Shown: positions 1-64,000 of the stretch, one piece after another
Layout of the letters: each line of letters opens with the position of its first letter
How positions within the stretch are numbered: position 1 is the first letter of the stretch
From: Rhodococcus triatomae BKS 15-14
GTDB lineage: Bacteria; Actinomycetota; Actinomycetes; Mycobacteriales; Mycobacteriaceae
NCBI GenBank assembly: GCA_000341795.1
Contig: AODO01000007.1
Location: 1 to 64,000 of the forward strand
Length of the DNA: 64,000 nt
Direction of reading: 5' to 3'
The notes under the pieces: generated by a model
The model's database searches: none
Told to the model about the DNA's origin: nothing
What the model saw: the letters and a program-made list of their open reading frames with translations, nothing else
Position numbers and translations under genes: made by a program

Positions 1-54
1 ACATGTCGAACGCCTTCTGCGAGTCGGCACCGTAGGCAGAGAGAATCTCCGGGT
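1..54. repeat. 54-bp direct repeat, left copy
   Basis: The first 54 bases of the window recur without a mismatch at 31363-31416, inside a broken alpha/beta hydrolase gene on the minus strand. After base 54 the two loci diverge abruptly. The repeat may extend to the left beyond the window. The left copy would then be the 3' part of a second, truncated hydrolase gene that points out of the window. Between it and the next gene (55-288) I see only a stem-loop and no gene. Confidence 0.95.
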
Positions 55-87
55 TGCACCTGGCCCGCTAACCGAGGACGCATGCCT

Positions 88-122
88 GGGAGTCATCCCG
101 CTCGCACTGCGGGATGACTCCC
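88..122. terminator. Strong stem-loop, probable terminator
   Basis: Perfect 14-bp arms at 88-101 and 109-122 enclose a 7-nt loop. There is no clear T-run, as is common for actinobacterial terminators. It lies just past the 3' end of the Ldh-type dehydrogenase gene read on the minus strand (stop at 289). Confidence 0.5.
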
Positions 123-288
123 CGCTAGCCTCACCTCCTACCAGCCAATACCAAGGAGGTGAGGCCCGTGACCCGGAACCCCGGCGACCAGGACGTTCCG
201 AGAGAGCACGCGCACCTCCCCAGCATTTATGTAGAACGCACTTGGCGTCAAAGCATTTGGGATGCGTTGATGCTAGGAGTACGCGCCG

Positions 289-1290
289 CTATCCCGTGGT
301 TGGCTCGGGTTCACCTGCCAGTTCGATGATCATTCGGTAGACGCGGTCGTCGACGTCGATGCTGTTGCTGGCCAGTCGCTTCGATCGCTCGGTCGCCGAT
401 CGGTCGAAAGGGACCCGAACCGGTTTGGTGGGGTCGACAGGCCGGGTGTTGCGGAGGTCTTGCGCGTATTCGGTGACCCTCCTTCGGTAGTCGGGCGCGT
501 CGGTGAGGAGTGCTGGATTGATGGCGACGAGGAAGAATCCGCAATCGGTGAGGCCCTCCGGGTCGGCGGAGGCTCCTGTCATCATGCCGAGCAGTTGAAC
601 GGTCAATGCGAGGCCCGATCCTTTGTGGCCTCCCCAGACGGCGAGTGCGCCTGCTAGCGCTGCGGTGGGATCTTGGGTGGGCTGGCCGTCTGGAGCGTAG
701 GCATGTCCCTCGTCGAGAAGGTCGCCGAGCCGCTCACGCAGCATGACCTCTCCGAGCATTACTTCGGATGTGCCGATGTCCCAGATGATCGGTTGGTCAT
801 CGGACGGGAAGCCGAAGGCGATCGGATTGGTGCCGAATCGTCCTTCGGTGCCGCCGTGGGGAGCCACGAGTTGAAGACCACTTCCTGCAACGATGCCGAC
901 GAGACCCGCTTTTGTGATCGTCTCCAGATAGTAAGAGAACATGCCTGTGTACCAGGTTCGTCGTGCCGCGACGACCGCCATGCCGACAGTGGATGCTTTG
1001 GCGATCGCTAGGTCGGTTGCTTGTCGAGCGACAAGGTACCCAACCTGATCTCCACCATCGAGGGTTGCCGAGACCGGCGTGTCCTTGACGATCGTGATCG
1101 GTGACGGTTCGGGCATGCTCAAGCGTCGTTCAGCTACGGAGAGACCTCTTGCGAGACCACCGAAGGACAGGCCGCGCAATTCGCAGTCGAGAAGATGATC
1201 TGCGATGACCGCAGCTTCGTGTTCGGTATAGCCGCAGGACCGCATCGCGGCGTGCGCAAGGTCGCGGGTCTGGTCAACGGTGAGTTCCAT
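289..1290 (-). CDS. Ldh/MDH-type (malate/L-lactate/ureidoglycolate family) NAD(P)-dependent dehydrogenase
   Basis: This 333-aa protein matches the Ldh_2 superfamily, which includes ureidoglycolate, sulfolactate, malate and delta1-piperideine-2-carboxylate reductases. These enzymes reduce 2-oxo acids or cyclic imines with NAD(P)H. The N-terminal helical part (VDQTRDLAHAAMRSCGYTEHEA), the central RFGTNPIAFGFP segment and the later WGGHKGSGLAL stretch are typical, and the length is normal. It is the second gene after the MHS-type transporter (stop 1358, start 1290), with a strong stem-loop between them that may reduce its expression. The substrate cannot be told from sequence. It presumably acts on the compound imported by the transporter. 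Confidence 0.85.
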   Translation of the reverse strand: MELTVDQTRDLAHAAMRSCGYTEHEAAVIADHLLDCELRGLSFGGLARGLSVAERRLSMPEPSPITIVKDTPVSATLDGGDQVGYLVARQATDLAIAKASTVGMAVVAARRTWYTGMFSYYLETITKAGLVGIVAGSGLQLVAPHGGTEGRFGTNPIAFGFPSDDQPIIWDIGTSEVMLGEVMLRERLGDLLDEGHAYAPDGQPTQDPTAALAGALAVWGGHKGSGLALTVQLLGMMTGASADPEGLTDCGFFLVAINPALLTDAPDYRRRVTEYAQDLRNTRPVDPTKPVRVPFDRSATERSKRLASNSIDVDDRVYRMIIELAGEPEPTTG

Positions 1291-1311
1291 CCTGGGGCAC
1301 TTTCAGGTCAG

Positions 1312-1350
1312 GTGCTGCGATCCCGCACAGCTCGGGCGGGATCGCAGCAC
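1312..1350 (-). terminator. Intercistronic stem-loop between transporter and dehydrogenase
   Basis: Perfect 15-bp arms at 1312-1326 and 1336-1350 enclose a 9-nt loop. It lies between the stop of the transporter gene and the start of the dehydrogenase gene, both on the minus strand. It could be a partial terminator or an mRNA-stabilising hairpin. Confidence 0.55.
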
Positions 1351-1357
1351 GGCAGTT

Positions 1358-2710
1358 TCAGTTGGGTGCGGGCTCGGCCGCGGGGATGACACGGACGTCA
1401 TGAGCCTGCTCAGGGGGCAGGCCAACCAGCCGGGCCCGTGCCCAGAGAGCGGCCGTAATGCTGAGAATGGCCCCGAACATCAGCAGGAACGCCGGCGCAT
1501 TGTTGTTGCCGGTGATATTGACCAGAAGCTGGCCCAAGTAGAGCGCTGAGCCTCCGAGAACGGCTGCAACCAGCCCGTATCCGACAGCGAATACCGTCCC
1601 ACGGATGTTTGCGGGCAAGACCTCCACGTAGGTCACCGGGACGATGGCCGAGTACAGCGCAGGGCCAGTAGAAATCAGGAGTGCCCAGACGAAGACCATG
1701 GCGATGCTGTCGGCATTGGAAAGAGCAACGAACAAGGGGTAGCACGTGGCCAAGACGACGATGGACAACGCGAGAAGGGGCCGCCATCGTCCCCACCGGT
1801 CGGCCAGGTGACCTCCTACGATGATCAAACCGATGCCACAGGCGAGGGTTCCGACGGTGACGAGTGTGGCCTGCCGGCTCGTGTAGCCGAGACTGATGAT
1901 GTAGCTCTGCATGTACGTGTAGACCATGTAGAACCCGATCATGTGCAGCGAGCCGAGCAGGAAGATCAAGCAGATGAGCGGCCAGTGCTTAGTGAATGCT
2001 TCTCGGGTGGGAGCCTCGGCGGTTTGGCCGCTTTCCTCCAACGCCTCGAACTCGGGCGTCTCCCCCAGCTTCGAGCGCAGGTACAGACCGATCAGCCCCA
2101 TAGGCAGGGCGAAAAGGAACGGAATCCGCCAGCCCCAGGCCAGAATCTGCTCCGACGACAGCAAGGTGTTCAAGACAAGGACGACCACTGCGGCGATGAA
2201 GAGGCCGAGGACGCTGCCCACCTGAACTCGGCTGGTCATGCGGCCACGAACTCGCTCTGGCGAGAACTCCGCGGCATAGATGACTGCGGTGCAGTATTCT
2301 CCTGCGGCCGAAAGTCCTTGGCACAAACGAAGGATGACGAGCAAGATGGGTGCCGCGATTCCGATCGATGCCGCGGTTGGCAAAAGACCGATCAGCGGGG
2401 TCGCCACAGCCATCAGCAGCACCGTCACCATGAGGGTCTTGCGCCGGCCGATGCGATCGGCCAGGGGTCCGAAGACGAATGCGCCCAGTGGGCGGACGAC
2501 GAAAGCTGCGCCGAAGACCGCGAAGGTGGAGAGCAGCGCGGTCCCTGGTTGGGCATGGGGGAAAAACAGTTGGGCCAGGACCGTCGCCAGGAACCCGTAG
2601 ACGGCGTAGTCGTAAGTCTCGACCGTGTTGCCGATCATCGCGGCATAGGTGACTCGCCTCAGTGTTGGGGATTTACCTGACGCGGTCGAGTGCGCAGTGG
2701 GAGTGTTCAC
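1358..2710 (-). CDS. MFS transporter, metabolite:H+ symporter (MHS) type
   Basis: This 450-aa protein has about twelve hydrophobic segments. The MFS loop-2/3 signature PLADRIGRRKTLM is near residues 85-100 and is partly repeated in the second half as HLADRWGRWRPLL. Motifs such as GNTVETYDYAVYGFLAT and LPANIRGTVFAVGYG point to the MHS subfamily that imports carboxylates, betaines and aromatic acids by proton symport in the cytoplasmic membrane. The start is a GTG with a GAGGAG ribosome site just upstream. It heads a two-gene operon with the Ldh-type dehydrogenase. MarR-type palindromes lie about 90-145 bases upstream. Its substrate is unknown but is probably the inducer or feedstock of cluster A. 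Confidence 0.88.
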   Translation of the reverse strand: MNTPTAHSTASGKSPTLRRVTYAAMIGNTVETYDYAVYGFLATVLAQLFFPHAQPGTALLSTFAVFGAAFVVRPLGAFVFGPLADRIGRRKTLMVTVLLMAVATPLIGLLPTAASIGIAAPILLVILRLCQGLSAAGEYCTAVIYAAEFSPERVRGRMTSRVQVGSVLGLFIAAVVVLVLNTLLSSEQILAWGWRIPFLFALPMGLIGLYLRSKLGETPEFEALEESGQTAEAPTREAFTKHWPLICLIFLLGSLHMIGFYMVYTYMQSYIISLGYTSRQATLVTVGTLACGIGLIIVGGHLADRWGRWRPLLALSIVVLATCYPLFVALSNADSIAMVFVWALLISTGPALYSAIVPVTYVEVLPANIRGTVFAVGYGLVAAVLGGSALYLGQLLVNITGNNNAPAFLLMFGAILSITAALWARARLVGLPPEQAHDVRVIPAAEPAPN

Positions 2711-2800
2711 CGTTCTCCTCGAAAGAGTGGGAGGGGCGCGCCGGCAATGCGGCCGCGTGAAGTGCCGGGCTGACTAGGGCCTTCATGTGCCCCAGATCAC

Positions 2801-2853
2801 TATCAGCACGCTTACGCTATATCAGCATGCTGTAAAAGAGCAAGCATGCTGAC
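2801..2853. promoter_or_regulatory. Palindromic operator cluster for the MarR regulator (transporter promoter)
   Basis: Three copies of an AGCATGCT-centred palindrome lie here: one imperfect (TATCAGCACGCTTA, from 2801), one good (ATCAGCATGCTGT, 2821-2833) and one at 2841-2853 (CAAGCATGCTGAC). The same element occurs beside the MarR gene (3787-3800) and before the flavin reductase (4419-4450). Nothing else in the window carries it, so a local MarR regulon is the natural reading. Confidence 0.75.
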
Positions 2854-2947
2854 AGTGTTGATGAGGCGCCAAGTGGCGTGTGCCGTCCCCTCGCGGTGCG
2901 TGATCACGCAGAATGAGCTATTGATCGGCGGCGCCTTTGGGCCCGCC

Positions 2948-3085
2948 TTAGATCGCCCAGGTCACCGAGCTGCGGCCTCCTTCGGATGGGACCGTGTACA
3001 AGTGCACCAGCACGTGCGGCAGACCGGAGGTGCCGAGAATCAAGGCGATGCCGAGGGAGATCAGTCGAGCTGCGGCATCGACATC
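2948..3085 (-). pseudogene. Fragment of a sodium:solute symporter (acetate permease-like)
   Basis: The minus strand reads about 45 residues ending in a stop at 2948-2950. They include [20 protein letters not shown] and [12 protein letters not shown], which match the conserved ActP-type segment of the SSS family (LALxLGTAGLPHxLxRFxTVP). No start or further domains are present, so this is a remnant of a lost transporter gene. It accounts for much of the otherwise empty 2854-3150 interval. Confidence 0.65.
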
Positions 3086-3150
3086 AGGCCGCGAACACAC
3101 CCCGACTAGCTACCGACTCGCTTGTCGAGTTGGTCGCCACGTTCTGCGCG

Positions 3151-3627
3151 TTACATGTCGCGGAGCTCTGCTTCCACTGCAACGGCACAACGACGCAAGG
3201 CGCTCTCGAGGAAGGCGACGCCATCTGCGTCGAGCTCGCGCGTCAAAGTCTCGTTGATCTTGAGCACTTCGGCGTCCATGTCCTCAATCGCGGTCCGGCC
3301 GAGGTCGGTCAGGGCGAGTGCGATGGCCCGCTCGCTCTCGGGGTGCGGACGACGACTTACGTAGCCGCGCTCCTCGAGCTGGGTGACGATCCGTGTCATT
3401 GTCTGCGAACGCACAAAGCACCGGCGCGACAGCTGCGCCAACGACAGATCGGTGCGCGTCTGAAGAATCTTCAATGCGGCATATCCCGACAGGGAGAGGT
3501 TCCAAGGAGCAAGGCGCTTGTTGCCAATCCTTCCGATTGCTCTCTCGAGGCGTACAACCGCATCAGTCAGGTAGATCGCGTCTGCCGGCGTCGGGGCGGC
3601 CGATGCTGAGGCCTGCGATTCCGTCAT
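3151..3627 (-). CDS. MarR-family transcriptional regulator
   Basis: This is a winged-helix repressor of about 158 aa if translation begins at the ATG at 3627. Longer in-frame starts at 3744 and 3780 exist, but they add a low-complexity, non-MarR N-terminus. The recognition helix region (SLAQLSRRCFVRSQTMTRIVTQLEERGYVSR) and the wing with RRPHPESERAIALALTDLGR are classical MarR. Such proteins bind palindromes as dimers and release DNA on binding an aromatic or other ligand. Palindromes of one type surround the gene, so it probably controls the transporter operon, itself and the thioesterase/monooxygenase operon. Confidence 0.88.
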   Translation of the reverse strand: MTESQASASAAPTPADAIYLTDAVVRLERAIGRIGNKRLAPWNLSLSGYAALKILQTRTDLSLAQLSRRCFVRSQTMTRIVTQLEERGYVSRRPHPESERAIALALTDLGRTAIEDMDAEVLKINETLTRELDADGVAFLESALRRCAVAVEAELRDM

Positions 3628-3786
3628 GCGATCGAGCGTATCGGCCTTCTCATCGACTCCGGCCGGATGGTCTGCGACGACATCAATCGACCTGCCGTCA
3701 CGAGACGCCGCTGAGTCAAGGCTGACAGCACTGTGAATCTGCATCGATCCCCCGATGTTCGATGACAATGGTCGGCACATACTTTA

Positions 3787-3800
3787 ACAGCATGCTGATA
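3787..3800. promoter_or_regulatory. MarR operator in the marR / thioesterase intergenic region
   Basis: ACAGCATGCTGATA is one copy of the palindrome found at 2801-2853 and 4419-4450. It lies between the divergent regulator gene and the thioesterase gene starting at 3857, so it could serve both directions. Confidence 0.7.
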
Positions 3801-3856
3801 ATTCAAGCCCCTGATCCCTGGATGCCGACGCCGGCGCTCCTCGGCGGTGAGCCTCA

Positions 3857-4378
3857 GTGACTGATGACATCAACCAGCGCACGCGAAGTGAGCTCGACGA
3901 TTTCGCGATCACCCCAACCGACGGCGACATTCCTCTGTGCGACGGTTGCCGAAGTCGTGGACATTGCCGACTCGGCGTACACGATGTTGCTTACGAGTGT
4001 CGTGACCGGGTGACAATCCGGGCCGTCTGCGATCCGTCCCATCGAGGCGGACCGACAGTCGCACATGGGGGCTGGATCGCGGCAGTCTTCGACGACGCGT
4101 TGGCCCGCGCCGTTCTACGAGAGAACCCGCGGGTGGTCACACGCAATCTGACCGTCAATTACCGGCGACCCGTCCCCCTGTCGACGCCGTTGGTGATCGA
4201 AGCGAGCGTGCGGGAGCGCAGTGGTCAAGAGTGGGCTGTCGAGGCCCAGATGTTCCTCGATAGCCCCACCCGGTCGGTGTTGGCCACGGCCTCTGCCGAT
4301 TTCGTCGCCAGGGCCGACAACTACTACGAACGTCATCGCAGATGGATGGAAGGCGTAGACGCTCCGCTCCAGACCTGA
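3857..4378 (+). CDS. PaaI-family (hotdog-fold) acyl-CoA thioesterase
   Basis: This 173-aa protein hydrolyses acyl- or aryl-CoA esters by family inference. The hotdog core is visible around residues 55-110: HRGGPTVAHGGWIAAVFDDA, where the HGG-x-x-A/D helix forms the active site, then VTRNLTVNYRRPVPL. The N-terminus carries a cysteine cluster (CDGCRSRGHCRLG), seen in a subset of PaaI-like proteins and possibly metal-binding. It is the first plus-strand gene of cluster A, 64 bases before the flavin reductase, from which it is separated by two further MarR palindromes. It may rescue CoA from dead-end thioesters of the pathway. Confidence 0.8.
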   Translation: MTDDINQRTRSELDDFAITPTDGDIPLCDGCRSRGHCRLGVHDVAYECRDRVTIRAVCDPSHRGGPTVAHGGWIAAVFDDALARAVLRENPRVVTRNLTVNYRRPVPLSTPLVIEASVRERSGQEWAVEAQMFLDSPTRSVLATASADFVARADNYYERHRRWMEGVDAPLQT

Positions 4379-4418
4379 TGCCCCGCGGCAGTAGCTGACG
4401 CCGACCATTGACCATATG

Positions 4419-4450
4419 ACAGCATGCTGATTTAATAACAGCATGCTTAC
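4419..4450. promoter_or_regulatory. Double MarR operator overlapping the flavin reductase start codon
   Basis: Two palindromes, ACAGCATGCTGA (4419-4430) and ACAGCATGCTTAC (4438-4450), are spaced 19 bases apart. The ATG of the flavin reductase gene (4443) lies inside the second one. That leaves no room for a normal ribosome site, so the transcript may be leaderless and repressed by occlusion. Confidence 0.75.
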
Positions 4451-4934
4451 AACCTCGTTCGACGTTTCCCCTCAGTCCTTCCGGGAGCTGTTCCGGAACG
4501 TTCCAGGCCCCGTCGCGGTCGTGACCGGCATGGAGAACGGGGTCCCGCACGCCACTACGGTCAGCTCCTTCAGCAGCCTGTCGCTCACTCCGACTTATGC
4601 GCAGGTGATTCTCGATGTGTCCTCACGACTACTGGGTGTCGTAGAACGCACGAAGCGGCTGGGAATCAATCTGCTTGCCGACCACCAGAAAGAGATCGGA
4701 ACCACCTGCGCAGGCAAGGGGCTCGACAAACTGCGTGATGTCACATGGCGCGAAAGCGCTGGATTGCCCGAGATCGCCGACTGCGCGGGATGGCTCGCCT
4801 GCGAAGCCACCGAGTTGATCCACGTGGGCGACCACAAGATCGTCGTCGCCCGCCCGCTTGAGATCCGGTCATCGGATCGCGCGCCACTGCTCTATCACCG
4901 TGCCGAATTCCGCCGAATCGGCGAAAGCGCCTGA
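4443..4934 (+). CDS. Flavin reductase-like protein (FMN/FAD:NAD(P)H), partner of the LLM monooxygenase
   Basis: This 163-aa protein fits the flavin_reduct family: FRNVPGPVAVVTGMENGVPHATTVSSFSSLSLTP is the flavin-binding N-terminal part, and FRRIGE ends the domain. Such proteins pass reduced FMN to two-component monooxygenases by diffusion. The next gene, 58 bases downstream, is exactly such a monooxygenase. The start at 4443 is embedded in a MarR palindrome, and no better start is available without losing the conserved N-terminus. Confidence 0.85.
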   Translation: MLTTSFDVSPQSFRELFRNVPGPVAVVTGMENGVPHATTVSSFSSLSLTPTYAQVILDVSSRLLGVVERTKRLGINLLADHQKEIGTTCAGKGLDKLRDVTWRESAGLPEIADCAGWLACEATELIHVGDHKIVVARPLEIRSSDRAPLLYHRAEFRRIGESA

Positions 4935-4992
4935 AGGTCTGCGCCCACTCCCCGGATCGCCCACTACTTGAGCAAGGAAGAAGGACTACCCC

Positions 4993-6018
4993 ATGGTTGA
5001 CATTTTCACAGGTCTGCAGCCCCTCGAGGTTGGCGAGACACACCCGGCCGAATTGATCCGCCGCGCCAAGGAACTCAACGCAGTTGAGGCGATTGATCGG
5101 GTGCTCGTCGGGTACTCCTCAATCTGGCCGCACAATCACTCGACTGCACCGTTTCTCGCCGCCCTCACCGACAAGCTGTCGCTGATCGTGGCCCACCGAC
5201 CCGGTGTCATTCACCCCACTGCGGCGGCGCGGTACTTCGCCACCCTCGACGTGCTCTCCGGAGGGCGGTTGGCGATCAATCTCGTCACCGGTGGATCCGA
5301 CAAGGACCTTCACCGCGAGGGCGACTATCTGCCGAAGAGTGAACGCTACACTCGCGCAAGCGAATACCTTGATGTCATGAAGGCCGCCTGGAGCGAGTCG
5401 GATGCTTTCGATCATCGCGGGCAGTACTACACCGCAGAGCGGGTGCATTTGCTTACTCAACCGCTCGAGCGTCACGTGCCGATCTTCATGGGCGGCGAGA
5501 GCGACGCGGCTGTGGACTTCGGCGCCAGTCACGCCGACACATACATGCTCTGGGGTGAACCGCTCGCTGGAACACGCGAACGCATCGACCGCGTCCGCGT
5601 CGCAGCCGAGGGATACGGGCGAACTCTCAACTTCTCGCTGAGTCTACGACTGTTCACCGGAGACACTGATGACGAGGCATGGGCAGCGGCACGTGCAGTC
5701 GAGAACACCATTCGTGACGCGCAGGGCACCCACCAATTCCTTCGCTCGTCCGCCACCGACAAGTCGGTCGGACGTGACCGTCAGCTAGCGCTGACAGAGA
5801 ATGAGTTGCACGACGACTGCTTCTGGACCGGCTTGGTCAAACTGCTCGGGGGCTTCGCCAATTCCGCCGCACTCGTCGGGACCGAGGACAGAATCCTGGA
5901 GACCCTGGCGAAGTACAGAGACCTGGGAGTCTCTGCCTTCCTGATCACCACCGGCGCTGAAGCCGCGTGGGATCCCTCCCTCGAGAACATCGCGCGGCGG
6001 ATCAAGAAGGAACTCTAG
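4993..6018 (+). CDS. LLM-class FMNH2-dependent monooxygenase (alkanesulfonate monooxygenase SsuD-like)
   Basis: This 341-aa TIM-barrel protein uses FMNH2 and O2 to oxygenate a substrate. Family markers are the SLIVAHRPGVIHPTAAARYFATLDVLSGGRLAINLVTGG region, YYTAERVHL and the C-terminal VGTEDRILETLAKYRDLGVSAFLI. The SsuD-type HRPG segment suggests C-S, C-N or Baeyer-Villiger type oxygenation of a small polar compound. A good ribosome site (AAGGAAGAAGGA) precedes the ATG. The upstream flavin reductase and downstream CoA ligase make this the probable first oxygenation step of cluster A. Confidence 0.88.
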   Translation: MVDIFTGLQPLEVGETHPAELIRRAKELNAVEAIDRVLVGYSSIWPHNHSTAPFLAALTDKLSLIVAHRPGVIHPTAAARYFATLDVLSGGRLAINLVTGGSDKDLHREGDYLPKSERYTRASEYLDVMKAAWSESDAFDHRGQYYTAERVHLLTQPLERHVPIFMGGESDAAVDFGASHADTYMLWGEPLAGTRERIDRVRVAAEGYGRTLNFSLSLRLFTGDTDDEAWAAARAVENTIRDAQGTHQFLRSSATDKSVGRDRQLALTENELHDDCFWTGLVKLLGGFANSAALVGTEDRILETLAKYRDLGVSAFLITTGAEAAWDPSLENIARRIKKEL

Positions 6019-6111
6019 AACTCGGTCGTTCGCCCCGGCATTCCTCGCTTGGGTCGAAACTGCAGGGCGAACGACAGTCAAACGGCCACACCACGACGTA
6101 CTGGAGCACAT

Positions 6112-7719
6112 ATGAGCACGCGAGAGCTCTTCGATCTTGGCAACGGAACTATTGGCGGGCTGCTCGCTGCCCGAGCCACCGCGATCCCTGACAAAGTCGC
6201 CGTGATCGTCGCCGGCGAAGCCCGCACCTACGCGGAACTCGATCGGGCCGCCTCTGCGGTCGGATCGGCACTCCTCGCACTGGGCCGCAACTTCGGCGAC
6301 TCCGTGGGCATCTACCTGTCGAACCGCATCGAATTCCTGGAGACCTGGATGGGTACAGCCAGGTCTGGTCTCGTCCAGGTGCCGATCAACACCGCGTACA
6401 AACAGTCATTCCTCGAACATGCACTCCAGCATCCCGACGTGCGCGTTCTCATCACCGAATCGAACCTGGCGAGCGCACTGACCGATCTTCCTGACGTGTC
6501 GTCCCTGTTGGACGCCGTCGTGTTCGTAGACCACATTCCGGCGGACGCGCACAGTCTCGCCCCTCAGGTGCTGACTTGGGACAGTTTGCTCACGATGGGC
6601 GACCTCAATCACCGGTTCGCAGATGTGCGTCCTGAGGACGTCACCGCTATTCAGCTCACGTCCGGCACCACGGGTAAGAGCAAGGGGGTCGTTCAGCCGC
6701 ATCTGCTCAACATCATCGGGGCGAGGGAAGGCGCGACGGCGATGGGGACCACGGGACGGGACCGCATCTACACCTGCCTTCCCCTGTTTCACGGCGCTGC
6801 CCAGATCAACATCTTCCTGCGAGCGGTGTATGCCGGTGCCACCGCGGTCATCGCGCCGAAGTTCAGTGCCAGCCGCTTCTGGGACGACATCCGCGAGCAT
6901 CGCATTACGGAGTTCAACGCCCTGGGGTCCATCCTCCCGGTGCTGCTCGCAAAGCCGGAGACCGAGCTCGACCGCACCCACAGTGTCGAGCGTGTCTTTG
7001 CGGCACCCGCTCCGCCCGAGGTCCTCTACAGGTTCGAGGATCGATTCGGCGTACGTATCGTCGAGGGCTACGGTTCGACCGAGATCAAGAACGTCACCTA
7101 CAACCCGCTCAACGACCGACGGGTCGGTTCGATCGGCAAACCGACGCCGTCGACGATTCTGCAGATCCATGATGACGATGGAAAGGTCGCCCCTCCGGGC
7201 GCGGTTGGAGAGATTGTCTATCGCCCTCGGTACCCGCACATCATGTTGAAGCAGTACTACAAAGATCCCGAGAACACCCTGGCCAATATGGCCGACTTAT
7301 GGTGGCATACAGGCGATCTCGGATATCAGGACGGCGATGGGTTCTTCTACTTCGTGGACAGGAAGAAGGACGCCCTGCGGCGCCGTGGAGAGAACATCTC
7401 CTCGTACGAGGTCGAGACAGTCCTGACATCGTTTCCTGGAGTCGTCGAGGCCGCCGCAGTGGCAACACCGTCCGAATTGGGAGAGGACGAAGTTCTGGTT
7501 GTCCTCCAGGTTGACGAACCGGCTGCCTTCGATCTAGAAGCACTTTTCCATCACTGTGATCGGCTCATGCCGCACTTCATGGTTCCGCGGTTCTACCGCC
7601 TGGTCGAGGCATTTCCCCGGACACCGACCGGGAAGATACGCAAGGTCGAACTCCGCGAATCCGGGCACAACCTCTGGGACGCACTCGCTCACGGCCTGGT
7701 ACCCGGACGCAACCTCTGA
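6112..7719 (+). CDS. Acyl/aryl-CoA synthetase (AMP-dependent ligase)
   Basis: This 535-aa ANL-superfamily enzyme activates a carboxylic acid to its CoA thioester through an acyl-AMP. The P-loop-like motif TSGTTGKSKGVVQ (about residue 180), EGYGSTE (A5), WHTGDLGYQDGDGFFYFVDRKKD (A7/A8) and PRTPTGKIRK with the catalytic lysine near the C-terminus are all intact. The start at 6112 is chosen because GGAG stands 6-9 bases upstream and the adenylation domain begins soon after. A longer in-frame start at 6049 exists. It links the oxygenation product of the LLM enzyme to the lyase-like gene 20 bases downstream. Confidence 0.9.
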   Translation: MSTRELFDLGNGTIGGLLAARATAIPDKVAVIVAGEARTYAELDRAASAVGSALLALGRNFGDSVGIYLSNRIEFLETWMGTARSGLVQVPINTAYKQSFLEHALQHPDVRVLITESNLASALTDLPDVSSLLDAVVFVDHIPADAHSLAPQVLTWDSLLTMGDLNHRFADVRPEDVTAIQLTSGTTGKSKGVVQPHLLNIIGAREGATAMGTTGRDRIYTCLPLFHGAAQINIFLRAVYAGATAVIAPKFSASRFWDDIREHRITEFNALGSILPVLLAKPETELDRTHSVERVFAAPAPPEVLYRFEDRFGVRIVEGYGSTEIKNVTYNPLNDRRVGSIGKPTPSTILQIHDDDGKVAPPGAVGEIVYRPRYPHIMLKQYYKDPENTLANMADLWWHTGDLGYQDGDGFFYFVDRKKDALRRRGENISSYEVETVLTSFPGVVEAAAVATPSELGEDEVLVVLQVDEPAAFDLEALFHHCDRLMPHFMVPRFYRLVEAFPRTPTGKIRKVELRESGHNLWDALAHGLVPGRNL

Positions 7720-7739
7720 CGACCGATTGGACACTAACA

Positions 7740-8678
7740 GTGACCGACATTCGTATCCGCGACATCGCTCCCCGCCTGGCCGGACAGGCACACCCGATCG
7801 GAACCGACGACAAGATACGGCTGATTGACGCGATGACCGACGCAGGCGTCCCGGCAATCGAAGTATCCTCGTTCGTTCGACCCGATCTCATCCCAGGACT
7901 TGCAGATGCAGCGGAGGTGTTCCGTCGCATCAAGCGCAGTCCCGACGTATCCCTCGAATGCTGTGTAGGTAATGAGCGGGGCTTGCAGCGAGCGATTGAC
8001 GCCGGCGTAGACGCAGCATGGTTCCTCCTGTCCGCCGACGAAGATTTCGCACGACAGAACATTGGTCGGTCCACCGAAGAGTCCTTGCTCGAACTCGAGC
8101 GTATGCAGAAACTCGCCTCATCCGCGGCCATCACCCTCGGTACCTACATCATCTTCGCTTGGGGAGGACCGACCTCTCCTCCGAGGCGAGCGTCCGACCT
8201 CGCACATCTCTCTCGCCGCCTACGCGAGATCGGGGTGAGGGAATGGATCCTCGCCGATTCGTCCGGCTACGCCTCCCCCACGGATGCCCGAGAGCTGGTC
8301 ACCTTCGCAATCAACGAACTCGGCGGATCCGAAAAAATCACGGTGCAGATCCACGACGGCCGGGGCATGGGCCTGGCGAACGTCGCCGAACTTGTCGGCC
8401 TGGGCATCACTCGAATTGACACCGCACTCGCCGGCTCGGGCGGGCACCCCGCCATGAGAGGCACCCCAGGAGCAGGAGTCTGTACGGAGGACGTTGTGCA
8501 GCTGCTCCACCTAGAGGGATACACCACCGGGATCGACCTCCCACAGCTTATAAGCGCCGCCAACTGGTTCGCGGACACACTCGACGTCCCCTCAAAGGGT
8601 TTTGTGCGTCACGCCGGCCCTGTACCCGTCGATTCGGCCACCAGCAGGTCTGCGGAATTCGAATGGCGTACAGCATGA
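7740..8678 (+). CDS. HMG-CoA lyase-like DRE-TIM protein with altered active site
   Basis: This 312-aa protein aligns along its whole length with 3-hydroxy-3-methylglutaryl-CoA lyases (GVPAIEVSSFVRPDLIPGLAD, ILADSSGYASPTDA, IDTALAGSGGHP). Several residues known to matter in that family differ. The PRDG motif reads PRLAG (Asp to Leu, residue 13). The metal-binding HxH reads QIH (residues 203-205). The catalytic Cys loop GGCP reads GGHP (His at 236), and the metal-binding Asn is lost. It may therefore not be a genuine HMG-CoA lyase. GTG start, 20 bases after the ligase gene. Its stop overlaps the RibB-like gene as ATGA, suggesting coupled translation. Confidence 0.82.
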   Translation: MTDIRIRDIAPRLAGQAHPIGTDDKIRLIDAMTDAGVPAIEVSSFVRPDLIPGLADAAEVFRRIKRSPDVSLECCVGNERGLQRAIDAGVDAAWFLLSADEDFARQNIGRSTEESLLELERMQKLASSAAITLGTYIIFAWGGPTSPPRRASDLAHLSRRLREIGVREWILADSSGYASPTDARELVTFAINELGGSEKITVQIHDGRGMGLANVAELVGLGITRIDTALAGSGGHPAMRGTPGAGVCTEDVVQLLHLEGYTTGIDLPQLISAANWFADTLDVPSKGFVRHAGPVPVDSATSRSAEFEWRTA

Positions 8679-9328
8679 GACGACTTTCAACGCTCCCGAC
8701 CACCTCGGTCTGGGCAGGCCGATCAACACGGAAGCCGAGCCCGAGTCCTTTGACACCGGAAAACTGGAACCCCGCGGTGAAGGTACTCGAGTCCGGAAAT
8801 CCGGTCCTGGTTGCCACGGACACTGGCACCGCACTCGTATATGGAGCCGCCACCATCACCACTGCTCAGATGGCCGACCTGATCAGATGTAGCTCAGGTT
8901 TTGTCCAGGTGGCACTACCGAGCGCACGCTGCGACACGCTCTTGATCCCCGAGGCGGCACCGACAGTCCGAGACGAGCACCGCCCCGGGTTCGGTCAATG
9001 TGTCACCGTCGACGCCACGAACGGAATAACCACTGGTATCTCGGCGGCCGACCGCGCCCACACCGCGCGTGTGCTGTGCTCTCCGGCTTCCACTGCCGCT
9101 GATCTCACCCGCCCCGGCCACATGGTGCCGGTTCGCGCCGAAGCGCCCGTTGATCTAGGTAACCCACCGCTGGCAGCCCTCGTCCTCGCCCTGACCCAGC
9201 GGGCATGCCCCATCCCGGGTGCGGTTTACGCAGAGCTCGTGTCAGAACTCGATCCGCTCCATCCGATTGAGCTAGACGAGGGCTACACGATCGCCGCGCG
9301 CAGGCACACCGTCCTGATGCACACCTAG
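8675..9328 (+). CDS. Degenerate RibB-like (DHBP synthase fold) protein
   Basis: This protein of about 217 aa is recognisable as 3,4-dihydroxy-2-butanone-4-phosphate synthase by GITTGISAADRAHTARVL and DLTRPGHMVPVRA. In the true enzyme the DDEDRENEGD loop near the N-terminus supplies the metal-binding Glu; here it is replaced by ATDTGTALVYG. The GGHTEA histidine motif is also missing. The CELVSDDG equivalent keeps only its Glu (AELVSELD). Catalysis as in riboflavin synthesis is unlikely. The start is uncertain: ATG 8675 overlaps the lyase-like stop (ATGA), and ATG 8663 is also possible. Its place in a flavin-monooxygenase operon invites a flavin-related guess, but a repurposed sugar-phosphate or ligand-binding role is equally possible. 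Confidence 0.75.
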   Translation: MRRLSTLPTTSVWAGRSTRKPSPSPLTPENWNPAVKVLESGNPVLVATDTGTALVYGAATITTAQMADLIRCSSGFVQVALPSARCDTLLIPEAAPTVRDEHRPGFGQCVTVDATNGITTGISAADRAHTARVLCSPASTAADLTRPGHMVPVRAEAPVDLGNPPLAALVLALTQRACPIPGAVYAELVSELDPLHPIELDEGYTIAARRHTVLMHT

Positions 9329-9370
9329 TACCGCTCCACTTCTTAGTAGACGCAACCCAAAGGAGATTCC

Positions 9371-9739
9371 GTGCCTCTGTTCCTGGTCACCTACGTCCAC
9401 CCCGATCCTCAGGGCTGGAAGACTCATCTCGGTCCGCATCTCGAGTGGATCGCCGCGCAGGTCGAATCGGGGGCCCTACGAGCCTCCGGCCCAACGTTCA
9501 CCGGTGAGAACCGCACTGCCGCACTACTGTTCAACACCGCTGATCGAGCGGAACTGGATTCCATCATCGCGACAGACCCCTACATGGAACACGGCCAGGT
9601 ATCTGGACTCACCGTCGCGGAGTGGGATCCGATCTTCGGAATGCTGAACGCGGAGTCCACACAGCCAGGAAAGTCTGCGGAGCACGTCATCCGTGAAGTG
9701 CTCGTCGCGTTCGGCCCCGACCCTGAGTCCGAGAACTGA
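9371..9739 (+). CDS. YciI-family protein
   Basis: This 122-aa protein has the ferredoxin-like YCII fold: PLFLVTYVHP at the start, ASGPTFTGENRTAALLF and the DPYMEHGQVSGLTVAEWDPIFG ending are characteristic. YciI proteins include muconolactone-isomerase-like and dehydrochlorinase-like members in catabolic operons, but most have no assigned reaction. GTG start with an excellent AAAGGAG ribosome site. It lies 42 bases after the RibB-like gene in the same operon and probably handles an unstable intermediate. Confidence 0.8.
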   Translation: MPLFLVTYVHPDPQGWKTHLGPHLEWIAAQVESGALRASGPTFTGENRTAALLFNTADRAELDSIIATDPYMEHGQVSGLTVAEWDPIFGMLNAESTQPGKSAEHVIREVLVAFGPDPESEN

Positions 9740-9849
9740 CAAAGTCTGCATGCTGGCACCTCTACGGGGCCGGATATCCATGGTGCCGATCGATAGACCG
9801 ACAGCTACGAGCCCGACGCTGCGCCAGGCAACTCTCCCAGAGGACCCTC

Positions 9850-10686
9850 ATGATGATCCCCGACCCTCCAGGTACTGGACTGAGTATGGGCGTACTTGCT
9901 GCGTTGTCCGATCTTCACGAGGAAGGCGCGTCCTTGGATCAGGTGTTGTCTGGTCTTCCAACCAGCCGGTGGACGGAACCAACGCCTGCCGTGGGCTGGA
10001 CCATTGCACACCAAATCGGACACCTACTGTGGACCGATTCCGCTGCCCTTGCGGCCGTCTCAGACCCGGACCGGTTCGAGAGCTGCTATCTCAAGGCAGC
10101 CGCAGCCGACCCCCACCGCTTTGTCGATGAAGGCGCCTCCGAATATGCGGCACGTCCATCCTCAGAGACCCTCGCAGACTGGCGCTCTACCAGAAGGCAA
10201 CTCGGCGAGGCACTCGCCGCCCTCCCGGCCGACATCAAGATTCCCTGGTTCGGCCCACCAATGAGGCCGGCGTCAATGGCCGCCGCCCGGCTGATGGAGA
10301 CGTGGGCGCATGGAAAGGACGTTGCCGACGCGCTGGGTATAACAAGGGCCCCGACCGCACGTCTTCGTCGTATCGCGAATTTGGGTGTGCGAACCCGCAA
10401 CTTCTCCTACATCAACCGCGGGCTCAACCCACCTACCGGGGAGTTCCGTGTTTCACTGACGGCCCCTCCCGGCGTCAGCGGCGACCCTGTGTGGGTCTGG
10501 GGACCAACGGATGCGGAGGACGAGATTGCGGGGCCTGCCGAGGACTTCTGCCTGCTGGTTACCCGACGTGCGGACAAGGCTGATCTAGCTCTCACGGCTC
10601 GCGGGGCAGAGGCAAGCCGCTGGCTCGACATCGCGCAAGCCTTCGCGGGGCCTCCGGGGTCCGCTCGTCAACGCACTCTCCCATGA
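9850..10686 (+). CDS. TIGR03084-like metal-binding protein (mycothiol-dependent maleylpyruvate isomerase / DinB superfamily)
   Basis: This 278-aa protein has the four-helix DinB-type bundle at its N-terminus. Likely metal ligands lie in AHQIGHLLWTD (about residue 56) and METWAHGKDVADALG, and the C-terminal part carries FRVSLTAPPG and WVWGPTDAED typical of the TIGR03084 group. Relatives are mycothiol-dependent enzymes in actinomycetes, so an S-transfer, isomerisation or dehalogenation step is possible. AGAGGA precedes the start. It is the last gene of the cluster A transcription unit. The function is inferred from the superfamily only. Confidence 0.75.
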   Translation: MMIPDPPGTGLSMGVLAALSDLHEEGASLDQVLSGLPTSRWTEPTPAVGWTIAHQIGHLLWTDSAALAAVSDPDRFESCYLKAAAADPHRFVDEGASEYAARPSSETLADWRSTRRQLGEALAALPADIKIPWFGPPMRPASMAAARLMETWAHGKDVADALGITRAPTARLRRIANLGVRTRNFSYINRGLNPPTGEFRVSLTAPPGVSGDPVWVWGPTDAEDEIAGPAEDFCLLVTRRADKADLALTARGAEASRWLDIAQAFAGPPGSARQRTLP

Positions 10687-10878
10687 CACCGTGGCAGACG
10701 ATTCGAACTCCACCGCTTGAATGCACATAACCTTCGGCCCCCCGCAACACCGCGCGACCACATTTCCGGGAACGGAGATCGTGCCGCTATGGACACCGTC
10801 CATGGACTTCAGCCGCGGCGCGGTCCGTAGCCCCCTGTGGGGCTAGCTCAGCAGGCACGTGAGGGGGGTACAGCACAC

Positions 10879-11211
10879 ATGCAAAAGTCCTCCAGATCGG
10901 CCCAGCTCACCGGTCTCCCAGGCAGTGCTGGATCGCCGGCTTCCGAAGCCCGCGCGACGCCATCCTTGGGAGCAGCATGGCGGATGGACGCTGCTTGTCG
11001 TTCACTCGGCGACTACCTGTTCTTCGCCCCGAGCGACGAACGTCAGTACGAACGCTCGCGACGAGAGCGTGGAGCCAAGGAGATCTGCGCGACCTGTCGT
11101 GTACTTCTTCCCTGCCGTCAGTACGCAATCGCAGGGAACGAAACGCATGGAATCTGGGGAGGCATGTCTGAGTCCGAGCGCCGCAGGTATCGGGATTCTG
11201 CGTTGCGATGA
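10879..11211 (+). CDS. WhiB-family iron-sulfur transcriptional regulator (copy 1)
   Basis: This protein of about 110 aa has the four-cysteine WhiB signature: Cys40, then Cys70-x2-Cys73-x5-Cys79 (KEICATCRVLLPC), followed by the G-I-W-G-G turn and the basic tail ERRRYRD. WhiB proteins bind a 4Fe-4S cluster and usually the primary sigma factor to act as redox- or NO-responsive regulators. ATG 10879 is preferred because of the GAGGGGGG upstream; an upstream in-frame start at 10837 exists. The gene is clearly homologous at DNA level to the second WhiB gene at 23874, and the two flank cluster B. Confidence 0.85.
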   Translation: MQKSSRSAQLTGLPGSAGSPASEARATPSLGAAWRMDAACRSLGDYLFFAPSDERQYERSRRERGAKEICATCRVLLPCRQYAIAGNETHGIWGGMSESERRRYRDSALR

Positions 11212-11249
11212 CCAGGCGTTCCCTGATCTGAGTTATAGGTAGTACGTGC

Positions 11250-11868
11250 GAACAAGCCGGACCGGCCATAGCGTTGTAGCTGTGCGCGCTGGCACGACTA
11301 CAAGGAAGCACTGGATCGAAGTTGTCGATGACGGAACGCGAAGCCCCTCGACACGGCGCGACCCAACCCAGGAGTTGTTCGCTGAGCTCAGTGCGATGCG
11401 TAGGACGGGACGTGGGTCCTCGAGCCCGTCTTGCCACGATCGATCTGGCCGAGGCCGGTCAGAGACCCCCTTCTTTCGGCCCGGACGCTCGCCGCGTCCA
11501 GGATCGCTGCTGATCAGTCGAGTTCGCCAGCAGCGCCGAGGTGGTCGAGACACTCACGATGCACCTTCTCGAACACCCCGGCCTTGGGCCATGCGGCGAA
11601 CCGGGGTGTGCGGTCGGGACCGTCACCCCCGAACTAATGTGGAAGGGTGCCGCCACGCGCCTCCGCTGGTCAGTACGAGGATGACCGCGGTGAAGTCTGC
11701 GCGATTGTCGACCGGTGTGCTGCCACCGCCTTGTTGTAGCGGGGTGAACCGCGTGGTATCAGCGGTTCTGCGCTCTCCCACAATGCATCCGGGACCAACC
11801 GCGGAGACAACTCGTCCATCACGAGCTACCTCGTGCACTGCTACCGGCTTCATCCACGTGAGACACAT
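11250..11868 (-). mobile_element. Decayed IS5-family transposase
   Basis: The minus strand can be read, across frames, as an IS5-type DDE transposase. It has STPVDNRADFTAVILVLTSG and AWRHP (about 11640-11760), then TPRFAAWPKAGVFEKVHREC and LDHLGAAGELD, a TGA where the family has Trp, then SAAILDAASVRAERRGSLTG and IDRGKTGSRTHV (to about 11410). A frameshift separates the first two parts, and another leads into the degraded tail. The catalytic core is therefore incomplete. It fills the space between the WhiB gene and the acetoacetyl-CoA synthetase gene and marks a recombination-prone junction between clusters A and B. Confidence 0.75.
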
Positions 11869-12205
11869 TCTTGGTGACCCGTCCTGTCAGGACTTGAAGG
11901 ACCACTGCCAGATCTTCGTCGGTCAGCCGTGGCGGATGTGTGGAGGCCACGTTGTTTCCCTGCTGGTGTCGTCTTCCCATCGGTAGCTTCCATCGTGTCG
12001 TCGTGCGGTGTTCTAGGTTCGAACAAGGTCGGGGATCTACCCGTGCTCTGGCATACGCCTGCCCGCAGCTTGACTGATGCCAACTGCAGAACTTGGTGTA
12101 GCCAAACATGTGCTGCCCGAGGTCGATTACTGGTTCGATCGTCACCCGGACCACTTTCGGTGGCATTCCGGAGCAGATGGGAGCGACGTCATGCGATCCC
12201 AGCTC
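11869..12205. other. Non-coding interval between IS5 remnant and acetoacetyl-CoA synthetase gene
   Basis: I see no convincing gene here. Short open frames on both strands lack ribosome sites and family signatures. Confidence 0.5.
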
Positions 12206-14215
12206 CTAGCAACCTGCGGGACTCCCATGCGTGGACCAGGTTCCAGCAAGCTCCACATAGAAGTCGACCAGTTCTGGCCGATCGACAACTCCGGGGCTGA
12301 GTACGTCGCTGGCGGATGCTCCTTGCAGGATCCGCTTGAGAGGGACTTCGAGTTTCTTGCCCGTCTTGGTGTGGGGAATCGCCTCGACGAAATGGAACTC
12401 ATCGGGCACGTGCCGCGGCGAAACCTCCTCGCGTAGACGATCAGCCAGGTCGTTGATCAGGTCGGATCGATCTGCCGAGTGGTCCTTCAGCACCAAGAAC
12501 ATCGGCAGCCGATATGTGCCGTCAGGCATCTCGACCCCGAGTACCAATGCCTCGGCGATGCCGTCGATACTCTCAGCGATCTGGTAAATGTCGGCTGATC
12601 CGATTCGGACACCGTTGCGGTTGAGGGTCGAATCAGATCGGCCGTGAACGATGAACGAGCCGCCTCGGGTATGAGTGATCCAATCGCCGTGGCGCCACAC
12701 TCCGGAGTATGTGGCGAAGTATGCGTCGTGGTATCGGGTTCCGTTCGGATCATTCCAGAACATGACTGGCATGGACGGCATCGGGAGAGTGACGACCAGT
12801 TCGCCCACCTGGTCTCGCATCGGTCGCCCGGCGTCATCCCATGCCTCCACTGCTACTCCGAGCAGCGGCCCCGAGATCTCGCCGGGTCGCACAGGCAGGC
12901 CGGGACTACTGCCCACGAACGAACTCACCACGTCGGTGCCGCCACTCGTCGACAGCAGTGGCATATCGGTGGAAACAGCGGAGCTGACCCACCTGTGAAG
13001 AGACTGGGACACAGGCGCCCCGGTCACCAAGATCTTCTCGAGCGAAGACAGATCATGCTCACTGCCGGGCACGAGGCCAGCTGATGCTGCCGCCTGAAGC
13101 AGTCCCGGACTCGTCCCGAACTGCGTCACCTGTTCCTGCTCGACTACACGCCACAGCACGTCGATGTCCGGGTACGCCGGGCTCCCCTCGTACGTGACAG
13201 TCGTGGCACCGAGGAGCAGTGCTCCGGCCACGATGTTCCACAGCATCCAGTTCGTCGTCGTGTACCAGAAGAACACATCGGTTTCGTCGAGGTCCTGGTG
13301 CAACCCCAGCGCTGCAAGGTGCGTTACAACGACCCCCGCGTGCCCGTGCACGATTCCTTTCGGAACTCCCGTTGTCCCTGACGAAAACAGGACCCACAAA
13401 GGATGTTCGGGCTCCACCTGCTGGGTTTCGAGTGTGACCGCCGAATCGTCGCGAACCGAGTCGGCCCAGCGCATCCAGCGCGCAGAAGTCGGACGCGTGC
13501 TGTGGTCGAAGTCGATGCCGCCACGAACGACGGTGATGACGACGTCCGGGGCGAGTCGCTCCGCCAACTCGCTCAGGACCTCTCTACGATCCCGCAGTTC
13601 TCCTCCGAACATGACGGCCGTAACGCCTACCAACACAGTTGGGGTGAGCTGCTGAAGACGGTCGGTTGCGGCAGACGCACCGTAGTCCGGCCCGCAACAG
13701 GCCCACGTCGCGCCGACGGCCACGGTCCCGAGGAATGCGATGATCGCCTCGTCGGCATTCGGCAGATACCCCACAACGCGGTCGCCGGGAACAACACCGA
13801 CCGCGCGCAGTGTTGCCGCGAACGCCGTGACCTCTGACTTCAGTTGCGACCAGCTGACTTCCCGTCGCGCTCGCCCTTCTCCCACAACAACGATGGCAGG
13901 GTTCGACCGACCATCGTCGTGCCGCAGGACTTGGTCAACGTAGTTGAGGCGGGCCCCGCTGAACCAACGGGCTCCTGGCATCTCCCTTCGGTCAAGAACG
14001 GAGTCGAAGGGAACTGACGCGATCACGTCGAAGTACTTCCAGATCTCCGCCCAGAACTTCTCCGGTTCGGTCACAGACCAGGCGTGAAGTCGAGGATACG
14101 TCGAGACGTCGACTCCATGTCGCCGAGAAACGAGGTTTGCGAAGGCAGACATCGAAGTGTCCGCCGGAATTGGTTCGATTCTGTCCGAATCGACGCTGTG
14201 AACTAAGTTCTTCAT
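12206..14215 (-). CDS. Acetoacetyl-CoA synthetase (acetoacetate-CoA ligase)
   Basis: This 669-aa ANL enzyme activates acetoacetate to acetoacetyl-CoA. The N-terminal MSAFANLVSRRHGVDVSTYPRLHAWSV and KFWAEIWKYFDV segments, GARLNYVDQVLR, the ATP motif LFSSGTTGVPKGIVHGHAG, and the C-terminal HTKTGKKLEVPLKRIL with the catalytic lysine match the AacS subfamily, as does the length. ATG 14215 overlaps the stop of the extradiol dioxygenase gene (ATGA), so translation is coupled; an upstream in-frame start at 14317 lies inside that gene. It is the third gene of the FAH-family/dioxygenase operon. This suggests that the ring-cleavage pathway liberates acetoacetate. Confidence 0.92.
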   Translation of the reverse strand: MKNLVHSVDSDRIEPIPADTSMSAFANLVSRRHGVDVSTYPRLHAWSVTEPEKFWAEIWKYFDVIASVPFDSVLDRREMPGARWFSGARLNYVDQVLRHDDGRSNPAIVVVGEGRARREVSWSQLKSEVTAFAATLRAVGVVPGDRVVGYLPNADEAIIAFLGTVAVGATWACCGPDYGASAATDRLQQLTPTVLVGVTAVMFGGELRDRREVLSELAERLAPDVVITVVRGGIDFDHSTRPTSARWMRWADSVRDDSAVTLETQQVEPEHPLWVLFSSGTTGVPKGIVHGHAGVVVTHLAALGLHQDLDETDVFFWYTTTNWMLWNIVAGALLLGATTVTYEGSPAYPDIDVLWRVVEQEQVTQFGTSPGLLQAAASAGLVPGSEHDLSSLEKILVTGAPVSQSLHRWVSSAVSTDMPLLSTSGGTDVVSSFVGSSPGLPVRPGEISGPLLGVAVEAWDDAGRPMRDQVGELVVTLPMPSMPVMFWNDPNGTRYHDAYFATYSGVWRHGDWITHTRGGSFIVHGRSDSTLNRNGVRIGSADIYQIAESIDGIAEALVLGVEMPDGTYRLPMFLVLKDHSADRSDLINDLADRLREEVSPRHVPDEFHFVEAIPHTKTGKKLEVPLKRILQGASASDVLSPGVVDRPELVDFYVELAGTWSTHGSPAGC

Positions 14216-15153
14216 TCGGAGTGCGATCCCGTCATCAATGCAGCGAGATCTTCCGGCCTGAGGAAAGAAGGCGGCGGGGGCGGACCCCAGTCGTACAAGG
14301 CGCGAGCACCCTCCCAAACCCCAGGCTTCCAGAGAGCGTCATCGACGATGCAGTCCATGTCGGAGTAGTACTCGGAGAAGTTGCCCGCTGGGTCCTTGAG
14401 GTACCAGAAGAAATTGGACCCGACGGCGTGCCTTCCCAGTCCCCAGACATGCCGCTGCGGATCTGATTCGAGCATCGAAGCGGCACCGCGACCTACCTCG
14501 TCGACATCATCGACTTGCCAAGAGGTGTGGTGCAGGAGGTCCACCGGTGCGGCTTGGACGAGGACATTGTGATGGTCGGTGGAGCAGCGCATGAATGCGG
14601 CTGAGCCCTTCACGGTGTCACTGATCTTGAAGCCGAGGCCATCAGCGAAGAAGCGTTGAGACGCTTCCTGCTGAGTGGATCCGAGCACGACGTGTCCAAG
14701 CTTTCTCGGACGGACCTTGCTATCGCGAGTGACGCTGGAAGCCCGCTGGTTGACGCGGTCAACGGCCCCAGGCCGGTTGTACAGCACTGCCGGCCCGGGG
14801 GCCGAGTCGATGCGATCAGCGATCTCGACGCGGACCAGCACCTTGGTGCCGGGATCGGTCGCCTCCACGCTGGTCGTCGTACGCCGATAGTCGACCTCGA
14901 GTTTCTCGAGTGACCGGGTGATCCTGTCGATATCGTCTGGATCGTCCACTGCCACACCCAATTGCATCAAACGTCGGCGATCTGAGCGGGCGATGACGAG
15001 CTGTTCGCCGCCGTCGACCGTGCCGAACCTCGCGTGCTCTTCCGTAGTAGCGCGCGCATGCAGCGGGGTGAGGCCGAAGTCCTCGTAGTAGGCGGCTGTT
15101 GTCGCGACATCGGGGACGCCAAGGGTGATGCTGGTAAGCCGATGCAGAGCCAT
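14212..15153 (-). CDS. Two-domain extradiol ring-cleavage dioxygenase (VOC superfamily)
   Basis: This 313-aa protein has two vicinal-oxygen-chelate domains, like catechol 2,3-dioxygenases and 2,3-dihydroxybiphenyl dioxygenases. The probable Fe(II) ligands are in the second domain: His in KLGHVVLG (about residue 153), His in LLHHTSWQVDD (about 209) and Glu in GNFSEYYSD (about 261). The FFWYLKDPAGNFSEYYSD C-terminal signature is typical. It would cleave a catechol- or hydroquinone-type ring meta to the hydroxyl. It sits 20 bases after the FAH-family gene and overlaps the acetoacetyl-CoA synthetase start, so the three form one operon. Confidence 0.88.
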   Translation of the reverse strand: MALHRLTSITLGVPDVATTAAYYEDFGLTPLHARATTEEHARFGTVDGGEQLVIARSDRRRLMQLGVAVDDPDDIDRITRSLEKLEVDYRRTTTSVEATDPGTKVLVRVEIADRIDSAPGPAVLYNRPGAVDRVNQRASSVTRDSKVRPRKLGHVVLGSTQQEASQRFFADGLGFKISDTVKGSAAFMRCSTDHHNVLVQAAPVDLLHHTSWQVDDVDEVGRGAASMLESDPQRHVWGLGRHAVGSNFFWYLKDPAGNFSEYYSDMDCIVDDALWKPGVWEGARALYDWGPPPPPSFLRPEDLAALMTGSHSE

Positions 15154-15173
15154 TTTCGGGTGTCTCCTGTCGA

Positions 15174-16043
15174 TCAGCGTGCGGTAGTGCAGGTCTGCCG
15201 GATGTGGCCGAGTCCGGCGATGGACGTTTCCACGACATCACCGTCGGACAGGAACTTCGGGGGCTTGCGCGCACCCCCGACACCAGCCGGAGTGCCCGTG
15301 AAGATGACGTCGCCCGGAAGCAGCGGCACGACCGAAGACAGGTGCGCGATGAGCTGCGGAACGGAGAAGATCAGGCGCGCAGTCGAGCTCTTCTGCACGA
15401 TCTCGCCGTTGATGCGGCATTCGATCGCCAGATCGTCCGGATCCTTCAATTCGTCGACTGTGGTCAACCATGGACCCTGGGGTGCGAAACCCGTGTAGGA
15501 CTTTCCGAGCGAGAACTGCGGCGCTGGCCCGGTCAGTTGTAGTGTGCGTTCGGAGAAGTCCTGCCCAACCGTCAAGCCTGCGACGTGGCTCCACGCCGAC
15601 TCAGGAGCGACCTGGTCAGCGCGCTTGCCGATGACGACGACCAGTTCGGCCTCCCAGTCGACGGTGGTTGTCGGGAGGTTGAGAGAACTCTCGGGCCCTG
15701 CGAAGCTGCCGACCCATTTGGTGAAGGTCGGCGGAACTTCCGGGTAGGTGAGGTTCGCCTCGTCGGCGTGGTCCTGGTAGTTCAAGCCGATCGCGAACAC
15801 CTGCCGCGGCTCCGGAGCCGGGGGGCCGAAATCGCCGGGCACGAAGGCCTCGCTCATCGCATCGAAGCTGTTCCCAGCAACCTTGAACCACTCAATGAAC
15901 TCAACCCAATGGTCGTAGACATCTCGCGTGGACGGTCCGAACAAGCCGCCTGATGCGGTCTGCACATCCACGGTGGACGACAGGTCAGATGACACCAAGA
16001 CGGCGCGCCCTGCACGGTTTGCGAGTCGCACGGCTGTTCTCAT
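15174..16043 (-). CDS. Fumarylacetoacetate hydrolase-family protein
   Basis: This 289-aa protein carries the FAH C-terminal domain: FAIGLNYQDHADE, DWEAELVVVIGKRA (metal-binding Glu residues), GLTVGQDFSER, LGKSYTGFAPQGPW and LLPGDVIFTGTPAGVG are diagnostic. The family cleaves C-C bonds in beta-diketone ring-fission products or decarboxylates and hydrates them. It is the first gene of the operon FAH - extradiol dioxygenase - acetoacetyl-CoA synthetase, with the promoter facing the divergent GntR gene. A product such as acetoacetate from this hydrolysis would explain the third gene. Confidence 0.9.
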   Translation of the reverse strand: MRTAVRLANRAGRAVLVSSDLSSTVDVQTASGGLFGPSTRDVYDHWVEFIEWFKVAGNSFDAMSEAFVPGDFGPPAPEPRQVFAIGLNYQDHADEANLTYPEVPPTFTKWVGSFAGPESSLNLPTTTVDWEAELVVVIGKRADQVAPESAWSHVAGLTVGQDFSERTLQLTGPAPQFSLGKSYTGFAPQGPWLTTVDELKDPDDLAIECRINGEIVQKSSTARLIFSVPQLIAHLSSVVPLLPGDVIFTGTPAGVGGARKPPKFLSDGDVVETSIAGLGHIRQTCTTAR

Positions 16044-16099
16044 TTCACTTGGAGTGGGCCCGACTGGCTGTGTCGGGCTGCGGCGCTACTCACGCAATC

Positions 16100-16135
16100 A
16101 CATGACATTCGACACGTCAACATAATTTCGAAACT
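16100..16135. promoter_or_regulatory. Shared promoter element (TTTCGAAA type), GntR/FAH intergenic copy
   Basis: The segment holds CATGACATTCG and, at 16118-16135, CAACATAATTTCGAAACT. A closely matching arrangement occurs at 23661-23697 before the P450 operon. The core is the palindrome TTTCGAAA. The adjacent GntR regulator is the best candidate for binding it. Confidence 0.6.
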
Positions 16136-16169
16136 TTGGCTCAAGTTAGACACTTGCTATCATCAGGGC

Positions 16170-16865
16170 ATGTCAAGTCGCCGTTTGCGCACGCCGAGTC
16201 CCACCCGAGCCGACCGTGCCCTGACGCAGATTCGCTTCGACATCCTCAACGGCCACCTCGAACCAGGGGCGCGACTGGGCTTCTCAGATCTCGGGTCCCG
16301 CTATGACGTGAGCACAGGGGTGCTGCGTGAGGTCCTCCCTCGACTCGTCGAGCAAGGGCTGGCCACGTCCGAGCCCCAACTCGGCTTCAGGGTGATCGAG
16401 GTTTCTGTCGAACGACTCAACCATCTCACCGACGCCCGCGTAGCGATCGAAACAATCGTTACTCGCGCGGCGATCCAGAACGGTGACCTCACCTGGGAGG
16501 CGGATGTCGTCGCCAAGCATCATGCCCTCGCACGTCTCACAGACGAGGCTGCCGGCGACAGTGTCATCCACGAGAACTGGCTCATTGCGCACGAGCAGTT
16601 TCACTTGGCAATTCTCCAAGGATGCTCGAACCCGTACCTAGTCGACACCGCCTGCCGACTTCGGTCGATCGCGGAGGTCTACCGCTGCTGGTCCGCGCCC
16701 GAGCAGGAGCTCGCGCACCGAGATGTAGCTGCCGAACACCGTGAACTGATGGACGCCGCCATCGGCAGACTTGCAGACCTGGCTGCGGACCGCACCGAGG
16801 CTCACATTCGCCTGACAACTGAGCTGCTCGTCGCTGGACAGGCCGCCAGGAGCGTGGGGCCCTAG
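16170..16865 (+). CDS. GntR-family regulator, FCD (FadR) subfamily
   Basis: This 231-aa protein has an N-terminal winged HTH (ADRALTQIRFDILNGHLEPGARLGFSDLGSRYDVSTGVLREVLPRLVEQGL) and a C-terminal all-helical FCD ligand domain with EQFHLAILQGC and EHRELMDAAIGR. FCD proteins sense organic acids, often through a metal bound by Asp/His residues. It is divergent from the FAH/dioxygenase/synthetase operon and most likely controls it. The TTTCGAAA element in between, also present before the P450 operon, is its probable operator. Confidence 0.88.
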   Translation: MSSRRLRTPSPTRADRALTQIRFDILNGHLEPGARLGFSDLGSRYDVSTGVLREVLPRLVEQGLATSEPQLGFRVIEVSVERLNHLTDARVAIETIVTRAAIQNGDLTWEADVVAKHHALARLTDEAAGDSVIHENWLIAHEQFHLAILQGCSNPYLVDTACRLRSIAEVYRCWSAPEQELAHRDVAAEHRELMDAAIGRLADLAADRTEAHIRLTTELLVAGQAARSVGP

Positions 16866-17276
16866 CTGGACGCCCGCTGCGCAGACGCCGAGATGTAACG
16901 GGCGTCGTGTGGTCGTGGTTCCTCTGATCCCGCTGGACGCGTAGGAGCACACGTCCCCGATTGCTGACTACCAACAACGTGGACTTGATGGCCGCGCCGG
17001 GCAGGCCCTGTCCAACGGTGCGGTCGTGCAACGCTGGCGACGGCGAGCAAAGTCCCAGTCTTGGCGGCGATAAATATGTTGATGTGCAACGGTTTACGGT
17101 CACTCGGGATAGTTGGCACATGTGGAGGTATCGCGGAGGCCGAGATGTCCCGGGCGCCGGTCAGAGCAAGAAGGTCAATCAGAGTATCGGCCTCGTCCTG
17201 AACCGACACCTCGGCTGGACGTCTTGCCGAGGCAAGGTGGCCATCCGCGCCCATCAGCCTGGGCTCGGACTGTTGA
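16866..17276. other. Non-coding interval between GntR and IclR genes
   Basis: No convincing gene or remnant was recognised. Two short similar segments (around 16885-16905 and 17140-17160) share the pattern CGAGATGTxxCGGGCG, which may be chance. The region may be eroded DNA between two convergently oriented regulators. Confidence 0.4.
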
Positions 17277-18095
17277 TCAGTAACCACCCCGGTAGGTTCG
17301 CCTGGTCTCCTTTGCCGCAACGGCGCGAGCGATTCCCAGACTTGCCGTTCGCAGAGCCACACGAAGTGCGTTGACGCCAGTCTGGCCTCCGGGTTGCACG
17401 ATCGAGATTGCGCCCAGCCCCTGGCCTTGTGCATCGACGATAGGCGCAGCGATTGTCGTCACTTCACTCGGACCCACATCAATGGGATTTGCTGCGGTGA
17501 GGGCGACGACACCGTCGCGCCGTGCCGCAGCCACGAGTTGACGCACCCGGCGATGATGTTCAGCAGCCCCGGCAGCGTGCTCCGATGAGCGAAGAACTTC
17601 CCAGAGAACGGCTTCGGGGGAAACCGCCAGGAGTGCAATACCCACACCTGTCCGATCCAGCGGTAGCCGGCCACCCACACGATGAGCCACGACTATCGCG
17701 TTGCGCGCCGACAGACGTTCCACCAAGACGGCCTCTGTGCCCTCACGCACCGCGAGTTGCACATGCTGATCCGTCACTCGATGCAAGTCCTCCATGTAAG
17801 GCAGCGCCGCGCTCCGCAAGCCATAGCCCCTCGGGGCCATCGTGGCGAGTTCCATCATCCGCAGACCGATGACGAACTGGCCGTCGCCGAGTCGCTCCAA
17901 AGCCCCCAGTTCCACGAGTTGTGTCGCGATCCGTAGGGCCGAACTCTTCGGAAGACATGCTCGAGTGGCCAACGAGCTCAGAGTCAACGACTCACCCGGC
18001 ACGCGATACGCGGCGAGAATCCGGAATGCACGAAGAAGGAGAGGTTCACCATCTGCCGGCCGGCCGGAGACTCGGACATCTTCCGTGCCACTCAT
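17277..18095 (-). CDS. IclR-family transcriptional regulator
   Basis: This protein of about 272 aa has an N-terminal winged HTH (LLLRAFRILAAYRVPGESLTLSSLATRACLPKSSALRIATQLVELG) and the IclR ligand domain (VQLAVREGTEAVLVERLS, HRVGGRLPLDRTGVGIALLA, TTIAAPIVDAQGQGLGAISIV). IclR proteins often regulate aromatic catabolism. ATG 18095 is preferred over 18131 because the longer form adds only a non-conserved leader. It is divergent from the FAD hydroxylase gene, 47 bases away, and is the likely regulator of the hydroxylase/hydrolase pair. Confidence 0.87.
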   Translation of the reverse strand: MSGTEDVRVSGRPADGEPLLLRAFRILAAYRVPGESLTLSSLATRACLPKSSALRIATQLVELGALERLGDGQFVIGLRMMELATMAPRGYGLRSAALPYMEDLHRVTDQHVQLAVREGTEAVLVERLSARNAIVVAHRVGGRLPLDRTGVGIALLAVSPEAVLWEVLRSSEHAAGAAEHHRRVRQLVAAARRDGVVALTAANPIDVGPSEVTTIAAPIVDAQGQGLGAISIVQPGGQTGVNALRVALRTASLGIARAVAAKETRRTYRGGY

Positions 18096-18142
18096 CGGAA
18101 TCGGCGTGGTGTGTCTGTCGCCACATGCCAAAGCTTACAGAG

Positions 18143-19735
18143 ATGAACTTTAACCGCACCAACCGCCTTGACTGCGAGGTCGCCATCATCGGCGGCGGCC
18201 CCTCAGGACTGGCCACCGCCGCCGAATTGGCGTACCACGGAGTCCGATCTGTACTCGTCGAGCCGCGCGCGACCGTCTTTCACGATCGTCCTCGAGCAAA
18301 AACCACCAGCATCCGAACAATGGAGCACTTCCGGAAGTGGGGCGTCGCTGAGACAATACGCAGACGCGCGAAGCTTGCGCCAAGCTGGAGTCAACGCGTG
18401 GTCTTCTGCGACACAGCAAATGGTTCTGTGATCACAGAGTTCGACGGCGCATTCGGTCTATCCGTGGATCCGCCCGCATTCGCAGCCGAAACCAGTCAAC
18501 AGGTTCCACAACCTGTCGTCGAAGAAGTTCTGCGCGAGCATCTTCGGGCGAGTGGAATGGTCGACATGCGTCTCGGGACGAGAGCCGCCGCCGTCGTCGA
18601 GCACGACGAGTTCGTGACGATCGCTGCAGAGCACGGCGACGGCACCGCCAGCGAAATCGTCGCCCGATACCTCGTCGGGTGCGATGGGGGGTGGAGCCCG
18701 TCGCGCGACGCCATCGGTGCGAAGCTCGAAGGAACATCCGCGCCGCACGCGAATCTGAACGTTGTCTTCAGTGCGCCATCCTTGCGGCCGAGCGTCGGCG
18801 ACGCAGTTCACTACTGGGCGATCGGTTCCGCGACCCCCGGTGTTCTCGGCCGACTCGACCTCGACGGTCGCTGGTGGGCCAGTTTGGCATCGGCAGGCGA
18901 CGTCACAGACGTTGACCGGGTCAAGGAGTTGATCGCCGGCCTCGTCGGTGTGGAGACCGAGACCTTCGAAGCAGACATTCACTCTGTGGACCCCTGGACA
19001 CCACGCATGCTGCTCGCTGATCGGTTCTCGTCGAAACGAGTCTTCCTCGTGGGTGAGAGCGCCCACCTCAACCCCCCATTCGGCGGACATGGATTCAACA
19101 CCTGTGTAGGGGACGCGGTCAACATCGGCTGGAAGCTGGCAGCAGTCATCCAGGGATGGGGTGGAGAGGGCCTGCTCGAGTCATACGAAATCGAGCGACG
19201 TCGCGTTGCCCAACAGACCATCGATTCAGCCGTCTCGAATCTTCGCGCTTCCGGCGTCGGCATCGCCAAGACAGCCGAGGCCCTGCAGGAGACCAAAGCC
19301 GAGGAGTTCTACTCGTTCGGTCTCGTGCTGGGCTACACGTACGCGGGTTCCCCCGTTGTCGCCGACGGGCCCTCCCCCAATGAGACTGACGTGCGCCACT
19401 ATCAGCCGAGCTTCGAGCCCGGCGCGCGCCTGCCACACACATGGCTGACTCCCAGCCGGTCCTTATACGACGTTCTCGGCGTCGGGTACAGCCTCTTGAT
19501 TCCCGCGACCGCTGCGCTACAGGGACTCGATTCATTCACTCAGGCATGCACCGCCAGATCTATTCCGCTCTCGATTGTCTCGGTGCCGGTCAACGCTACC
19601 GGGGCGCAGGATCAGTTCCTGCTCATCCGGCCGGACCAACACATCGCGTGGACCGGGACCGACATCACAGACATCGACCTCGACCTCGTGACAGGAAAGG
19701 CGAGCGTGTCATCGAAGGCCGCCTTCCACCATTGA
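18143..19735 (+). CDS. FAD-dependent aromatic hydroxylase (PheA/TfdB/MhpA type)
   Basis: This 530-aa class A flavoprotein monooxygenase hydroxylates phenolic rings with NAD(P)H and O2. The GxGxxG dinucleotide fold is at the N-terminus (VAIIGGGPSGLATAAELAYHG). The second FAD/NAD motif YLVGCDGGWSPSRDAIG and the ribityl-binding motif GESAHLNPPFGGHGFNTCVGDA follow; the usual GDAAH reads GESAH. A thioredoxin-like C-terminal domain is present. The start at 18143 lies close before the FAD fold. ATG 18125 is a second option, and the open frame extends further upstream into the IclR gene. It precedes the ZenA-like hydrolase gene and may ortho-hydroxylate its aromatic product for extradiol cleavage. 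Confidence 0.88.
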   Translation: MNFNRTNRLDCEVAIIGGGPSGLATAAELAYHGVRSVLVEPRATVFHDRPRAKTTSIRTMEHFRKWGVAETIRRRAKLAPSWSQRVVFCDTANGSVITEFDGAFGLSVDPPAFAAETSQQVPQPVVEEVLREHLRASGMVDMRLGTRAAAVVEHDEFVTIAAEHGDGTASEIVARYLVGCDGGWSPSRDAIGAKLEGTSAPHANLNVVFSAPSLRPSVGDAVHYWAIGSATPGVLGRLDLDGRWWASLASAGDVTDVDRVKELIAGLVGVETETFEADIHSVDPWTPRMLLADRFSSKRVFLVGESAHLNPPFGGHGFNTCVGDAVNIGWKLAAVIQGWGGEGLLESYEIERRRVAQQTIDSAVSNLRASGVGIAKTAEALQETKAEEFYSFGLVLGYTYAGSPVVADGPSPNETDVRHYQPSFEPGARLPHTWLTPSRSLYDVLGVGYSLLIPATAALQGLDSFTQACTARSIPLSIVSVPVNATGAQDQFLLIRPDQHIAWTGTDITDIDLDLVTGKASVSSKAAFHH

Positions 19736-19806
19736 CCTCATCAGCACATCGTCATCAGCATCTCCGCGCACTCGTGCCGCGGAGGCTCACACTGAAAGGG
19801 AACAGG

Positions 19807-20757
19807 ATGAACCAACATGCAACTCCGCGTCGTGGGGCGCCAGAAAGCGTTTTCGTGCCGCACGACTACGAGGAGAAGCTCGTCGATCTCGGTGAGATCG
19901 ACCTGAACTACGCCGAAGCAGGCTCGCCAGACAAGCCGGCACTTCTGCTGATCCCCTCACAGAGCGAATCGTGGTGGGGCTACGAAGAGGCCATGGGCCT
20001 GCTCGCCGAGGACTACCACGTCTTTGCCGTCGACATGCGCGGCCAGGGGCGGAGCACCTGGACACCGGGCCGGTACAGCCTCGACAACTTCGGCAACGAT
20101 CTCGTCCGATTCATCGATCTCGTGATCGGTCGGACCGTCATCGTGTCGGGCAACTCCTCGGGCGGTGTAGTGGCCGCCTGGTTGGCAGCATTCTCGCTGC
20201 CCGGTCAGGTCCGAGCGGCCCTGGCGGAGGACGCACCATTCTTCGCGTCGGAACTGGACCCCAAGGTCGGGCACACGATCCGCCAGGCCGCGGGACACAT
20301 CTTCGTGAACTGGCGAGACTACCTTGGGGATCAGTGGTCAGTCGGCGACTACGCCGGCTTCCTCAAGGCCATGAAGAGCTCCGAGGTTCCGATGCTCCGA
20401 CAGGTTCCGCTCCCTGAAACGGCCCCCCAGAACCTCTTGGAGTACGACCCCGAGTGGGCCCGCGCGTTCTACGAGGGCACCGTTGCGCAGACCTGCCCAC
20501 ACGACTACATGCTGTCGCAGGTCAAGGTTCCGATGCTGGTGACCCACCACGCCCGGATGATCGACGAGGCAACCTCCGGGCTCGTTGGGGCAATGTCCGA
20601 TCTACAAGTGCAGAAGGCGGCAGAGATCATCCGGGGAACCGGCGTCCAGGTCGACGTAGTGGACCTCCCGGAGGCGCCACACATCTTGCATCAACTCGCG
20701 CCGAAGGAGTACGTCGAGATCCTGAATAACTGGGTCGAGAAACTCCCTCCGGTCTGA
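19807..20757 (+). CDS. Alpha/beta hydrolase resembling zearalenone hydrolase (ZenA)
   Basis: This 316-aa alpha/beta hydrolase has the nucleophile elbow G-N-S-S-G (Ser117), an oxyanion region at LLLIPSQSESWW and a probable catalytic His in APHILHQL. Distinctive stretches (LNYAEAGSPDKPALLLIP, VFAVDMRGQGRSTWTPGRY, AEDAPFFASEL, EYDPEWARAFYEGTV) agree closely with what I remember of the Rhodococcus lactonase ZenA, which opens the zearalenone macrolactone. This is recall, not an alignment. The start at 19807 has an AACAGG/GAAAGGGA ribosome region. The gene follows the FAD hydroxylase by 71 bases and ends at a strong terminator. The likely role is hydrolysis of an aryl ester or lactone. Confidence 0.85.
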   Translation: MNQHATPRRGAPESVFVPHDYEEKLVDLGEIDLNYAEAGSPDKPALLLIPSQSESWWGYEEAMGLLAEDYHVFAVDMRGQGRSTWTPGRYSLDNFGNDLVRFIDLVIGRTVIVSGNSSGGVVAAWLAAFSLPGQVRAALAEDAPFFASELDPKVGHTIRQAAGHIFVNWRDYLGDQWSVGDYAGFLKAMKSSEVPMLRQVPLPETAPQNLLEYDPEWARAFYEGTVAQTCPHDYMLSQVKVPMLVTHHARMIDEATSGLVGAMSDLQVQKAAEIIRGTGVQVDVVDLPEAPHILHQLAPKEYVEILNNWVEKLPPV

Positions 20758-20782
20758 CCCAACGCAAGACTCCATCCTGAAG

Positions 20783-20818
20783 GAGCCCCTGACCCTGGTT
20801 CAACGGGGTCAGGGGCTC
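20783..20818. terminator. Bidirectional terminator between hydrolase and P450 operon
   Basis: Perfect 13-bp arms (20783-20795 and 20806-20818) enclose a 10-nt loop between two convergent transcription units. Confidence 0.8.
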
Positions 20819-20975
20819 ATCGGTCTTCTCTGAAGTGGTCGGATAGGCCATCGCCGATGGCAGACAGTCGGCGCGCGAGCGCAGATCGTCACGGAGCGAA
20901 GCGCCTACCGACAGTGGGGTCACGGACGTCGGGCGCTCGACTGCACACGACTGCCGTCGGCCGATGAACGGTGCC

Positions 20976-22136
20976 TCAGGTCGCGCGGAGAAGACCTGAC
21001 CGGTTTCGCGTCAAGCGCTTCAGTTGAGCCGGGCGCAAATGATGGTTCCACCCGAGCACACGACGCGGAGCGTCCGGGGGCCCCCAGGTGAGCAGCGACG
21101 AACCGCCAGAATTCCAGCCCTCGTCGGTCTCGAGCTCCGAGTCAGGCGCCATCGGGCCGCTGACTTTGATGTCGAGTCCAAACTGCTCAGTCCAGAAGTA
21201 GTGCGACGGAACATACTCGGGTGCTGCGTCCCCATGAAGCAACGCGCGCGCAGCCGCACGGGACTGATCGACCGCATTGGTCCAGCTGGGGATCCGCAGC
21301 TCGTTCCCCGAATGCAAGAAGCGCGAGGCGACGTCTCCTGCGGCCACGACGTCGGCGCGGACCCTGCAACGTGAATCCACGCAGACCCCGCCTGCCAGTT
21401 TCAGGCCACTCCCCGCGAGCCATTCAACATTGGGCACGTCGCCCACAGCGGAGATTACGAGGTCCGCCTCGAAGACCCTGCCGCAAGAAGTCTTGGCGCC
21501 CAGCGGCCGTGATCCTGGCTCGCCGAAAAGTTCCACGCCGCCAGGGTCGACGTGGAAGAGAATCCCCGCCTCAAGCGCGACATCCCGTATCCGGGCGGCC
21601 ACAATCGACCCGACCAATCGCTGCATTGGAGGCTCGCGGTCGATCAGAGTCACGGACTTGTCGAGTTGCCGCAGGGTCGAGGCGATCTCCATTCCCAAGA
21701 ACCCGCCACCGACGACAAGCACCGACGAGGCGGCCACGAGTTCGTCCCGGAGTTCATCGCAGTCGCGATGATCGCGAACGACGAACTCTCGTAGCTCCGG
21801 AGCCAGCCTTCGCGCACGGGCGCCAGTCGCGATCACGAGGCCGTCCCAGACAATCGATCCCGAATTGGTGTGAACGACGCGGTTGTTCAGGTCGAGGGAA
21901 TCGGCGCGGACACCTGTCCGGAGGTCGACATCGCCGGAAACTGACGGCAAGAAGATGTCCTCGAGTGACTCTCGACCGGCAAGTGCACCTTTTGACAGCG
22001 GAACACGCGTGTATGGCGCAACGGACTCCTGGCTAAGCAGTGTGATCGAGCCGTCGAATCCCTCCAGTCGCAGCGTTTCGGCTGCGGTCACCGCGGCGAT
22101 CGACCCGCCGACCACAACGATGTTCTGCATTGTCAT
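20976..22136 (-). CDS. NAD(P)H:ferredoxin reductase of the P450 system
   Basis: This 386-aa FAD-dependent pyridine nucleotide-disulfide-type reductase has the N-terminal FAD motif VVVGGSIAAVTAAETLR, the TRVPLSKG segment and the central NAD motif VLVVGGGFLGMEIASTLR. The FAD-binding VVAAGDVA and the C-terminal reductase domain containing HYFWTEQFG follow. Such proteins pass electrons from NADH to a small ferredoxin and then to a P450 or dioxygenase. ATG 22136 overlaps the ferredoxin stop (ATGA). It is the last gene of the tightly coupled P450 - ferredoxin - reductase operon. Confidence 0.9.
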   Translation of the reverse strand: MTMQNIVVVGGSIAAVTAAETLRLEGFDGSITLLSQESVAPYTRVPLSKGALAGRESLEDIFLPSVSGDVDLRTGVRADSLDLNNRVVHTNSGSIVWDGLVIATGARARRLAPELREFVVRDHRDCDELRDELVAASSVLVVGGGFLGMEIASTLRQLDKSVTLIDREPPMQRLVGSIVAARIRDVALEAGILFHVDPGGVELFGEPGSRPLGAKTSCGRVFEADLVISAVGDVPNVEWLAGSGLKLAGGVCVDSRCRVRADVVAAGDVASRFLHSGNELRIPSWTNAVDQSRAAARALLHGDAAPEYVPSHYFWTEQFGLDIKVSGPMAPDSELETDEGWNSGGSSLLTWGPPDAPRRVLGWNHHLRPAQLKRLTRNRSGLLRAT

Positions 22137-22324
22137 TTCATGACTTTCAGCGCCGCGACAGGACACACCCGTGCGCCGGCCTCGGCCGGGCGTTCCAGCG
22201 ACTCGGGAACGTCTGGGTGAACGATCACAACCATTGCATTCTCATCCAACTCGTACATGTCAGGTGCAACTTCCTCGCACAGCCCGTGCCCCTCGCACCG
22301 GTCGAGATCTGCGATGATCCTCAT
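22133..22324 (-). CDS. 3Fe-4S-type ferredoxin
   Basis: This 63-aa ferredoxin has the pattern CEGHGLC (Cys10, Cys16) and a later C-P pair (Cys54-Pro), which is the reduced cysteine set of actinobacterial P450 ferredoxins carrying a 3Fe-4S or 4Fe-4S cluster. ATG 22324 overlaps the stop of the P450 gene, and its own stop overlaps the reductase start, both as ATGA. It shuttles electrons between its two neighbours. Confidence 0.92.
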   Translation of the reverse strand: MRIIADLDRCEGHGLCEEVAPDMYELDENAMVVIVHPDVPESLERPAEAGARVCPVAALKVMK

Positions 22325-23526
22325 GCCGAGGCTCCCATCACCTTGCGCTCGAAGTGCAGCCGGATGGGAAGCTCCGCATAGGCGCGCGTCGTGTTGTTGA
22401 TCAGAATCCGGGGCTCTCCTGCCGGCTCGAACCGGGTCACGATTTCTGCAAGTCGCGTCATCAGAGCGCTGAACTCCAAGCGCGCGAGACCCTGCCCAGC
22501 GCATCCGTGCACTCCGTAACCCAGCGCAAGATGGTCCGAGTTGGCACGCGTCACGTCGAACTCGTCCGCGCGGTCCCATTTCCGCTCGTCCCGGTTGGCC
22601 GAGCCGAACAGCAGCAAGACTCTCGAGCCGGATGGGATCGTGACCCCGTCCACTTTCGTATCGTGTGCCGCCACTCGGCTGAAACCGCGGATCGGCGACT
22701 CCAAACGGATCACCTCATTGAACGCGGCGCCAATCAGACTTGGATCGTCCTTCACAAGCTTCCACTGGTCCGGATTCCGGGAGAACAGCGCAATCGCCGA
22801 GCCGATCGCGCTGACAGTGGTTTCGAGCGACGGACCGAAGTAGTCCAGGAGAAGACTCGGGCACTGCTCAACGCTGATGACGCCGTTGTCGGCTGCCTTC
22901 AGGACATCAGCACCCAGCGATTCTGGAAGCACTGCACGACTCTGTGCCAATCGAGTGATGTACTCGACCATCTCCATTGCAAGCCCAGCCGCCTCAGGCG
23001 TTCGGTCGCTGACAGGGCCGCCGAGGTCGGCACTGGCCTTGGCCCACTTCAGCAGGTGAGGACGGCACTCTTCCGGGAACCCCAAGAAGTCCGGCACAAC
23101 CGCCATCGGCATCGCCTGCGCGATCAGAGGAATCGCGTCGACAACGGTGGATTCGCAGCGCAGAACCGACTCGACAACCACCGCGGCACGTGAGTCCACT
23201 CGCTCCCGCTGCTCTCGCAGAGCCCTTGGCGTCAACCGGTGAGCGACCACCTGGCGAAGGTGATCGTGAAGGGGGGGATCGCTCGCGACCGTGGTCCCGC
23301 GACTCATCTCGTTGACCTGCTCATTGAGCATCACACCCTGGCCGGACACGAATGTCTCATGATCGCCGAGAGCCTCTCGGACGTCGTCATAGCGCGCAAT
23401 CGCGAAGACCTCTTCGCGCGGCAACCAGACGGCAGGCCCAAGATTCCGTATCTCTCGGTAGCGGTCATAGGGCTCTTCGATTCCGGCGTCACTGAAAAGT
23501 TCTCCGTCGTAGACCAGGGCATTCAT
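22321..23526 (-). CDS. Cytochrome P450
   Basis: This 401-aa bacterial class I P450 has an I-helix of unusual form, LDYFGPSLETTVSAIG, in place of the common AGxDTT; the ExxR motif as EVIR; and the heme loop LGYGVHGCAGQGLARLE with the proximal cysteine. The usual Phe at the start of the heme loop is Leu. The GPSLETT form recalls P450s that oxidise small aromatic acids or ethers, but the substrate is uncertain. It is first in an operon with its own ferredoxin and reductase. The promoter region carries the TTTCGAAA element shared with the ring-cleavage operon, so it probably performs an early oxidation or O-dealkylation in the same pathway. Confidence 0.92.
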   Translation of the reverse strand: MNALVYDGELFSDAGIEEPYDRYREIRNLGPAVWLPREEVFAIARYDDVREALGDHETFVSGQGVMLNEQVNEMSRGTTVASDPPLHDHLRQVVAHRLTPRALREQRERVDSRAAVVVESVLRCESTVVDAIPLIAQAMPMAVVPDFLGFPEECRPHLLKWAKASADLGGPVSDRTPEAAGLAMEMVEYITRLAQSRAVLPESLGADVLKAADNGVISVEQCPSLLLDYFGPSLETTVSAIGSAIALFSRNPDQWKLVKDDPSLIGAAFNEVIRLESPIRGFSRVAAHDTKVDGVTIPSGSRVLLLFGSANRDERKWDRADEFDVTRANSDHLALGYGVHGCAGQGLARLEFSALMTRLAEIVTRFEPAGEPRILINNTTRAYAELPIRLHFERKVMGASA

Positions 23527-23660
23527 GCTGCATCTCTACTTTCCAACGGCTCAACCCCTGCCGCGACTGACCTCACGTAGTGGCGCACGGGGGGAGGGCT
23601 CACGTCATACATCTGCGGATCGTCTGCTCGTCATGGTGCTGTGACTGGAGTCATAGAACC

Positions 23661-23697
23661 ATGACAACATTCGGTATAGCAACATGATTTCGAAATT
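23661..23697. promoter_or_regulatory. Shared promoter element (TTTCGAAA type), P450 operon copy
   Basis: CATGACAACATTCGG followed by CAACATGATTTCGAAATT (23680-23697) parallels the arrangement at 16100-16135. It lies about 135-165 bases upstream of the P450 start. Confidence 0.6.
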
Positions 23698-23873
23698 ATT
23701 AGGCTTCGGCGAGTGGAGACATCGCGACAGCAACGAGGCAAGTTGGCTGGGCCCGGTGAGGATTGGCGATCCCCTCACCCGGCCCTGCACAGGCGCACCT
23801 GCCCTCCAAGTTGGGCCGACCCGCAGTCGGCGCCGGCGTTTCCCGGCACGTGTAGCGGGACTCCGATCTCCAC

Positions 23874-24155
23874 GTGAAGCTGCTCTTGGTCGAAACATGG
23901 CAAGCACGCGCGTCCTGTCGTTCACTAGGCGACTACTTGTACTTCGCCCCGAGCAGCGAACGAGAGCACGAACGAGCGCGACGAGAACGCGCAGCCAAGC
24001 AGATATGCTTGGTGTGCCCTGCACTTCTGCCCTGCCGCCGGTACGCGCTTGAAGCGAACGAACCGTACGGAGTCTGGGGAGGCATGTCCGAGTCCGAGCG
24101 CCGCAGGCACAGACAAACCGACTTGGTTCCGCCACCGACAGTTCCCCCGTCCTGA
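23874..24155 (+). CDS. WhiB-family iron-sulfur transcriptional regulator (copy 2)
   Basis: This 93-aa protein has Cys15, Cys45-x2-Cys48-x5-Cys54 (KQICLVCPALLPC), then G-V-W-G-G and ESERRRHR, the complete WhiB signature. GTG start; an in-frame stop lies 21 bases upstream, so a longer form is not possible. It has long stretches of DNA identity with copy 1 (10879-11211), especially around GGGGAGGCATGTC. The leader is much shorter than in copy 1. It may sense redox or NO stress produced by the oxygenases beside it. Confidence 0.83.
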   Translation: MKLLLVETWQARASCRSLGDYLYFAPSSEREHERARRERAAKQICLVCPALLPCRRYALEANEPYGVWGGMSESERRRHRQTDLVPPPTVPPS

Positions 24156-24498
24156 GCGCGTCAGCTATAGCCGCACTCACTGCCGGGCCGCATTTCGTAA
24201 CAGTTGAATTCGTCTCGTTACCACCAGTACGCGTCGAAGAGTTCGCTGCGTGAACTGGCGATCCTCGCATACCGTTCGATCTACTTCATGCACGTGTGAC
24301 GTGCAATTATGCGACTTCGCCGGAGCCTGCCGCTTGACACGGTCCGCTCGTCCTGGCTCGGCAGCGACAATGGGACGCGAGCCTTCATGCACCGCCCGTG
24401 GACGACGAGCCGACGTCGTTGCCCTGCCGCATTCCTATGAGACCTGTCCCACTGGGGTTTTCGAGCAGGTGACGTGGCTCGATGTCCCAGCGGTCTAC
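24156..24498. other. Non-coding interval between WhiB copy 2 and the LAL regulator
   Basis: No convincing gene. The two flanking genes converge here, but I found no clear hairpin. Confidence 0.4.
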
Positions 24499-27168
24499 TC
24501 ACAGGAGCCCGAGAGTTCTTGCCGCGGCGAGGGCTTCATCTCTCGAGTGTGCATCGAGCTTTCGGTACAGGCTTCGCTGCTGCGATTTGACGGTGTTAAC
24601 GGAGACGAACAGGTTCTTCGCTGCCACCGAGATCGGATTTCCCTGCGCCAGCTCAGCCAGAACCGCGTGTTCGCGGTTGGTGAGGTGAACGACGACCAGT
24701 TTCGTCGGAAAGATGTCGGAGCCCCCGAGCGGAGCAAGTTCTCCGTTCACTCCGGTTTCGTCAGCGAGGGCTTTGCGTGTGGAAGAAGGAATCGTTGTCA
24801 ATGGGGCGCGAAGTCCCGTGCTCTCGGCAAGTTGACACGCGCTGCGCCAGGCAGTAGCGGCAGCCGTGGTGTTTGCGTTGCGTAGGTGGGCAGCTGCTTC
24901 GATCAACAGACATTCCACATGGGCTCGTGGATGGTGTCGACTGAGCCAGTCGTGTCGTCCGGTCACGTCGAGGGCATCGTTCGCGCTGCCGGTGAGCAGA
25001 AGGGCGCGCGCCGTCGCCACGGTGGTCCAGGGGTCGTTCGGATCAGCGGAGCGTGCGATCGCCAGCACTCGAGTTCCCTCCCCGAGAGCGAGCCGGAGAT
25101 CAACCTCAGCCGCAGTCAACAGCGGTACGGCGAGTCCATTCCGAAAGGTCGCCGCATGTTCGGCGACCGCCCGATGAAGGTGTATCAGCCCGGCGTGGGC
25201 GTCGGCGGTGCGCAGGGCGTGCTGGCAGCGGACATAGGTCACGAGCGCCCACAGCTCCTCACCGGCGTCCACGACGCCGAGCTCATCGAGCCAGCACCCG
25301 GCAGCAGCGGTGTCGAGTCGATCGAGGGCGATCTGCGCCTGCGCGACGATCCCTGCCACCCTCACTTTCGGTTCCATCCATCCAATGGGCTCGGCGTGGG
25401 TTCGTTCGATCTCGAGCCACTTCTGAGCTCGCTTCGGTTCTCCGACGAGAGCCCAGTTCAACGCCAAGCTCCCGGCGGCATTGCGCGCAATGAAGTCAAA
25501 TGTTTGCGTTGCACCCGAGCGGTAGGCCACATTCAGTTCGAGATTGGATTCCGCGAAGTCTCCGGCGAGCTGGTGGGTGATGCCCCACTGCAGATGCATG
25601 ATCGGCAGGTTCGCGGTTGCGTCGCTGTGCGTCTCGCTCACCTTGCGGCTGATCAGAGCTAAACGTCGGCTGTACTCGGCAGCTTCACGGATCTCGCCCG
25701 AGACTCGAAGCATCAGGGACTGCACACACCATGTGGTCAGCAACTCCGAGGCATCCGGACTCTTGCCTAGCGCGTTAAGTGAGTGGGCCTCGTCAGGGAG
25801 AGGCGGGGCGTTGAAGGCCATCTGGGTGCCTGCGAGTAGGAACAGGTCTCGGCCGGCCGCAACAGCCGGTTTGTCGGATAGGGCGCTCGGTGGAAGTGCT
25901 TCCAAGGCTTCTCTGAGCAGGTCCATGTGCTCGGCAATCATTTCGACCCAGTGCTTATCTACGAGTTCGGCGACCAGGCCCCAGGCTGCGGCGTCGAGCG
26001 CGAGCCTCGCACCCGCCACAGCGTCGCCGCGGTCTGTGTGGAATCGGGCCAGCGTCTCGATACTGCGGCGTATGTCGACACCGGATTCTTCGGCGACCGT
26101 GTGCAACGCGTGTCGAATGGCAGGTACGAATGCCCAACAGCTCCCATCCTTTTGGTACCTGTGAGCGAGTACTCCGATGCGTTCGAGGCGTATGAGCAGC
26201 GCATCCGCATGTTCGCCGCCAGTGAGAAACGCTGCTGTGGCGCCTGTCAACTCCCGTGCTGCTGACAGACGTAGGAGCACCTCGACCGGGACATCGACCA
26301 CGTCTACGCTGGTGAGGACCGAAGTCCGGACGTAGCGCTGCACTGCGTGCTCGACCGCCCGGTCGATGCGATCGCCCCGGCCAGGCCCTCGGGCAGTGGT
26401 ACGGACCGCAGACACCGCCAGCCGTAGAAGCGCTGGAACAGCGCCCACCATCTCTAGTATTCGGTCGATCTCGCCGGGCTCAGGCGTGTATGGCTGCGTT
26501 TCCACCCACGCCAAAGCATCAGATCGCGTCAGCCGTAGGTCGTCTATGGTGATGACGTCACAGGGGACATCCTGTGCTGTGACACCTGTGACGCCTCGGC
26601 TGTCGCACACTGTCGCGACCACTTTCAGATGCCGGCACCGTCCGAGAAGCTCCAGGATGCGGATGTCCAGGTCGTCGGCTGCCAAGAAGTCGGGGCGCTC
26701 GAGAACCACCACCCTCGTCAGTGAGTTGGCGCCTGGTGACAAGTCCAGAACCGGTGGTGCCTGCACCGCCGCGCCAGCGCAATCACCACACACAGTTCGC
26801 GACAGGACATCGCCCCAGTAGGTATCGGGATCAGTCTGCGCGCCAGGCCTTCCCACCCACACCACTTCCGCAGCTAATTCACGGTGACGATCGACCCACC
26901 CGGCTACCAGAGCAGTCTTACCGTATCCACGCGGCGCTGCGACGACAACAAGGCGATCCGCTCCATCGAGCCGATCGATGAGGCGCTCGCGCACCATCGC
27001 TATCACACCCTCGCGTGTAGTGAATCTTCCGAATACTGGATGACCTGCCTGTTCCCAAGATCCGTGGCGGCAGAGATCGGATAAACACCCCGCATCCCGT
27101 GGCGTCGAAACTATCAAGCCAGCCTTTCCAGCCTCAGGGCGGGCACTGCGCACACTCCAGGACTTCAC
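24499..27168 (-). CDS. Large ATP-binding LuxR-family regulator (LAL/MalT type)
   Basis: This protein of about 889 aa has a P-loop near residue 85 (APRGYGKTALVAGW), a STAND-type NTPase region, a long helical middle part like TPR repeats, and a C-terminal LuxR HTH (LTNREHAVLAELAQGNPISVAAKNLFVSVNTVKSQQRSLYRKLDAHSRDEAL). LAL regulators bind an inducer plus ATP and activate catabolic or secondary-metabolite genes. The start is uncertain: the first 45 residues are not conserved-looking, but I see no better ATG before the P-loop. It stands alone on its strand, next to cluster B, and could activate it. Confidence 0.88.
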   Translation of the reverse strand: MKSWSVRSARPEAGKAGLIVSTPRDAGCLSDLCRHGSWEQAGHPVFGRFTTREGVIAMVRERLIDRLDGADRLVVVAAPRGYGKTALVAGWVDRHRELAAEVVWVGRPGAQTDPDTYWGDVLSRTVCGDCAGAAVQAPPVLDLSPGANSLTRVVVLERPDFLAADDLDIRILELLGRCRHLKVVATVCDSRGVTGVTAQDVPCDVITIDDLRLTRSDALAWVETQPYTPEPGEIDRILEMVGAVPALLRLAVSAVRTTARGPGRGDRIDRAVEHAVQRYVRTSVLTSVDVVDVPVEVLLRLSAARELTGATAAFLTGGEHADALLIRLERIGVLAHRYQKDGSCWAFVPAIRHALHTVAEESGVDIRRSIETLARFHTDRGDAVAGARLALDAAAWGLVAELVDKHWVEMIAEHMDLLREALEALPPSALSDKPAVAAGRDLFLLAGTQMAFNAPPLPDEAHSLNALGKSPDASELLTTWCVQSLMLRVSGEIREAAEYSRRLALISRKVSETHSDATANLPIMHLQWGITHQLAGDFAESNLELNVAYRSGATQTFDFIARNAAGSLALNWALVGEPKRAQKWLEIERTHAEPIGWMEPKVRVAGIVAQAQIALDRLDTAAAGCWLDELGVVDAGEELWALVTYVRCQHALRTADAHAGLIHLHRAVAEHAATFRNGLAVPLLTAAEVDLRLALGEGTRVLAIARSADPNDPWTTVATARALLLTGSANDALDVTGRHDWLSRHHPRAHVECLLIEAAAHLRNANTTAAATAWRSACQLAESTGLRAPLTTIPSSTRKALADETGVNGELAPLGGSDIFPTKLVVVHLTNREHAVLAELAQGNPISVAAKNLFVSVNTVKSQQRSLYRKLDAHSRDEALAAARTLGLL

Positions 27169-27390
27169 CAGCGTTCACCCCTCACACACCCAACCCCCCA
27201 CCCCGGAGTTCACCCACTCAACACCAGAACCCATCCCGCCTGGCAAATCACCCGCTATTTCACCCATGTTGGTGAGTGACCCCGATTGAACAGATCGGTT
27301 GAATCGTTGACGGCATCAATGACGGAAACAGGTCGCGACCCCCTCAAATACTGCCAAGCACGACTGATCACCGATCGGGGCCGGCAACGG

Positions 27391-28341
27391 GTGAAAGTGA
27401 GAGCAGATAGCGTGGGAACATCCCATACCGTCGGCCGACGCGCACGCGCGTGGACCGGCACCACAGCAGTCAGAACACTCGCAGTGTCCATGGGCATGGC
27501 GTTGAGCGCGACCCTCGCGGGTGTCGCCGCCCCCGCGGCGGCGGAACCATCCCGAGGCGACGAAAACCGATTCGTGTTAACACAATTCGATGGCACTCCC
27601 CCATTCGACGACGCTGGAGGGACCGGCACCGACAGCGGGCCGTCGAACGGGGTCGTGCGAGTGGGTGATTCGGTGGCGTACGTTCTCGACATCACGGGCG
27701 GGCGAGACGGCATGTCGACCCCAGTGCTGCACCTGCCCGTCGCCACGCCTCTCACGCTGGGTCAGATCCCCCAGTTCTGCCTGCCCGGCTCTACCATCAC
27801 CCTCGTGGACCTCGAGAAGCAGGAACTGTCCTGCCGTCTCGACGACCTCGCTCCCAATGAAATTCTCACTCGTGCTGTAACGGTTCACACCAACTCGGCA
27901 ATAGCGGGCACCTCCACGCCTCCTGTCGTGGCAGTCCTGAACGCCGACAACATCGCTGGACCTCTGTCGTCACACCCTGTCACGGTGCAGTTTGTCGACT
28001 CCGATTCTGGATGCGACCCGCTTGGCACACCCATCATCGGCGAAGAACTCAGACCAGCGGACCCCGCCCATGCCACCCGCGCGGCCGGCCGAATTGCGGT
28101 GACGGCAGAGAATTCGGATCGGACGCCTCGCTCGTTCTCACTCATCGGCTCCGACAGCTGCGGGCACCACATCGAGCGACAGCTTCAGTCCAATGACGGA
28201 ACGGCGATCTTCGCCGGACTGATGCCCGGCCGCTACACGATGCAAGTGCAGTCGCCCAGGCAGAAAAGCATCTCCCTTCCAGTGGAACTGACATCGTCCG
28301 AGCTCGCCGTCGAACTTCACGTCCCCGCCCAGCGCGACTAA
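27391..28341 (+). CDS. Exported protein with signal peptide and C-terminal Ig-like domain, function unknown
   Basis: The protein is roughly 316 aa if GTG 27391 is used. TTG 27286, ATG 27319 and GTG 27412 are alternatives. A basic stretch (GRRARAW) is followed by a hydrophobic segment (VRTLAVSMGMALSATLAGVAA) and an A-P-A-A-A type cleavage site, so it is secreted. The mature part has a beta-rich look, and the last 85 residues (GRIAVTAENSDRTPRSFSLIG to PVELTSSELAVELHVP) resemble SpaA/CNA-B-like domains of surface proteins. It is followed after 10 bases by a membrane protein gene, probably in one operon. I do not recognise the family. Confidence 0.7.
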   Translation: MKVRADSVGTSHTVGRRARAWTGTTAVRTLAVSMGMALSATLAGVAAPAAAEPSRGDENRFVLTQFDGTPPFDDAGGTGTDSGPSNGVVRVGDSVAYVLDITGGRDGMSTPVLHLPVATPLTLGQIPQFCLPGSTITLVDLEKQELSCRLDDLAPNEILTRAVTVHTNSAIAGTSTPPVVAVLNADNIAGPLSSHPVTVQFVDSDSGCDPLGTPIIGEELRPADPAHATRAAGRIAVTAENSDRTPRSFSLIGSDSCGHHIERQLQSNDGTAIFAGLMPGRYTMQVQSPRQKSISLPVELTSSELAVELHVPAQRD

Positions 28342-28351
28342 GCGGCCACGT

Positions 28352-29356
28352 ATGCACGCAATCATGGGGATTGCGGTTGACGCGGCCGGCGTCACAGCAG
28401 TACTCACCGACGCAGACATTCCCCAGCTGGGTCCGTTCGACCGCATTCGACTCAACCACACAGACTCGGCAGTCACTGAAACGGTGCGACGAGCCAGATC
28501 CGTGATGGAACACCGCGCGACGCTCGTCGGCGTCGCTGTCCTCGAAACAGGAATCGTAGCGACATCACCCAGTCTGAACGAGGCTATCCTCGCCGACGCA
28601 GACCGGTACCCCGACACAGTCACACCCGTCACCACCCCCGATGCCGTACTTGCATATGTGAACTCATTTCCCACTCTCGTCGACGGCCCACTGCTGACAG
28701 CGTCGGCGGGCGGAGACGAGGTCCTGTACTGCATCGTCGATAAGTACAGGCGAACCAGCCTCATTCTCGATACGCCCCGACTATCGGGCGATGAACAGAA
28801 CAATGCGATAGCTGAAGCCTGCGCGAGCCACGGTGTCGAAGCGGTAGCACTGCTGGGGCTGACCCGCCAGCACATAGACGCGGTGAAGACGGTCGCCGCG
28901 CAGGCCGGTTTGCCGACGTTCACCCCGCCATTCGGAGATCTTCACCTGGCTACCGGAGCCGCGGCAGCCGCGGCAGCAGCCAATTCACCCCCGGTACCAG
29001 TCGCTCCGTCGTCACGGTGGGTTCGCACCACTATTGTCGTGGCATGTGTCGTTGTCGCGGCCCTCCTGCTGATTGGCACGATCGGGCACGGACTCGTCAG
29101 TACCGCCGGTCCCGACGCAGGGACGTCAGATACGAATCAACCCGCCGCTCCGACAACGCCCCCCTTGACCGATCGCGACGGCCCCCCACCCGTCAGCACA
29201 GTGCCCTGCGAAAGCAACTATGCCGGTGCGGCCGTGCACTACGCATGGTGGACCGCCCCAACAGTTCGACGGGTCTCGGATACAGAGCAAGCTGAGAGCA
29301 CCGCGCCGACTACCCCGCCATGCACAACACCGCCCGCGTCGCAAACTCGACACTGA
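28352..29356 (+). CDS. Membrane protein of the mycobacterial/rhodococcal DUF7159 type
   Basis: This 334-aa protein has an N-terminal cytoplasmic domain of about 220 residues (GIAVDAAGVTAVLTD, GVAVLETGIVATSPSL) that resembles the actin-like-fold proteins annotated as DUF7159 in mycolic-acid actinomycetes. An Ala-rich linker, one transmembrane segment (TTIVVACVVVAALLLIGTIGHG) and a Thr/Pro-rich outer tail with several Cys follow. It lies 10 bases after the exported protein gene and is probably co-transcribed. The function is unknown; the family assignment is tentative. Confidence 0.72.
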   Translation: MHAIMGIAVDAAGVTAVLTDADIPQLGPFDRIRLNHTDSAVTETVRRARSVMEHRATLVGVAVLETGIVATSPSLNEAILADADRYPDTVTPVTTPDAVLAYVNSFPTLVDGPLLTASAGGDEVLYCIVDKYRRTSLILDTPRLSGDEQNNAIAEACASHGVEAVALLGLTRQHIDAVKTVAAQAGLPTFTPPFGDLHLATGAAAAAAAANSPPVPVAPSSRWVRTTIVVACVVVAALLLIGTIGHGLVSTAGPDAGTSDTNQPAAPTTPPLTDRDGPPPVSTVPCESNYAGAAVHYAWWTAPTVRRVSDTEQAESTAPTTPPCTTPPASQTRH

Positions 29357-29615
29357 CCCGCACAGGCAGAGGCTGCGGCGGCCCCTCACGTCAGGCGCGG
29401 GTTCTCTAACAGGGAACCCGGTTTCGGGTCCGACAGTTGCGGACCAGAGTCCGGGTCTACACCACTGCATGACGTACAACACCAATACGTTCACCCAGCA
29501 TCTGTCCCAAGCTCGCTCGTATCCAGGCAGCGCCTGGGGCATAGCTGCTCGATTGCCCACGGTGGACTATTATCGCCGTGCTGCCCGCAGGGACTCAGGA
29601 CACCTCGCAGGCGGT

Positions 29616-29648
29616 GGCCCGCCAGCAACCCCACAAGTCTGGCGGGCC
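29616..29648 (+). terminator. Terminator hairpin after the membrane protein gene
   Basis: 10-bp arms GGCCCGCCAG / CTGGCGGGCC (29616-29625, 29639-29648) with a short T-containing tail. It lies in the 29357-29698 interval, which otherwise holds no gene that I can support. Confidence 0.6.
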
Positions 29649-29698
29649 TTCTGCGTTCACAGCCGTTGCCTGCCGTTTGCCGCGTCGGAGGTCTCTGA

Positions 29699-29995
29699 TT
29701 GAATCTGCGGGTGGGTCGACACCGATATCTCGCAGCAGTCGCGTGGGCTGCTGTCGTCGCGTCGGCCCTTGCTGCGGCCGCCGCCGCCGGCATGGATGTT
29801 CTGGCAAGCGTCATGGCGTGTGGGGTCGCCGCTGTTGGTGGTGTCCTAGCCCTTCTGGCCGGGAAGCGTCGCCCCGATGCTGACGCCATCGAGCAGGCAG
29901 CTCAGGTAAACGGGGTCGCCGTAGAACCGGAACGAGTCGCGGTCCATGAACGATCCGGCACGACGTCCCGCGCCGAACAGCCACCCTCACCGTGA
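29699..29995 (+). CDS. Small two-helix membrane protein, function unknown
   Basis: Up to 98 aa from TTG 29699; GTG 29711 gives a 94-aa form. There are two hydrophobic segments (YLAAVAWAAVVASALAAAAA and VLASVMACGVAAVGGVLALLAG), a short KRR loop and a polar C-terminal tail of about 45 residues. No family recognised. It comes right after the terminator hairpin, so it should have its own promoter. Confidence 0.5.
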   Translation: MNLRVGRHRYLAAVAWAAVVASALAAAAAAGMDVLASVMACGVAAVGGVLALLAGKRRPDADAIEQAAQVNGVAVEPERVAVHERSGTTSRAEQPPSP

Positions 29996-30994
29996 AGCAC
30001 GAGAAGCGTGTCAGCGCACCCTTCCCGCTCGGTGTCGTCGATAGTAGCGAGCACCCCGCACTGCCTCATCACTGAAACGCCACCCAGATCTGCGAGGACG
30101 CCACCGTTGCGAAATCCTGCACGCCATACCAAGAACGACGCGCTCTATCGGTAACCAGCCACCACACTCACTTGACTGATGAAAGCCGAGTCGCCGCCGT
30201 CGGTTCCGCAAGTTAGACCGGTACGAGGATGCCGCGATCGCCGAGACTCTCAGTAAGGAAGCGCTGCAGAAAGGTGCACAATCCACGCGGAACAGTTGGC
30301 CGACCAAAGGGATACCTGACCCGCGGACCGCGTGGGCCGAACTCGTCGCTACACGCTGTTCCCTTACTTCCTCCTCGACCGCAAGAGTGATCACCTCCGC
30401 ACTGACAATCGGCTGAGTCCAGAACGCAGTGTGCCACCAGGCCGAATGTGCTCGTGCACGGGTAAGGGTGGTGAAGCGACTACGGATGTTACCTGCAGCT
30501 CCACCTCGATTCCGACGTCCAGCACCGCTTCGGGGCAGAGCTGGACGAGGCACTGACTGGAACTGCCGTCCTCGTCGACCTCACGACAGCCACATCCGCC
30601 GAGGCAGCCGTCGCGGCGGCGGGATTCTCGCCCGCCGTCGTCAACCTGACGACACCGGACGTCGCCGCCGCCTGACTCCAGGTGGCCCGGGGTGATCGTT
30701 CCCGGCGCCCTCACCAACACCGCTGCCGGGAGGCCGTTCCTGGGCCCACCTCGAATGACGCCAGCGCTCGCCGGGGGGCCGCTGCACCTCCTTCCCCTTC
30801 CACACTGACCTCGAACGGCCTGCGGGCACGGAAGCCTCTACACTTGGCTTGGCAAGAGGCCGATGATCGGGGCGCGACCGGGGCGGCAATCATCAACTTC
30901 GCTACCTCCATCAGATGGTCCACCACCTGAGCACGATGATCAGTCCGCTCCGCGCCCTCTGGACGGCTTCCTGCAGGTCGTCAACCCGCCACGC
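29996..30994. other. Decayed coding DNA without an intact gene
   Basis: Two plus-strand stretches look like former coding sequence with high GC at third positions but lack starts: about 30190-30412 (contains RKLDRYEDAAIAETLSKEAL) and about 30473-30675 (contains HLDSDVQHRFGAELDEAL and ends PDVAAA). Stop codons lie directly upstream of each. I do not recognise either family. The rest has no supported feature. Confidence 0.4.
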
Positions 30995-31805
30995 CTACAG
31001 AGGAGCGGGTGCCAAGAAATCCAGAGCCTGCCGGACCACCCCGACGGTGGGGACATGATCGGTCCCGGCGAGGACCGTCAGATCGGCATGAGACAGCCAC
31101 CCCGCGGTCAAGTCGGCTGTCGCCACGGGAACCATCGCATCGTCGCGCGAATGCCACATGCGAACGGGGCTCACGACCCCGGACAGGTCGAATCCCCACG
31201 GCCGCTGCTGAAGTAGCGCCTCACGGGCCGGGCCGGCGCAGTCGTTGGCGAGCGAGTCCCGAAGAATCTGCGCCCACTCGCCATCGGGAGGTTGACGATC
31301 GAGCGCTGCACGAAGCGTATGGCTCCAGTACTCGCGCACGGCGTCGACCGACCCGGTCCGGAACATGTCGAACGCCTTCTGCGAGTCGGCACCGTAGGCA
31401 GAGAGAATCTCCGGGTCGGGGAGATATCCGAGCCCACTCGTGATGGCGACACTGTCAACCCGGTCGTGATCGAGCGCAGCGAGCGCATACGAGTACGGTG
31501 CTCCTGCGGAGATGCCCCACACGCCGTAGCGCGCGATCCCCAGTTCGTCGAGCACCGGCGTGACCAGAGCATGCCAGTCGCCGATGCTCGCCATCGGCTG
31601 CGGCGCGGAGCGCGCCATACCCGGGCCGCGCGATCGCGATCAGTTCGATGTTGCGGCGCAAAGCTTCCCGAGCCACATCAGCGCTGACGGACGCCGAACC
31701 GACCAGACCGTGGTGGACCAGCACCGGATACCCGCCCGGCCTTCCGGACAGCCGATACTCCAGCGCCGTCGAAGCACCTGGCTCCACCGAAATCCTCCAC
31801 CTCAA
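30995..31805 (-). pseudogene. Frameshifted alpha/beta hydrolase
   Basis: The N-terminal part (from 31805: LSGRPGGYPVLVHHGLVGSA ... IELIAIARPGYG) and the C-terminal part (from about 31618: PQPMASIGDWHALVTPVLDE onward) lie in different frames and join at about 31610-31620. Together they would give a normal hydrolase of about 270 aa with nucleophile G-I-S-A-G, acid in SRDDAMVP and His in GTDHVPTV. One base change in length explains the break. An internal 54-bp piece (31363-31416) is duplicated at the window's left end. A start at 31618 could still make a fragment that lacks the first strands. Confidence 0.75.
31363..31416. repeat. 54-bp direct repeat, right copy
   Basis: Identical to window bases 1-54 and in the same orientation. 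It lies in the middle of the broken hydrolase gene, so the left copy derives from a hydrolase gene and not from an IS end. Confidence 0.95.
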
Positions 31806-32097
31806 CGCGAGAAGGGTCCTGTCACTTACTCCGTTTCGGACTGTATTCGCGGCAGCGAGAGAATGGTTGAGCTACCTCCCGGCCAGCCAGCCCCCCGCGC
31901 GTGGGTCCAACGACGCACGCACGCGTCGACGCCAAGCGCGCCGCCTGCGAATCAGATCTGCACCAGGGCGGCCATCGTGTGGGCGCCCGGGGTGGCGGGT
32001 TGCTCGCAGGCATCGCTCTGGCAGAGACGTCACTGTGGGCCTGGAAGCGCATCCGCCCCCGCTTCGGTCCATGCACGCGGACCGCTGAAGAGACCAT

Positions 32098-32327
32098 CTC
32101 AGCGTCGTCGTCGCCCTCACCGATCCGCAGCGCCGGGCGATTGTGCGCCTTCTCGGTGGCGGACAGTTCGTGCACGCAGGCGCGGTGGGGAAAGCCCTTG
32201 CCATCGCTCTGCTCACGGTCGTGAGCCTCTCGAGATGGTCCGCCGGGCTGGTCTGTCGAGACGCAGCGCAGTGGCACCGAAATCCTGTACCGCACGTAGA
32301 CGCAGCCGTTGGGCGACACGATATCTG
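32098..32327 (+). pseudogene. Decayed ArsR-family regulator
   Basis: The plus strand reads VVALTDPQRRAIVRLLGGGQF (classical ArsR helix 1-2 region). After frame changes it reads LEMVRRAGL and then VETQRSGTEILYRT before a stop at about 32325-32327, which is the ArsR recognition-helix and wing end. At least two frameshifts are needed, so the gene is dead. The DNA between 31806 and 32097 holds no supported feature. Confidence 0.6.
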
Positions 32328-32493
32328 AAGTCGCTGCCCTTCGCGGACAGAGCTTCTCGACCGCCACCGCCGAGCAAGCGAACCTCGAAAAGCCTTGACC
32401 CGCGACCGCTTACGTCCTGACCTGCACGTCTATCCGGGGGAACAGCCACCGAGTGCGGGATACTGCCGGGGCAGGAAGGCGGCCGACCGAACC

Positions 32494-32570
32494 TGGTGGG
32501 GCGGGTGGGGCTCGAACCCACGACCAATGAATTATGAGTTCACGGCTCTAACCGACTGAGCTACCGCCCC
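32494..32570 (-). tRNA. tRNA with anticodon CAU (tRNA-Met, possibly Ile2)
   Basis: Read on the minus strand from 32570, a perfect 7-bp acceptor stem GGGGCGG/CCGCCCC encloses D-arm GCTC..GAGC, anticodon arm with loop CTCATAA (anticodon CAT), T-arm GTGGG/CCCAC with TTCGAGC, discriminator A and an encoded CCA (32494-32496). All stems pair, with one G-U in the anticodon stem. Elongator Met and lysidine-modified Ile2 cannot be separated here. A complete tRNA gene on an accessory replicon is notable; its 3' end faces the catabolic block. Confidence 0.93.
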
Positions 32571-32946
32571 CAACCCCGTGACGAACGAGGCGAAGCGAAT
32601 GCTACCGGGCCGCGGCCGGACGTCGGACTTCCGATCCCTGTCCTGATACCCAAGCTTGGGAGCGTGACGAGGTCCCCCGATCGCAATACGCTGGTCTTGC
32701 CGTCTCGGCGCTCGCATTCGCGCAGGCGGTCCGTATGAAGATCGTCGTCCTGAGCTGCGCCGCGCGGCCCACGGAGGCCGGATCGAGCTCGAGCTACTTC
32801 CACCCGCATGCTGGTCATACCAAGCATCGCGTGACACCGGCGCGTCAATGCCAGCATCGAATGCAACCTTCAACTATTGTTCACGATGAGAGTGAGGGCA
32901 ACCCCCCCCCGGTTCTCACTCGATCGGGCACCGCCCGACGCCAAGC

Positions 32947-32992
32947 GGCCAAGGCATCTGGATATCCTCCCCGATCCCCAGATGCCTTGGCC
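32947..32992. terminator. Strong terminator-like hairpin
   Basis: Perfect 15-bp arms at 32947-32961 and 32978-32992 with a CTTTG tail. Confidence 0.65.
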
Positions 32993-33100
32993 CTTTGCTG
33001 TTCCCGGCAGGGGCAGTGCCGGAAGCATTCGAGACCGCGAGGGTCTCATCGCAGGGTTTACTCGCCCTGAGATGGGCGTAGACGAACTTGGCCGTGGGGA

Positions 33101-33202
33101 GTGAGCACCTCGCGGTGGCGCCTCCTGTGGACGATCGGGTTACTAGCCGGCGGCGTTCTCGTCGGGCTGATCGTGAACGTTTTGGCAGTGGTCAAGCTCT
33201 AG
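33101..33202 (+). CDS. Possible 33-aa single-helix membrane peptide
   Basis: GTG start, then S-T-S-R-W-R before one hydrophobic helix (LLWTIGLLAGGVLVGLIV). Third codon positions are GC-rich. A purine-rich GTGGGGA stands directly against the start, which is too close for a standard ribosome site, so expression is uncertain. Confidence 0.35.
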   Translation: MSTSRWRLLWTIGLLAGGVLVGLIVNVLAVVKL

Positions 33203-33909
33203 GCCGAGTTACTCAGCCCAGATCAGCCAGCCGATACTTCCAATTCCGAGAAGCCATGCCGGACTTCATGCCGGCATGGCTACACAACTAAACGAATCGG
33301 GGCCGTCGGAGCGACTGCGCACCGTCCAACTCCGGCGGCCCCTCGGATCGGGCGCGAAACCTGGCGAGCAGGCATCCCCTTCGCTCCCGACGGACTCGGA
33401 CCCGAAAACTGGTTTACCAGCTATACGACGTACACCACCATGAGCAAAAACGCCGTTTCAGCTGGCCCTCGGCGGCGCTAAGTTTGGACCTTCGATGGCT
33501 CGACACTCCACCCCAGCGCCCGAAAGGGAGTTCAACGTCTACCCAGGCGGGACAAGCAAGCCAGCGACCGACGCACACTCGACGTTGTCGGGATCGACCT
33601 GCCACAGGACACAGCGGCGAGACTAGCGATCAGCTCGTCGACGGCGGGCTCGGCGGCCACGGGCCGCCGAGGACGCGGCGACAGCCTGGTCACGCAACAG
33701 ACCGCGGTCAATCGCGCCGCTACTCAGCGCGTCAGGACGGTGGCCCAGGTGGAACAGCCCAGGGATGTGGGGACACGCATACGGAGCCAGCCCCTTTCCT
33801 CCGTGGTGCCTCTTGCGGACAGTTTTCGCATCGCTCCGAGAGTGGTAGCCGCGATGCTCGCACTTTGCACACCACATCCAGAACGAGCCCGGACGGTGAG
33901 GACGACGAG
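33203..33909. other. Mostly non-coding interval with a stem-loop
   Basis: A stem-loop GCCATGCCGG / CCGGCATGGC lies at 33253-33262 and 33271-33280 and may terminate rightward transcription. Beyond it I see no gene with a ribosome site. A very long plus-strand open frame from 33484 is the antisense shadow of the cutinase-like gene. Confidence 0.45.
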
Positions 33910-35904
33910 TCATGCGGCACGTCCGATCTGGAGGTTGAGCCAGTCCGAAAGCCACTGAATGGCGTTGCGGCCGGCGTTGTCGACGACGAGGGCGTTGTAG
34001 TTGGTGTGGGCGCCGGAGGTGAAGAAGTCAGCGGCGGAAAGCCCTTCACCGACCAGGGAAACCAGGTCCTCGGTACCCTGGGACTGGGACAGCTTGGTCA
34101 GCGAACCCGACAGCTTCCTCAGGTCCAGGTTCTCGGCCTGAGTAGTGATGCTCGTCGAGACCGCATTGGCCTGCTTCCCGAGCAGTTCCGGCGAGGTCTT
34201 GGTGGCCCTACCGGTGAGGATGTTCACCGCCACCGACGCGAGATCAACACCGACCGGAAGGAGCCCGGTCATCGCTGCGCCGGCACCGAGCGGGTCGGGG
34301 AGCTGCCCGGGCGGAGGCAGCAGCTTCTCGACGGCGGTCCAGGCTATCTCTTGGATCTGGCCGACGATGTTGGCGAGCCGGATGACGTCGACGCCGCCCA
34401 GGATCGACGCCACGAGGGCGGCGATCTGGGTGCCACCGGAGGGGTCCGGGATGATCGCGAGCACCTGCGAGACCCACGTCAGGTCCACGGCCGCCGCCAT
34501 CTTCACCAGCGGAGCGAACTGGTTGTTGAGCTGGCCGGCGATCTCGTGTGCGCCGCGGGCATCGAGTGCGGCGACCTTCTGCGGCAGCAGAGTCAGGTTG
34601 TTCAGGATCCCCGGCATGTCGAGCGAGGTCACGCCGGTGACCACGTTCAGGACCTGGTTGACCACGACGGTCGGCTTGAGCACCGACAGCACGCTGGTGG
34701 CCGAGGTGAGGGCATCGGCGGGTGCCCCGCTGATCGGGGCGACCTGCCCGCCGAGTGTGTCCGCGGCCATCGCGAGTGTCTGCACCTCCGCCGAGGTCGA
34801 CGGCAGGTCGAGGGCGTCACCGCCGGTCAGCTTGTTCGCGGTGTTCGCGATCTTCGTGGCCGTGTCCAGCGCTCCGGTGAGGTCGGATTGTCCTGCCTTG
34901 GTGAGGACTTCGGAGGCAGCGTGCTCGGGCGTTCCTGTGGGGGCGGTGGCGAGTTGGCCGTTCGCGGCCGGGTTCGCGGCGCCGGAGTCGAGCAGGTCAA
35001 CCAGCGGCGCGACAGTCTGCGCAATGGATGTCGCAGTGGTGGCGACCTGCTTGATGTCGACGGTCGGTGCGGTGAGCTGCTGACCGAGCGTAGCCATGTC
35101 CGATCCGAGTGCGGGCAGGTCCGCGTCGGAGAAGTCCGACGTCAGCGCGGCGGCGAACTCGTTGTTGCCACCTACCGTTCCGTCCGCGGCAGTGCCACTG
35201 GGGCTCTTGCTCAGGATCGAGCCGAGGGAGCCGAGCAGCGGGCTCGCACCCTTCTCAATCGAGCAGTACAGGTCCCCCGGGTCGCAGATCGAGGCCACGC
35301 GACCGGAGAGCTTGCCCATCCCCTCCGGCCGCGGATCCGCAATCCCGGTCCTGGAGGTTCGCGGGCCCACGACAGCGGAACCTTTCGTGCCCGTGCCCGG
35401 GTCGGCAAGCAACCCCACTGCGAGAACCCGGCTCGAATCGATCGGTCCCTTGTCGTTGCCGATATCCGATGCGAGATCGCCCGCAGCATCGGCACCCTGC
35501 GAGTACCCGCTTATCGTGAATCTTGTTCTGGGGCAGAAGTTACCAACCTTCTCGAGCACCTGCTTGGCGCGGTTGACAGCGTCGGCTTTGCTGTCGGCGT
35601 AGGTATGTCCGTTGTCGAACGCGCGTGCCATATACGGCAGCGTGTAAATCTCTACACTGCGACCATGCTCGGCCTTCAGCGCGTCCGCGACGGGTTTGAG
35701 CATGCCAACCGGAGCACCAGGGTCGGCGCTCTCACTGGTCTCCCACGTCCCGGGGATGAACAAGCTGAACGTCGCCGCACAGTTCGTCGGCGCCGCGGCG
35801 GCGGTCACGGGCGCAGCGGCCATCGGGCCAACGCCGAACACGGCCGCGGTGGCGACCCATACGACCGCGCGGCACGCTCTCGAGTTTTCTGCGGGCATTT
35901 GCAC
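33910..35904 (-). CDS. Exported cutinase-family protein with long C-terminal extension
   Basis: The protein is about 664 aa. The signal peptide (RAVVWVATAAVFGVGPMAAAPVTAAAA) is followed by a cutinase/serine-esterase domain: IPGTWETSES, DNGHTYADSKADAVNRAKQVLE, the nucleophile motif G-Y-S-Q-G, CDPGDLYC (disulfide and acid). The remaining 450 or so residues are helical, Ala/Leu/Thr-rich with few charges and no domain I know. Standard cutinases are about 200-250 aa, so the extension is unusual. Related long cutinase-like proteins occur, as far as I recall, on Rhodococcus and Gordonia plasmids, and a role in altering the mycolic cell envelope during conjugation is conceivable. GTG 35904 or ATG 35898 may be the start. 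Confidence 0.85.
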   Translation of the reverse strand: MQMPAENSRACRAVVWVATAAVFGVGPMAAAPVTAAAAPTNCAATFSLFIPGTWETSESADPGAPVGMLKPVADALKAEHGRSVEIYTLPYMARAFDNGHTYADSKADAVNRAKQVLEKVGNFCPRTRFTISGYSQGADAAGDLASDIGNDKGPIDSSRVLAVGLLADPGTGTKGSAVVGPRTSRTGIADPRPEGMGKLSGRVASICDPGDLYCSIEKGASPLLGSLGSILSKSPSGTAADGTVGGNNEFAAALTSDFSDADLPALGSDMATLGQQLTAPTVDIKQVATTATSIAQTVAPLVDLLDSGAANPAANGQLATAPTGTPEHAASEVLTKAGQSDLTGALDTATKIANTANKLTGGDALDLPSTSAEVQTLAMAADTLGGQVAPISGAPADALTSATSVLSVLKPTVVVNQVLNVVTGVTSLDMPGILNNLTLLPQKVAALDARGAHEIAGQLNNQFAPLVKMAAAVDLTWVSQVLAIIPDPSGGTQIAALVASILGGVDVIRLANIVGQIQEIAWTAVEKLLPPPGQLPDPLGAGAAMTGLLPVGVDLASVAVNILTGRATKTSPELLGKQANAVSTSITTQAENLDLRKLSGSLTKLSQSQGTEDLVSLVGEGLSAADFFTSGAHTNYNALVVDNAGRNAIQWLSDWLNLQIGRAA

Positions 35905-36271
35905 CTCGATAGCCGAAGGGACACAGCCGCATAACCGTCACCCATTTCGAGGATTTACAGCAACGGGGTGCCCCATCCTTCCGGCCCGTTCGCACGGACA
36001 CGGATATGCCGCGCTCGTGCAGAAACGCGGGTTGCCGTCGCGGTGGACCTTGAGTTCGGACGCTTCTCCGGCCGCACCCGGGGAAGTCGATCGACAGCCT
36101 CCTCATCGACATACTCGGCGAGGCCGACGGCTACTGACCACGGCTACTGGGTTGGCGATGGTGTCGCTCACTCACGCGCCGCACAAGGCAGTCCCGTTCA
36201 ACAATGCGCAGCAGTGTCGGAGGCCGATAACACCCGGCTGGCAGTAGCGATGCAGTAGGGAAAGGAGAGAT

Positions 36272-36415
36272 ATGTACACCAGACCACAGACACCACACGC
36301 GCCCCAGGTAGCGCCGGAACTGCAGCCCATCGTGACCCTGATCTGGGGCATCGCGTACACAGCATGGACAGATCTCGGTGGAGATCCGTGGAGCTTTCCG
36401 TCGTTCGGAAGCTGA
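36272..36415 (+). CDS. 47-aa conserved-looking small protein, function unknown
   Basis: ATG start preceded by a near-perfect AAAGGAGAG ribosome site at 5-6 bases. The peptide is Pro-rich at the N-terminus (PQTPHAPQVAPELQP) and hydrophobic later (IVTLIWGIAYTAWTDLGGDP), ending in WSFPSFGS. The quality of the ribosome site is the main support. Confidence 0.6.
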   Translation: MYTRPQTPHAPQVAPELQPIVTLIWGIAYTAWTDLGGDPWSFPSFGS

Positions 36416-36602
36416 CCGCCACACCGGCACCTCACCGCGCCGTCATTCCGCTCTGCCGATCAGGTCAGTCGTGTCGATACGTCGGTCGTTCAGGACAGCC
36501 AGCTGAAGACAAGAGCACGTAGCTCCAGCTCGTGAGTGCGAGGCAAGATTCACCCGTGGATCCTGTGATCGAACGGGCAGAACATCCATCGCCTCAATAC
36601 AT

Positions 36603-36833
36603 TTGACGATCACCGCAGCACACAGTGTCGCAGACGCCCCTAAGTCAACCGGTACTCCAGAAACCGGAAGAGATCGACGGGATGACCTGAGCCAAGCTCA
36701 GTGCGGCTATATGAAACAGGTACTCCGGGACCATTGGGCAGCGTTACGACAATCGCCTCTGCCCCCAGAACCACTGGTCGGCCTCGGCCGAATAGCGGTC
36801 CCGCTCACAGGACGACAACAGGTAGCCACGTAG
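36603..36833 (+). CDS. Possible 76-aa hypothetical protein
   Basis: TTG start without a clear ribosome site; an internal ATG (M37) is an alternative. The C-terminal half (KQVLRDHWAALRQSPLPPEPL) looks protein-like. It ends 11 bases before the next gene start, which suggests a two-gene unit. Weak evidence. Confidence 0.3.
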   Translation: MTITAAHSVADAPKSTGTPETGRDRRDDLSQAQCGYMKQVLRDHWAALRQSPLPPEPLVGLGRIAVPLTGRQQVAT

Positions 36834-36844
36834 ATTTAGCCAAC

Positions 36845-37066
36845 ATGATCAGCAAAGGGCGCTATTCGGTCACGTTCGTGATCGAAGCGCAGGAAGACAC
36901 TCCCGCTGCGGAGATCGACCGCCGCGCCGAATCGGAATGGGATGCCCGGTTCGCCGCAACCCTCCATACCGGGCGGGTCCGGATCCCCCGCCCCATCTCG
37001 AGCCGGCCACACCCGACGGCCACCCGCACCGTCCTGCACACCTACGAAGGCGTCATGTGGGACTGA
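36845..37066 (+). CDS. 73-aa hypothetical protein
   Basis: ATG 36845 is chosen over an upstream in-frame start at 36701 because the sequence from here (MISKGRYSVTFVIEAQEDTP) has a regular strand-helix look with charged helices (AEIDRRAESEWDARFAATL). No family recognised. Confidence 0.5.
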   Translation: MISKGRYSVTFVIEAQEDTPAAEIDRRAESEWDARFAATLHTGRVRIPRPISSRPHPTATRTVLHTYEGVMWD

Positions 37067-37137
37067 GCCGAGCGCACAGTTGAAGCCACACCTGACCAGG
37101 CATGCGGGAAGACCGAACAGCTATACCGCAGCAGACC

Positions 37138-37500
37138 TCACCGTTGTGCGCCAGCAGAAGTGTTGTAGAGATCGATGATATGGGCCGAAATACGGCCCCG
37201 CGCCGACACCGAGTGCCCGTTGCGTTTCGCCCAGGCGCGGATCGCCGCGCTCTGCTCCCGATCGATCGGCGCAGCAGATCGACCCGACTTCACCGCAGCC
37301 GCTGGCCTGCTGCTCTGTCGACCTGTGGTGCGGCGGGCATGCGCCACCCACACAGCCATCTCCTCGCGGAACCTAGAAGCGTTGCCCGAGGACAGGTCGA
37401 TCTCATAAGAATTGCCGTCGACAGTGAAGACGACGGTTTCGTCGGCGAGCAATCCAGGATCTGTGTCGTCGACCAGTGTGACCGTGACTTGCCTCGCCAT
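37138..37500 (-). CDS. lsr2: Lsr2-family nucleoid-associated xenogeneic silencer
   Basis: This 120-aa protein has the two Lsr2 parts. The N-terminal dimerisation/oligomerisation domain ([32 protein letters not shown]) spans residues 1-55. After a basic linker comes the C-terminal DNA-binding domain [19 protein letters not shown], with the minor-groove R-G-R at 101-103. Lsr2 bridges AT-rich DNA and silences foreign genes, the actinobacterial analogue of H-NS. ATG 37500 has a GGGGAG ribosome site. On a plasmid it probably acts as a stealth protein that limits the cost of carriage and may also act on the AT-richer loci here. Confidence 0.93.
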
Positions 37501-38683
37501 GTGACAACTCCCCTTCGGACTGAAATATCTGTGATCGGCAGAAACATCTGAGCAGCGCCAATTGTGCACCCAGTCGGCCTCGTCGCACACATCGGTTCCC
37601 GCTCACCGCCGCACAGACAGCGGCAACCGGCCACTGCAATCGAGAGTATTCGGGCGGAACAGGTTTCGGCCAGCAGGCTCGGACAACAGATCCGAGTAGG
37701 CGGACCGTTCGTCCACATCGCCCACTTCAACGGCCGCACAACCCGCTCGGGCCCGCATCATTCCCGAAGTTCGCTCCGCAGGAAAGCGTCTCACACCTCG
37801 GCGACATAAGAGCTTCCGAGGCAGAGTCGGTGAGACATGATGTCGGGACACTCTGTCCACTGTCTACTGAGACCGACCCCGTTACGTTGATTCACATCCG
37901 GGAATCCGCCCAAATCTCGACAGAGGACCGGACCTGAGGGTCCGCGACACCGTCATTTGCGCGACGCAAGGAGAAGCCGCCGGAAGTGCCGCTTGTTCTG
38001 CGCGAGCAGCTTCTAAAGCGCCTGTGTCCGTGGGCCTCCGCAAAGGCAGTTCACCTGATAGATCTGACGCAGATCCAGGAGGCCGACTACTAGAGTCGCC
38101 TCAGGTGCTCATTCGGCGTCCGCGGTTTACGGGCTATGTGAAGGTTAGACAGTGACCCTCACCCTTCCCCCGGGAGCGACATCTCCAGGTTCTACCGCGA
38201 TCACATCGGCCGCGCAGTGTCTGCTTGCGCCGTTCGTGCCGCCTGCTGCCCGCGATGCGGCGTGATGTTGCCCCCCCTGCGAAGCCCCAGTCCAGAAGAA
38301 CGCTGAAGGTTTCGACATCGCCTTCCTGGGGCAGCACAGCAGGAGGCTGGCCGGGCTGCGTGCGAACGTCACCGCGTATGTGACTACCCTGGCGCATGGT
38401 CGGCGCCGGTGAGTGTATGGCGTGCACACGCACCGGATAGCACGGCGCCATCCGGGCCGGAGGCGGTGAGTGAATCGCTGATAGTCGAGGCAACGATCGG
38501 AATCGGGTGCGTCTTCCCCTCCGGATGTATGCCGCCAGCCTTAGATGATCGCAGGTGCTGCCGTCTGCATTCATCCGCGTGACCGCCATGTTCGATCCCC
38601 CGGTTCACGGATCGACGCGACGACGCACAGGTGATGGTCGTCTCTCGACAGGATCGGGCTGGTGGACGTACCCTTGGCCTGAG
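37501..38683. other. 1.2-kb interval without a supported gene
   Basis: Open frames here lack ribosome sites and familiar motifs on both strands. A minus-strand stretch ending near 38150 (VIAVEPGDVAPGGRVRVTV) may be a coding fragment, but no start was found. It may be eroded DNA between Lsr2 and the toxin-antitoxin operon. Confidence 0.4.
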
Positions 38684-38700
38684 TGATTCATTTTGAATCA
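38684..38700. promoter_or_regulatory. Palindromic operator of the toxin-antitoxin operon
   Basis: TGATTCA-TTT-TGAATCA is a perfect 7-bp inverted repeat with a 3-bp spacer, 17 bases before the antitoxin start. It is well placed for autoregulation by the HTH antitoxin. Confidence 0.75.
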
Positions 38701-38716
38701 GAGAGAGGTGGGTTAG

Positions 38717-39187
38717 ATGACGATCACCGACACCCGCGCCAAGCAGGACCTGATCCGCACCGCAGCCCGCAGCCGCGTCGACGACCGCGAACTCAACCGC
38801 GCCATCTACCGCGCATCCCAGGACGCCCAACTCTCGCAGCGCCAGATAAGCGTCATCATCGGCAAGCCGTCACAGGCCACTATCCAACGGATCCTGGCCC
38901 GCTTCGCCGAAGACCCCTCGCTACTCGACGAGACACCCGCCGAGGTCATCGACAAGCGCACCGCCGGCCTGATCGACGACGACACCATGATGGACAGGCT
39001 CCTGAACTGGAAGTACACGTTCGGTCACGTGCCGCACGTCGATGATGTGTCCACCGACGCCTACAGTTCCGGCGACTGGGACGACATCGAACAGGCCTAC
39101 TACCTCGACCGGCTCTCCAACGACGAGTTCGCTCGACTCGTCGAGCGACACAAGACGAGCCTCCAGCGAGCGGCCCGCACTCAGTGA
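38717..39187 (+). CDS. HTH antitoxin-like protein of a zeta-toxin module
   Basis: This 156-aa protein has a helix-turn-helix in its first half (RAIYRASQDAQLSQRQISVIIGKPSQATIQRILARF). An acidic C-terminal half follows (DDDTMMDRLLNWKYTFGHVPHVDD, SSGDWDDIEQAYYLDRLSNDEFARLVERH). It does not look like the classical small epsilon antitoxin. The GTGA overlap with the toxin gene indicates tight coupling. It likely neutralises the toxin with its acidic half and represses the operon through the palindrome at 38684-38700. Confidence 0.82.
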   Translation: MTITDTRAKQDLIRTAARSRVDDRELNRAIYRASQDAQLSQRQISVIIGKPSQATIQRILARFAEDPSLLDETPAEVIDKRTAGLIDDDTMMDRLLNWKYTFGHVPHVDDVSTDAYSSGDWDDIEQAYYLDRLSNDEFARLVERHKTSLQRAARTQ

Positions 39188-40041
39188 CCGACGACCTCCA
39201 CTCGCGGGGCCTGATCGCCGACCAACTCGCCGCCCTGTCCACCCCGGGGCAGCCCCTGCACACCGACGCCGACCACAACACCAGCCTCCTCTACGCCGGA
39301 GACATCAGCCGCTTCGCGTTCCGCAAACGCGTCATCTCCGCCTACCTCGAACGCGAGAACCCGGCCAGAGGAGGGGTGACCGCGATCGTCTCGGCGGGCA
39401 GCCCCGGATCAGGTAAAACCACAGCACTCCGTGACCACGTCCCCGACCTGAACGACTACCGCATCCTCGACCCGGACATCATCAAAGACGACCTGATCGA
39501 GCAAGCCCTCCACGACGGTCTCTACGACGACCTCCTCGCCCGCATCCTCGACGACGGACACCCTCTCGCGCCACGTGAGCTGGCCTCGCTCGTCCACCGC
39601 GAATCGACCCAGCTGATCGACCAGATCCGCCGCATCTGCATCTCGCGCCGCGAGAACATAGTGGTCGAGGGAACGCTCACCTGGAAGGGCCTGGCACCGA
39701 AGCTCGTCGCCGAGTTCACCGAAGGCGAGTACCAACACGTAGAGGTCATGGCCATCGAAGCCGACCGCGCCACCGCCCACGAACGGGCCCTCTCACGCTG
39801 GTGGTCAGGCCGCCAAGAGTGGATCGCCGGCATAGACCGGCTCGGCGGCCGATTCACACCGCCAGCAGCGATCGACATCTGCTACACCGACGCCGCTCAG
39901 TCGCTGTGCACTCAACACGCTGTCGAACTCGAAGAACTGGCGTCGGTGACGATCAGCCACACCCGTGTAACTGTGCTGCGACGCGACACCAGTGGCCGGC
40001 TCATCACGGTCCTGGAACGTAGGCACCCCCGAAACCGGTGA
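39184..40041 (+). CDS. Zeta-toxin family kinase
   Basis: This 285-aa protein has the zeta-toxin P-loop SAGSPGSGKTTALRDHV (residues 70-86), then DYRILDPDIIKDDLIEQAL (the conserved Asp-x-Asp/substrate region) and the helical continuation ISRRENIVVEGTLTWKG. Zeta toxins phosphorylate UDP-N-acetylglucosamine and block wall synthesis. GTG start overlapping the antitoxin stop. The module probably stabilises the plasmid by post-segregational killing. Confidence 0.85.
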   Translation: MTDDLHSRGLIADQLAALSTPGQPLHTDADHNTSLLYAGDISRFAFRKRVISAYLERENPARGGVTAIVSAGSPGSGKTTALRDHVPDLNDYRILDPDIIKDDLIEQALHDGLYDDLLARILDDGHPLAPRELASLVHRESTQLIDQIRRICISRRENIVVEGTLTWKGLAPKLVAEFTEGEYQHVEVMAIEADRATAHERALSRWWSGRQEWIAGIDRLGGRFTPPAAIDICYTDAAQSLCTQHAVELEELASVTISHTRVTVLRRDTSGRLITVLERRHPRNR

Positions 40042-40185
40042 ATCCGTCGGCGAAGATGCGACGAAGGCACGCCCCCGTCCAGGTCAGGTCAGGCCGAACC
40101 CGCACCTGACGAGCACGTATCGGCGGCCGCGCCGTCGACGCTGACCGACAACGAACGGTGGCAACAGGCCCGGCACCTCAGGACC

Positions 40186-40395
40186 TCAGCCGTCGGAGTC
40201 GAACGCCGGATCGGCACCAACGTTTAGGTCTAAGAACACCCGCTCGAGGGTGACACTGATCCCGACCGCACTGGCGAGCAACGACATTCGATCATCAAGG
40301 GCGGAACTCGAACATGCGGTGAGGCTGATAGCCGTCGACCATCCCGATAGATCGCCCAGCGCCGTCGGCGACGGTGTGCCGGTAGACAGCAACAA
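40186..40395 (-). CDS. Possible 69-aa hypothetical protein
   Basis: A minus-strand frame with GC-rich third positions (LDDRMSLLASAVGISVTLERVFLDLNVG) from a TTG start without a clear ribosome site. No family recognised; could be chance. Confidence 0.25.
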   Translation of the reverse strand: MLLSTGTPSPTALGDLSGWSTAISLTACSSSALDDRMSLLASAVGISVTLERVFLDLNVGADPAFDSDG

Positions 40396-41005
40396 CTGAT
40401 ACCAGCGGGTCCAGCACTGTGTCAGTGACGATGACGACGGGGAACCCGTCCCCGACTTCCTGAGGTCACCACGATCCCGCCCGGAGGATCGTGTCAGGTG
40501 GTCCGACTACTGTCCGACGTAGCGGCGGGCAGTGGGCCGCTTCCTCACCTGGCTGATTCGGCTCGACCGGTGGTCGAGGCGGATCCGGATTCGGATGGCC
40601 TCAGCCGTCCGGGTTCGTGGATCGGCCCACTGCCCGAACCGGATTCACGGATTCCCGACGGCGGACCTCCGCTCCCCTACTCTGCGAGGCGGACAGCAGC
40701 CGCAGGACACGCCTGGTCGTCGAGCGACACCGTCCGTTGGCAGCGGGGTCGTGAGAAGCTGCCTTGGCATATTCGGCTCCCGCCTGTGAACCTCACCCAG
40801 GCACTCAATGCCTGACACATCGAGGGCGAGGGCTTCGACCCCGGACCCACAGCGACACACCGTGCACCCGACTGGACGAGCACGACTACTCACCGATTCG
40901 GGCAAGGCTTCAGGTATTTCCACCCGTGTCGATGAGCCAACCTACGTTGAGGATGGAACTCGCCACATGACCGGATCACCAGGAGGCGAGAGAACGGACC
41001 GCATC
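40396..41005. other. Interval without a supported gene
   Basis: Two overlapping plus-strand open frames (about 40500-40815) compete for the same DNA, and neither has a ribosome site or known motif, so I call neither. Confidence 0.4.
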
Positions 41006-41146
41006 ATGACCGTCGACGACCCCATCGCAGATCAGAACTCAGACCGCCAGCAAGAAGGCATGATCTGGCGAGATACGCTCGCAGCCTGCACCGTAGCCGC
41101 CGCCGCATGGGCGCTGTACTACCTCTGCCTGTGGCTGTCCCTGTAA
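41006..41146 (+). CDS. 46-aa single-helix membrane peptide, function unknown
   Basis: ATG 41006 gives M-T-V-D-D-P-I-A-D-Q followed by a transmembrane segment (TLAACTVAAAAWALYYLCLWL) at the very C-terminus. An in-frame ATG at 40968 gives a slightly longer form. AGGAGG stands at 40980-40985, rather far upstream. Small tail-anchored peptides are common on actinobacterial plasmids. Confidence 0.45.
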   Translation: MTVDDPIADQNSDRQQEGMIWRDTLAACTVAAAAWALYYLCLWLSL

Positions 41147-41321
41147 CTCTGCAACACCGGCCCGCACCACTTCCCCAAGCACCCGATCGGTCTCGCACTC
41201 GCGAGTCACATGGGCCAGAAGCTACGTTCACTGCCGCGTTGCATCTATGCCCCTCCGGGAGCGACGCAGGCCCGTCTGCCCCCCTCATCCGACGGGCCAC
41301 CCAAACGACACGGAGGCTCGA

Positions 41322-41525
41322 ATGCGACTTCCACTGTGGATCGGCGGCCCGATCGTCATAGGGCTCGCGGCCGCCGACGCAGCCATCGAACTGCAGGCCC
41401 GTGCCATCGGGGCGCTCACCCGCGCCATGTTCAAGGCCATGGCCGACGATGTCACTGTTGACCTCACCCTTTTGCCCATCGATCACGCTCCGGTTGAGCG
41501 CCAGAGCACGGAGGCGAGTCGATGA
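41322..41525 (+). CDS. 67-aa hypothetical protein with N-terminal hydrophobic segment
   Basis: ATG 41322 has a good GGAGG at 41312-41316. The N-terminus (RLPLWIGGPIVIGLAAADAAI) may be a membrane anchor, and the rest is an amphipathic helix (LQARAIGALTRAMFKAMADD). No family recognised. Confidence 0.5.
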   Translation: MRLPLWIGGPIVIGLAAADAAIELQARAIGALTRAMFKAMADDVTVDLTLLPIDHAPVERQSTEASR

Positions 41526-42189
41526 CGTCCCCATACTCGCGGCGGCAGAAGCGTCCGGTGGCCGCGACAGGGAACTACATCTAAACCTTGGCCACCTCGT
41601 CTGCGCTGCCGACGACCGATCGACGAATTCGTCTCATTACCAACTTACTTCGATTTCACATCGCCATCGTGTATGCGCCGATCCCGTCTTCGAGCGCGCC
41701 GACTCCGGCACCCCAAAGGCTTACGCGTCAACGAAACACCGCTCAACGGTTGGGCGAGCCGGCCCACGACGATGCCGATAGATACGGACAATGCAGTCAA
41801 CGCCAGCCACGCCCTCGACCACGCCCAGCCTCCACCGTCGACGCCGAGCCCGTGTAGCCGTGCCCAAGGAAAGCCCGGATCCCCGTGCACGAATCCCGAT
41901 GACGCGGGGGCTGCCGAGCTGCATCATCAGTCGTCTCACTGTTGGCGACGGGGCAGCATTGCCGCACTATCTCATTTCATCGTCGCCTCATCGTCGCCTC
42001 ATTGTCGCCTCATCGCTGTCCTCCACCCACCAGACCTTGGCCAGGATTGAGAGTCAGAGCGATCCGCTCCCTCAACAGGGCGTGCACCGCCGCCGGGGCT
42101 CGTCCGCCACTATTGTCGGATGCCCCCGCTACGGTGCCGCGCAGGCCGGCCAACCCTTTGCAGGCCACCGCGATGAGAGGACCCACCAG
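41526..42189. other. Non-coding interval before the IHF-type gene
   Basis: It contains a short tandem repeat at 41977-42009 and the probable promoter of the IHF-type gene. No convincing gene otherwise. Confidence 0.4.
41977..42009. repeat. 11-bp tandem repeat, three copies
   Basis: TCATCGTCGCC twice, then TCATTGTCGCC, in direct tandem, followed by the partial copy TCATCGCTG. It lies about 180 bases upstream of the IHF-type gene. Confidence 0.8.
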
Positions 42190-42501
42190 ATGGCAGTACC
42201 CACCCTCACCCCCGAGCAGCGCGCAGTTGCGCTCGAAAAGGCGGCCGCCGCACGCCGCGCACGTTCTCAGCTCCGCGAGGCACTGAAGGCTGGAACCACC
42301 ACTGTCAGCGACGTGGTAAATGGAGCTGATGCCGATGAACTCTTGGCCCGCACAAAAGTGCTGTACGTCATCGAATCCCTCCCTGGCATCGGCAAAGTCA
42401 CCGCCCGCGAGATCCTCGCCGATCTCGGAGTTCCGGAGACGCGCCGAGTAGGTGGTTTGGGCGCCCGCCAGCGCGCGGAGCTGCTTAGCCGCCTGACCTG
42501 A
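42190..42501 (+). CDS. mihF: Actinobacterial integration host factor (mIHF/sIHF) family protein
   Basis: This 103-aa protein matches the actinobacterial IHF family, which binds and bends DNA without sequence similarity to proteobacterial IHF. A long N-terminal helix (TPEQRAVALEKAAAARRARSQLREALKAG) precedes the helix-two-turn-helix motif VIESLPGIGKVTAREILADLGV and the basic end RRVGGLGARQRAELL. The length equals the chromosomal proteins. GAGAGGA ribosome site at 42174-42180. As a plasmid copy next to Lsr2 it probably helps shape or replicate the replicon. Confidence 0.92.
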   Translation: MAVPTLTPEQRAVALEKAAAARRARSQLREALKAGTTTVSDVVNGADADELLARTKVLYVIESLPGIGKVTAREILADLGVPETRRVGGLGARQRAELLSRLT

Positions 42502-42731
42502 CAGGCTCCGACCGGGGTGCAGCGGGCGAGGGGGAACGTCCTGCAGCGCCCCGGCGGCCGAGTCCAGGATGACCTGGTTGGTAACCCTCAAGAGAACCGC
42601 GTCAGGCACTGCGGCATCGGTGTCCACGCCACGACTGGCCTGCAGATTCGGCGTCCCCAACCCCAATCCCGCATAGCGATCAGTAGCCGTCGCGATGCGG
42701 CCCGGTCACCATCCCTGTTGGCAGGGGTAAT

Positions 42732-43265
42732 TCATCTGCATCTCCCCACTGGTGGGAGCTTCCCCGCATGCCATCCCGCATCGCTTGTAGCCGCTGACCA
42801 TGCCATCCCCGTCGCGATCTCGGCTGGGATGGCATGGGTACCCAGAGGTCCCTTGCCCGGGTTCCTCGCGGTATTCGGGCAGGCGGGATCGGTCGAGGAG
42901 TAGGTGTCGTCGGGGGAGAACGCCACTCCCCCGTTGTCGTAATACTGGAGAGCTAGCGCTGCTCGTGCCGTGTCGCAGGATGGCTTGTAACCGGTGGTGC
43001 CGCCGGCCTACAACGCCGTCCCCGACCGGTACACGGTGGGGTCGCCGCACTTGAAGATGATCGGTTGCTCAGCTGTCGGCTCGGCAAGCGTCAGCGATGG
43101 TGGTTCGGGCATGGCTATTCTCTTCGCGCCGTTATTTGCGTTGGGTGAGACTGGTTCTCCGATAGGTGTCATTGCTACAGCTTCGCCACGGTCAGCCACA
43201 CCGAGCGCGACGGCCGCGAGCCACACACCGAGTCCTGGGCATCCTGATCGGCCTCCCAACACAAT
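42732..43265 (-). pseudogene. Small exported protein gene interrupted by an in-frame amber codon
   Basis: From GTG 43265 (or TTG 43262) the minus strand encodes a signal-peptide-like N-terminus (LGVWLAAVALGVADRGEAVA) and continues to CGDPTVYRSGTAL. There a TAG (43008-43010) interrupts it. The same frame continues without pause through AGGTTGYKPSCDTARAALAL and YSSTDPACPNTARNPGKGPL to a stop at 42732. Conserved-looking Cys residues lie on both sides. Either the gene is newly inactivated by a single point mutation or the codon is read through. Function unknown. Confidence 0.6.
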
Positions 43266-43485
43266 GCCGACCGATGCGACAGCAGCTTGCTAAGCGAGGT
43301 ACATAGCGATGATGATCTCCACGTTTCGGTGCGACCACGCCGGCGGTACCTGCTGGGTCGCTTGTTAGCCTTAGAAGAACTGACCGGTCAGGACCCGTAC
43401 TCGGCGACCGTGATAGTCCACTTCCCAGCCATGACCAAGCCACCGTCGATCTAAGTGCCCACGCCGGTTTCGCCTCGCGCTCAGC

Positions 43486-43716
43486 TCAGTCGATCGAGGT
43501 GATGGTGTCAGTGAAGACCAAGCACCCGTCGTCGAGCGCGATCGCGTATCGATGCGGGCGCGCCCAGTCCCGGCCGACGTCAGTCCCAGTATTGCCGATC
43601 TCGTCACTGTAGTCGGCGACGACCTTTCCGGTGGCGTCGACGGTGCTGTCATCCGGCCCGTTGATCTGGATGCGTACGCGTTCGCCGACGGGGGCCACAG
43701 ATGATCGATGCTTCAC
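43486..43716 (-). CDS. 76-aa hypothetical protein
   Basis: GTG start with AAGGA 8 bases upstream. Beta-rich sequence (GERVRIQINGPDD, YAIALDDGCLVFTDTI). No family recognised, but the ribosome site and composition support it. Confidence 0.5.
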   Translation of the reverse strand: MKHRSSVAPVGERVRIQINGPDDSTVDATGKVVADYSDEIGNTGTDVGRDWARPHRYAIALDDGCLVFTDTITSID

Positions 43717-44286
43717 CCGATGGATCCTTGCATACTCAAACTATCCGCCATGAATAGCTTGCCAGTTATTTGCTATCAATCGCGATGGGATCTGCTCACC
43801 TCGTCCTTCATTGTGCGGTCAGCTTGCCGTCGGATCTCAGCTGCACCGCTCCCCAGACGGACCCACAGTGGCCAGGCTCGACCCGCGACCCTCAAACCCA
43901 GCGGACGATCGGACGGAGATCTTCGCCGATTCCGGCTCACGTATGGCACGTGCCGCGCGTCGAATGTGCCTGCTATCTAGTGGAGTACGCATCAATGGAA
44001 GAGTTTCAGGGCCGTCGAAACGACGGCGCAGCGTCTACTCCGGCTACCCCTCGCATCAGGCGCACCCACGCTTGCAGGTCCCCTTTCGCACCCGACGGAC
44101 TCCGCTTGTCTCCACCGCTGGCACGGACATCCTGTCGAGGCTCGGTGTGGGGCCGCCTCCGTACGTGGTGTCCTGACGCTCCTCGCGGAAGACGCCGGCG
44201 CGACTCCGCCGGCTGTCGTGCAGTCTGCTCACATGGACAACCTGGCCGCCAGCTGAACGAACCCGTTCCACTAGCGTCGCCGACGT
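43717..44286. other. Interval without a supported gene
   Basis: Several overlapping plus-strand open frames rich in Arg/Pro compete here; none has a ribosome site or known motif. Confidence 0.35.
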
Positions 44287-44541
44287 TCAGATCTCTGAAT
44301 CCACCAAATTGTTCACAGCCCCCGAATCGAGTGCCAGGCCTGCGAACTCGTACACGACCTGATCAACCAACACCGGGTCCGGGTGACTGCCAGCAAGTTC
44401 GAATCCGGCAGCAACCCAACAGGTGCCACGCTGCTCGAGCGTGTTCCGCCACTGTTGTCGCGCTCGCGCTTCAACGCTGCGAAATGGATCCAGGCGATGC
44501 GCCGTCACGGTGACTGGGATTCTCTCGATGTCGTTCGACAC
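44287..44541 (-). CDS. Possible 84-aa hypothetical protein
   Basis: From GTG 44541: S-N-D-I-E-R-I-P-V-T-V, then a helical part (FRSVEARARQQWRNTLEQRG) and an amphipathic end (LVDQVVYEFAGLALDSGAV). It looks protein-like but lacks a clear ribosome site. Confidence 0.35.
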   Translation of the reverse strand: MSNDIERIPVTVTAHRLDPFRSVEARARQQWRNTLEQRGTCWVAAGFELAGSHPDPVLVDQVVYEFAGLALDSGAVNNLVDSEI

Positions 44542-44741
44542 CACGCCACAGTAGCGAGGCGGTAAGGACAGCCGTCTCCCCCGCGACCCGCATGGGACAC
44601 CGCCGAACCCCACTCCCCCGTCATCTGCAGCATCTCATCAACGCTGCCTTCAGTGTTCCCGCCTCGGACCAACGCACACGCACTCAGACGGACCCCCACG
44701 CCGAGGACGCGGTCCACCAGTGCAAACATCCGGGACGGCTC
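44505..44741 (-). CDS. Possible 78-aa hypothetical protein overlapping the previous one
   Basis: From ATG 44741: MFALVDRVLGVGVRLSACAL followed by GSVDEMLQMTGEWGSAVS. GC-rich third positions, no ribosome site of note, 37-base overlap with the gene starting at 44541. Weak. Confidence 0.25.
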   Translation of the reverse strand, partial: EPSRMFALVDRVLGVGVRLSACALVRGGNTEGSVDEMLQMTGEWGSAVSHAGRGGDGCPYRLATVAWCRTTSRESQSP

Positions 44742-45408
44742 GTGATCGTCGTGGCCCGCATGTGGGACTTGGATCCAGAGAAATCTTGACCATCGTTGGC
44801 GAACGCAGCGTCCTGGGCGCGGGTCCGCGGCCATTCAGCCGCAGCGCACCACCTGGAGCACGAGCTCGGGACAGGTACTAGCCCACCTCCGGCTGTGTCC
44901 GGGTCCATGACCGGGCCGAAGAGCAGCTTCCCAGTTGCCCGGTCACGCAGCACCGTTTGGCTGGAATGAATAGCCCGCAGTCCTGGAACAGTCGTTCCAC
45001 GCTACGTCAGTCAACCTTCAATCGCTCATCAGGTCTGTCGGTTTCATCGAGCGCGTGTTGGCGATGCTTTATCGCAGAGAATTCCTGTGGGCGCGTCGAT
45101 TCTTAATTCCCGGATTGTGTGTGATGAGATATGAGCGACTGTATCCAACCTGAATAGGAGACGAAAAGTTACCGACCAGTAATAACTACAGAACTTCAGA
45201 GCAGCACCACCCAAGACGAAACCCCCTTTCGGGGGTCTCATCACTCGACTTAGATAACCGCGTCGAGTTGCAGCTCTGCTGAGCTTGTTCAGTTCACTGT
45301 CCGAGATCGGCTCTCTTTGGGTGAGTTCGAAGTTGCCGCTTCGAACTCCGGTGTTGCTTCAACCTGGGCTTTCCTGGCGGATCGTCCCACTTCCCCGAAG
45401 GGACTACC
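44742..45408. other. Intergenic region upstream of the replication-type gene
   Basis: Noticeably AT-richer around 44990-45190 than the surroundings. It holds the terminator at 45221-45236 and presumably the promoter of the next gene. No gene found. Confidence 0.45.
45221..45236 (-). terminator. Rho-independent terminator
   Basis: ACCCCC-TTTC-GGGGGT stem-loop. On the minus strand it is followed by a short T stretch, the usual orientation for a terminator of leftward transcription. Confidence 0.65.
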
Positions 45409-46668
45409 GTGAACGGTACGTCTCAGGGTACCGCATACCCTGACAACGCAACAACATCTCGAGACAACTCCTCCGGCGAGTTGCCTCTTTCGCCTATACG
45501 CACGCGCAGTGATGTCGGTCCACAATTCGACGAAATCAGTTTCGCTGCCGCTTCGAGAAATGCCGTTGCGAATATATCCAGAGTCGACGCAATTAATCGC
45601 GACAGCGAGCAAAAAGGGCGGACTTGGTCGCTTCCGATCAATCCAACTGAGCAATCAAAAACTCCCATTTGGTCAGGAAGAGCACAATGGCAACACCAGG
45701 TTCGACATCTTCTCAATTCCGATTCGGGTATCAAGGCATGCAAGGAACACAGCGTTGATACCGAACGTGTCTACGCTGTCGCAGTGACAATGGCGGGGTT
45801 TGCGGATCACCACACCGGCCGACGCGTGACCGCCTCGCGTGAACGCCTCGCCGACGGGGCTGGAGTCTCTGTCACCGTACTCAAGCGCGCCCGACGCGTG
45901 TTGGTCGCTCTCGGAATGGCCCGCGAGATGGCCCGAGGACGACTTCTCCGCACCATCGAACAGTGGGCAGCCGAAGCTCACCACGGCCGACGCCAGGCGA
46001 AGGCAACGAGCGTATGGGCACTCCTCTCTCCCCGGACGGTTGTCGTCCAGCGCCACCAGGCACCATCCTCTGCCACCTCCAGGAACGAGCCTCAAACCGT
46101 GGGTTCTCCACAATCACGCCGTCATGGCCCCCAATCTCTTGGTACTAGTGTTAGTTCTTGTTCTTCCGTAAGGAAGAACTCCCCTACGCGTGCGCGCACG
46201 CGACGGCAGAGATCCCTCGAACCCACACACAACCCCCGATCAATCCAACTTCAGATCACCGCTGCCGAGCTAGTTCGCCACGCCCCAGCTTTGAACCCCA
46301 AAGGGCACATCGGGTCCGTCAGTGACGCACTGAGCGCCCATTCCGTCGATCCCGAACGGTGGTCGGGACAAGACATCGCTCGAACCCTCAGCGAGGACAC
46401 CCGAACCCGAGGCTGGCTATGGCCAACGGTCGGATCAATCAGAAACCCGATCGCCTTCTTGCGCTGGCGCCTAGCCCAGATCGATTGGACACTCCCCTCC
46501 CCCACCGAGTCAGCACTAGCAGCCAGAAGTCTCCGTCTCGCCGAACGCGAAGCCGCTCGGAGTGATGCACTTAGGCGCGACGCCAAGGTTGCTTCGCGCA
46601 ATGTCCGCGAAGCCGCAATGTCCAGTATCCGTGCGTCGCTTCTGAAGCGTCCCGTCGACAGCGATTAG
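45409..46668 (+). CDS. Putative plasmid replication initiator (winged-helix DNA-binding protein)
   Basis: This 419-aa protein starts at GTG 45409 with a GAAGGGA ribosome site. A DNA-binding region lies at about residues 125-185: YAVAVTMAGFADHHTGRRVTASRERLADGAGVSVTVLKRARRVLVALGMAREMARGR has the helix-turn-helix and wing seen in plasmid Rep proteins. The middle is Ser/Arg-rich and probably unstructured. The C-terminal part (DIARTLSEDTRTRGWLWPTVGSIRNPIAFLRWRL) resembles segments of actinobacterial plasmid replication-type proteins. The assignment rests mainly on this pattern and on position: the palindrome array starts 4 bases after its stop, and parAB follow. It could instead be a regulator of that array. 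Confidence 0.6.
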   Translation: MNGTSQGTAYPDNATTSRDNSSGELPLSPIRTRSDVGPQFDEISFAAASRNAVANISRVDAINRDSEQKGRTWSLPINPTEQSKTPIWSGRAQWQHQVRHLLNSDSGIKACKEHSVDTERVYAVAVTMAGFADHHTGRRVTASRERLADGAGVSVTVLKRARRVLVALGMAREMARGRLLRTIEQWAAEAHHGRRQAKATSVWALLSPRTVVVQRHQAPSSATSRNEPQTVGSPQSRRHGPQSLGTSVSSCSSVRKNSPTRARTRRQRSLEPTHNPRSIQLQITAAELVRHAPALNPKGHIGSVSDALSAHSVDPERWSGQDIARTLSEDTRTRGWLWPTVGSIRNPIAFLRWRLAQIDWTLPSPTESALAARSLRLAEREAARSDALRRDAKVASRNVREAAMSSIRASLLKRPVDSD

Positions 46669-46671
46669 TTG

Positions 46672-48609
46672 GTTTACCGCGGTAATCAGCTACATCGATC
46701 GATGTCGAAGTTTGTCACCTCGTCTGCTAGGTGGTTGGCTCCGGCCCAGTCGTGCCTCCGGGGCTCCGCTACGACTCAGTGTTTACCGCGGTAAAAGCGA
46801 CGCAAGCCGTTCAGGCTCCTATCCCAACGGACTCCCCGCGACCCACAGCTCACAAGACCGGACCGTCCGCGACACTGAGGGGGGCGAGCCGCTCTCAGTG
46901 AGAGTGCATAGATGGCAGTCGATCTGATCGCGGAACGCCTTTCGTACATTAGCTGAAGCAAGCCGAATCGTGGTTTACCGCGGTAAACCACTCCCCTGAC
47001 TGGTACGCCAAGGCCGTACGTCGCGACACGCCTCAGTCGAACCTGGACAGCGTGACGAAGAAGTGTCAGTATTCTGCATCCCATGATCGCCACCCGCCGC
47101 CTGAATGCATTATCCGCGCAGTGACGCGCAGTCAGTCTTTACCGCGGTAAACACTGACTGCGCGTCGATATCCCCCAGTTTGCACGTGTTCGGACCTGCC
47201 GGACGATGCTGGAGTGCATTTGACTCGCGCTCGCAATTGGCGCGCAGTGACGAGCGTAAACGTGGGCCGCAGAACTCCTGCAACGGACGAACTGACCGCC
47301 GCGGCGCTCCAGGTGCTCCTGACTGTGATTTCGAAGGACTATCGCCCGCGCAGGAAGAATCGAGGGAACGGGGCGCCGGCCCGCCAAACTCCTGTTCCAG
47401 GAGTTCCTCTCTGCCCGATCGACCAGCCGTCATGGGCAACGATGTTTACCGCGGTAAACGTGATTCCGTGGACTGATACACACGGCTCCATGTGACTCAG
47501 CGTCCCGTAGTCGAACGCTATGTACGTGCCTCGTGATGCAGTAATGACGGAAACAGCTAGCGGTATACGCCGAAGCGATCCGGGCGGATGTGGCTATGCC
47601 TTCGGTGTGCGGTTTACCGCGGTAAACCGCGGCGGTCGCGCTCGGCGCGCGCCAACTTCGTGTCGGAACCAATCCGGCGTTTACCGCGGTAAACATTCGT
47701 GGGACTTCTCGCGGAACTCCACCTCTCCAGCCCATACCTTGGAATCGCTGGATGCTCCCGTGGGTAGCGACACTGCATTGAGAGCCACCAATGCATCCGA
47801 CTATCCAGCGTAGGAAGTGAGCGCCGGAGTGGTCTGACGCCCGCACTGAACGAAGACGTTTACCGCGGTAAACGTGCGGTCGACTGGGGCGCAACTGCAT
47901 GATCGTTCGTCTAGGCGTCAAGCCTGTTGTGTTCGTTCCGCGGCGATCACAGGTGAAGTGAACAACTCAGGTCGAAGTAGCCTCCGCTGGCCAGGTGGGC
48001 CGGGAGTAACCCAAATGCCGCTGTGAATCCAGACATCTGCAGTGGCCTGTGGGCGGGTCAAATGAACCCACGTTGACCCAGCGGACCGCCCGAGCTGACG
48101 GAGATGCGTTTTACCGCGGTAAACCTCTGGGGAGTAGAGCTGATGTGGCGCAGCTGTTTGGGCCGACCTGAGTTCCATCTAGCGTTGTAGAAGTTGATGG
48201 CTGTCGTCACGTTTCGAACGCGATCGGACCATCCTCTAGGGGATTTCATTATTGGAGCGTGCAACTTGGTGCGACATGCTGAGTTGCTCGATTCATCCAA
48301 TCTGGTATGTGTTTACCGCGGTAAACGTAGGGCACAGGGGAGAGAAGGAGACCCAAGTACAGTTGGGCATTCCGCAAGTGGGCGGGGTTCCTGTGAGGGA
48401 GTTGGCCTGAGGCACTTCGACGCTCCGGAAGGCATCGGCTGCGCGCACGTGGGCGATGCTACGCCCAGCTTGTTGCGGACGCACTCGTTGTCAGGGTGAA
48501 CACTGGGGAGCGGATTGACTGCGGCATTGAGGTCTGTCGACTCCCTGTGGTGTGAGTACGTCTCGGCCTGAGACGAGCACTCAGTCGCTGGCTGTTTACT
48601 GCGGTAAAG
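46672..48609. repeat. Array of eleven GTTTACCGCGGTAAAC palindromes (putative origin/centromere)
   Basis: Copies start at 46672, 46781, 46973, 47137, 47444, 47612, 47679, 47858, 48109, 48311 and 48594. Five inner copies are perfect (46973, 47444, 47612, 47679, 47858), as is 48311. Outer or flank-variant copies have one or two changes (46672, 46781, 47137, 48109, 48594). Start-to-start distances are 67 to 307 bases and irregular. The tract has no gene; frames through it only repeat the translated palindrome. Its position between a Rep-like gene and parAB suggests iterons or parS sites. A separate palindrome ACATCGATCGATGT lies at 46692-46705. Confidence 0.9.
47123..47166. repeat. 44-bp extended palindrome around the fourth array copy
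   Basis: Arms of 14 bp (47123-47136 and 47153-47166, GACGCGCAGTCAGT and its complement) flank the central 16-bp palindrome. Only the outermost base pair of the central element is unmatched. No other array copy has such long arms, so this copy may be a special entry or nucleation site. Confidence 0.9.
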
Positions 48610-49564
48610 AGTTGTACATCCATTCGGCTGAGCACGAGATCTACAGGAGTCGAGAACTGCTTACGGCAGGGAGTTAGCAGAGAATGCGACCGAATGATGC
48701 TGAAGACGATTCAGGTGAACGGAACTGAAACGGACACCCAGAGAGGCAGCTGGGGGAGGGGAGTAGGGCGACAACCTCTCGGCGCATCCAGGGCACCGGA
48801 AGAAGAAGCGGCGTCAAGCGGAGGGATCGTTCATGAAGAACGAGGACTAACTCGCGAGGACTACGTTGCTGTCGATGGGTCGGCCGACCGTAAGGACGTT
48901 GGACTCGAATGTCGCACGAGCAAATGCGCGGCGAGCCTGTAGGTCGGTCCAATGGCATCGAAGTAGCGATAGCGCTAGCTGGCCGGCTTCGTTAGGAACG
49001 GGACCAGCTCAGAGCGCTGGGGTTGAGTTGAGCAACCTGGCGTAGAACAGTTGAGAGCGGTATGACGAAGCATGGGAACAATGCTTCGTGCCCGTGGATC
49101 ACGGCCATATCCCCGCTGCAATAACGTCACAGTGACGAATTGCGCCTGCATGATTCATCCCACCCTCGACGGAGTTGAAACCTCCTCTCGCCGCGCCGCG
49201 GGTCGCGGCGTGCCAAAGTCTCAACCAATGGTTTACACATAGCAGTGGGTGCGACCGAACTCGTCGCGACACGCCGAACCGTGACCAAATGATTTTTGGC
49301 ACAATCCAATCTCCTGCGGAGTAGGTGGGGGAGGGGCTAGAGGGCTGATGCAGCCCCAGTGACCTGACCTGCCCGGCGAGCCAAAATCTTGGGGAAGGTT
49401 CATCGAACTACACGGAAACCCCGCATGACGTTGCAGCAGAACCGTTTTCCGAATTGATGCCAAGAGACGCCTGTCCCATTCGGTTAAAGGTGCACCTGCC
49501 GGCACGTCGCCCGTCCGCTCTTCGTGAGTGCCGCTGAGCGACACCCCCTTGAGCTGTACAACCC
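48610..49564. other. Non-coding region between the palindrome array and the parA operon
   Basis: Open frames here have unbiased third codon positions, unlike the genes around them, so I call no gene. It presumably holds the parAB promoter and may belong to the origin. Confidence 0.5.
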
Positions 49565-49714
49565 ATGACGCATATCGTCGCCACCAAGCCCTACACGAAC
49601 ACAGGGCTCAAACCCATTACGATGATGAACGCGCTGATCACCACCGAGATCGCATCGTGGTGGTGGGAGTCCGAAGTAGCCCCAGCAAGGGCGAAGTATA
49701 CGGAGGTTAACTGA
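49565..49714 (+). CDS. 49-aa small protein translationally coupled to parA
   Basis: ATG 49565 opens a frame reading MTHIVATKPYTNTGLKP, then TMMNALITTEIASWWWESEV, and stops at 49712-49714 so that its TGA overlaps the parA ATG (TGATG). Codon use is GC-biased at third positions. No family recognised. The three Trp in a row and the fixed overlap with parA suggest a genuine, perhaps regulatory, component of the partition operon. The ribosome site before it is weak. Confidence 0.55.
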   Translation: MTHIVATKPYTNTGLKPITMMNALITTEIASWWWESEVAPARAKYTEVN

Positions 49715-50421
49715 TGGCTGTGCACGTCATGCTCAACCAAAAAGGTGGAGTCGGAAAATCCACCCTGACAATGAATCTCGCGGCCGTGAAAGCGGACGTA
49801 CTCACCCGCGACGACGACGACGTCCAATCGCCCGTCGCAGCCATCTCAGTCGACCCCCAGGGCTCTGCGGTCTGGTGGGCATCCCGTGTAGCGGAACTCC
49901 CGTTTCTCATCGACCAGGTCCACGACAACCTCGAGGTCCTCCGCAACCTCAACAAACTGCCGGGGATCAAGCACGTCTACGTCGACACCCCCGGCTGGAT
50001 CGATCTGTCCGGCAACGACGACGGAACCGACGCTCTCGGGGCAGGAAGCTCCGGCGACGCACTACGCGCGGTCCTCGACGTCGCGGACCTCGTCATCGTC
50101 CCGATCGAACCTGAACCGCTCTGCTTCGACCCGACAGCCCGCACCATCAAGCAGGTCCTCGAACCGCTCAACAAAAAGTTCATCGTTGTCGTCAATAACT
50201 GGGATCCCCGCGACGGAAAGACGGACCTCGACCAGACCCGAGAGTTCGTACAGGCCAACGGATGGCCCCTCGCACGCACCGTCATCCGCCATTACAAGGT
50301 GCACACCCGCGCCGCAGCAGAAGGCCGCGTCGTCACCGAGTACGAAGCCAACCGCGTCTCTCTCCAGGCGCGGGAGGACTTCTACAAGCTCAGCCTCGAG
50401 CTCGCGGACGGTGATCGCTGA
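49714..50421 (+). CDS. parA: ParA-family partition ATPase (small, type Ib-like)
   Basis: This 235-aa protein has a deviant Walker A motif N-Q-K-G-G-V-G-K-S-T (signature Lys10, Lys15), the A' motif ISVDPQGS and Walker B VYVDTPGW. It lacks an N-terminal HTH, which is typical of small type Ib ParA proteins. It forms ATP-dependent gradients on the nucleoid that move ParB-bound plasmid copies. It follows the 49-aa gene with a TGATG overlap, has a GGAGG at 49702-49706, and overlaps parB the same way. Confidence 0.95.
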   Translation: MAVHVMLNQKGGVGKSTLTMNLAAVKADVLTRDDDDVQSPVAAISVDPQGSAVWWASRVAELPFLIDQVHDNLEVLRNLNKLPGIKHVYVDTPGWIDLSGNDDGTDALGAGSSGDALRAVLDVADLVIVPIEPEPLCFDPTARTIKQVLEPLNKKFIVVVNNWDPRDGKTDLDQTREFVQANGWPLARTVIRHYKVHTRAAAEGRVVTEYEANRVSLQAREDFYKLSLELADGDR

Positions 50422-51344
50422 TGGCCCCCAAGGGCGGACGGGCGAACTTCGCGTCACTGGTCGGATCGGTGGGAGACAACTCACCGGTCGACCGCAAGAA
50501 AACGCCAGAGAAGCCGAAGCCTGTCGAAGCCGAGCCCGTGGATGGGCAGTTCCTCGCAGACGTCCCCCTCGAAGAACTGGTCGCGAATCCACGCAATCCG
50601 CGTGACGAGGTCGGTGACCTGTCAGACCTGTCCACGATCGTCGACCGCCAGCTCCAGCCTGGAACCGCCGTCAGCCGCGCCGCCTGGCTGAACCTGTGGC
50701 CGACCGACGAGGAGATCCTCGGCGACGCAAAGTACGTCGTCGTCAACGGCAATCGCCGTCTCGCTGCAGCCGTCAAGTACAACCGACCCGGCCTCGACGT
50801 CGTCATCCGCGACAGCATCGCCGTCAGTAGGGGAGAGGTCCTCTGGGCGGCCACCAGCGAGAACATCGACCGCCGCGACTTCGACGTCATCGAAGAAGCC
50901 AAGGCAGTCGAACTGATGGTCACCGAGTTCGGCGGCGCCGCCGCCGCCGCAACAAAGCTGGGTAGATCGAACGGCTGGGTATCCCAACGACGCGCCCTGC
51001 TCAAGCTCGCCCCGGAGCTGCAGGTCAAACTGCGCGCGGGCGATCTCGCGATCCGCGTCGCACGGTCGCTGGCCAGGGTTCCACTGGAAGAGCAGGTCGC
51101 GGCGTGGCAGGCGTCCCAAGAAGGCGCCGACACCGACCCGCAATCACCCGCAGCCGAGCAGGAGCCAGAGGTTCAGGAGCCGAAGGAGCCCAAGGAGCCG
51201 GCTACCGAGGTTGAACCGGCCGACAAAGTCGTCCAGGCGCTGCGCAAACTCAGCGTCGACCCCGCCGTGCTCGCGGAGGCCGTGCGCAAGCACTTCACCG
51301 CGGCCCAGCAGCGGTCCCTGATCGACGAGCTCGGTCTCAACTAG
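50421..51344 (+). CDS. parB: ParB-family centromere-binding protein
   Basis: This 307-aa protein has the ParB N-terminal nucleotide-binding region (FLADVPLEELVANPRNPR, and GNRRLAAAVKYN in the place of the CTP-binding GERRxRA box). A central HTH (AAAATKLGRSNGWVSQRRALLKLAPELQ) follows, then an acidic Pro/Glu linker and a C-terminal dimerisation helix (KLSVDPAVLAEAVRKHFTAAQQ). It overlaps parA by one base. Its binding site should be a palindrome near the operon; the GTTTACCGCGGTAAAC array 1-3 kb upstream is the obvious candidate. Confidence 0.93.
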   Translation: MAPKGGRANFASLVGSVGDNSPVDRKKTPEKPKPVEAEPVDGQFLADVPLEELVANPRNPRDEVGDLSDLSTIVDRQLQPGTAVSRAAWLNLWPTDEEILGDAKYVVVNGNRRLAAAVKYNRPGLDVVIRDSIAVSRGEVLWAATSENIDRRDFDVIEEAKAVELMVTEFGGAAAAATKLGRSNGWVSQRRALLKLAPELQVKLRAGDLAIRVARSLARVPLEEQVAAWQASQEGADTDPQSPAAEQEPEVQEPKEPKEPATEVEPADKVVQALRKLSVDPAVLAEAVRKHFTAAQQRSLIDELGLN

Positions 51345-51567
51345 TAAGTACCCTGCGCCACCTACGCGATGGCACGTAGCCAGCAATCCGCCTTCAGTTC
51401 GGAGCTCCGCTGGTTACGGGCACAGCGTCCGCGCGACTTAGTCTTCCTAGGCGACCAGCCCGTGAACTACCGACCGGAAGATACTGCGGGACAACGTTCT
51501 CAGCGATACACCGACAAGGCGCGATTCCCCACACCCTCGTCAACGGACCCGCGAAGGGATACCCACG
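51345..51567. other. Intergenic region between parB and the tap operon
   Basis: Probable promoter region of the next unit; no gene seen. Confidence 0.4.
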
Positions 51568-51720
51568 ATGACTATCCTTCACACTTTCCAAACGCCGACC
51601 TCCACTCCGGATCCTGGCGTTGCTGGTAGTGCGAGCATCTCGATCTCGGACGTACCCCGCCAGCTCAACCCCAGCCATACCTGGCACGAGGCATCATGGA
51701 AAGCCTTGGCAGCGCAATGA
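51568..51720 (+). CDS. 50-aa small protein translationally coupled to tap
   Basis: ATG 51568 has GAAGGGA 8 bases upstream. The frame reads MTILHTFQTPTSTPDPG, later ISISDVPRQLNPSHTWH, EASWKALAAQ, and its TGA overlaps the tap start as ATGA (51717-51720). The overlap fixes the tap start at 51717 and not 51696. No family recognised. Confidence 0.6.
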   Translation: MTILHTFQTPTSTPDPGVAGSASISISDVPRQLNPSHTWHEASWKALAAQ

Positions 51721-53621
51721 ACACGCCCGGGGATCAGTTCGCACTCTTCGACGTCGAAACTGAACCGCACTCCAACCAGATCAAGCCCGATGGTGTGGGC
51801 AGTGCTACGACTGTCGACGGCCCCAGCCGCCTAGGGTCCGCCACCTTGCCAGACGATGCCACCTCGGCGCCGCCAGCAGCCGACCCAGCCACTCGTGAGC
51901 CTGGTGACCAACAAGCATCAGAAGGTGCTGGGGCAGTGGGGGAGGAGACCAGCACTGCCGACGCATCCGACCAGCCGACAGCCCCCCACACTGAGCACAA
52001 GCGATGGGAAGCCCTCCCCACCGGATCCGCAGCAGATGGCCACGCGATCATCGTCACTGCCGAGGCCACTTATACTCCGTCGGGCGCGAAGCTCACCGGG
52101 CCCGTCGATTCGATCGAGAAACTGGACAAGCTGATCCAGTGGGCGGCCCTGCAACCACTGGGTGTGCCTGCACAAGTGTGGCTCGTCGGCACCGGCGCAT
52201 GTGAACTCTTGGGATGGACCATCAACCCGGGCAGCGAGTATGACGTCGACGACCTCGAGAAACTGCGCATCCGAGCGGCCGAATCCCTCGGTCTGGTCAT
52301 CACCGCCAGCCTGCCGCCCTTGATCACCACTGGATGGGAACTACGCGGCGACCCCGGCCATGTCGTGCACCTGTCGCGGGCGATCGGCAAGGCAACCCAG
52401 ATGGTCGACATCATCCTGGAGCCGTATGTCTGGACCTACTGGAACAAGGACTTCGGCTGGCACGGACGCATCGGTGACATGGGCATCCTCGGCAACCCCA
52501 CCGCCGGGACCTACCTCCCCGACGACGACCTCCCCGCCGCCCGCGAACTCGGCCGCCGACTCGCCTGGACCGCCCAGCACCTCGGCGTCCTACCCGGACC
52601 CACACCGGCCCGCACCGGCGCCGCCGTCCTGGACAAGATTCGCCGCGAACGCACCCGCACCGGTAAGGGCATCGTCGTTACCACCGCGGGCGCGGTCCCG
52701 CCGATCCACGGCGCACCCGATGGCGACTTCGAACCCGCCGCCGGCTGGATCCGCGACCACCTCGACTCCGACGACCTCGACGACGTCAGCCAGATCGTCA
52801 CCATCGACCAGCGGGCCGCATACCTCGCCTCGGCAGGCATGCTCGAATTCGGCTACGGCAAGCCGCGCCAACTCCTGGGCGTCGATGCCGCGGACGCTGC
52901 GTCGGCGGACAAGCCTGCGTTCGGGATCTGGCACGTCACACTCCCCGCTGGCGGCCAGTACGCGCTGCCGGAGAAGTTGCCCCTGCCGCATCCGGAGATG
53001 CTCACCGATCAGCCCGTGACCACCTGGGTCACCACTGTCAGTCTCGAGGGATTGTGTGCCCCGATTGTCGACGGCGGCATGGGCCTCGACATCGACGACC
53101 TCGCCGTCACCGAAGCCTGGGTCTACCCGGAACGCGGCCGGGCCTTGGACAAGTGGGCCAAGGTCTTGCGTGAGGCCCGCGCCGTAGCCGCCGAAACCGG
53201 CGATGCGGCGATGAAACGGTTCATCGGGGCCTGCTACAAGGGCTACGTCGGCAGAATGACCCGGCCGGAAATGTGGACTGCCACCCGCATGCAACATCAC
53301 CACCAGCCGATTTGGCGCGCCGCGATCATGGCGCACTGCCGGTGGCGCGGCCGCCGCGTCGCGATGCGCATCGCCCGTGACACCGGGAGGTGGCCGATCC
53401 GCACCATGACCGACTCATGGGTGTACCTCCTCGGCGACAGGCAAACAATCGCCGACGAGAGCGAAGCCCTCGGCAAGATGGTCGTCGAGAAGCACACCGC
53501 CCTGACCGACGAGACGCTGCTGGCGTTCGCCGCCGCCGAATCCGCCCGCGATGTGCGGCTCGCGATCGCTGCCGCGTACGGCGTCGGCGCGGAATCCGAC
53601 GATGACGAGACGGGGGAGTAG
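51717..53621 (+). CDS. tap: Tap-like telomere-associated protein
   Basis: This 634-aa protein has an acidic, unstructured first 110 residues. The rest follows the layout I know from Streptomyces Tap, which binds telomere 3' overhangs and recruits terminal protein Tpg. It has TIDQRAAYLASAGMLEFGYG (Asp364), KRFIGACYKGYVGRM (Lys500), RAAIMAHCRWRGRRVAMRIA and MTDSWVYLL (Asp566). These three sites resemble polymerase palm motifs A, B and C (D..xxY, K...Y.G, TDS), which fits reports that Tap has primase activity. Streptomyces Tap has an N-terminal XRE-type HTH; here I see none. The tpg-like gene starts at the next base after its stop. Confidence 0.75.
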   Translation: MNTPGDQFALFDVETEPHSNQIKPDGVGSATTVDGPSRLGSATLPDDATSAPPAADPATREPGDQQASEGAGAVGEETSTADASDQPTAPHTEHKRWEALPTGSAADGHAIIVTAEATYTPSGAKLTGPVDSIEKLDKLIQWAALQPLGVPAQVWLVGTGACELLGWTINPGSEYDVDDLEKLRIRAAESLGLVITASLPPLITTGWELRGDPGHVVHLSRAIGKATQMVDIILEPYVWTYWNKDFGWHGRIGDMGILGNPTAGTYLPDDDLPAARELGRRLAWTAQHLGVLPGPTPARTGAAVLDKIRRERTRTGKGIVVTTAGAVPPIHGAPDGDFEPAAGWIRDHLDSDDLDDVSQIVTIDQRAAYLASAGMLEFGYGKPRQLLGVDAADAASADKPAFGIWHVTLPAGGQYALPEKLPLPHPEMLTDQPVTTWVTTVSLEGLCAPIVDGGMGLDIDDLAVTEAWVYPERGRALDKWAKVLREARAVAAETGDAAMKRFIGACYKGYVGRMTRPEMWTATRMQHHHQPIWRAAIMAHCRWRGRRVAMRIARDTGRWPIRTMTDSWVYLLGDRQTIADESEALGKMVVEKHTALTDETLLAFAAAESARDVRLAIAAAYGVGAESDDDETGE

Positions 53622-54419
53622 ATGGCGCTGCACTTGCCCACACCGCGGGCAAAGAACGACTTGCCGGTCAAAGCCACCGGACTCGACGGGATGAAGGTCA
53701 AGGTCGCAACGGCCGCCGTCGACGGTATCGCCAAGTCACAGGAAACCAGCCGCGGTCTCGCCGGCCTGACGTCAAAGGTGTCGGTCAAGCAGATGCGTGG
53801 CGAAATCGGAAAGGACGGGATCCGGCAGGCCGCAATCGACGCCGGCAAGACACCGCCATCCGATCGGACCCTGCGCCGCTGGGCGCAGCAGGACAGAATT
53901 CCCAACGCTGAGATCGCGGAACTCGCGCAGCGCCGCGCCGCCATCGAACGCCTTGGCGGCGTGAACGCTGTCGCAAGGAAGATCGGCCGGACCCCGTCGT
54001 CGGTGCGCCGCTACCAATCGGGCGACACCAACGAGCTGCGCAACGACGCCAAGTCCAAACTCAAGGCGGCGAAGACAACAGACACCATGCAGAAGGCCGG
54101 TGTCCTCAGACCTGACGGGACAACGAAGATCGCCACGATTCAGGTCACTGGCCGCGTGCACGTCCGAAACGGCGACGAGGCCGGATACGATTACCGCACC
54201 CGCACACTGGACTTCGGAAACTCGGACACCCCGTTCAGTGCAGAGGAATCGCAGGCCCTGGCCGCGGCACTCGCCGCCGATGACCAGGCGCGCGTCGTGG
54301 CAATCCTCGAACGCCACGCCACGATGGACTACCCCGAGAACAAGGGATTCGACCGCTACGGCGATCAGTTCGGGTTCCACTTCGATGCCATCGACAAACT
54401 CGATGTCACCTGGCGCTGA
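53622..54419 (+). CDS. tpg: Tpg-like telomere terminal protein
   Basis: This 265-aa protein has a central HTH (GGVNAVARKIGRTPSSVRRYQSGD) comparable to the TKAVARLLGVSxRTVERY region of Tpg. A beta-rich segment follows (IQVTGRVHVRNGDEAGYDYR), then a helical part, then an ending F-H-F-D-A-I-D-K-L-D-V that parallels the FTDIDYxDFD ending of Tpg. Tpg is covalently attached to the 5' ends of linear actinobacterial replicons and primes end patching. It is longer than Streptomyces Tpg (about 185 aa) because of an extra N-terminal domain that itself looks HTH-like (SDRTLRRWAQQDRIPNAEI). Adjacency to tap without a gap strengthens the call. Confidence 0.7.
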   Translation: MALHLPTPRAKNDLPVKATGLDGMKVKVATAAVDGIAKSQETSRGLAGLTSKVSVKQMRGEIGKDGIRQAAIDAGKTPPSDRTLRRWAQQDRIPNAEIAELAQRRAAIERLGGVNAVARKIGRTPSSVRRYQSGDTNELRNDAKSKLKAAKTTDTMQKAGVLRPDGTTKIATIQVTGRVHVRNGDEAGYDYRTRTLDFGNSDTPFSAEESQALAAALAADDQARVVAILERHATMDYPENKGFDRYGDQFGFHFDAIDKLDVTWR

Positions 54420-55127
54420 GCAACATCGAAGTCCGACTTCTCTTCGACTAGTCAAACAAGCTACACGCAAACCCAATTGGCTACTGATCACCAGTCGATT
54501 CGCTGAGTCAGTGTTCTCATGCGCGGGTTGATGTCGTTGCTTGCGATTCGCTACTACCGCTCGGCTGGACTCCGACATCCGGGAACGGGCGATGCGGAAC
54601 GACTTGCTGAAGCGGAATTTGAGTGGACATGAATGTAACGGACCAACCATCAAGCCTTGGCGCTATATGCCTATCTACTAGCTATCGTGCATCGGCAGTG
54701 ATGGCCGGAGTGGATGTCACTGCCGATGTAACGGCCTCAGCAACAGCAGCGAGCGCCCTGACCCTGACGCAGCCACTTGTAGTGGAGTTGCTCAGGCCCG
54801 TTCGATGGCGCGGACGGCTGCACCGATGTGTGGGTGGTTCCTCGACGACCGAGGCGTGATCGCACGGCAGCGACTTGACCGTCAGATTCGCGATGCAGAT
54901 CCGGCGCCACAACCCAGGATCGTCGCCGTTGGAACTGCCCTGGAACACGACGGTGCGGCTACCCCACGGCTTCGGCCGATGCAGCATCCCAACACGCCGG
55001 GCGCCGGCAGGGATGCCGGTAGCTCCCCGCAAGGTCGACAATCCAATCACTGTTCGATTACACTGCACTGTGCGCCCGCAGGAACGTACAAAGGGAGGCG
55101 TAGGAGACCTCCAAGCAAGGGGAAGCT
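54420..55127. other. Interval after tpg without a supported gene
   Basis: Base composition is more mixed than in the genes around it. I see no gene or clear remnant and no obvious telomere-like palindromes. A ribosome site AAGGGGAAG precedes the next gene. Confidence 0.4.
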
Positions 55128-55523
55128 ATGCACCTTCAAGGTTTGGAACAGGCCGACGATGAAAAGGAATTACCTGACCTCATCTCGCTCTATGTCCAGG
55201 AGGCAACACGTCAACCAAGGCAACAACTTGACGTGGTCTGGCTTCGGCGGTCCCTTGGGATTTGCAGCTACCTTGAGGCCGTTCGATCCCTACAGCCTTC
55301 CGAACGAGCGCTTATATCGTTTGCCATCATGTGGTCACCGTACGGGGGAGCCGGTTCGGAGGATCTCATGGTCACCTTTGGCATGAGTCGCGACAAGTAT
55401 CTCGCGGTGCTTAAATCAGCATTGATGCCAAAAGAATCGGAGCATCCTCAAGTGCGCAAACTTAAGTTTTTGCTGTGTAGCGAACTCCTCGAGGCATGGA
55501 TGCGGCGTGTTGCAGCTACATAA
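55128..55523 (+). CDS. DUF3263-like protein
   Basis: This 131-aa protein has a C-terminal part (LQPSERALISFAIMWSPYGGAGSEDLMVTFGMSRDKYLAVL) that resembles the actinobacterial DUF3263 pattern (ERAxLxFxxxWWxYxGxxExxxxxxFxMSxxxYYxxL), a small HTH-like domain. The N-terminal helix is specific to this protein. GGGGAAG ribosome site. The family function is unknown, probably DNA-binding. Confidence 0.6.
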   Translation: MHLQGLEQADDEKELPDLISLYVQEATRQPRQQLDVVWLRRSLGICSYLEAVRSLQPSERALISFAIMWSPYGGAGSEDLMVTFGMSRDKYLAVLKSALMPKESEHPQVRKLKFLLCSELLEAWMRRVAAT

Positions 55524-55719
55524 ACCAGAGTAGTCCCGAAATCCGCCTATATACGGAGACGCATGGTGATCCTGGCCAACATTCCGGGTGCGATCCCTGG
55601 CCGACCGAGGAATCATCAAATGCGCACAGAACTAGCGCCTCAAATCGGCTGAGCTTCATTCAGCACGAACCAGGCAATAAGGCACGCACTTATTATCGAT
55701 TCAATTACAGGGAGGCCTT

Positions 55720-56481
55720 ATGGGTGTGCTTGACTCCTTCCGCCTGGAAGAACGGGTAGCTATTGTCACCGGCGCTTCCTCTGGCCTCGGCATAGCGTTC
55801 GCCAGTGCGCTCGCGGAAGCCGGCGCGGATGTAGTGCTTGCCGCACGACGTGCCGACAAACTCAAGGACACAGCGAAACTGGTTGAGGATCTCGGACGGC
55901 GAGCACTCACTGTGGAGACTGACATCACCGACCCTGCGCAATGTGCCCGACTCGCGGCGGTAGCGATCTCGGAGTTCGGACGCGTTGATGTTCTTGTCAA
56001 CAACGCTGGAGTCGCCACGGCCTATCCCGCAACCCGCGAGACTACAACTCAGTTCCGATCCGTGATCGATACCAATCTCAACGGCTCTTACTGGACCGCT
56101 CAGGCTTGCGCGCGAGTGATGCTCCCCGGTAGCTCTATCGTCAACATCTCAAGCATTCTGGGATTGACCACTGCAGGCCTTCCTCAAGCCGCGTATAGCG
56201 CTAGCAAGGCTGCTGTTATCGGACTCACGCGGGATCTTGCTCAACAGTGGGGCGCTCGGCGAGGAATTCGAGTCAATTCCATCGCGCCCGGGTTTTTCGC
56301 GACAGAGATGACTGGTCAATACAACGACGGTTACCTTGAAAAATTGTCTTCAAGGATGGTCCTTGGCCGCATAGGTGACCCTAAAGAACTCGCAGCGACA
56401 CTCGTATGGCTGGTGTCCGAAGCCGGCGGCTACGTTACGGGACAAACCATTGTCGTCGACGGGGGTATCACGATTACGTAA
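55720..56481 (+). CDS. Short-chain dehydrogenase/reductase (classical SDR)
   Basis: This 253-aa protein has cofactor motif T-G-A-S-S-G-L-G, NNAG (LVNNAGVATAY), the catalytic Ser (NISSILG) and Y-S-A-S-K, and the PG region NSIAPGFFATEM. It ends VTGQTIVVDGGIT, as usual for enzymes of the FabG type. It oxidises an alcohol or reduces a ketone with NAD(P)H. GGGAGG ribosome site. Followed after 160 bases by a second SDR gene, perhaps in one unit. Confidence 0.92.
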   Translation: MGVLDSFRLEERVAIVTGASSGLGIAFASALAEAGADVVLAARRADKLKDTAKLVEDLGRRALTVETDITDPAQCARLAAVAISEFGRVDVLVNNAGVATAYPATRETTTQFRSVIDTNLNGSYWTAQACARVMLPGSSIVNISSILGLTTAGLPQAAYSASKAAVIGLTRDLAQQWGARRGIRVNSIAPGFFATEMTGQYNDGYLEKLSSRMVLGRIGDPKELAATLVWLVSEAGGYVTGQTIVVDGGITIT

Positions 56482-56644
56482 GCATCTATTCGAGGTGCTG
56501 CCAAACCAGGAGGAATTATACACACCTCCACCGTGAACGGAGCTACAGAAGCTGCGCCTTTGAATATCTCTCTGCCTTACGGAGACAGTGCTAATAGTCT
56601 CCAGATCAGAAATAAGCGGCGTACCGAAGATAGGACATGGTCGA

Positions 56645-57355
56645 ATGAAGCGAACTGCGCTGGTTACTGGTGGGACTGGAGGACTCGGATCGGCCGTGGT
56701 GGGAAAACTGCTCGCTGAAGGATGGCGGGTAGTTGTCCCTTGGATTGCCGAGGACGAGCTCGAACGCCTAGAACGACACCCGCATCTAAGGCTTATCCAG
56801 GCAAATTTGTTCGATGCAGACAGCGTCGCTGAGGTCGTGCGCCTAGCAGCGGGAGATCCCGACGCTCCGTTGACGGCCGTTGCCAACCTCGTAGGTGGTT
56901 TCGCAGCGGGTGGCCGAGTTCATGAGACATCAATCGACGATTTCGACAAGCTGATGCGACTCAACCTTCGTCCTACTTACCTTGTAACCCAAGCTGCACT
57001 ACCTCATCTGATTAACAGTGGCGGCGGGTCGATTGTCGCCATGTCATCGCGGTCCGCATTCGCTCCGTTCGTAGGCGCAGCCGGATACGTCACCTCCAAG
57101 GCGGCTGTGTGGGCACTAGTCACCGCTCTTGCCGTAGAGTACGCAGACTTAGGTGTGCGGGTAAATGCCGTTCTTCCTTCGGTGATCGACACGCCTGGAA
57201 ACCGGAAGAATCAACCTGACTCGGCACGAAGCGACTGGGTAGACCCTGATGAAATAGCAGCAGTCATCGCCTATTTGCTAAGTGATGCCGCCTCTGCGGT
57301 GACGGGTTCCCAAGTCGCAGTCTCGGGAGTCTGCAGGCAACGAAGGGATCCATGA
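56645..57355 (+). CDS. Second SDR-family oxidoreductase
   Basis: This 236-aa protein starts at ATG 56645, directly before the cofactor fold (M-K-R-T-A-L-V-T-G-G-T-G-G-L-G). Further motifs are ANLVGGF in place of NNAG, MSSRSAFAP with the catalytic Ser, and Y-V-T-S-K. The C-terminus is odd: after VTGSQVAVSGV it ends in C-R-Q-R-R-D-P because the stop codon lies inside the first arm of a strong terminator hairpin. Many SDRs end just at that point. A longer open frame begins at 56588 but starts far from the fold. Confidence 0.87.
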   Translation: MKRTALVTGGTGGLGSAVVGKLLAEGWRVVVPWIAEDELERLERHPHLRLIQANLFDADSVAEVVRLAAGDPDAPLTAVANLVGGFAAGGRVHETSIDDFDKLMRLNLRPTYLVTQAALPHLINSGGGSIVAMSSRSAFAPFVGAAGYVTSKAAVWALVTALAVEYADLGVRVNAVLPSVIDTPGNRKNQPDSARSDWVDPDEIAAVIAYLLSDAASAVTGSQVAVSGVCRQRRDP

Positions 57356-57373
57356 AGCTGGATCCCTTCGTTG
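57338..57373 (+). terminator. Strong terminator hairpin overlapping the SDR stop codon
   Basis: Perfect 14-bp arms (57338-57351 and 57360-57373) with an 8-nt loop. The SDR stop lies at the loop edge, so the hairpin forms behind the last ribosome. Confidence 0.75.
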
Positions 57374-57573
57374 TGGTGTTCAGGCAGTTTGGTCAAGTGA
57401 GTGAACTGTGGCTGGTGACCGATCGCGGAAGGGGATCGGTGAGGATTTAAGAAGTGAAACACCTAGCGGCGCGCCGGCACTCGGCCAGCCGAGTTGTAGG
57501 AGCGCGCGCAGCCCCATGCTGTCGCCGAGTGTGTGGTGGAATCGCTTGATCCGGCCGTAAGTCTGAGGTCAGC

Positions 57574-58114
57574 CGCCACGACGTGCCATATCTGGCGGGC
57601 TTCGGCGCGATGACAGGTGATGCGGCGCCGAAGATCGCCCTGACGAACGCGACCGCTCCAGTCGGACTGGTGCACATTGCGGCTGTGCGGATCGGATGCA
57701 TCGCGGACAGCGGTGGTTAGCGGCGCGAGAGCAGGAACCGCAACCCCTCGACGAAGGTGAGGGTTCAACTTCGTCCACTCGCTGGTCGACGACCAGTCCC
57801 GCCGCGCCTATTCTGAAGTGGTAGCGGACGAGAAGGGCTCCACCCGTGCAGCTTTCCTGACGCGAGCACTCACTACCTCGCCGGCCACGCCATCACCCGC
57901 ATCGAACGACTAACGCCCTACAACGCCTGGGCCTACCGCTTGCCGCGACGGGCGGTCCGCGCAGAGCATGACATCCAGCAGAAGTTCATCCGCCCACGCT
58001 TCCCGTAGCAGAACGGCAAGGTCGAACGACTCAACCACACCCTGCAATCGGAGTCTGCCAACGGCAGGTATTCACCAGCAACGCCGAACGCGCCGCAGCA
58101 CTCTTGCCGACATC
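57574..58114 (+). mobile_element. Decayed IS481-family transposase
   Basis: Plus-strand pieces in several frames add up to an IS481 DDE transposase: RHDVPYLAGFGAMTG, GLVHIAAVRIGCIADSGG then a TAG, FNFVHSLVDDQSRRAYSEVV, ADEKGSTRAAFLTRA, FIRPRFP then a TAG, QNGKVERLNHTLQSES and, after a frameshift, RQVFTSNAERAAALLPT. The N-terminal part and the last third are gone. Residual bases 57374-57573 and 58115-58279 contain nothing else that I recognise. Confidence 0.8.
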
Positions 58115-58279
58115 TATTGTTACAGTGCGTATCCCGAAATGAGAAGAAGATCCCATGCCTGGCCAACGGCTTGACCATCGGACTTTGTAGGCCGCCCTTT
58201 ATCTACGACAACTTGTACTCGACCACTGGGCTGTTTCGACCACGAAGTTTGTCGTGGGCGTCCACTCCACACATCGATT

Positions 58280-58939
58280 TCACTTCCCTGGCCGGACAAA
58301 TCCAGTCTCGTACGCAAGGATGACGGCCTGCACGCGGTCGCGTAGCTCTAGCTTCGCTAGCACCCGTCCGACATGCGACTTGATCGTTGCCTCGGCGAGG
58401 AAGAGCCTGGCCGCGATCTCGGCGTTGGACAGTCCCACAGCCACCAGAGAGAGCACTTCGCGTTCACGGACGGTGAGCACATCGAGCGTCGATAGGGCGC
58501 AAGGCGCCGGCACGTCGTCGCGAAGGAAGCGCGAGATCAGTCGATGGGTAACGCGAGGTGAGACAACGGCGTCTCCGGCCGCAACGCTGTGGATCGCCGA
58601 AACAAGCTCTCCAGGAGGGGTGTCCTTGAGGAGAAACCCACTGGCACCCGCACGCAACGCGCCGAGTGCGTGTTCATCGAGATCGAATGTGGTCATAACT
58701 AGAACCCTGCTTGGGCTGCCCGCGTCGAGGATACGGGCAGTGGCGGTAACTCCGTCGACGACGGGCATCCGGACATCCATCAGCACGATGTCAGGACGCA
58801 GGGTGATAACAGCCTGGATTGCTGCCTCACCGTCCGCAGCTTCCCCGACCACGTCGATGTCATCTTGTGCCTCGAGGACCATCGTCAGGCCCATGCGCAT
58901 GAGTTCCTGGTCATCGACAACTAAAACAGAGATGGGCAC
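58280..58939 (-). CDS. NarL/LuxR-type response regulator
   Basis: This 219-aa protein has a receiver domain ([14 protein letters not shown], phospho-acceptor in IVLMDVRMP, the Thr/Lys switch as MTTFD and LLKDTPP) and a C-terminal LuxR HTH ([52 protein letters not shown]). It is 38 bases downstream of the histidine kinase gene and forms a two-component pair with it. Such pairs in actinomycetes commonly control an adjacent ABC exporter. Here the exporter is the broken one at 60254. Confidence 0.93.
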
Positions 58940-58977
58940 CTGACGAATCTAGTAGGCGACAGCTACCGGGCGCACCC

Positions 58978-60162
58978 TCAATTATCGGGCTTGAGCGGGA
59001 GTACTGCGCGGACGGTCCATCCCCCGTCAGGGCGGCGACCAGCGTCGAGAGTGCCGCCGAGGACTGCGACTCGCTCGCGCATCCCCATGAGTCCACTGCC
59101 AGTTCCCTCGGCCGTTACGCGGGTACGAGTTCTGTGGCCGCCGTCGCCGCCCTTATCGATGACTTCAACGAGTACGTCGGTGTCACTGCGCACAATGCGG
59201 GTCCACGCCTTGGGTGTTGCACCGGAGTGGCGCAGGACGTTGGTCAGCGATTCTTGGACCACGCGGTGTATGCCGAGGCTGACCTCGGGAGTGACCTCGT
59301 CGATTGCGCCGGACTGGTTCAGTTCCACGGCCAACCCCGCATTCCGCATCGTCTCGACCAGCCGCGCGATCCCGGCAGCGCCGTGTTGTGGCACCTCATC
59401 CGGACTCTGAGGTGTACGCAGCAGTACGACGGTGCGACGGAGCTCAGCCAATGCCTCCCGCCCAGTTCCTGCGATGTTGGACAGCGCCTGTTCCGCCTTC
59501 TCGGTGTCGCGGTACAGGGCGTAGGAAGCACCATCGGCCTGCACGATCATGACACTTACCGCATGCGCGACGACATCATGCAGTTCGCGGGCGATGCGGG
59601 TTCTCTCTAGTTGGACGGCTTCGTCTGCGCGGCGATCCCGCTCGTGTTCGGCAATCGTGAGACGCGCAGCGACCTCATCTGTGTAGGCGCGGCGCGCGGC
59701 GATGAACTCGGCGAGGATCCACACCAGTGCGAACATAAGAGCCGAAATGACAGCTATCGCGAGTCTGGCCTGATACAGCAGCCCAATTGACACCACCGTG
59801 TCGATCGAAAGACCAATCGTGTAGAGCGCCGCCGCACCGCGCCCGACGTACGCAACGAGCGTGTAAAGCGATATCGGCAGTGCGACTCCTGCCGGATGGG
59901 AGATCTCCGTGGTGTTCACGTCTGCAGCCGCGTATAGGGCCATCGTGGACAGGATCGACATCACTAGAACGACGGTCGCCACAGTCCGGGGATACCGTCG
60001 ACGGCACGCAATCGGGAGAGAAAGTCCTGCACCTGTAAGCACATAGAGGACTGGCACGGCGTGCTCGAACGCCGACGCGATCTCGAGGGCGAACAGCAGC
60101 CCAGCAAGCATCACGTCGGCGGCCATTGGCCGCTCCCGCAACCACAGACTGAACCCCCGCAT
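58978..60162 (-). CDS. Sensor histidine kinase (HisKA_3, NarL-type partner)
   Basis: This 394-aa protein has about five N-terminal membrane segments (VMLAGLLFALEIAS, YVLTGAGLSLPIA, VATVVLVMSILSTMALYA and others). A dimerisation domain with phospho-His in RIARELHDVVAHAVSVM follows, then the HATPase region with N-box VVQESLTNVLRHS and G-box G-T-G-S-G-L-M-G-M-R-E-R. The start at 60162 is preferred; 60186 is also possible. The sensing part is the short membrane domain, as in envelope-stress or lantibiotic sensors. Confidence 0.92.
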   Translation of the reverse strand: MRGFSLWLRERPMAADVMLAGLLFALEIASAFEHAVPVLYVLTGAGLSLPIACRRRYPRTVATVVLVMSILSTMALYAAADVNTTEISHPAGVALPISLYTLVAYVGRGAAALYTIGLSIDTVVSIGLLYQARLAIAVISALMFALVWILAEFIAARRAYTDEVAARLTIAEHERDRRADEAVQLERTRIARELHDVVAHAVSVMIVQADGASYALYRDTEKAEQALSNIAGTGREALAELRRTVVLLRTPQSPDEVPQHGAAGIARLVETMRNAGLAVELNQSGAIDEVTPEVSLGIHRVVQESLTNVLRHSGATPKAWTRIVRSDTDVLVEVIDKGGDGGHRTRTRVTAEGTGSGLMGMRERVAVLGGTLDAGRRPDGGWTVRAVLPLKPDN

Positions 60163-60253
60163 ACCCAGATCGTAGGGGGCTTCCACCCGCTTGCTAGAGG
60201 CACGCTAGCCCAACTGTCGATGTGTATCTGCGAGATTCGCAATACGTGACGAG

Positions 60254-60563
60254 GTGGACGAGGATCACCAACAGCCACTAGTTGTGTCCGGTATGAATAC
60301 CGCCGATATCACCGCGCTGGCCGGGGCGACCGGCATCGCGCTGCACAAGTTGGCGTCGCAACACGGTTCGCTCGAGGACGCGTTTATGAAATCACTGGCG
60401 AAGACGTGCGATACCACGCGCAGATCGCCCGGCCAGCCTGGCCGCACAGAAGGTGGAAGGGTCCGCTCCGACAAGCGTGTTCCGTGCAGAGCGCATCAAA
60501 ATCAGTCCACACCAAACACCGATGTGGTGCAGCCTGACCCCGACCGCGGTGCCGCTGGACGAA
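60254..60563 (+). pseudogene. Remnant of an ABC exporter (end of ATPase plus start of permease)
   Basis: The first stretch, about 45 residues (VVSGMNTADITALAGATGIALHKLASQHGSLEDAFM), is the C-terminal end typical of drug-exporter ABC ATPases (xxASLEEAFM). Then, from 60453, SVFRAERIKISPHQTPMWCS matches the N-terminus of ABC-2 permeases (RAERIKxxSTRSPxWCS). Both genes are otherwise missing. It lies next to the divergent two-component system, as such exporters usually do. Confidence 0.7.
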
Positions 60564-61082
60564 TCAGATGGTGTGATCGATCGGCTGGGACAGAGTTGTC
60601 ATGCCTCAATCCGGAAGCTTTGCAGCACTAGGGGTGCCGGTAAAGAACGCGTCACCAACCGCAGACAAGCGTGCTTAGGTAGGCGTCGAGCTATCTCTCC
60701 ATCTTTGTTTGGTAGTCGAGGCACGGGATACCTGAGTTTCAAGTCTGTCGGCGGGGTGCGCGATGGTGTTCGCCAGGCCCGAGATGTACCGGAATGCGCC
60801 TCCACACGCGGCTTTTGGAACGATGTCGATGGAACCGACTACCGACCGCAGTATCGCCGACGCAGGTGGTGCAGGCTCCCTGTGCCCACGCGCTGGTACG
60901 TGCTGTACAGAAGTCATTCGTCGACGGCTGACAGCACACGATGCGGGCTGGCGCCTTGGTCATGGGCGTCCTGTTCGTGTATGTCCGAGCCGCGGTCCAC
61001 GACGTTCGGCCCCAACAGCACTCGCTTCGACAGAGACGGTCAATTGAATGCGTACTTATCCCGCCACTGGTTCACGTTTCGG
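60564..61082. other. Interval without a supported gene
   Basis: The permease fragment decays into this DNA. A plus-strand open frame around 60820-61050 (ADAGGAGSLCPRAGTCC) looks partly protein-like but has no ribosome site or family match, so I leave it uncalled. Confidence 0.35.
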
Positions 61083-62147
61083 TCAGCTTGGTACAAAGAC
61101 AAACGAGCTGGGGGAGGGTATCGCAAGACCTCCACCAGTCGCGTGCAGACTATCCGAATCAGCACCGCTGAACACCTCGACGCGATTCGAATGCCAGTTT
61201 CCAACCAACAAAGATCGACCCGATGGCGCCACCTCGATGGAACGCGGCGAACGGCCAAGACTAGGCACACTGCGTTGCCGGGTTGGCAGACCCGATACAT
61301 CAAGGTCAAAGGTCGAAAGGCTGTCGGCACCCCTTACGCCAACAAACAGTCGACTCGCATCAAGAGACATACTCGTTTCCGCAGCTGAACCGATGTCGTC
61401 AAGACCGAGAGGTCCTATGGGATAACGTGCAATGATTCGGCGCGGAATAAAGTCTTCAGCCTCCAATACGTACAGGTGGCAGTCACCTACGCCAACTGTA
61501 TAGACGTATTTTCCTGACGGATGAACCTCAACTTGGCGCGGTGCGCAACCTGCAGGCAAGGTAACGCGAGAAATTGGCTCCGGCGACAGATCGCCCACAT
61601 CGTTCAGGGGATAAGAAACAATCTGATCCAGACCGAAGTCTGTAGCCAGAAGAGTGGTCGCGCAAGGAGAAATACAAACATGATGGACCTTAGATCCTAA
61701 ACTGGCAGGGGCTACCACCGGTTCGGTTACGACAACCATGCCACTAGTATCGATCCGACCCATTGAAATTACTCCGTCACCTAAGTGGCCAACATAGATA
61801 CGCGTTCCCTTAGGATGGACCGAAGCTGAAATAGCCATTGCTCCATGCGTCTCAATTGATGACCCGCGTTCAAGGCGGCCGTGGCAACCAATTTCAAATG
61901 AAACCAACCGACCTGGAACTGCAAATTCGGCCGCATAGAGAACGGGAGTATTCGGATTTAGAACGAGGTTCTGTGGGCTAAAAAGATCCCCTTCAGTAGT
62001 TTCCTTATGGACAAGCGAATAGCTGGAATCATCGAATAAGAGATGCTCGATCCCTCGCGCGGGAATTGTCGTATCGGGGTTCGGGCGGGGGTGGTACTGC
62101 CACACGTCCTCAGTAACGCCACCAACGTAGACATGCCAGAGTGCCAC
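61083..62147 (-). CDS. Beta-propeller lactonase-family protein (6-phosphogluconolactonase-like)
   Basis: This protein of about 354 aa is made of repeated blades with S-P-N-x-x-x-Y/V-type turns (SPQNLVLNPNTPVLYAAEF, ASVHPKGTRIYVGHLGDG, HHVCISPCATTLLATDF, RQVEVHPSGKYVYTVG, RSIEVAPSGRSLLVGN), as in the lactonase/YncE superfamily. GTG 62147 is chosen because AGGAAGG lies 9 bases upstream and it starts just behind the stop of the aldo-keto reductase gene. The longer frame from 62216 would overlap that gene. It probably hydrolyses a lactone formed in the operon's pathway, though some relatives are only binding proteins. The base composition is noticeably less GC-rich than in cluster A/B. Confidence 0.82.
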   Translation of the reverse strand: MALWHVYVGGVTEDVWQYHPRPNPDTTIPARGIEHLLFDDSSYSLVHKETTEGDLFSPQNLVLNPNTPVLYAAEFAVPGRLVSFEIGCHGRLERGSSIETHGAMAISASVHPKGTRIYVGHLGDGVISMGRIDTSGMVVVTEPVVAPASLGSKVHHVCISPCATTLLATDFGLDQIVSYPLNDVGDLSPEPISRVTLPAGCAPRQVEVHPSGKYVYTVGVGDCHLYVLEAEDFIPRRIIARYPIGPLGLDDIGSAAETSMSLDASRLFVGVRGADSLSTFDLDVSGLPTRQRSVPSLGRSPRSIEVAPSGRSLLVGNWHSNRVEVFSGADSDSLHATGGGLAIPSPSSFVFVPS

Positions 62148-62151
62148 GGGT

Positions 62152-63195
62152 TCAAACCTTCCTGTAGTGACGTCGACGAAGTTCGGGCTTGGCGATGGCC
62201 GGGGGAGTATCGCCAAGATCCCCCTGGCTCAGAGTTGTTCCTGGTGGAACAATCTCATCGATGGCATCAAGGATGTCGTCACCCAGATGAACGTCGCACG
62301 CGTCGAGGTATGAACTCAGCTGTTCCATCGTACGAGGACCGACAATGGCCGAAGTAACTGCTGGGTGTTCGAGAACGAACCCAATTGCGAGTTGCAACAG
62401 GGTTAGCCCAGCTTCGTCTGCAACTGTTTGAAGTTGACGCACGGCGTCGGCCTTCACCCTATTGGCCTGAAGCTCCGGGTCATGACGCAGTGGATTCTTC
62501 CATCGTTGCCACTCGGGATCTTTATCAGCTTGACGGTAGTGACCAGATAGCCATCCCCCAGCTAGCGGACTCCACACCATAGTCCCAAGACGATATTGTA
62601 TTGCCGTTGGCAGCATTTCACGCTCGCCGTGTCTGACAAGGATCGAGTATGGAGGTTGTTCGACTGATGGCCGAACACCGCGCGATCGGCCAAGCCATTG
62701 AGCTTCGACGACCTGGCTGGAAGGAAAGGTACTGGTACCATAGTAGAGAATCTTGCCCTCATGCACGAGGTTTGCGAGAGCATCGACTGTTTCTTCCAGA
62801 TCCGCGTCCTCGTCGGGACGATGAGCGTAGTAGATATCGATATAGTCGGTCTTTAGTCGACGCAGGCTTGATTCGACCGCGCGCTTAATCCATCTGCGCG
62901 AGCTTCCGCGATGGTTTGGGTCTTCGTCAAGCGGGCGACTAAACTTTGTTGCAAGGACGATGTCAGCGCGATCCTTCCGCGAAGCCAATGCATCCCCGAC
63001 GATTGTTTCGGCCTCTGTATACGAGTAAACATCCGCAGTGTCGATTGCATTGATACCTGATTCGAGTGCTCGGTTTATGATCTCCGCACCGTCGGCAGAA
63101 GAAACTCGACCGTATGACCCGAAGTTCATGGTACCCAGCGCCAGAGGACTAACCTGAATTCCCGTCCGGCCGAGGAATCTGTAATTGCTGATCAT
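62152..63195 (-). CDS. Aldo/keto reductase
   Basis: This 347-aa AKR TIM barrel has [34 protein letters not shown] (catalytic Asp and Tyr), LATKFSRPL (Lys) and [24 protein letters not shown] with the active-site His, then [19 protein letters not shown] and [13 protein letters not shown] for NADPH. ATG 63195 has GGAAGG 7 bases upstream; the longer start at 63216 adds a non-conserved leader. It reduces a carbonyl or oxidises a sugar or lactol. It lies between the monooxygenase and lactonase genes, so it may make the lactone precursor. Less GC-rich than the main catabolic block. Confidence 0.9.
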
Positions 63196-63234
63196 GTCTG
63201 GCCTTCCATCTAACATTACACTTAGCCGGTAGGA

Positions 63235-64000
63235 TTACTGCACCCGACGCGTAAATCTGGCTCGAGTCGCCTCAGAAGTGGTGGCTGGAACAAGCACACC
63301 TCGGTCTCGAAGTCGTGGGAAGAGTTCATCAAAGACCGAGTCGACAAGCTCTGACCGTTTGGGCAGAAGAATGATGAAGCCATCCAACGAGGGCAAACCT
63401 GCGATCCGGGAAATTTCGTCAGCAACTTGGTCGGCGGTACCGACGACGGTTCGATGTCCGTTGTGTCTTGTCTGAGTGCGGACAAGCTCGCCTAGGGTGA
63501 GGTCATTTCTTTCAATAAACTCGTAGATGGAGGCGGCGCGGCCCGGGCGACGCACGACGGCCTCGATCGGTAGCAGTCGTTCACGTGGAAAACTGTCGCC
63601 TGGATTGACGTCGGAGAGGTCGATATTGAGCACTTCCTCCACTCGTCGGAGCTGCTCTTCATACGTCAACGCTCCCCACATTGTTTGCTCGTGCTCCCAC
63701 GCCTCCTCTGCCGTACCGCCAATGATCGGTGCGAGCCCGGATAGGATCGTCGGTCGGGTGCCATCGGTACGTACTTTCGAGACGCTGCGAGACAACGCAT
63801 CGAAGTACCGTTGTTGGAGGTGGTCCAGTTGTGCGGCCGTGAAGACGAATTGGGCGACCTTTGCGGCGAGTTCAATGCCCGCCGGCGATTGGCCGGATTG
63901 GCCAACCATCAGCTCAGCAGGATGCGGCTTGATACTGAGCGGCCCCCTCACTTTCAGGTAGTCACTGGAGTAGTCGATTGAGGCGGGGCTCTGGGAGTCC
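63235..64000 (-). CDS. LLM-class flavin monooxygenase of the NtaA/SnaA/DszA group, 5' part beyond the window
   Basis: This is the C-terminal part of the protein (about 250 residues in the window). The frame is open to the right edge and continues upstream, so an internal GTG near 63951 is not the true start. SDYLKVRGPLSIKPHPAELM, VGQSGQSPAGIELAAKVAQFVFTA and TVVGTADQVADEISRIAGLPSLDGFIILLP are characteristic of NtaA/DszA-like FMNH2 monooxygenases, which attack C-N, C-S or ketone substrates. It precedes the aldo-keto reductase in the same direction. A flavin reductase partner is expected nearby, outside the window. Confidence 0.87.
   Translation of the reverse strand, partial: DSQSPASIDYSSDYLKVRGPLSIKPHPAELMVGQSGQSPAGIELAAKVAQFVFTAAQLDHLQQRYFDALSRSVSKVRTDGTRPTILSGLAPIIGGTAEEAWEHEQTMWGALTYEEQLRRVEEVLNIDLSDVNPGDSFPRERLLPIEAVVRRPGRAASIYEFIERNDLTLGELVRTQTRHNGHRTVVGTADQVADEISRIAGLPSLDGFIILLPKRSELVDSVFDELFPRLRDRGVLVPATTSEATRARFTRRVQ

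Follow-up and report, generated by a model that had tools for sequence, protein, structure and literature searches.

A palindrome array beside parAB in Rhodococcus triatomae is a probable multi-site parS centromere

A stretch of 64,000 nucleotides from Rhodococcus triatomae BKS 15-14 (contig AODO01000007.1, positions 1 to 64,000; hereafter the window) carries eleven copies of a 16-bp palindrome, GTTTACCGCGGTAAAC, which, judging from sequence comparison, very probably form a multi-site parS centromere belonging to the ParABS partition system of the plasmid itself, which is of type I with an HTH-ParB. This reading draws on the sequence itself, on co-occurrence, on covariation and on the persistence of the sites, and the palindromes are most likely ParB docking sites because, across relatives, a change in the DNA-reading part of ParB goes with a change in the palindrome. 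On the + strand a Rep-like gene, the array, parA, parB, a weakly Tap-like gene and a very weakly Tpg-like gene follow one another:

45409 to 46668, + strand: Rep-like DNA-binding protein, 419 aa; some homologues are annotated Rep or replication protein; match to phrog_35571, DNA binding protein, 3.1e-13.
46672 to 48609, strand not assigned: putative parS array of 11 palindromes GTTTACCGCGGTAAAC, 16 bp each, starting at 46672, 46781, 46973, 47137, 47444, 47612, 47679, 47858, 48109, 48311 and 48594.
49594 to 49709, + strand: parA leader, whose DNA is conserved (79% across 116 bp in the comparison with L201).
49714 to 50421, + strand: parA, ParA-family ATPase, 235 aa; CbiA 7.3e-09; KGGVGKST P-loop in the translation.
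50421 to 51344, + strand: parB, HTH-ParB, 307 aa; HTH_ParB 1.8e-08; predicted recognition helix starts at residue 184; GxRR, ENxxR and EEA motifs.
51696 to 53621, + strand: weakly Tap-like (telomere-associated) protein, 641 aa; NF047542 3.9e-07, scoring 29 bits where the cut-off is 600.
53622 to 54419, + strand: very weakly Tpg-like HTH protein, 265 aa; NF047541 E 0.012, scoring 15.6 bits where the cut-off is 90.

The Rep-like stop codon lies 3 bases before the first palindrome, and this arrangement agrees with the first-pass annotation, which had placed the array between a Rep-like gene and parAB. The name Rep comes from the annotations of some homologues; the predicted structure of the protein is uninformative, since its mean pLDDT is 59 and its best PDB match has an E value of 0.71. 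The parA leader is, by comparison with relatives, apparently non-coding and conserved as DNA: the 50-aa ORF within it is interrupted or shifted in the relatives translated, and its coding is not conserved. The complete gene order, from Rep-like through Tpg-like, recurs in L201, L202, L203, L204 and L210, and plasmid pDND3A of R. gordoniae, which is recorded as linear, has 11 sites upstream of parA. Elsewhere in the window, a Zeta-toxin-like kinase gene at 39184-40041 (Pfam Zeta_toxin 1.7e-16) may encode a plasmid-stability toxin. The same genome holds a second Rep-like homologue, 38% identical, at positions 23164-24261 of contig C26 (L304), a contig with no palindrome of the array's kind.

The window was scanned for the palindrome with up to three mismatches tolerated, and all 11 matches fall within 46672-48609: six are exact, four have one mismatch (46672, 46781, 47137 and 48109) and one has two (48594). 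The eleven-copy array first reported is therefore real, and its coordinates run exactly from the first copy to the last. The shuffle expectation for the window is 0.12 copies, and none of 100 shuffles reached 11. On the remainder of the array contig (C7, 119,181 bases) there is no additional copy, and the rest of the 5.82-Mb genome, searched at up to two mismatches, gives a single lone match with two mismatches, on contig C10. The copies are irregularly spaced, at 67-307 bp, as had been claimed, and in 109 spacings from nine arrays no helical phasing was detected (Rayleigh p = 0.995 at 10.5 bp, 0.45 at 10 and 0.91 at 11). On average, extended-dyad pairing in the flanks of the sites exceeds background only over the first few bases. 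The site at 47137 is the centre of a 44-bp near-perfect inverted repeat without a loop (47123-47166), whose 22-nt arms are 95% complementary. Over the whole of the 119-kb contig, the GC-skew shows no clear switch at the array.

An exact 16-mer scan of genome contigs gave at least 116 stretches (L005-L120). Among those listed, a ParB match occurs in 35 and a ParA match in 7 others; the remaining 74 have neither within the stretch, and many of these are single copies from unrelated phyla, so a lone copy of GTTTACCGCGGTAAAC is no sign of a centromere. Where listed stretches carry at least three exact copies, 17 of 18 hold ParA or ParB; the exception, L043, has seven copies and a Rep, with neither ParA nor ParB matched in a stretch whose first base is already that of a site. 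A search for the 16-mer elsewhere had been proposed in the first-pass annotation, and it finds the site together with ParB in Rhodococcus, Nocardia, Mycobacterium, Williamsia and Streptomyces, among others, with ParB identities of 37-78% (31% in L263) among the listed stretches. Two of these loci, L054 (Streptomyces jumonjinensis) and L101, carry 11 and 13 exact sites together with parA and parB and have no Rep match within 8 kb. Viral contigs contributed 13 stretches with the 16-mer, with a ParB match in L263 and L272.

To avoid the bias of a motif search, a second sampling was made by protein. The ParB query matched in 39 of 301 genomes of the family, from which 40 loci were taken, and a palindrome of the window's family is present at 37 of them. 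Palindromes with a CCGCGG core number 175 across the 40 loci, against 4.0 in block shuffles (two-base blocks, 10 rounds); the three loci that lack one are L218, with an apparently complete ParB, L236, on a 3.7-kb contig, and L240, a ParB fragment. Chance or a dispersed repeat is ruled out by this excess, by the expectation of 0.12 copies and by the single match elsewhere in the genome. The site adjoining parAB is kept at loci with no Rep match, among them L219, L220, L222, L224, L226 and L227. A further 27 ParB loci from plasmid records, phage ZL12 and a phylum sample, which include more distant ParBs, hold a CCGCGG palindrome in 10 cases. In Streptomyces phage ZL12 (L301), a circular phage-plasmid, exact copies of the 16-mer lie both upstream of parA and within parB, and a circular Mycolicibacterium plasmid (L285) carries a symmetric variant of the palindrome. 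One close relative is recorded as linear. The assignment to actinobacterial linear plasmids in the first-pass annotation is too narrow; judged from these sequences, the candidate centromere type is not confined to linear plasmids or to Rhodococcus.

Diverged ParBs with altered recognition helices adjoin symmetrically altered palindromes. The variant CTTTACCGCGGTAAAG is found at L214, L216, L217, L232 and L233, and also at L275, L287 and L289; GTTCACCGCGGTGAAC at L228 and L230; GTTTTCCGCGGAAAAC at L234, L237 and L284; CTTTCCCGCGGGAAAG at L231; TATTACCGCGGTAATA at L239; TTTTTCCGCGGAAAAA at L235; and TTTGTCCGCGGACAAA at L281. Eight symmetric forms, including that of the window, each occur at least twice beside a ParB. 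For covariation counts, rows with more than 15 gaps and repeated recognition regions were dropped, which left 88 distinct regions; here, as in the scan and tree comparisons below, only palindromes with a CCGCGG or CGGCCG core were used. We set aside 18 of the 88, which had no such palindrome or only one of four singleton CGGCCG-core palindromes. Glycine occupies residue 185 in 54 of the 57 distinct regions paired with half-site TTTACC (the exceptions being L055, L093 and L263) and in none of the 13 paired with variant half-sites. Within the TTTACC class, residue 184 is K, N, P, Q or S with an outer G (45/45) and E or A with an outer C (12/12), these residue classes, E/A against the others, having been picked after the data were seen.

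A scan of ParB residues 40-239, which omitted near-invariant and gappy columns and did not use the residue-184 classes, gave its highest z for the outer base at residue 184 (15.7, against 6.2 for the runner-up) and for the inner half-site at residue 185 (12.8, against 6.1), with z values that ignore relatedness. The set L005-L120 was ascertained by the 16-mer, and the scan was repeated without it: among 45 ParBs not ascertained by motif, residue 184 scored z 12.2 (next 6.2) and residue 185 z 11.6 (next 7.3). When the ParB tree was built from sequence outside the recognition helix, contrasting pairs on it obeyed the E/A outer-base rule in 8 of 10 cases and the glycine inner-half-site rule in 8 of 9. 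In the predicted model of the window ParB the recognition helix starts at residue 184, and a phmmer alignment sets this residue opposite the R of the GKSR stretch in Caulobacter ParB, R173, which is described in the accessible text as hydrogen-bonding guanine 1 of parS (PMC7383237). Residue 184 would then read the outer base, and residue 185 would help to read the inner half-site.

The sites persist while the spacers turn over, as follows from spacers that hardly align between loci at which the sites are kept. The window shares 82-86% parA DNA identity with eight close relatives; of the 3,045 bp that separate rep from parA, once the palindromes with their 6-base margins on either side and the leader of parA are set aside, 10 to 53 bases align with any one of them. 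ORFs in this interval are short and overlapping, and the description of the DNA around the array as gene-free holds. Some of the relatives align with each other at 78-88% over 390-550 bp next to parA and over scattered spacer stretches of at most 165 bp.

Array size differs within the closest clade, in which Rep and ParB are mostly found together. Loci with Rep beside the array hold 11-22 sites within one mismatch (L201, L202, L203, L204, L206, L210 and L211; the window has 10), and the parAB loci with no Rep match in 16 kb (L205, L207 and L209) hold one site each. L205 and L209 are second parAB copies that share their contigs with L204 and L210; their ParBs are 98% and 96% identical to those of the main loci, and they are recent duplications that appear to have one specificity in common with the main array. 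L207 has parAB and one site on a 5.0-Mb contig, with an internal stop in parB, and is perhaps a chromosomal remnant.

The difference between these seven Rep-adjacent loci and the three without Rep would also be expected if the array served both as centromere and in replication control, with bound ParB modulating Rep or the origin through handcuffing or copy control and both functions selecting array size. In line with this, the text available for mycobacteriophage repA plasmids reports copy numbers that differ with and without parABS (PMC7157519). We nevertheless regard such a double role as unlikely: the single-site loci may be secondary copies that rely on the main array, or remnants, and large arrays also occur without a window-type Rep, in L054 and L101.

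Considerably less probable is a role of the sites as operators for the repression of parAB or rep by ParB or another regulator. In several relatives one or two sites do stand a short way upstream of parA, but the last site of the window lies about 1.1 kb upstream of that gene, and in some relatives sites are found downstream of or inside parB. For SCP1, parS sites downstream of or inside parB have also been reported, in the portion of that paper available (PMC13245405).

Rep homologues were used as a control for the association with parAB. The Rep query matched in 42 of 301 genomes, at 80 places, and among the best-scoring 20 of those outside array loci none has a site within two mismatches of GTTTACCGCGGTAAAC; these controls are 38-50% identical to the window's Rep, against 52-56% at array-bearing loci, and at least 3,987 bases downstream of Rep were available in 19 of the 20, with 543 bases in L241. 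Two of the control loci (L245 and L249) hold a distant ParB match, 36-37% identical over part of the protein, and CCGCGG palindromes of a different sequence are present at three of the controls. An iteron reading, in which the neighbouring Rep-like protein would bind the palindromes to form a replication origin, is thus very hard to sustain: the array does begin directly past the Rep stop codon, large arrays do lie between Rep and parA in the close Rhodococcus-type clade, and the seven-copy stretch L043, which starts at its first site, matches Rep but neither ParA nor ParB within its length, but against these stand the Rep loci without sites within two mismatches, the arrays of L054 and L101 without a Rep match in 8 kb, copies that are palindromic rather than helically phased direct repeats, and a palindrome that varies with ParB residues, and on these grounds the iteron reading was rejected. 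In the genomes compared, the palindrome follows parAB, not Rep. Of the new centromere or iteron class proposed in the first-pass annotation, the centromere half is strongly supported by the co-occurrence with parAB, by the matched changes of palindrome and residues 184 and 185 and by the sites kept amid poorly aligning spacers, and the iteron half is not supported.

Of the features expected of a type I ParABS centromere system, those that sequence and predicted structure can show are found in the window: a ParA-family ATPase gene adjoins parB, ParB combines an HTH with a predicted N-terminal ParB-CTPase fold, and the inverted repeats near parAB follow parB in evolution. The structure of ParB was predicted with good confidence (mean pLDDT 81), and the PDB folds that match the model best are ParB (7bm8 and 7bnk) and Noc (7ng0), with KorB of RK2 (8qa9) at rank 19. 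A Pfam search of the protein gave no N-terminal ParB domain match, and its first CTP motif is divergent by eye; the SCP1 ParBs likewise have a divergent CTP pocket and are nevertheless CTPases, according to the text at hand (PMC13245405). Many listed plasmid records (e.g. NZ_CP101468.1) annotate close ParB homologues as "peptide transporter", a label that hides the partition system.

For the centromere reading, we infer a mechanism in which a single ParB dimer would dock on each 16-bp palindrome by its helix-turn-helix. If it behaves like chromosomal ParB and the SCP1 ParBs, the bound protein would form a closed CTP clamp, leave the sites by sliding and spread over the adjacent DNA; partition would follow from movement of the ParB-DNA complex by the ParA ATPase. 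Many sites in gene-free DNA would provide many loading points. Loading of a sliding clamp at the sites is plausible on the predicted fold; irregular spacing, which had been taken to favour it, does not by itself show it.

The system resembles chromosomal ParB-parS and Noc-NBS (PMC7383237, as far as its text was available) in its HTH-ParB fold, in the outer GTTT..AAAC and in the R173-aligned residue that tracks the outer base. It differs in the core, which is ACCGCGGT where the chromosomal site has CACGTG, and in the span from outer G to outer C, which is 16 bp against 14 in canonical parS, GTTTCACGTGAAAC, with the GTTT..AAAC blocks two bases further apart; the half-site of the window is therefore one base longer. 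Within one mismatch, GTTTCACGTGAAAC occurs at 14 places in the genome; contig C68 has 11 of these and the array contig has none, which bears out the earlier remark that the element is distinct from canonical parS.

Among actinobacterial plasmids, ParABS1 and ParABS2 of SCP1 from Streptomyces coelicolor also belong to type I with an HTH-ParB. The ParB of each binds inverted repeats located around its parAB, hydrolyses CTP and slides; there parS1 is 13 bp and parS2 19 bp, with three sites each, compared with 16 bp and 11 sites in the window (PMC13245405, available portion). At loci of Streptomyces-type plasmid ParBs without a CCGCGG palindrome we found 13-bp repeats TTAACG-N-CGTTAA (7/7; L276, L280, L291, L292, L294, L296 and L297) and, near a second group of such ParBs, ATTACG-N-CGTAAT (4/4; L277, L278, L295 and L299), the groups having been drawn by eye from recognition-helix letters with no shuffle control, and some copies lying more than 1 kb from parA. 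The Nocardiopsis ParB of L290 also has a 13-bp inverted repeat of one or the other type nearby. These repeats are possibly, by their position, the parS sites of those ParBs, and their size agrees with that of the parS1 of SCP1 found by ChIP (PMC13245405, in the same portion).

The parABS of actinobacteriophages RedRock and Miko is comparable in that clusters of parS flank parAB, some beside repA, whereas the parS loci of RedRock consist of eight direct repeats of an 8-bp motif and those of the window of palindromes (PMC7157519, from the sections available). In ParATS of SCP2, another actinobacterial plasmid partition system, an 18-bp parS is likewise made of half-sites and the loading protein diffuses along DNA, but ParT is described, in the available part of the source, as being without an apparent CTPase domain (PMC12260392), in contrast to the predicted ParB-CTPase fold of the window ParB. 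In literature text whose coverage excludes most subscription papers and all figures, the exact 16-mer GTTTACCGCGGTAAAC was not found; its 14-bp core turned up only in unrelated fungal work, and hits for shorter or variant strings were, by title and abstract start, not in plasmid work.

Plasmid records matching the window ParB at E 1e-5 number 655, of which 50 match over at least 80% of its length, and the palindrome family would help the annotation of parS in such records. The eight forms are a natural test set for the evolution of ParB-parS specificity, and sites of the array could serve in vectors and imaging for Rhodococcus and Streptomyces. A broader proposal, to which we give an even chance, is that residues 184 and 185, adjacent at the start of the recognition helix, largely set which palindrome ParB reads in a single HTH-ParB lineage of actinobacterial plasmids and a phage-plasmid, with parS half-sites one base longer than the chromosomal type. 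If this is true, the centromere could be read from the ParB sequence alone, as could, perhaps, partition incompatibility; a plasmid lineage would then change its centromere through matched alterations of ParB and its site.
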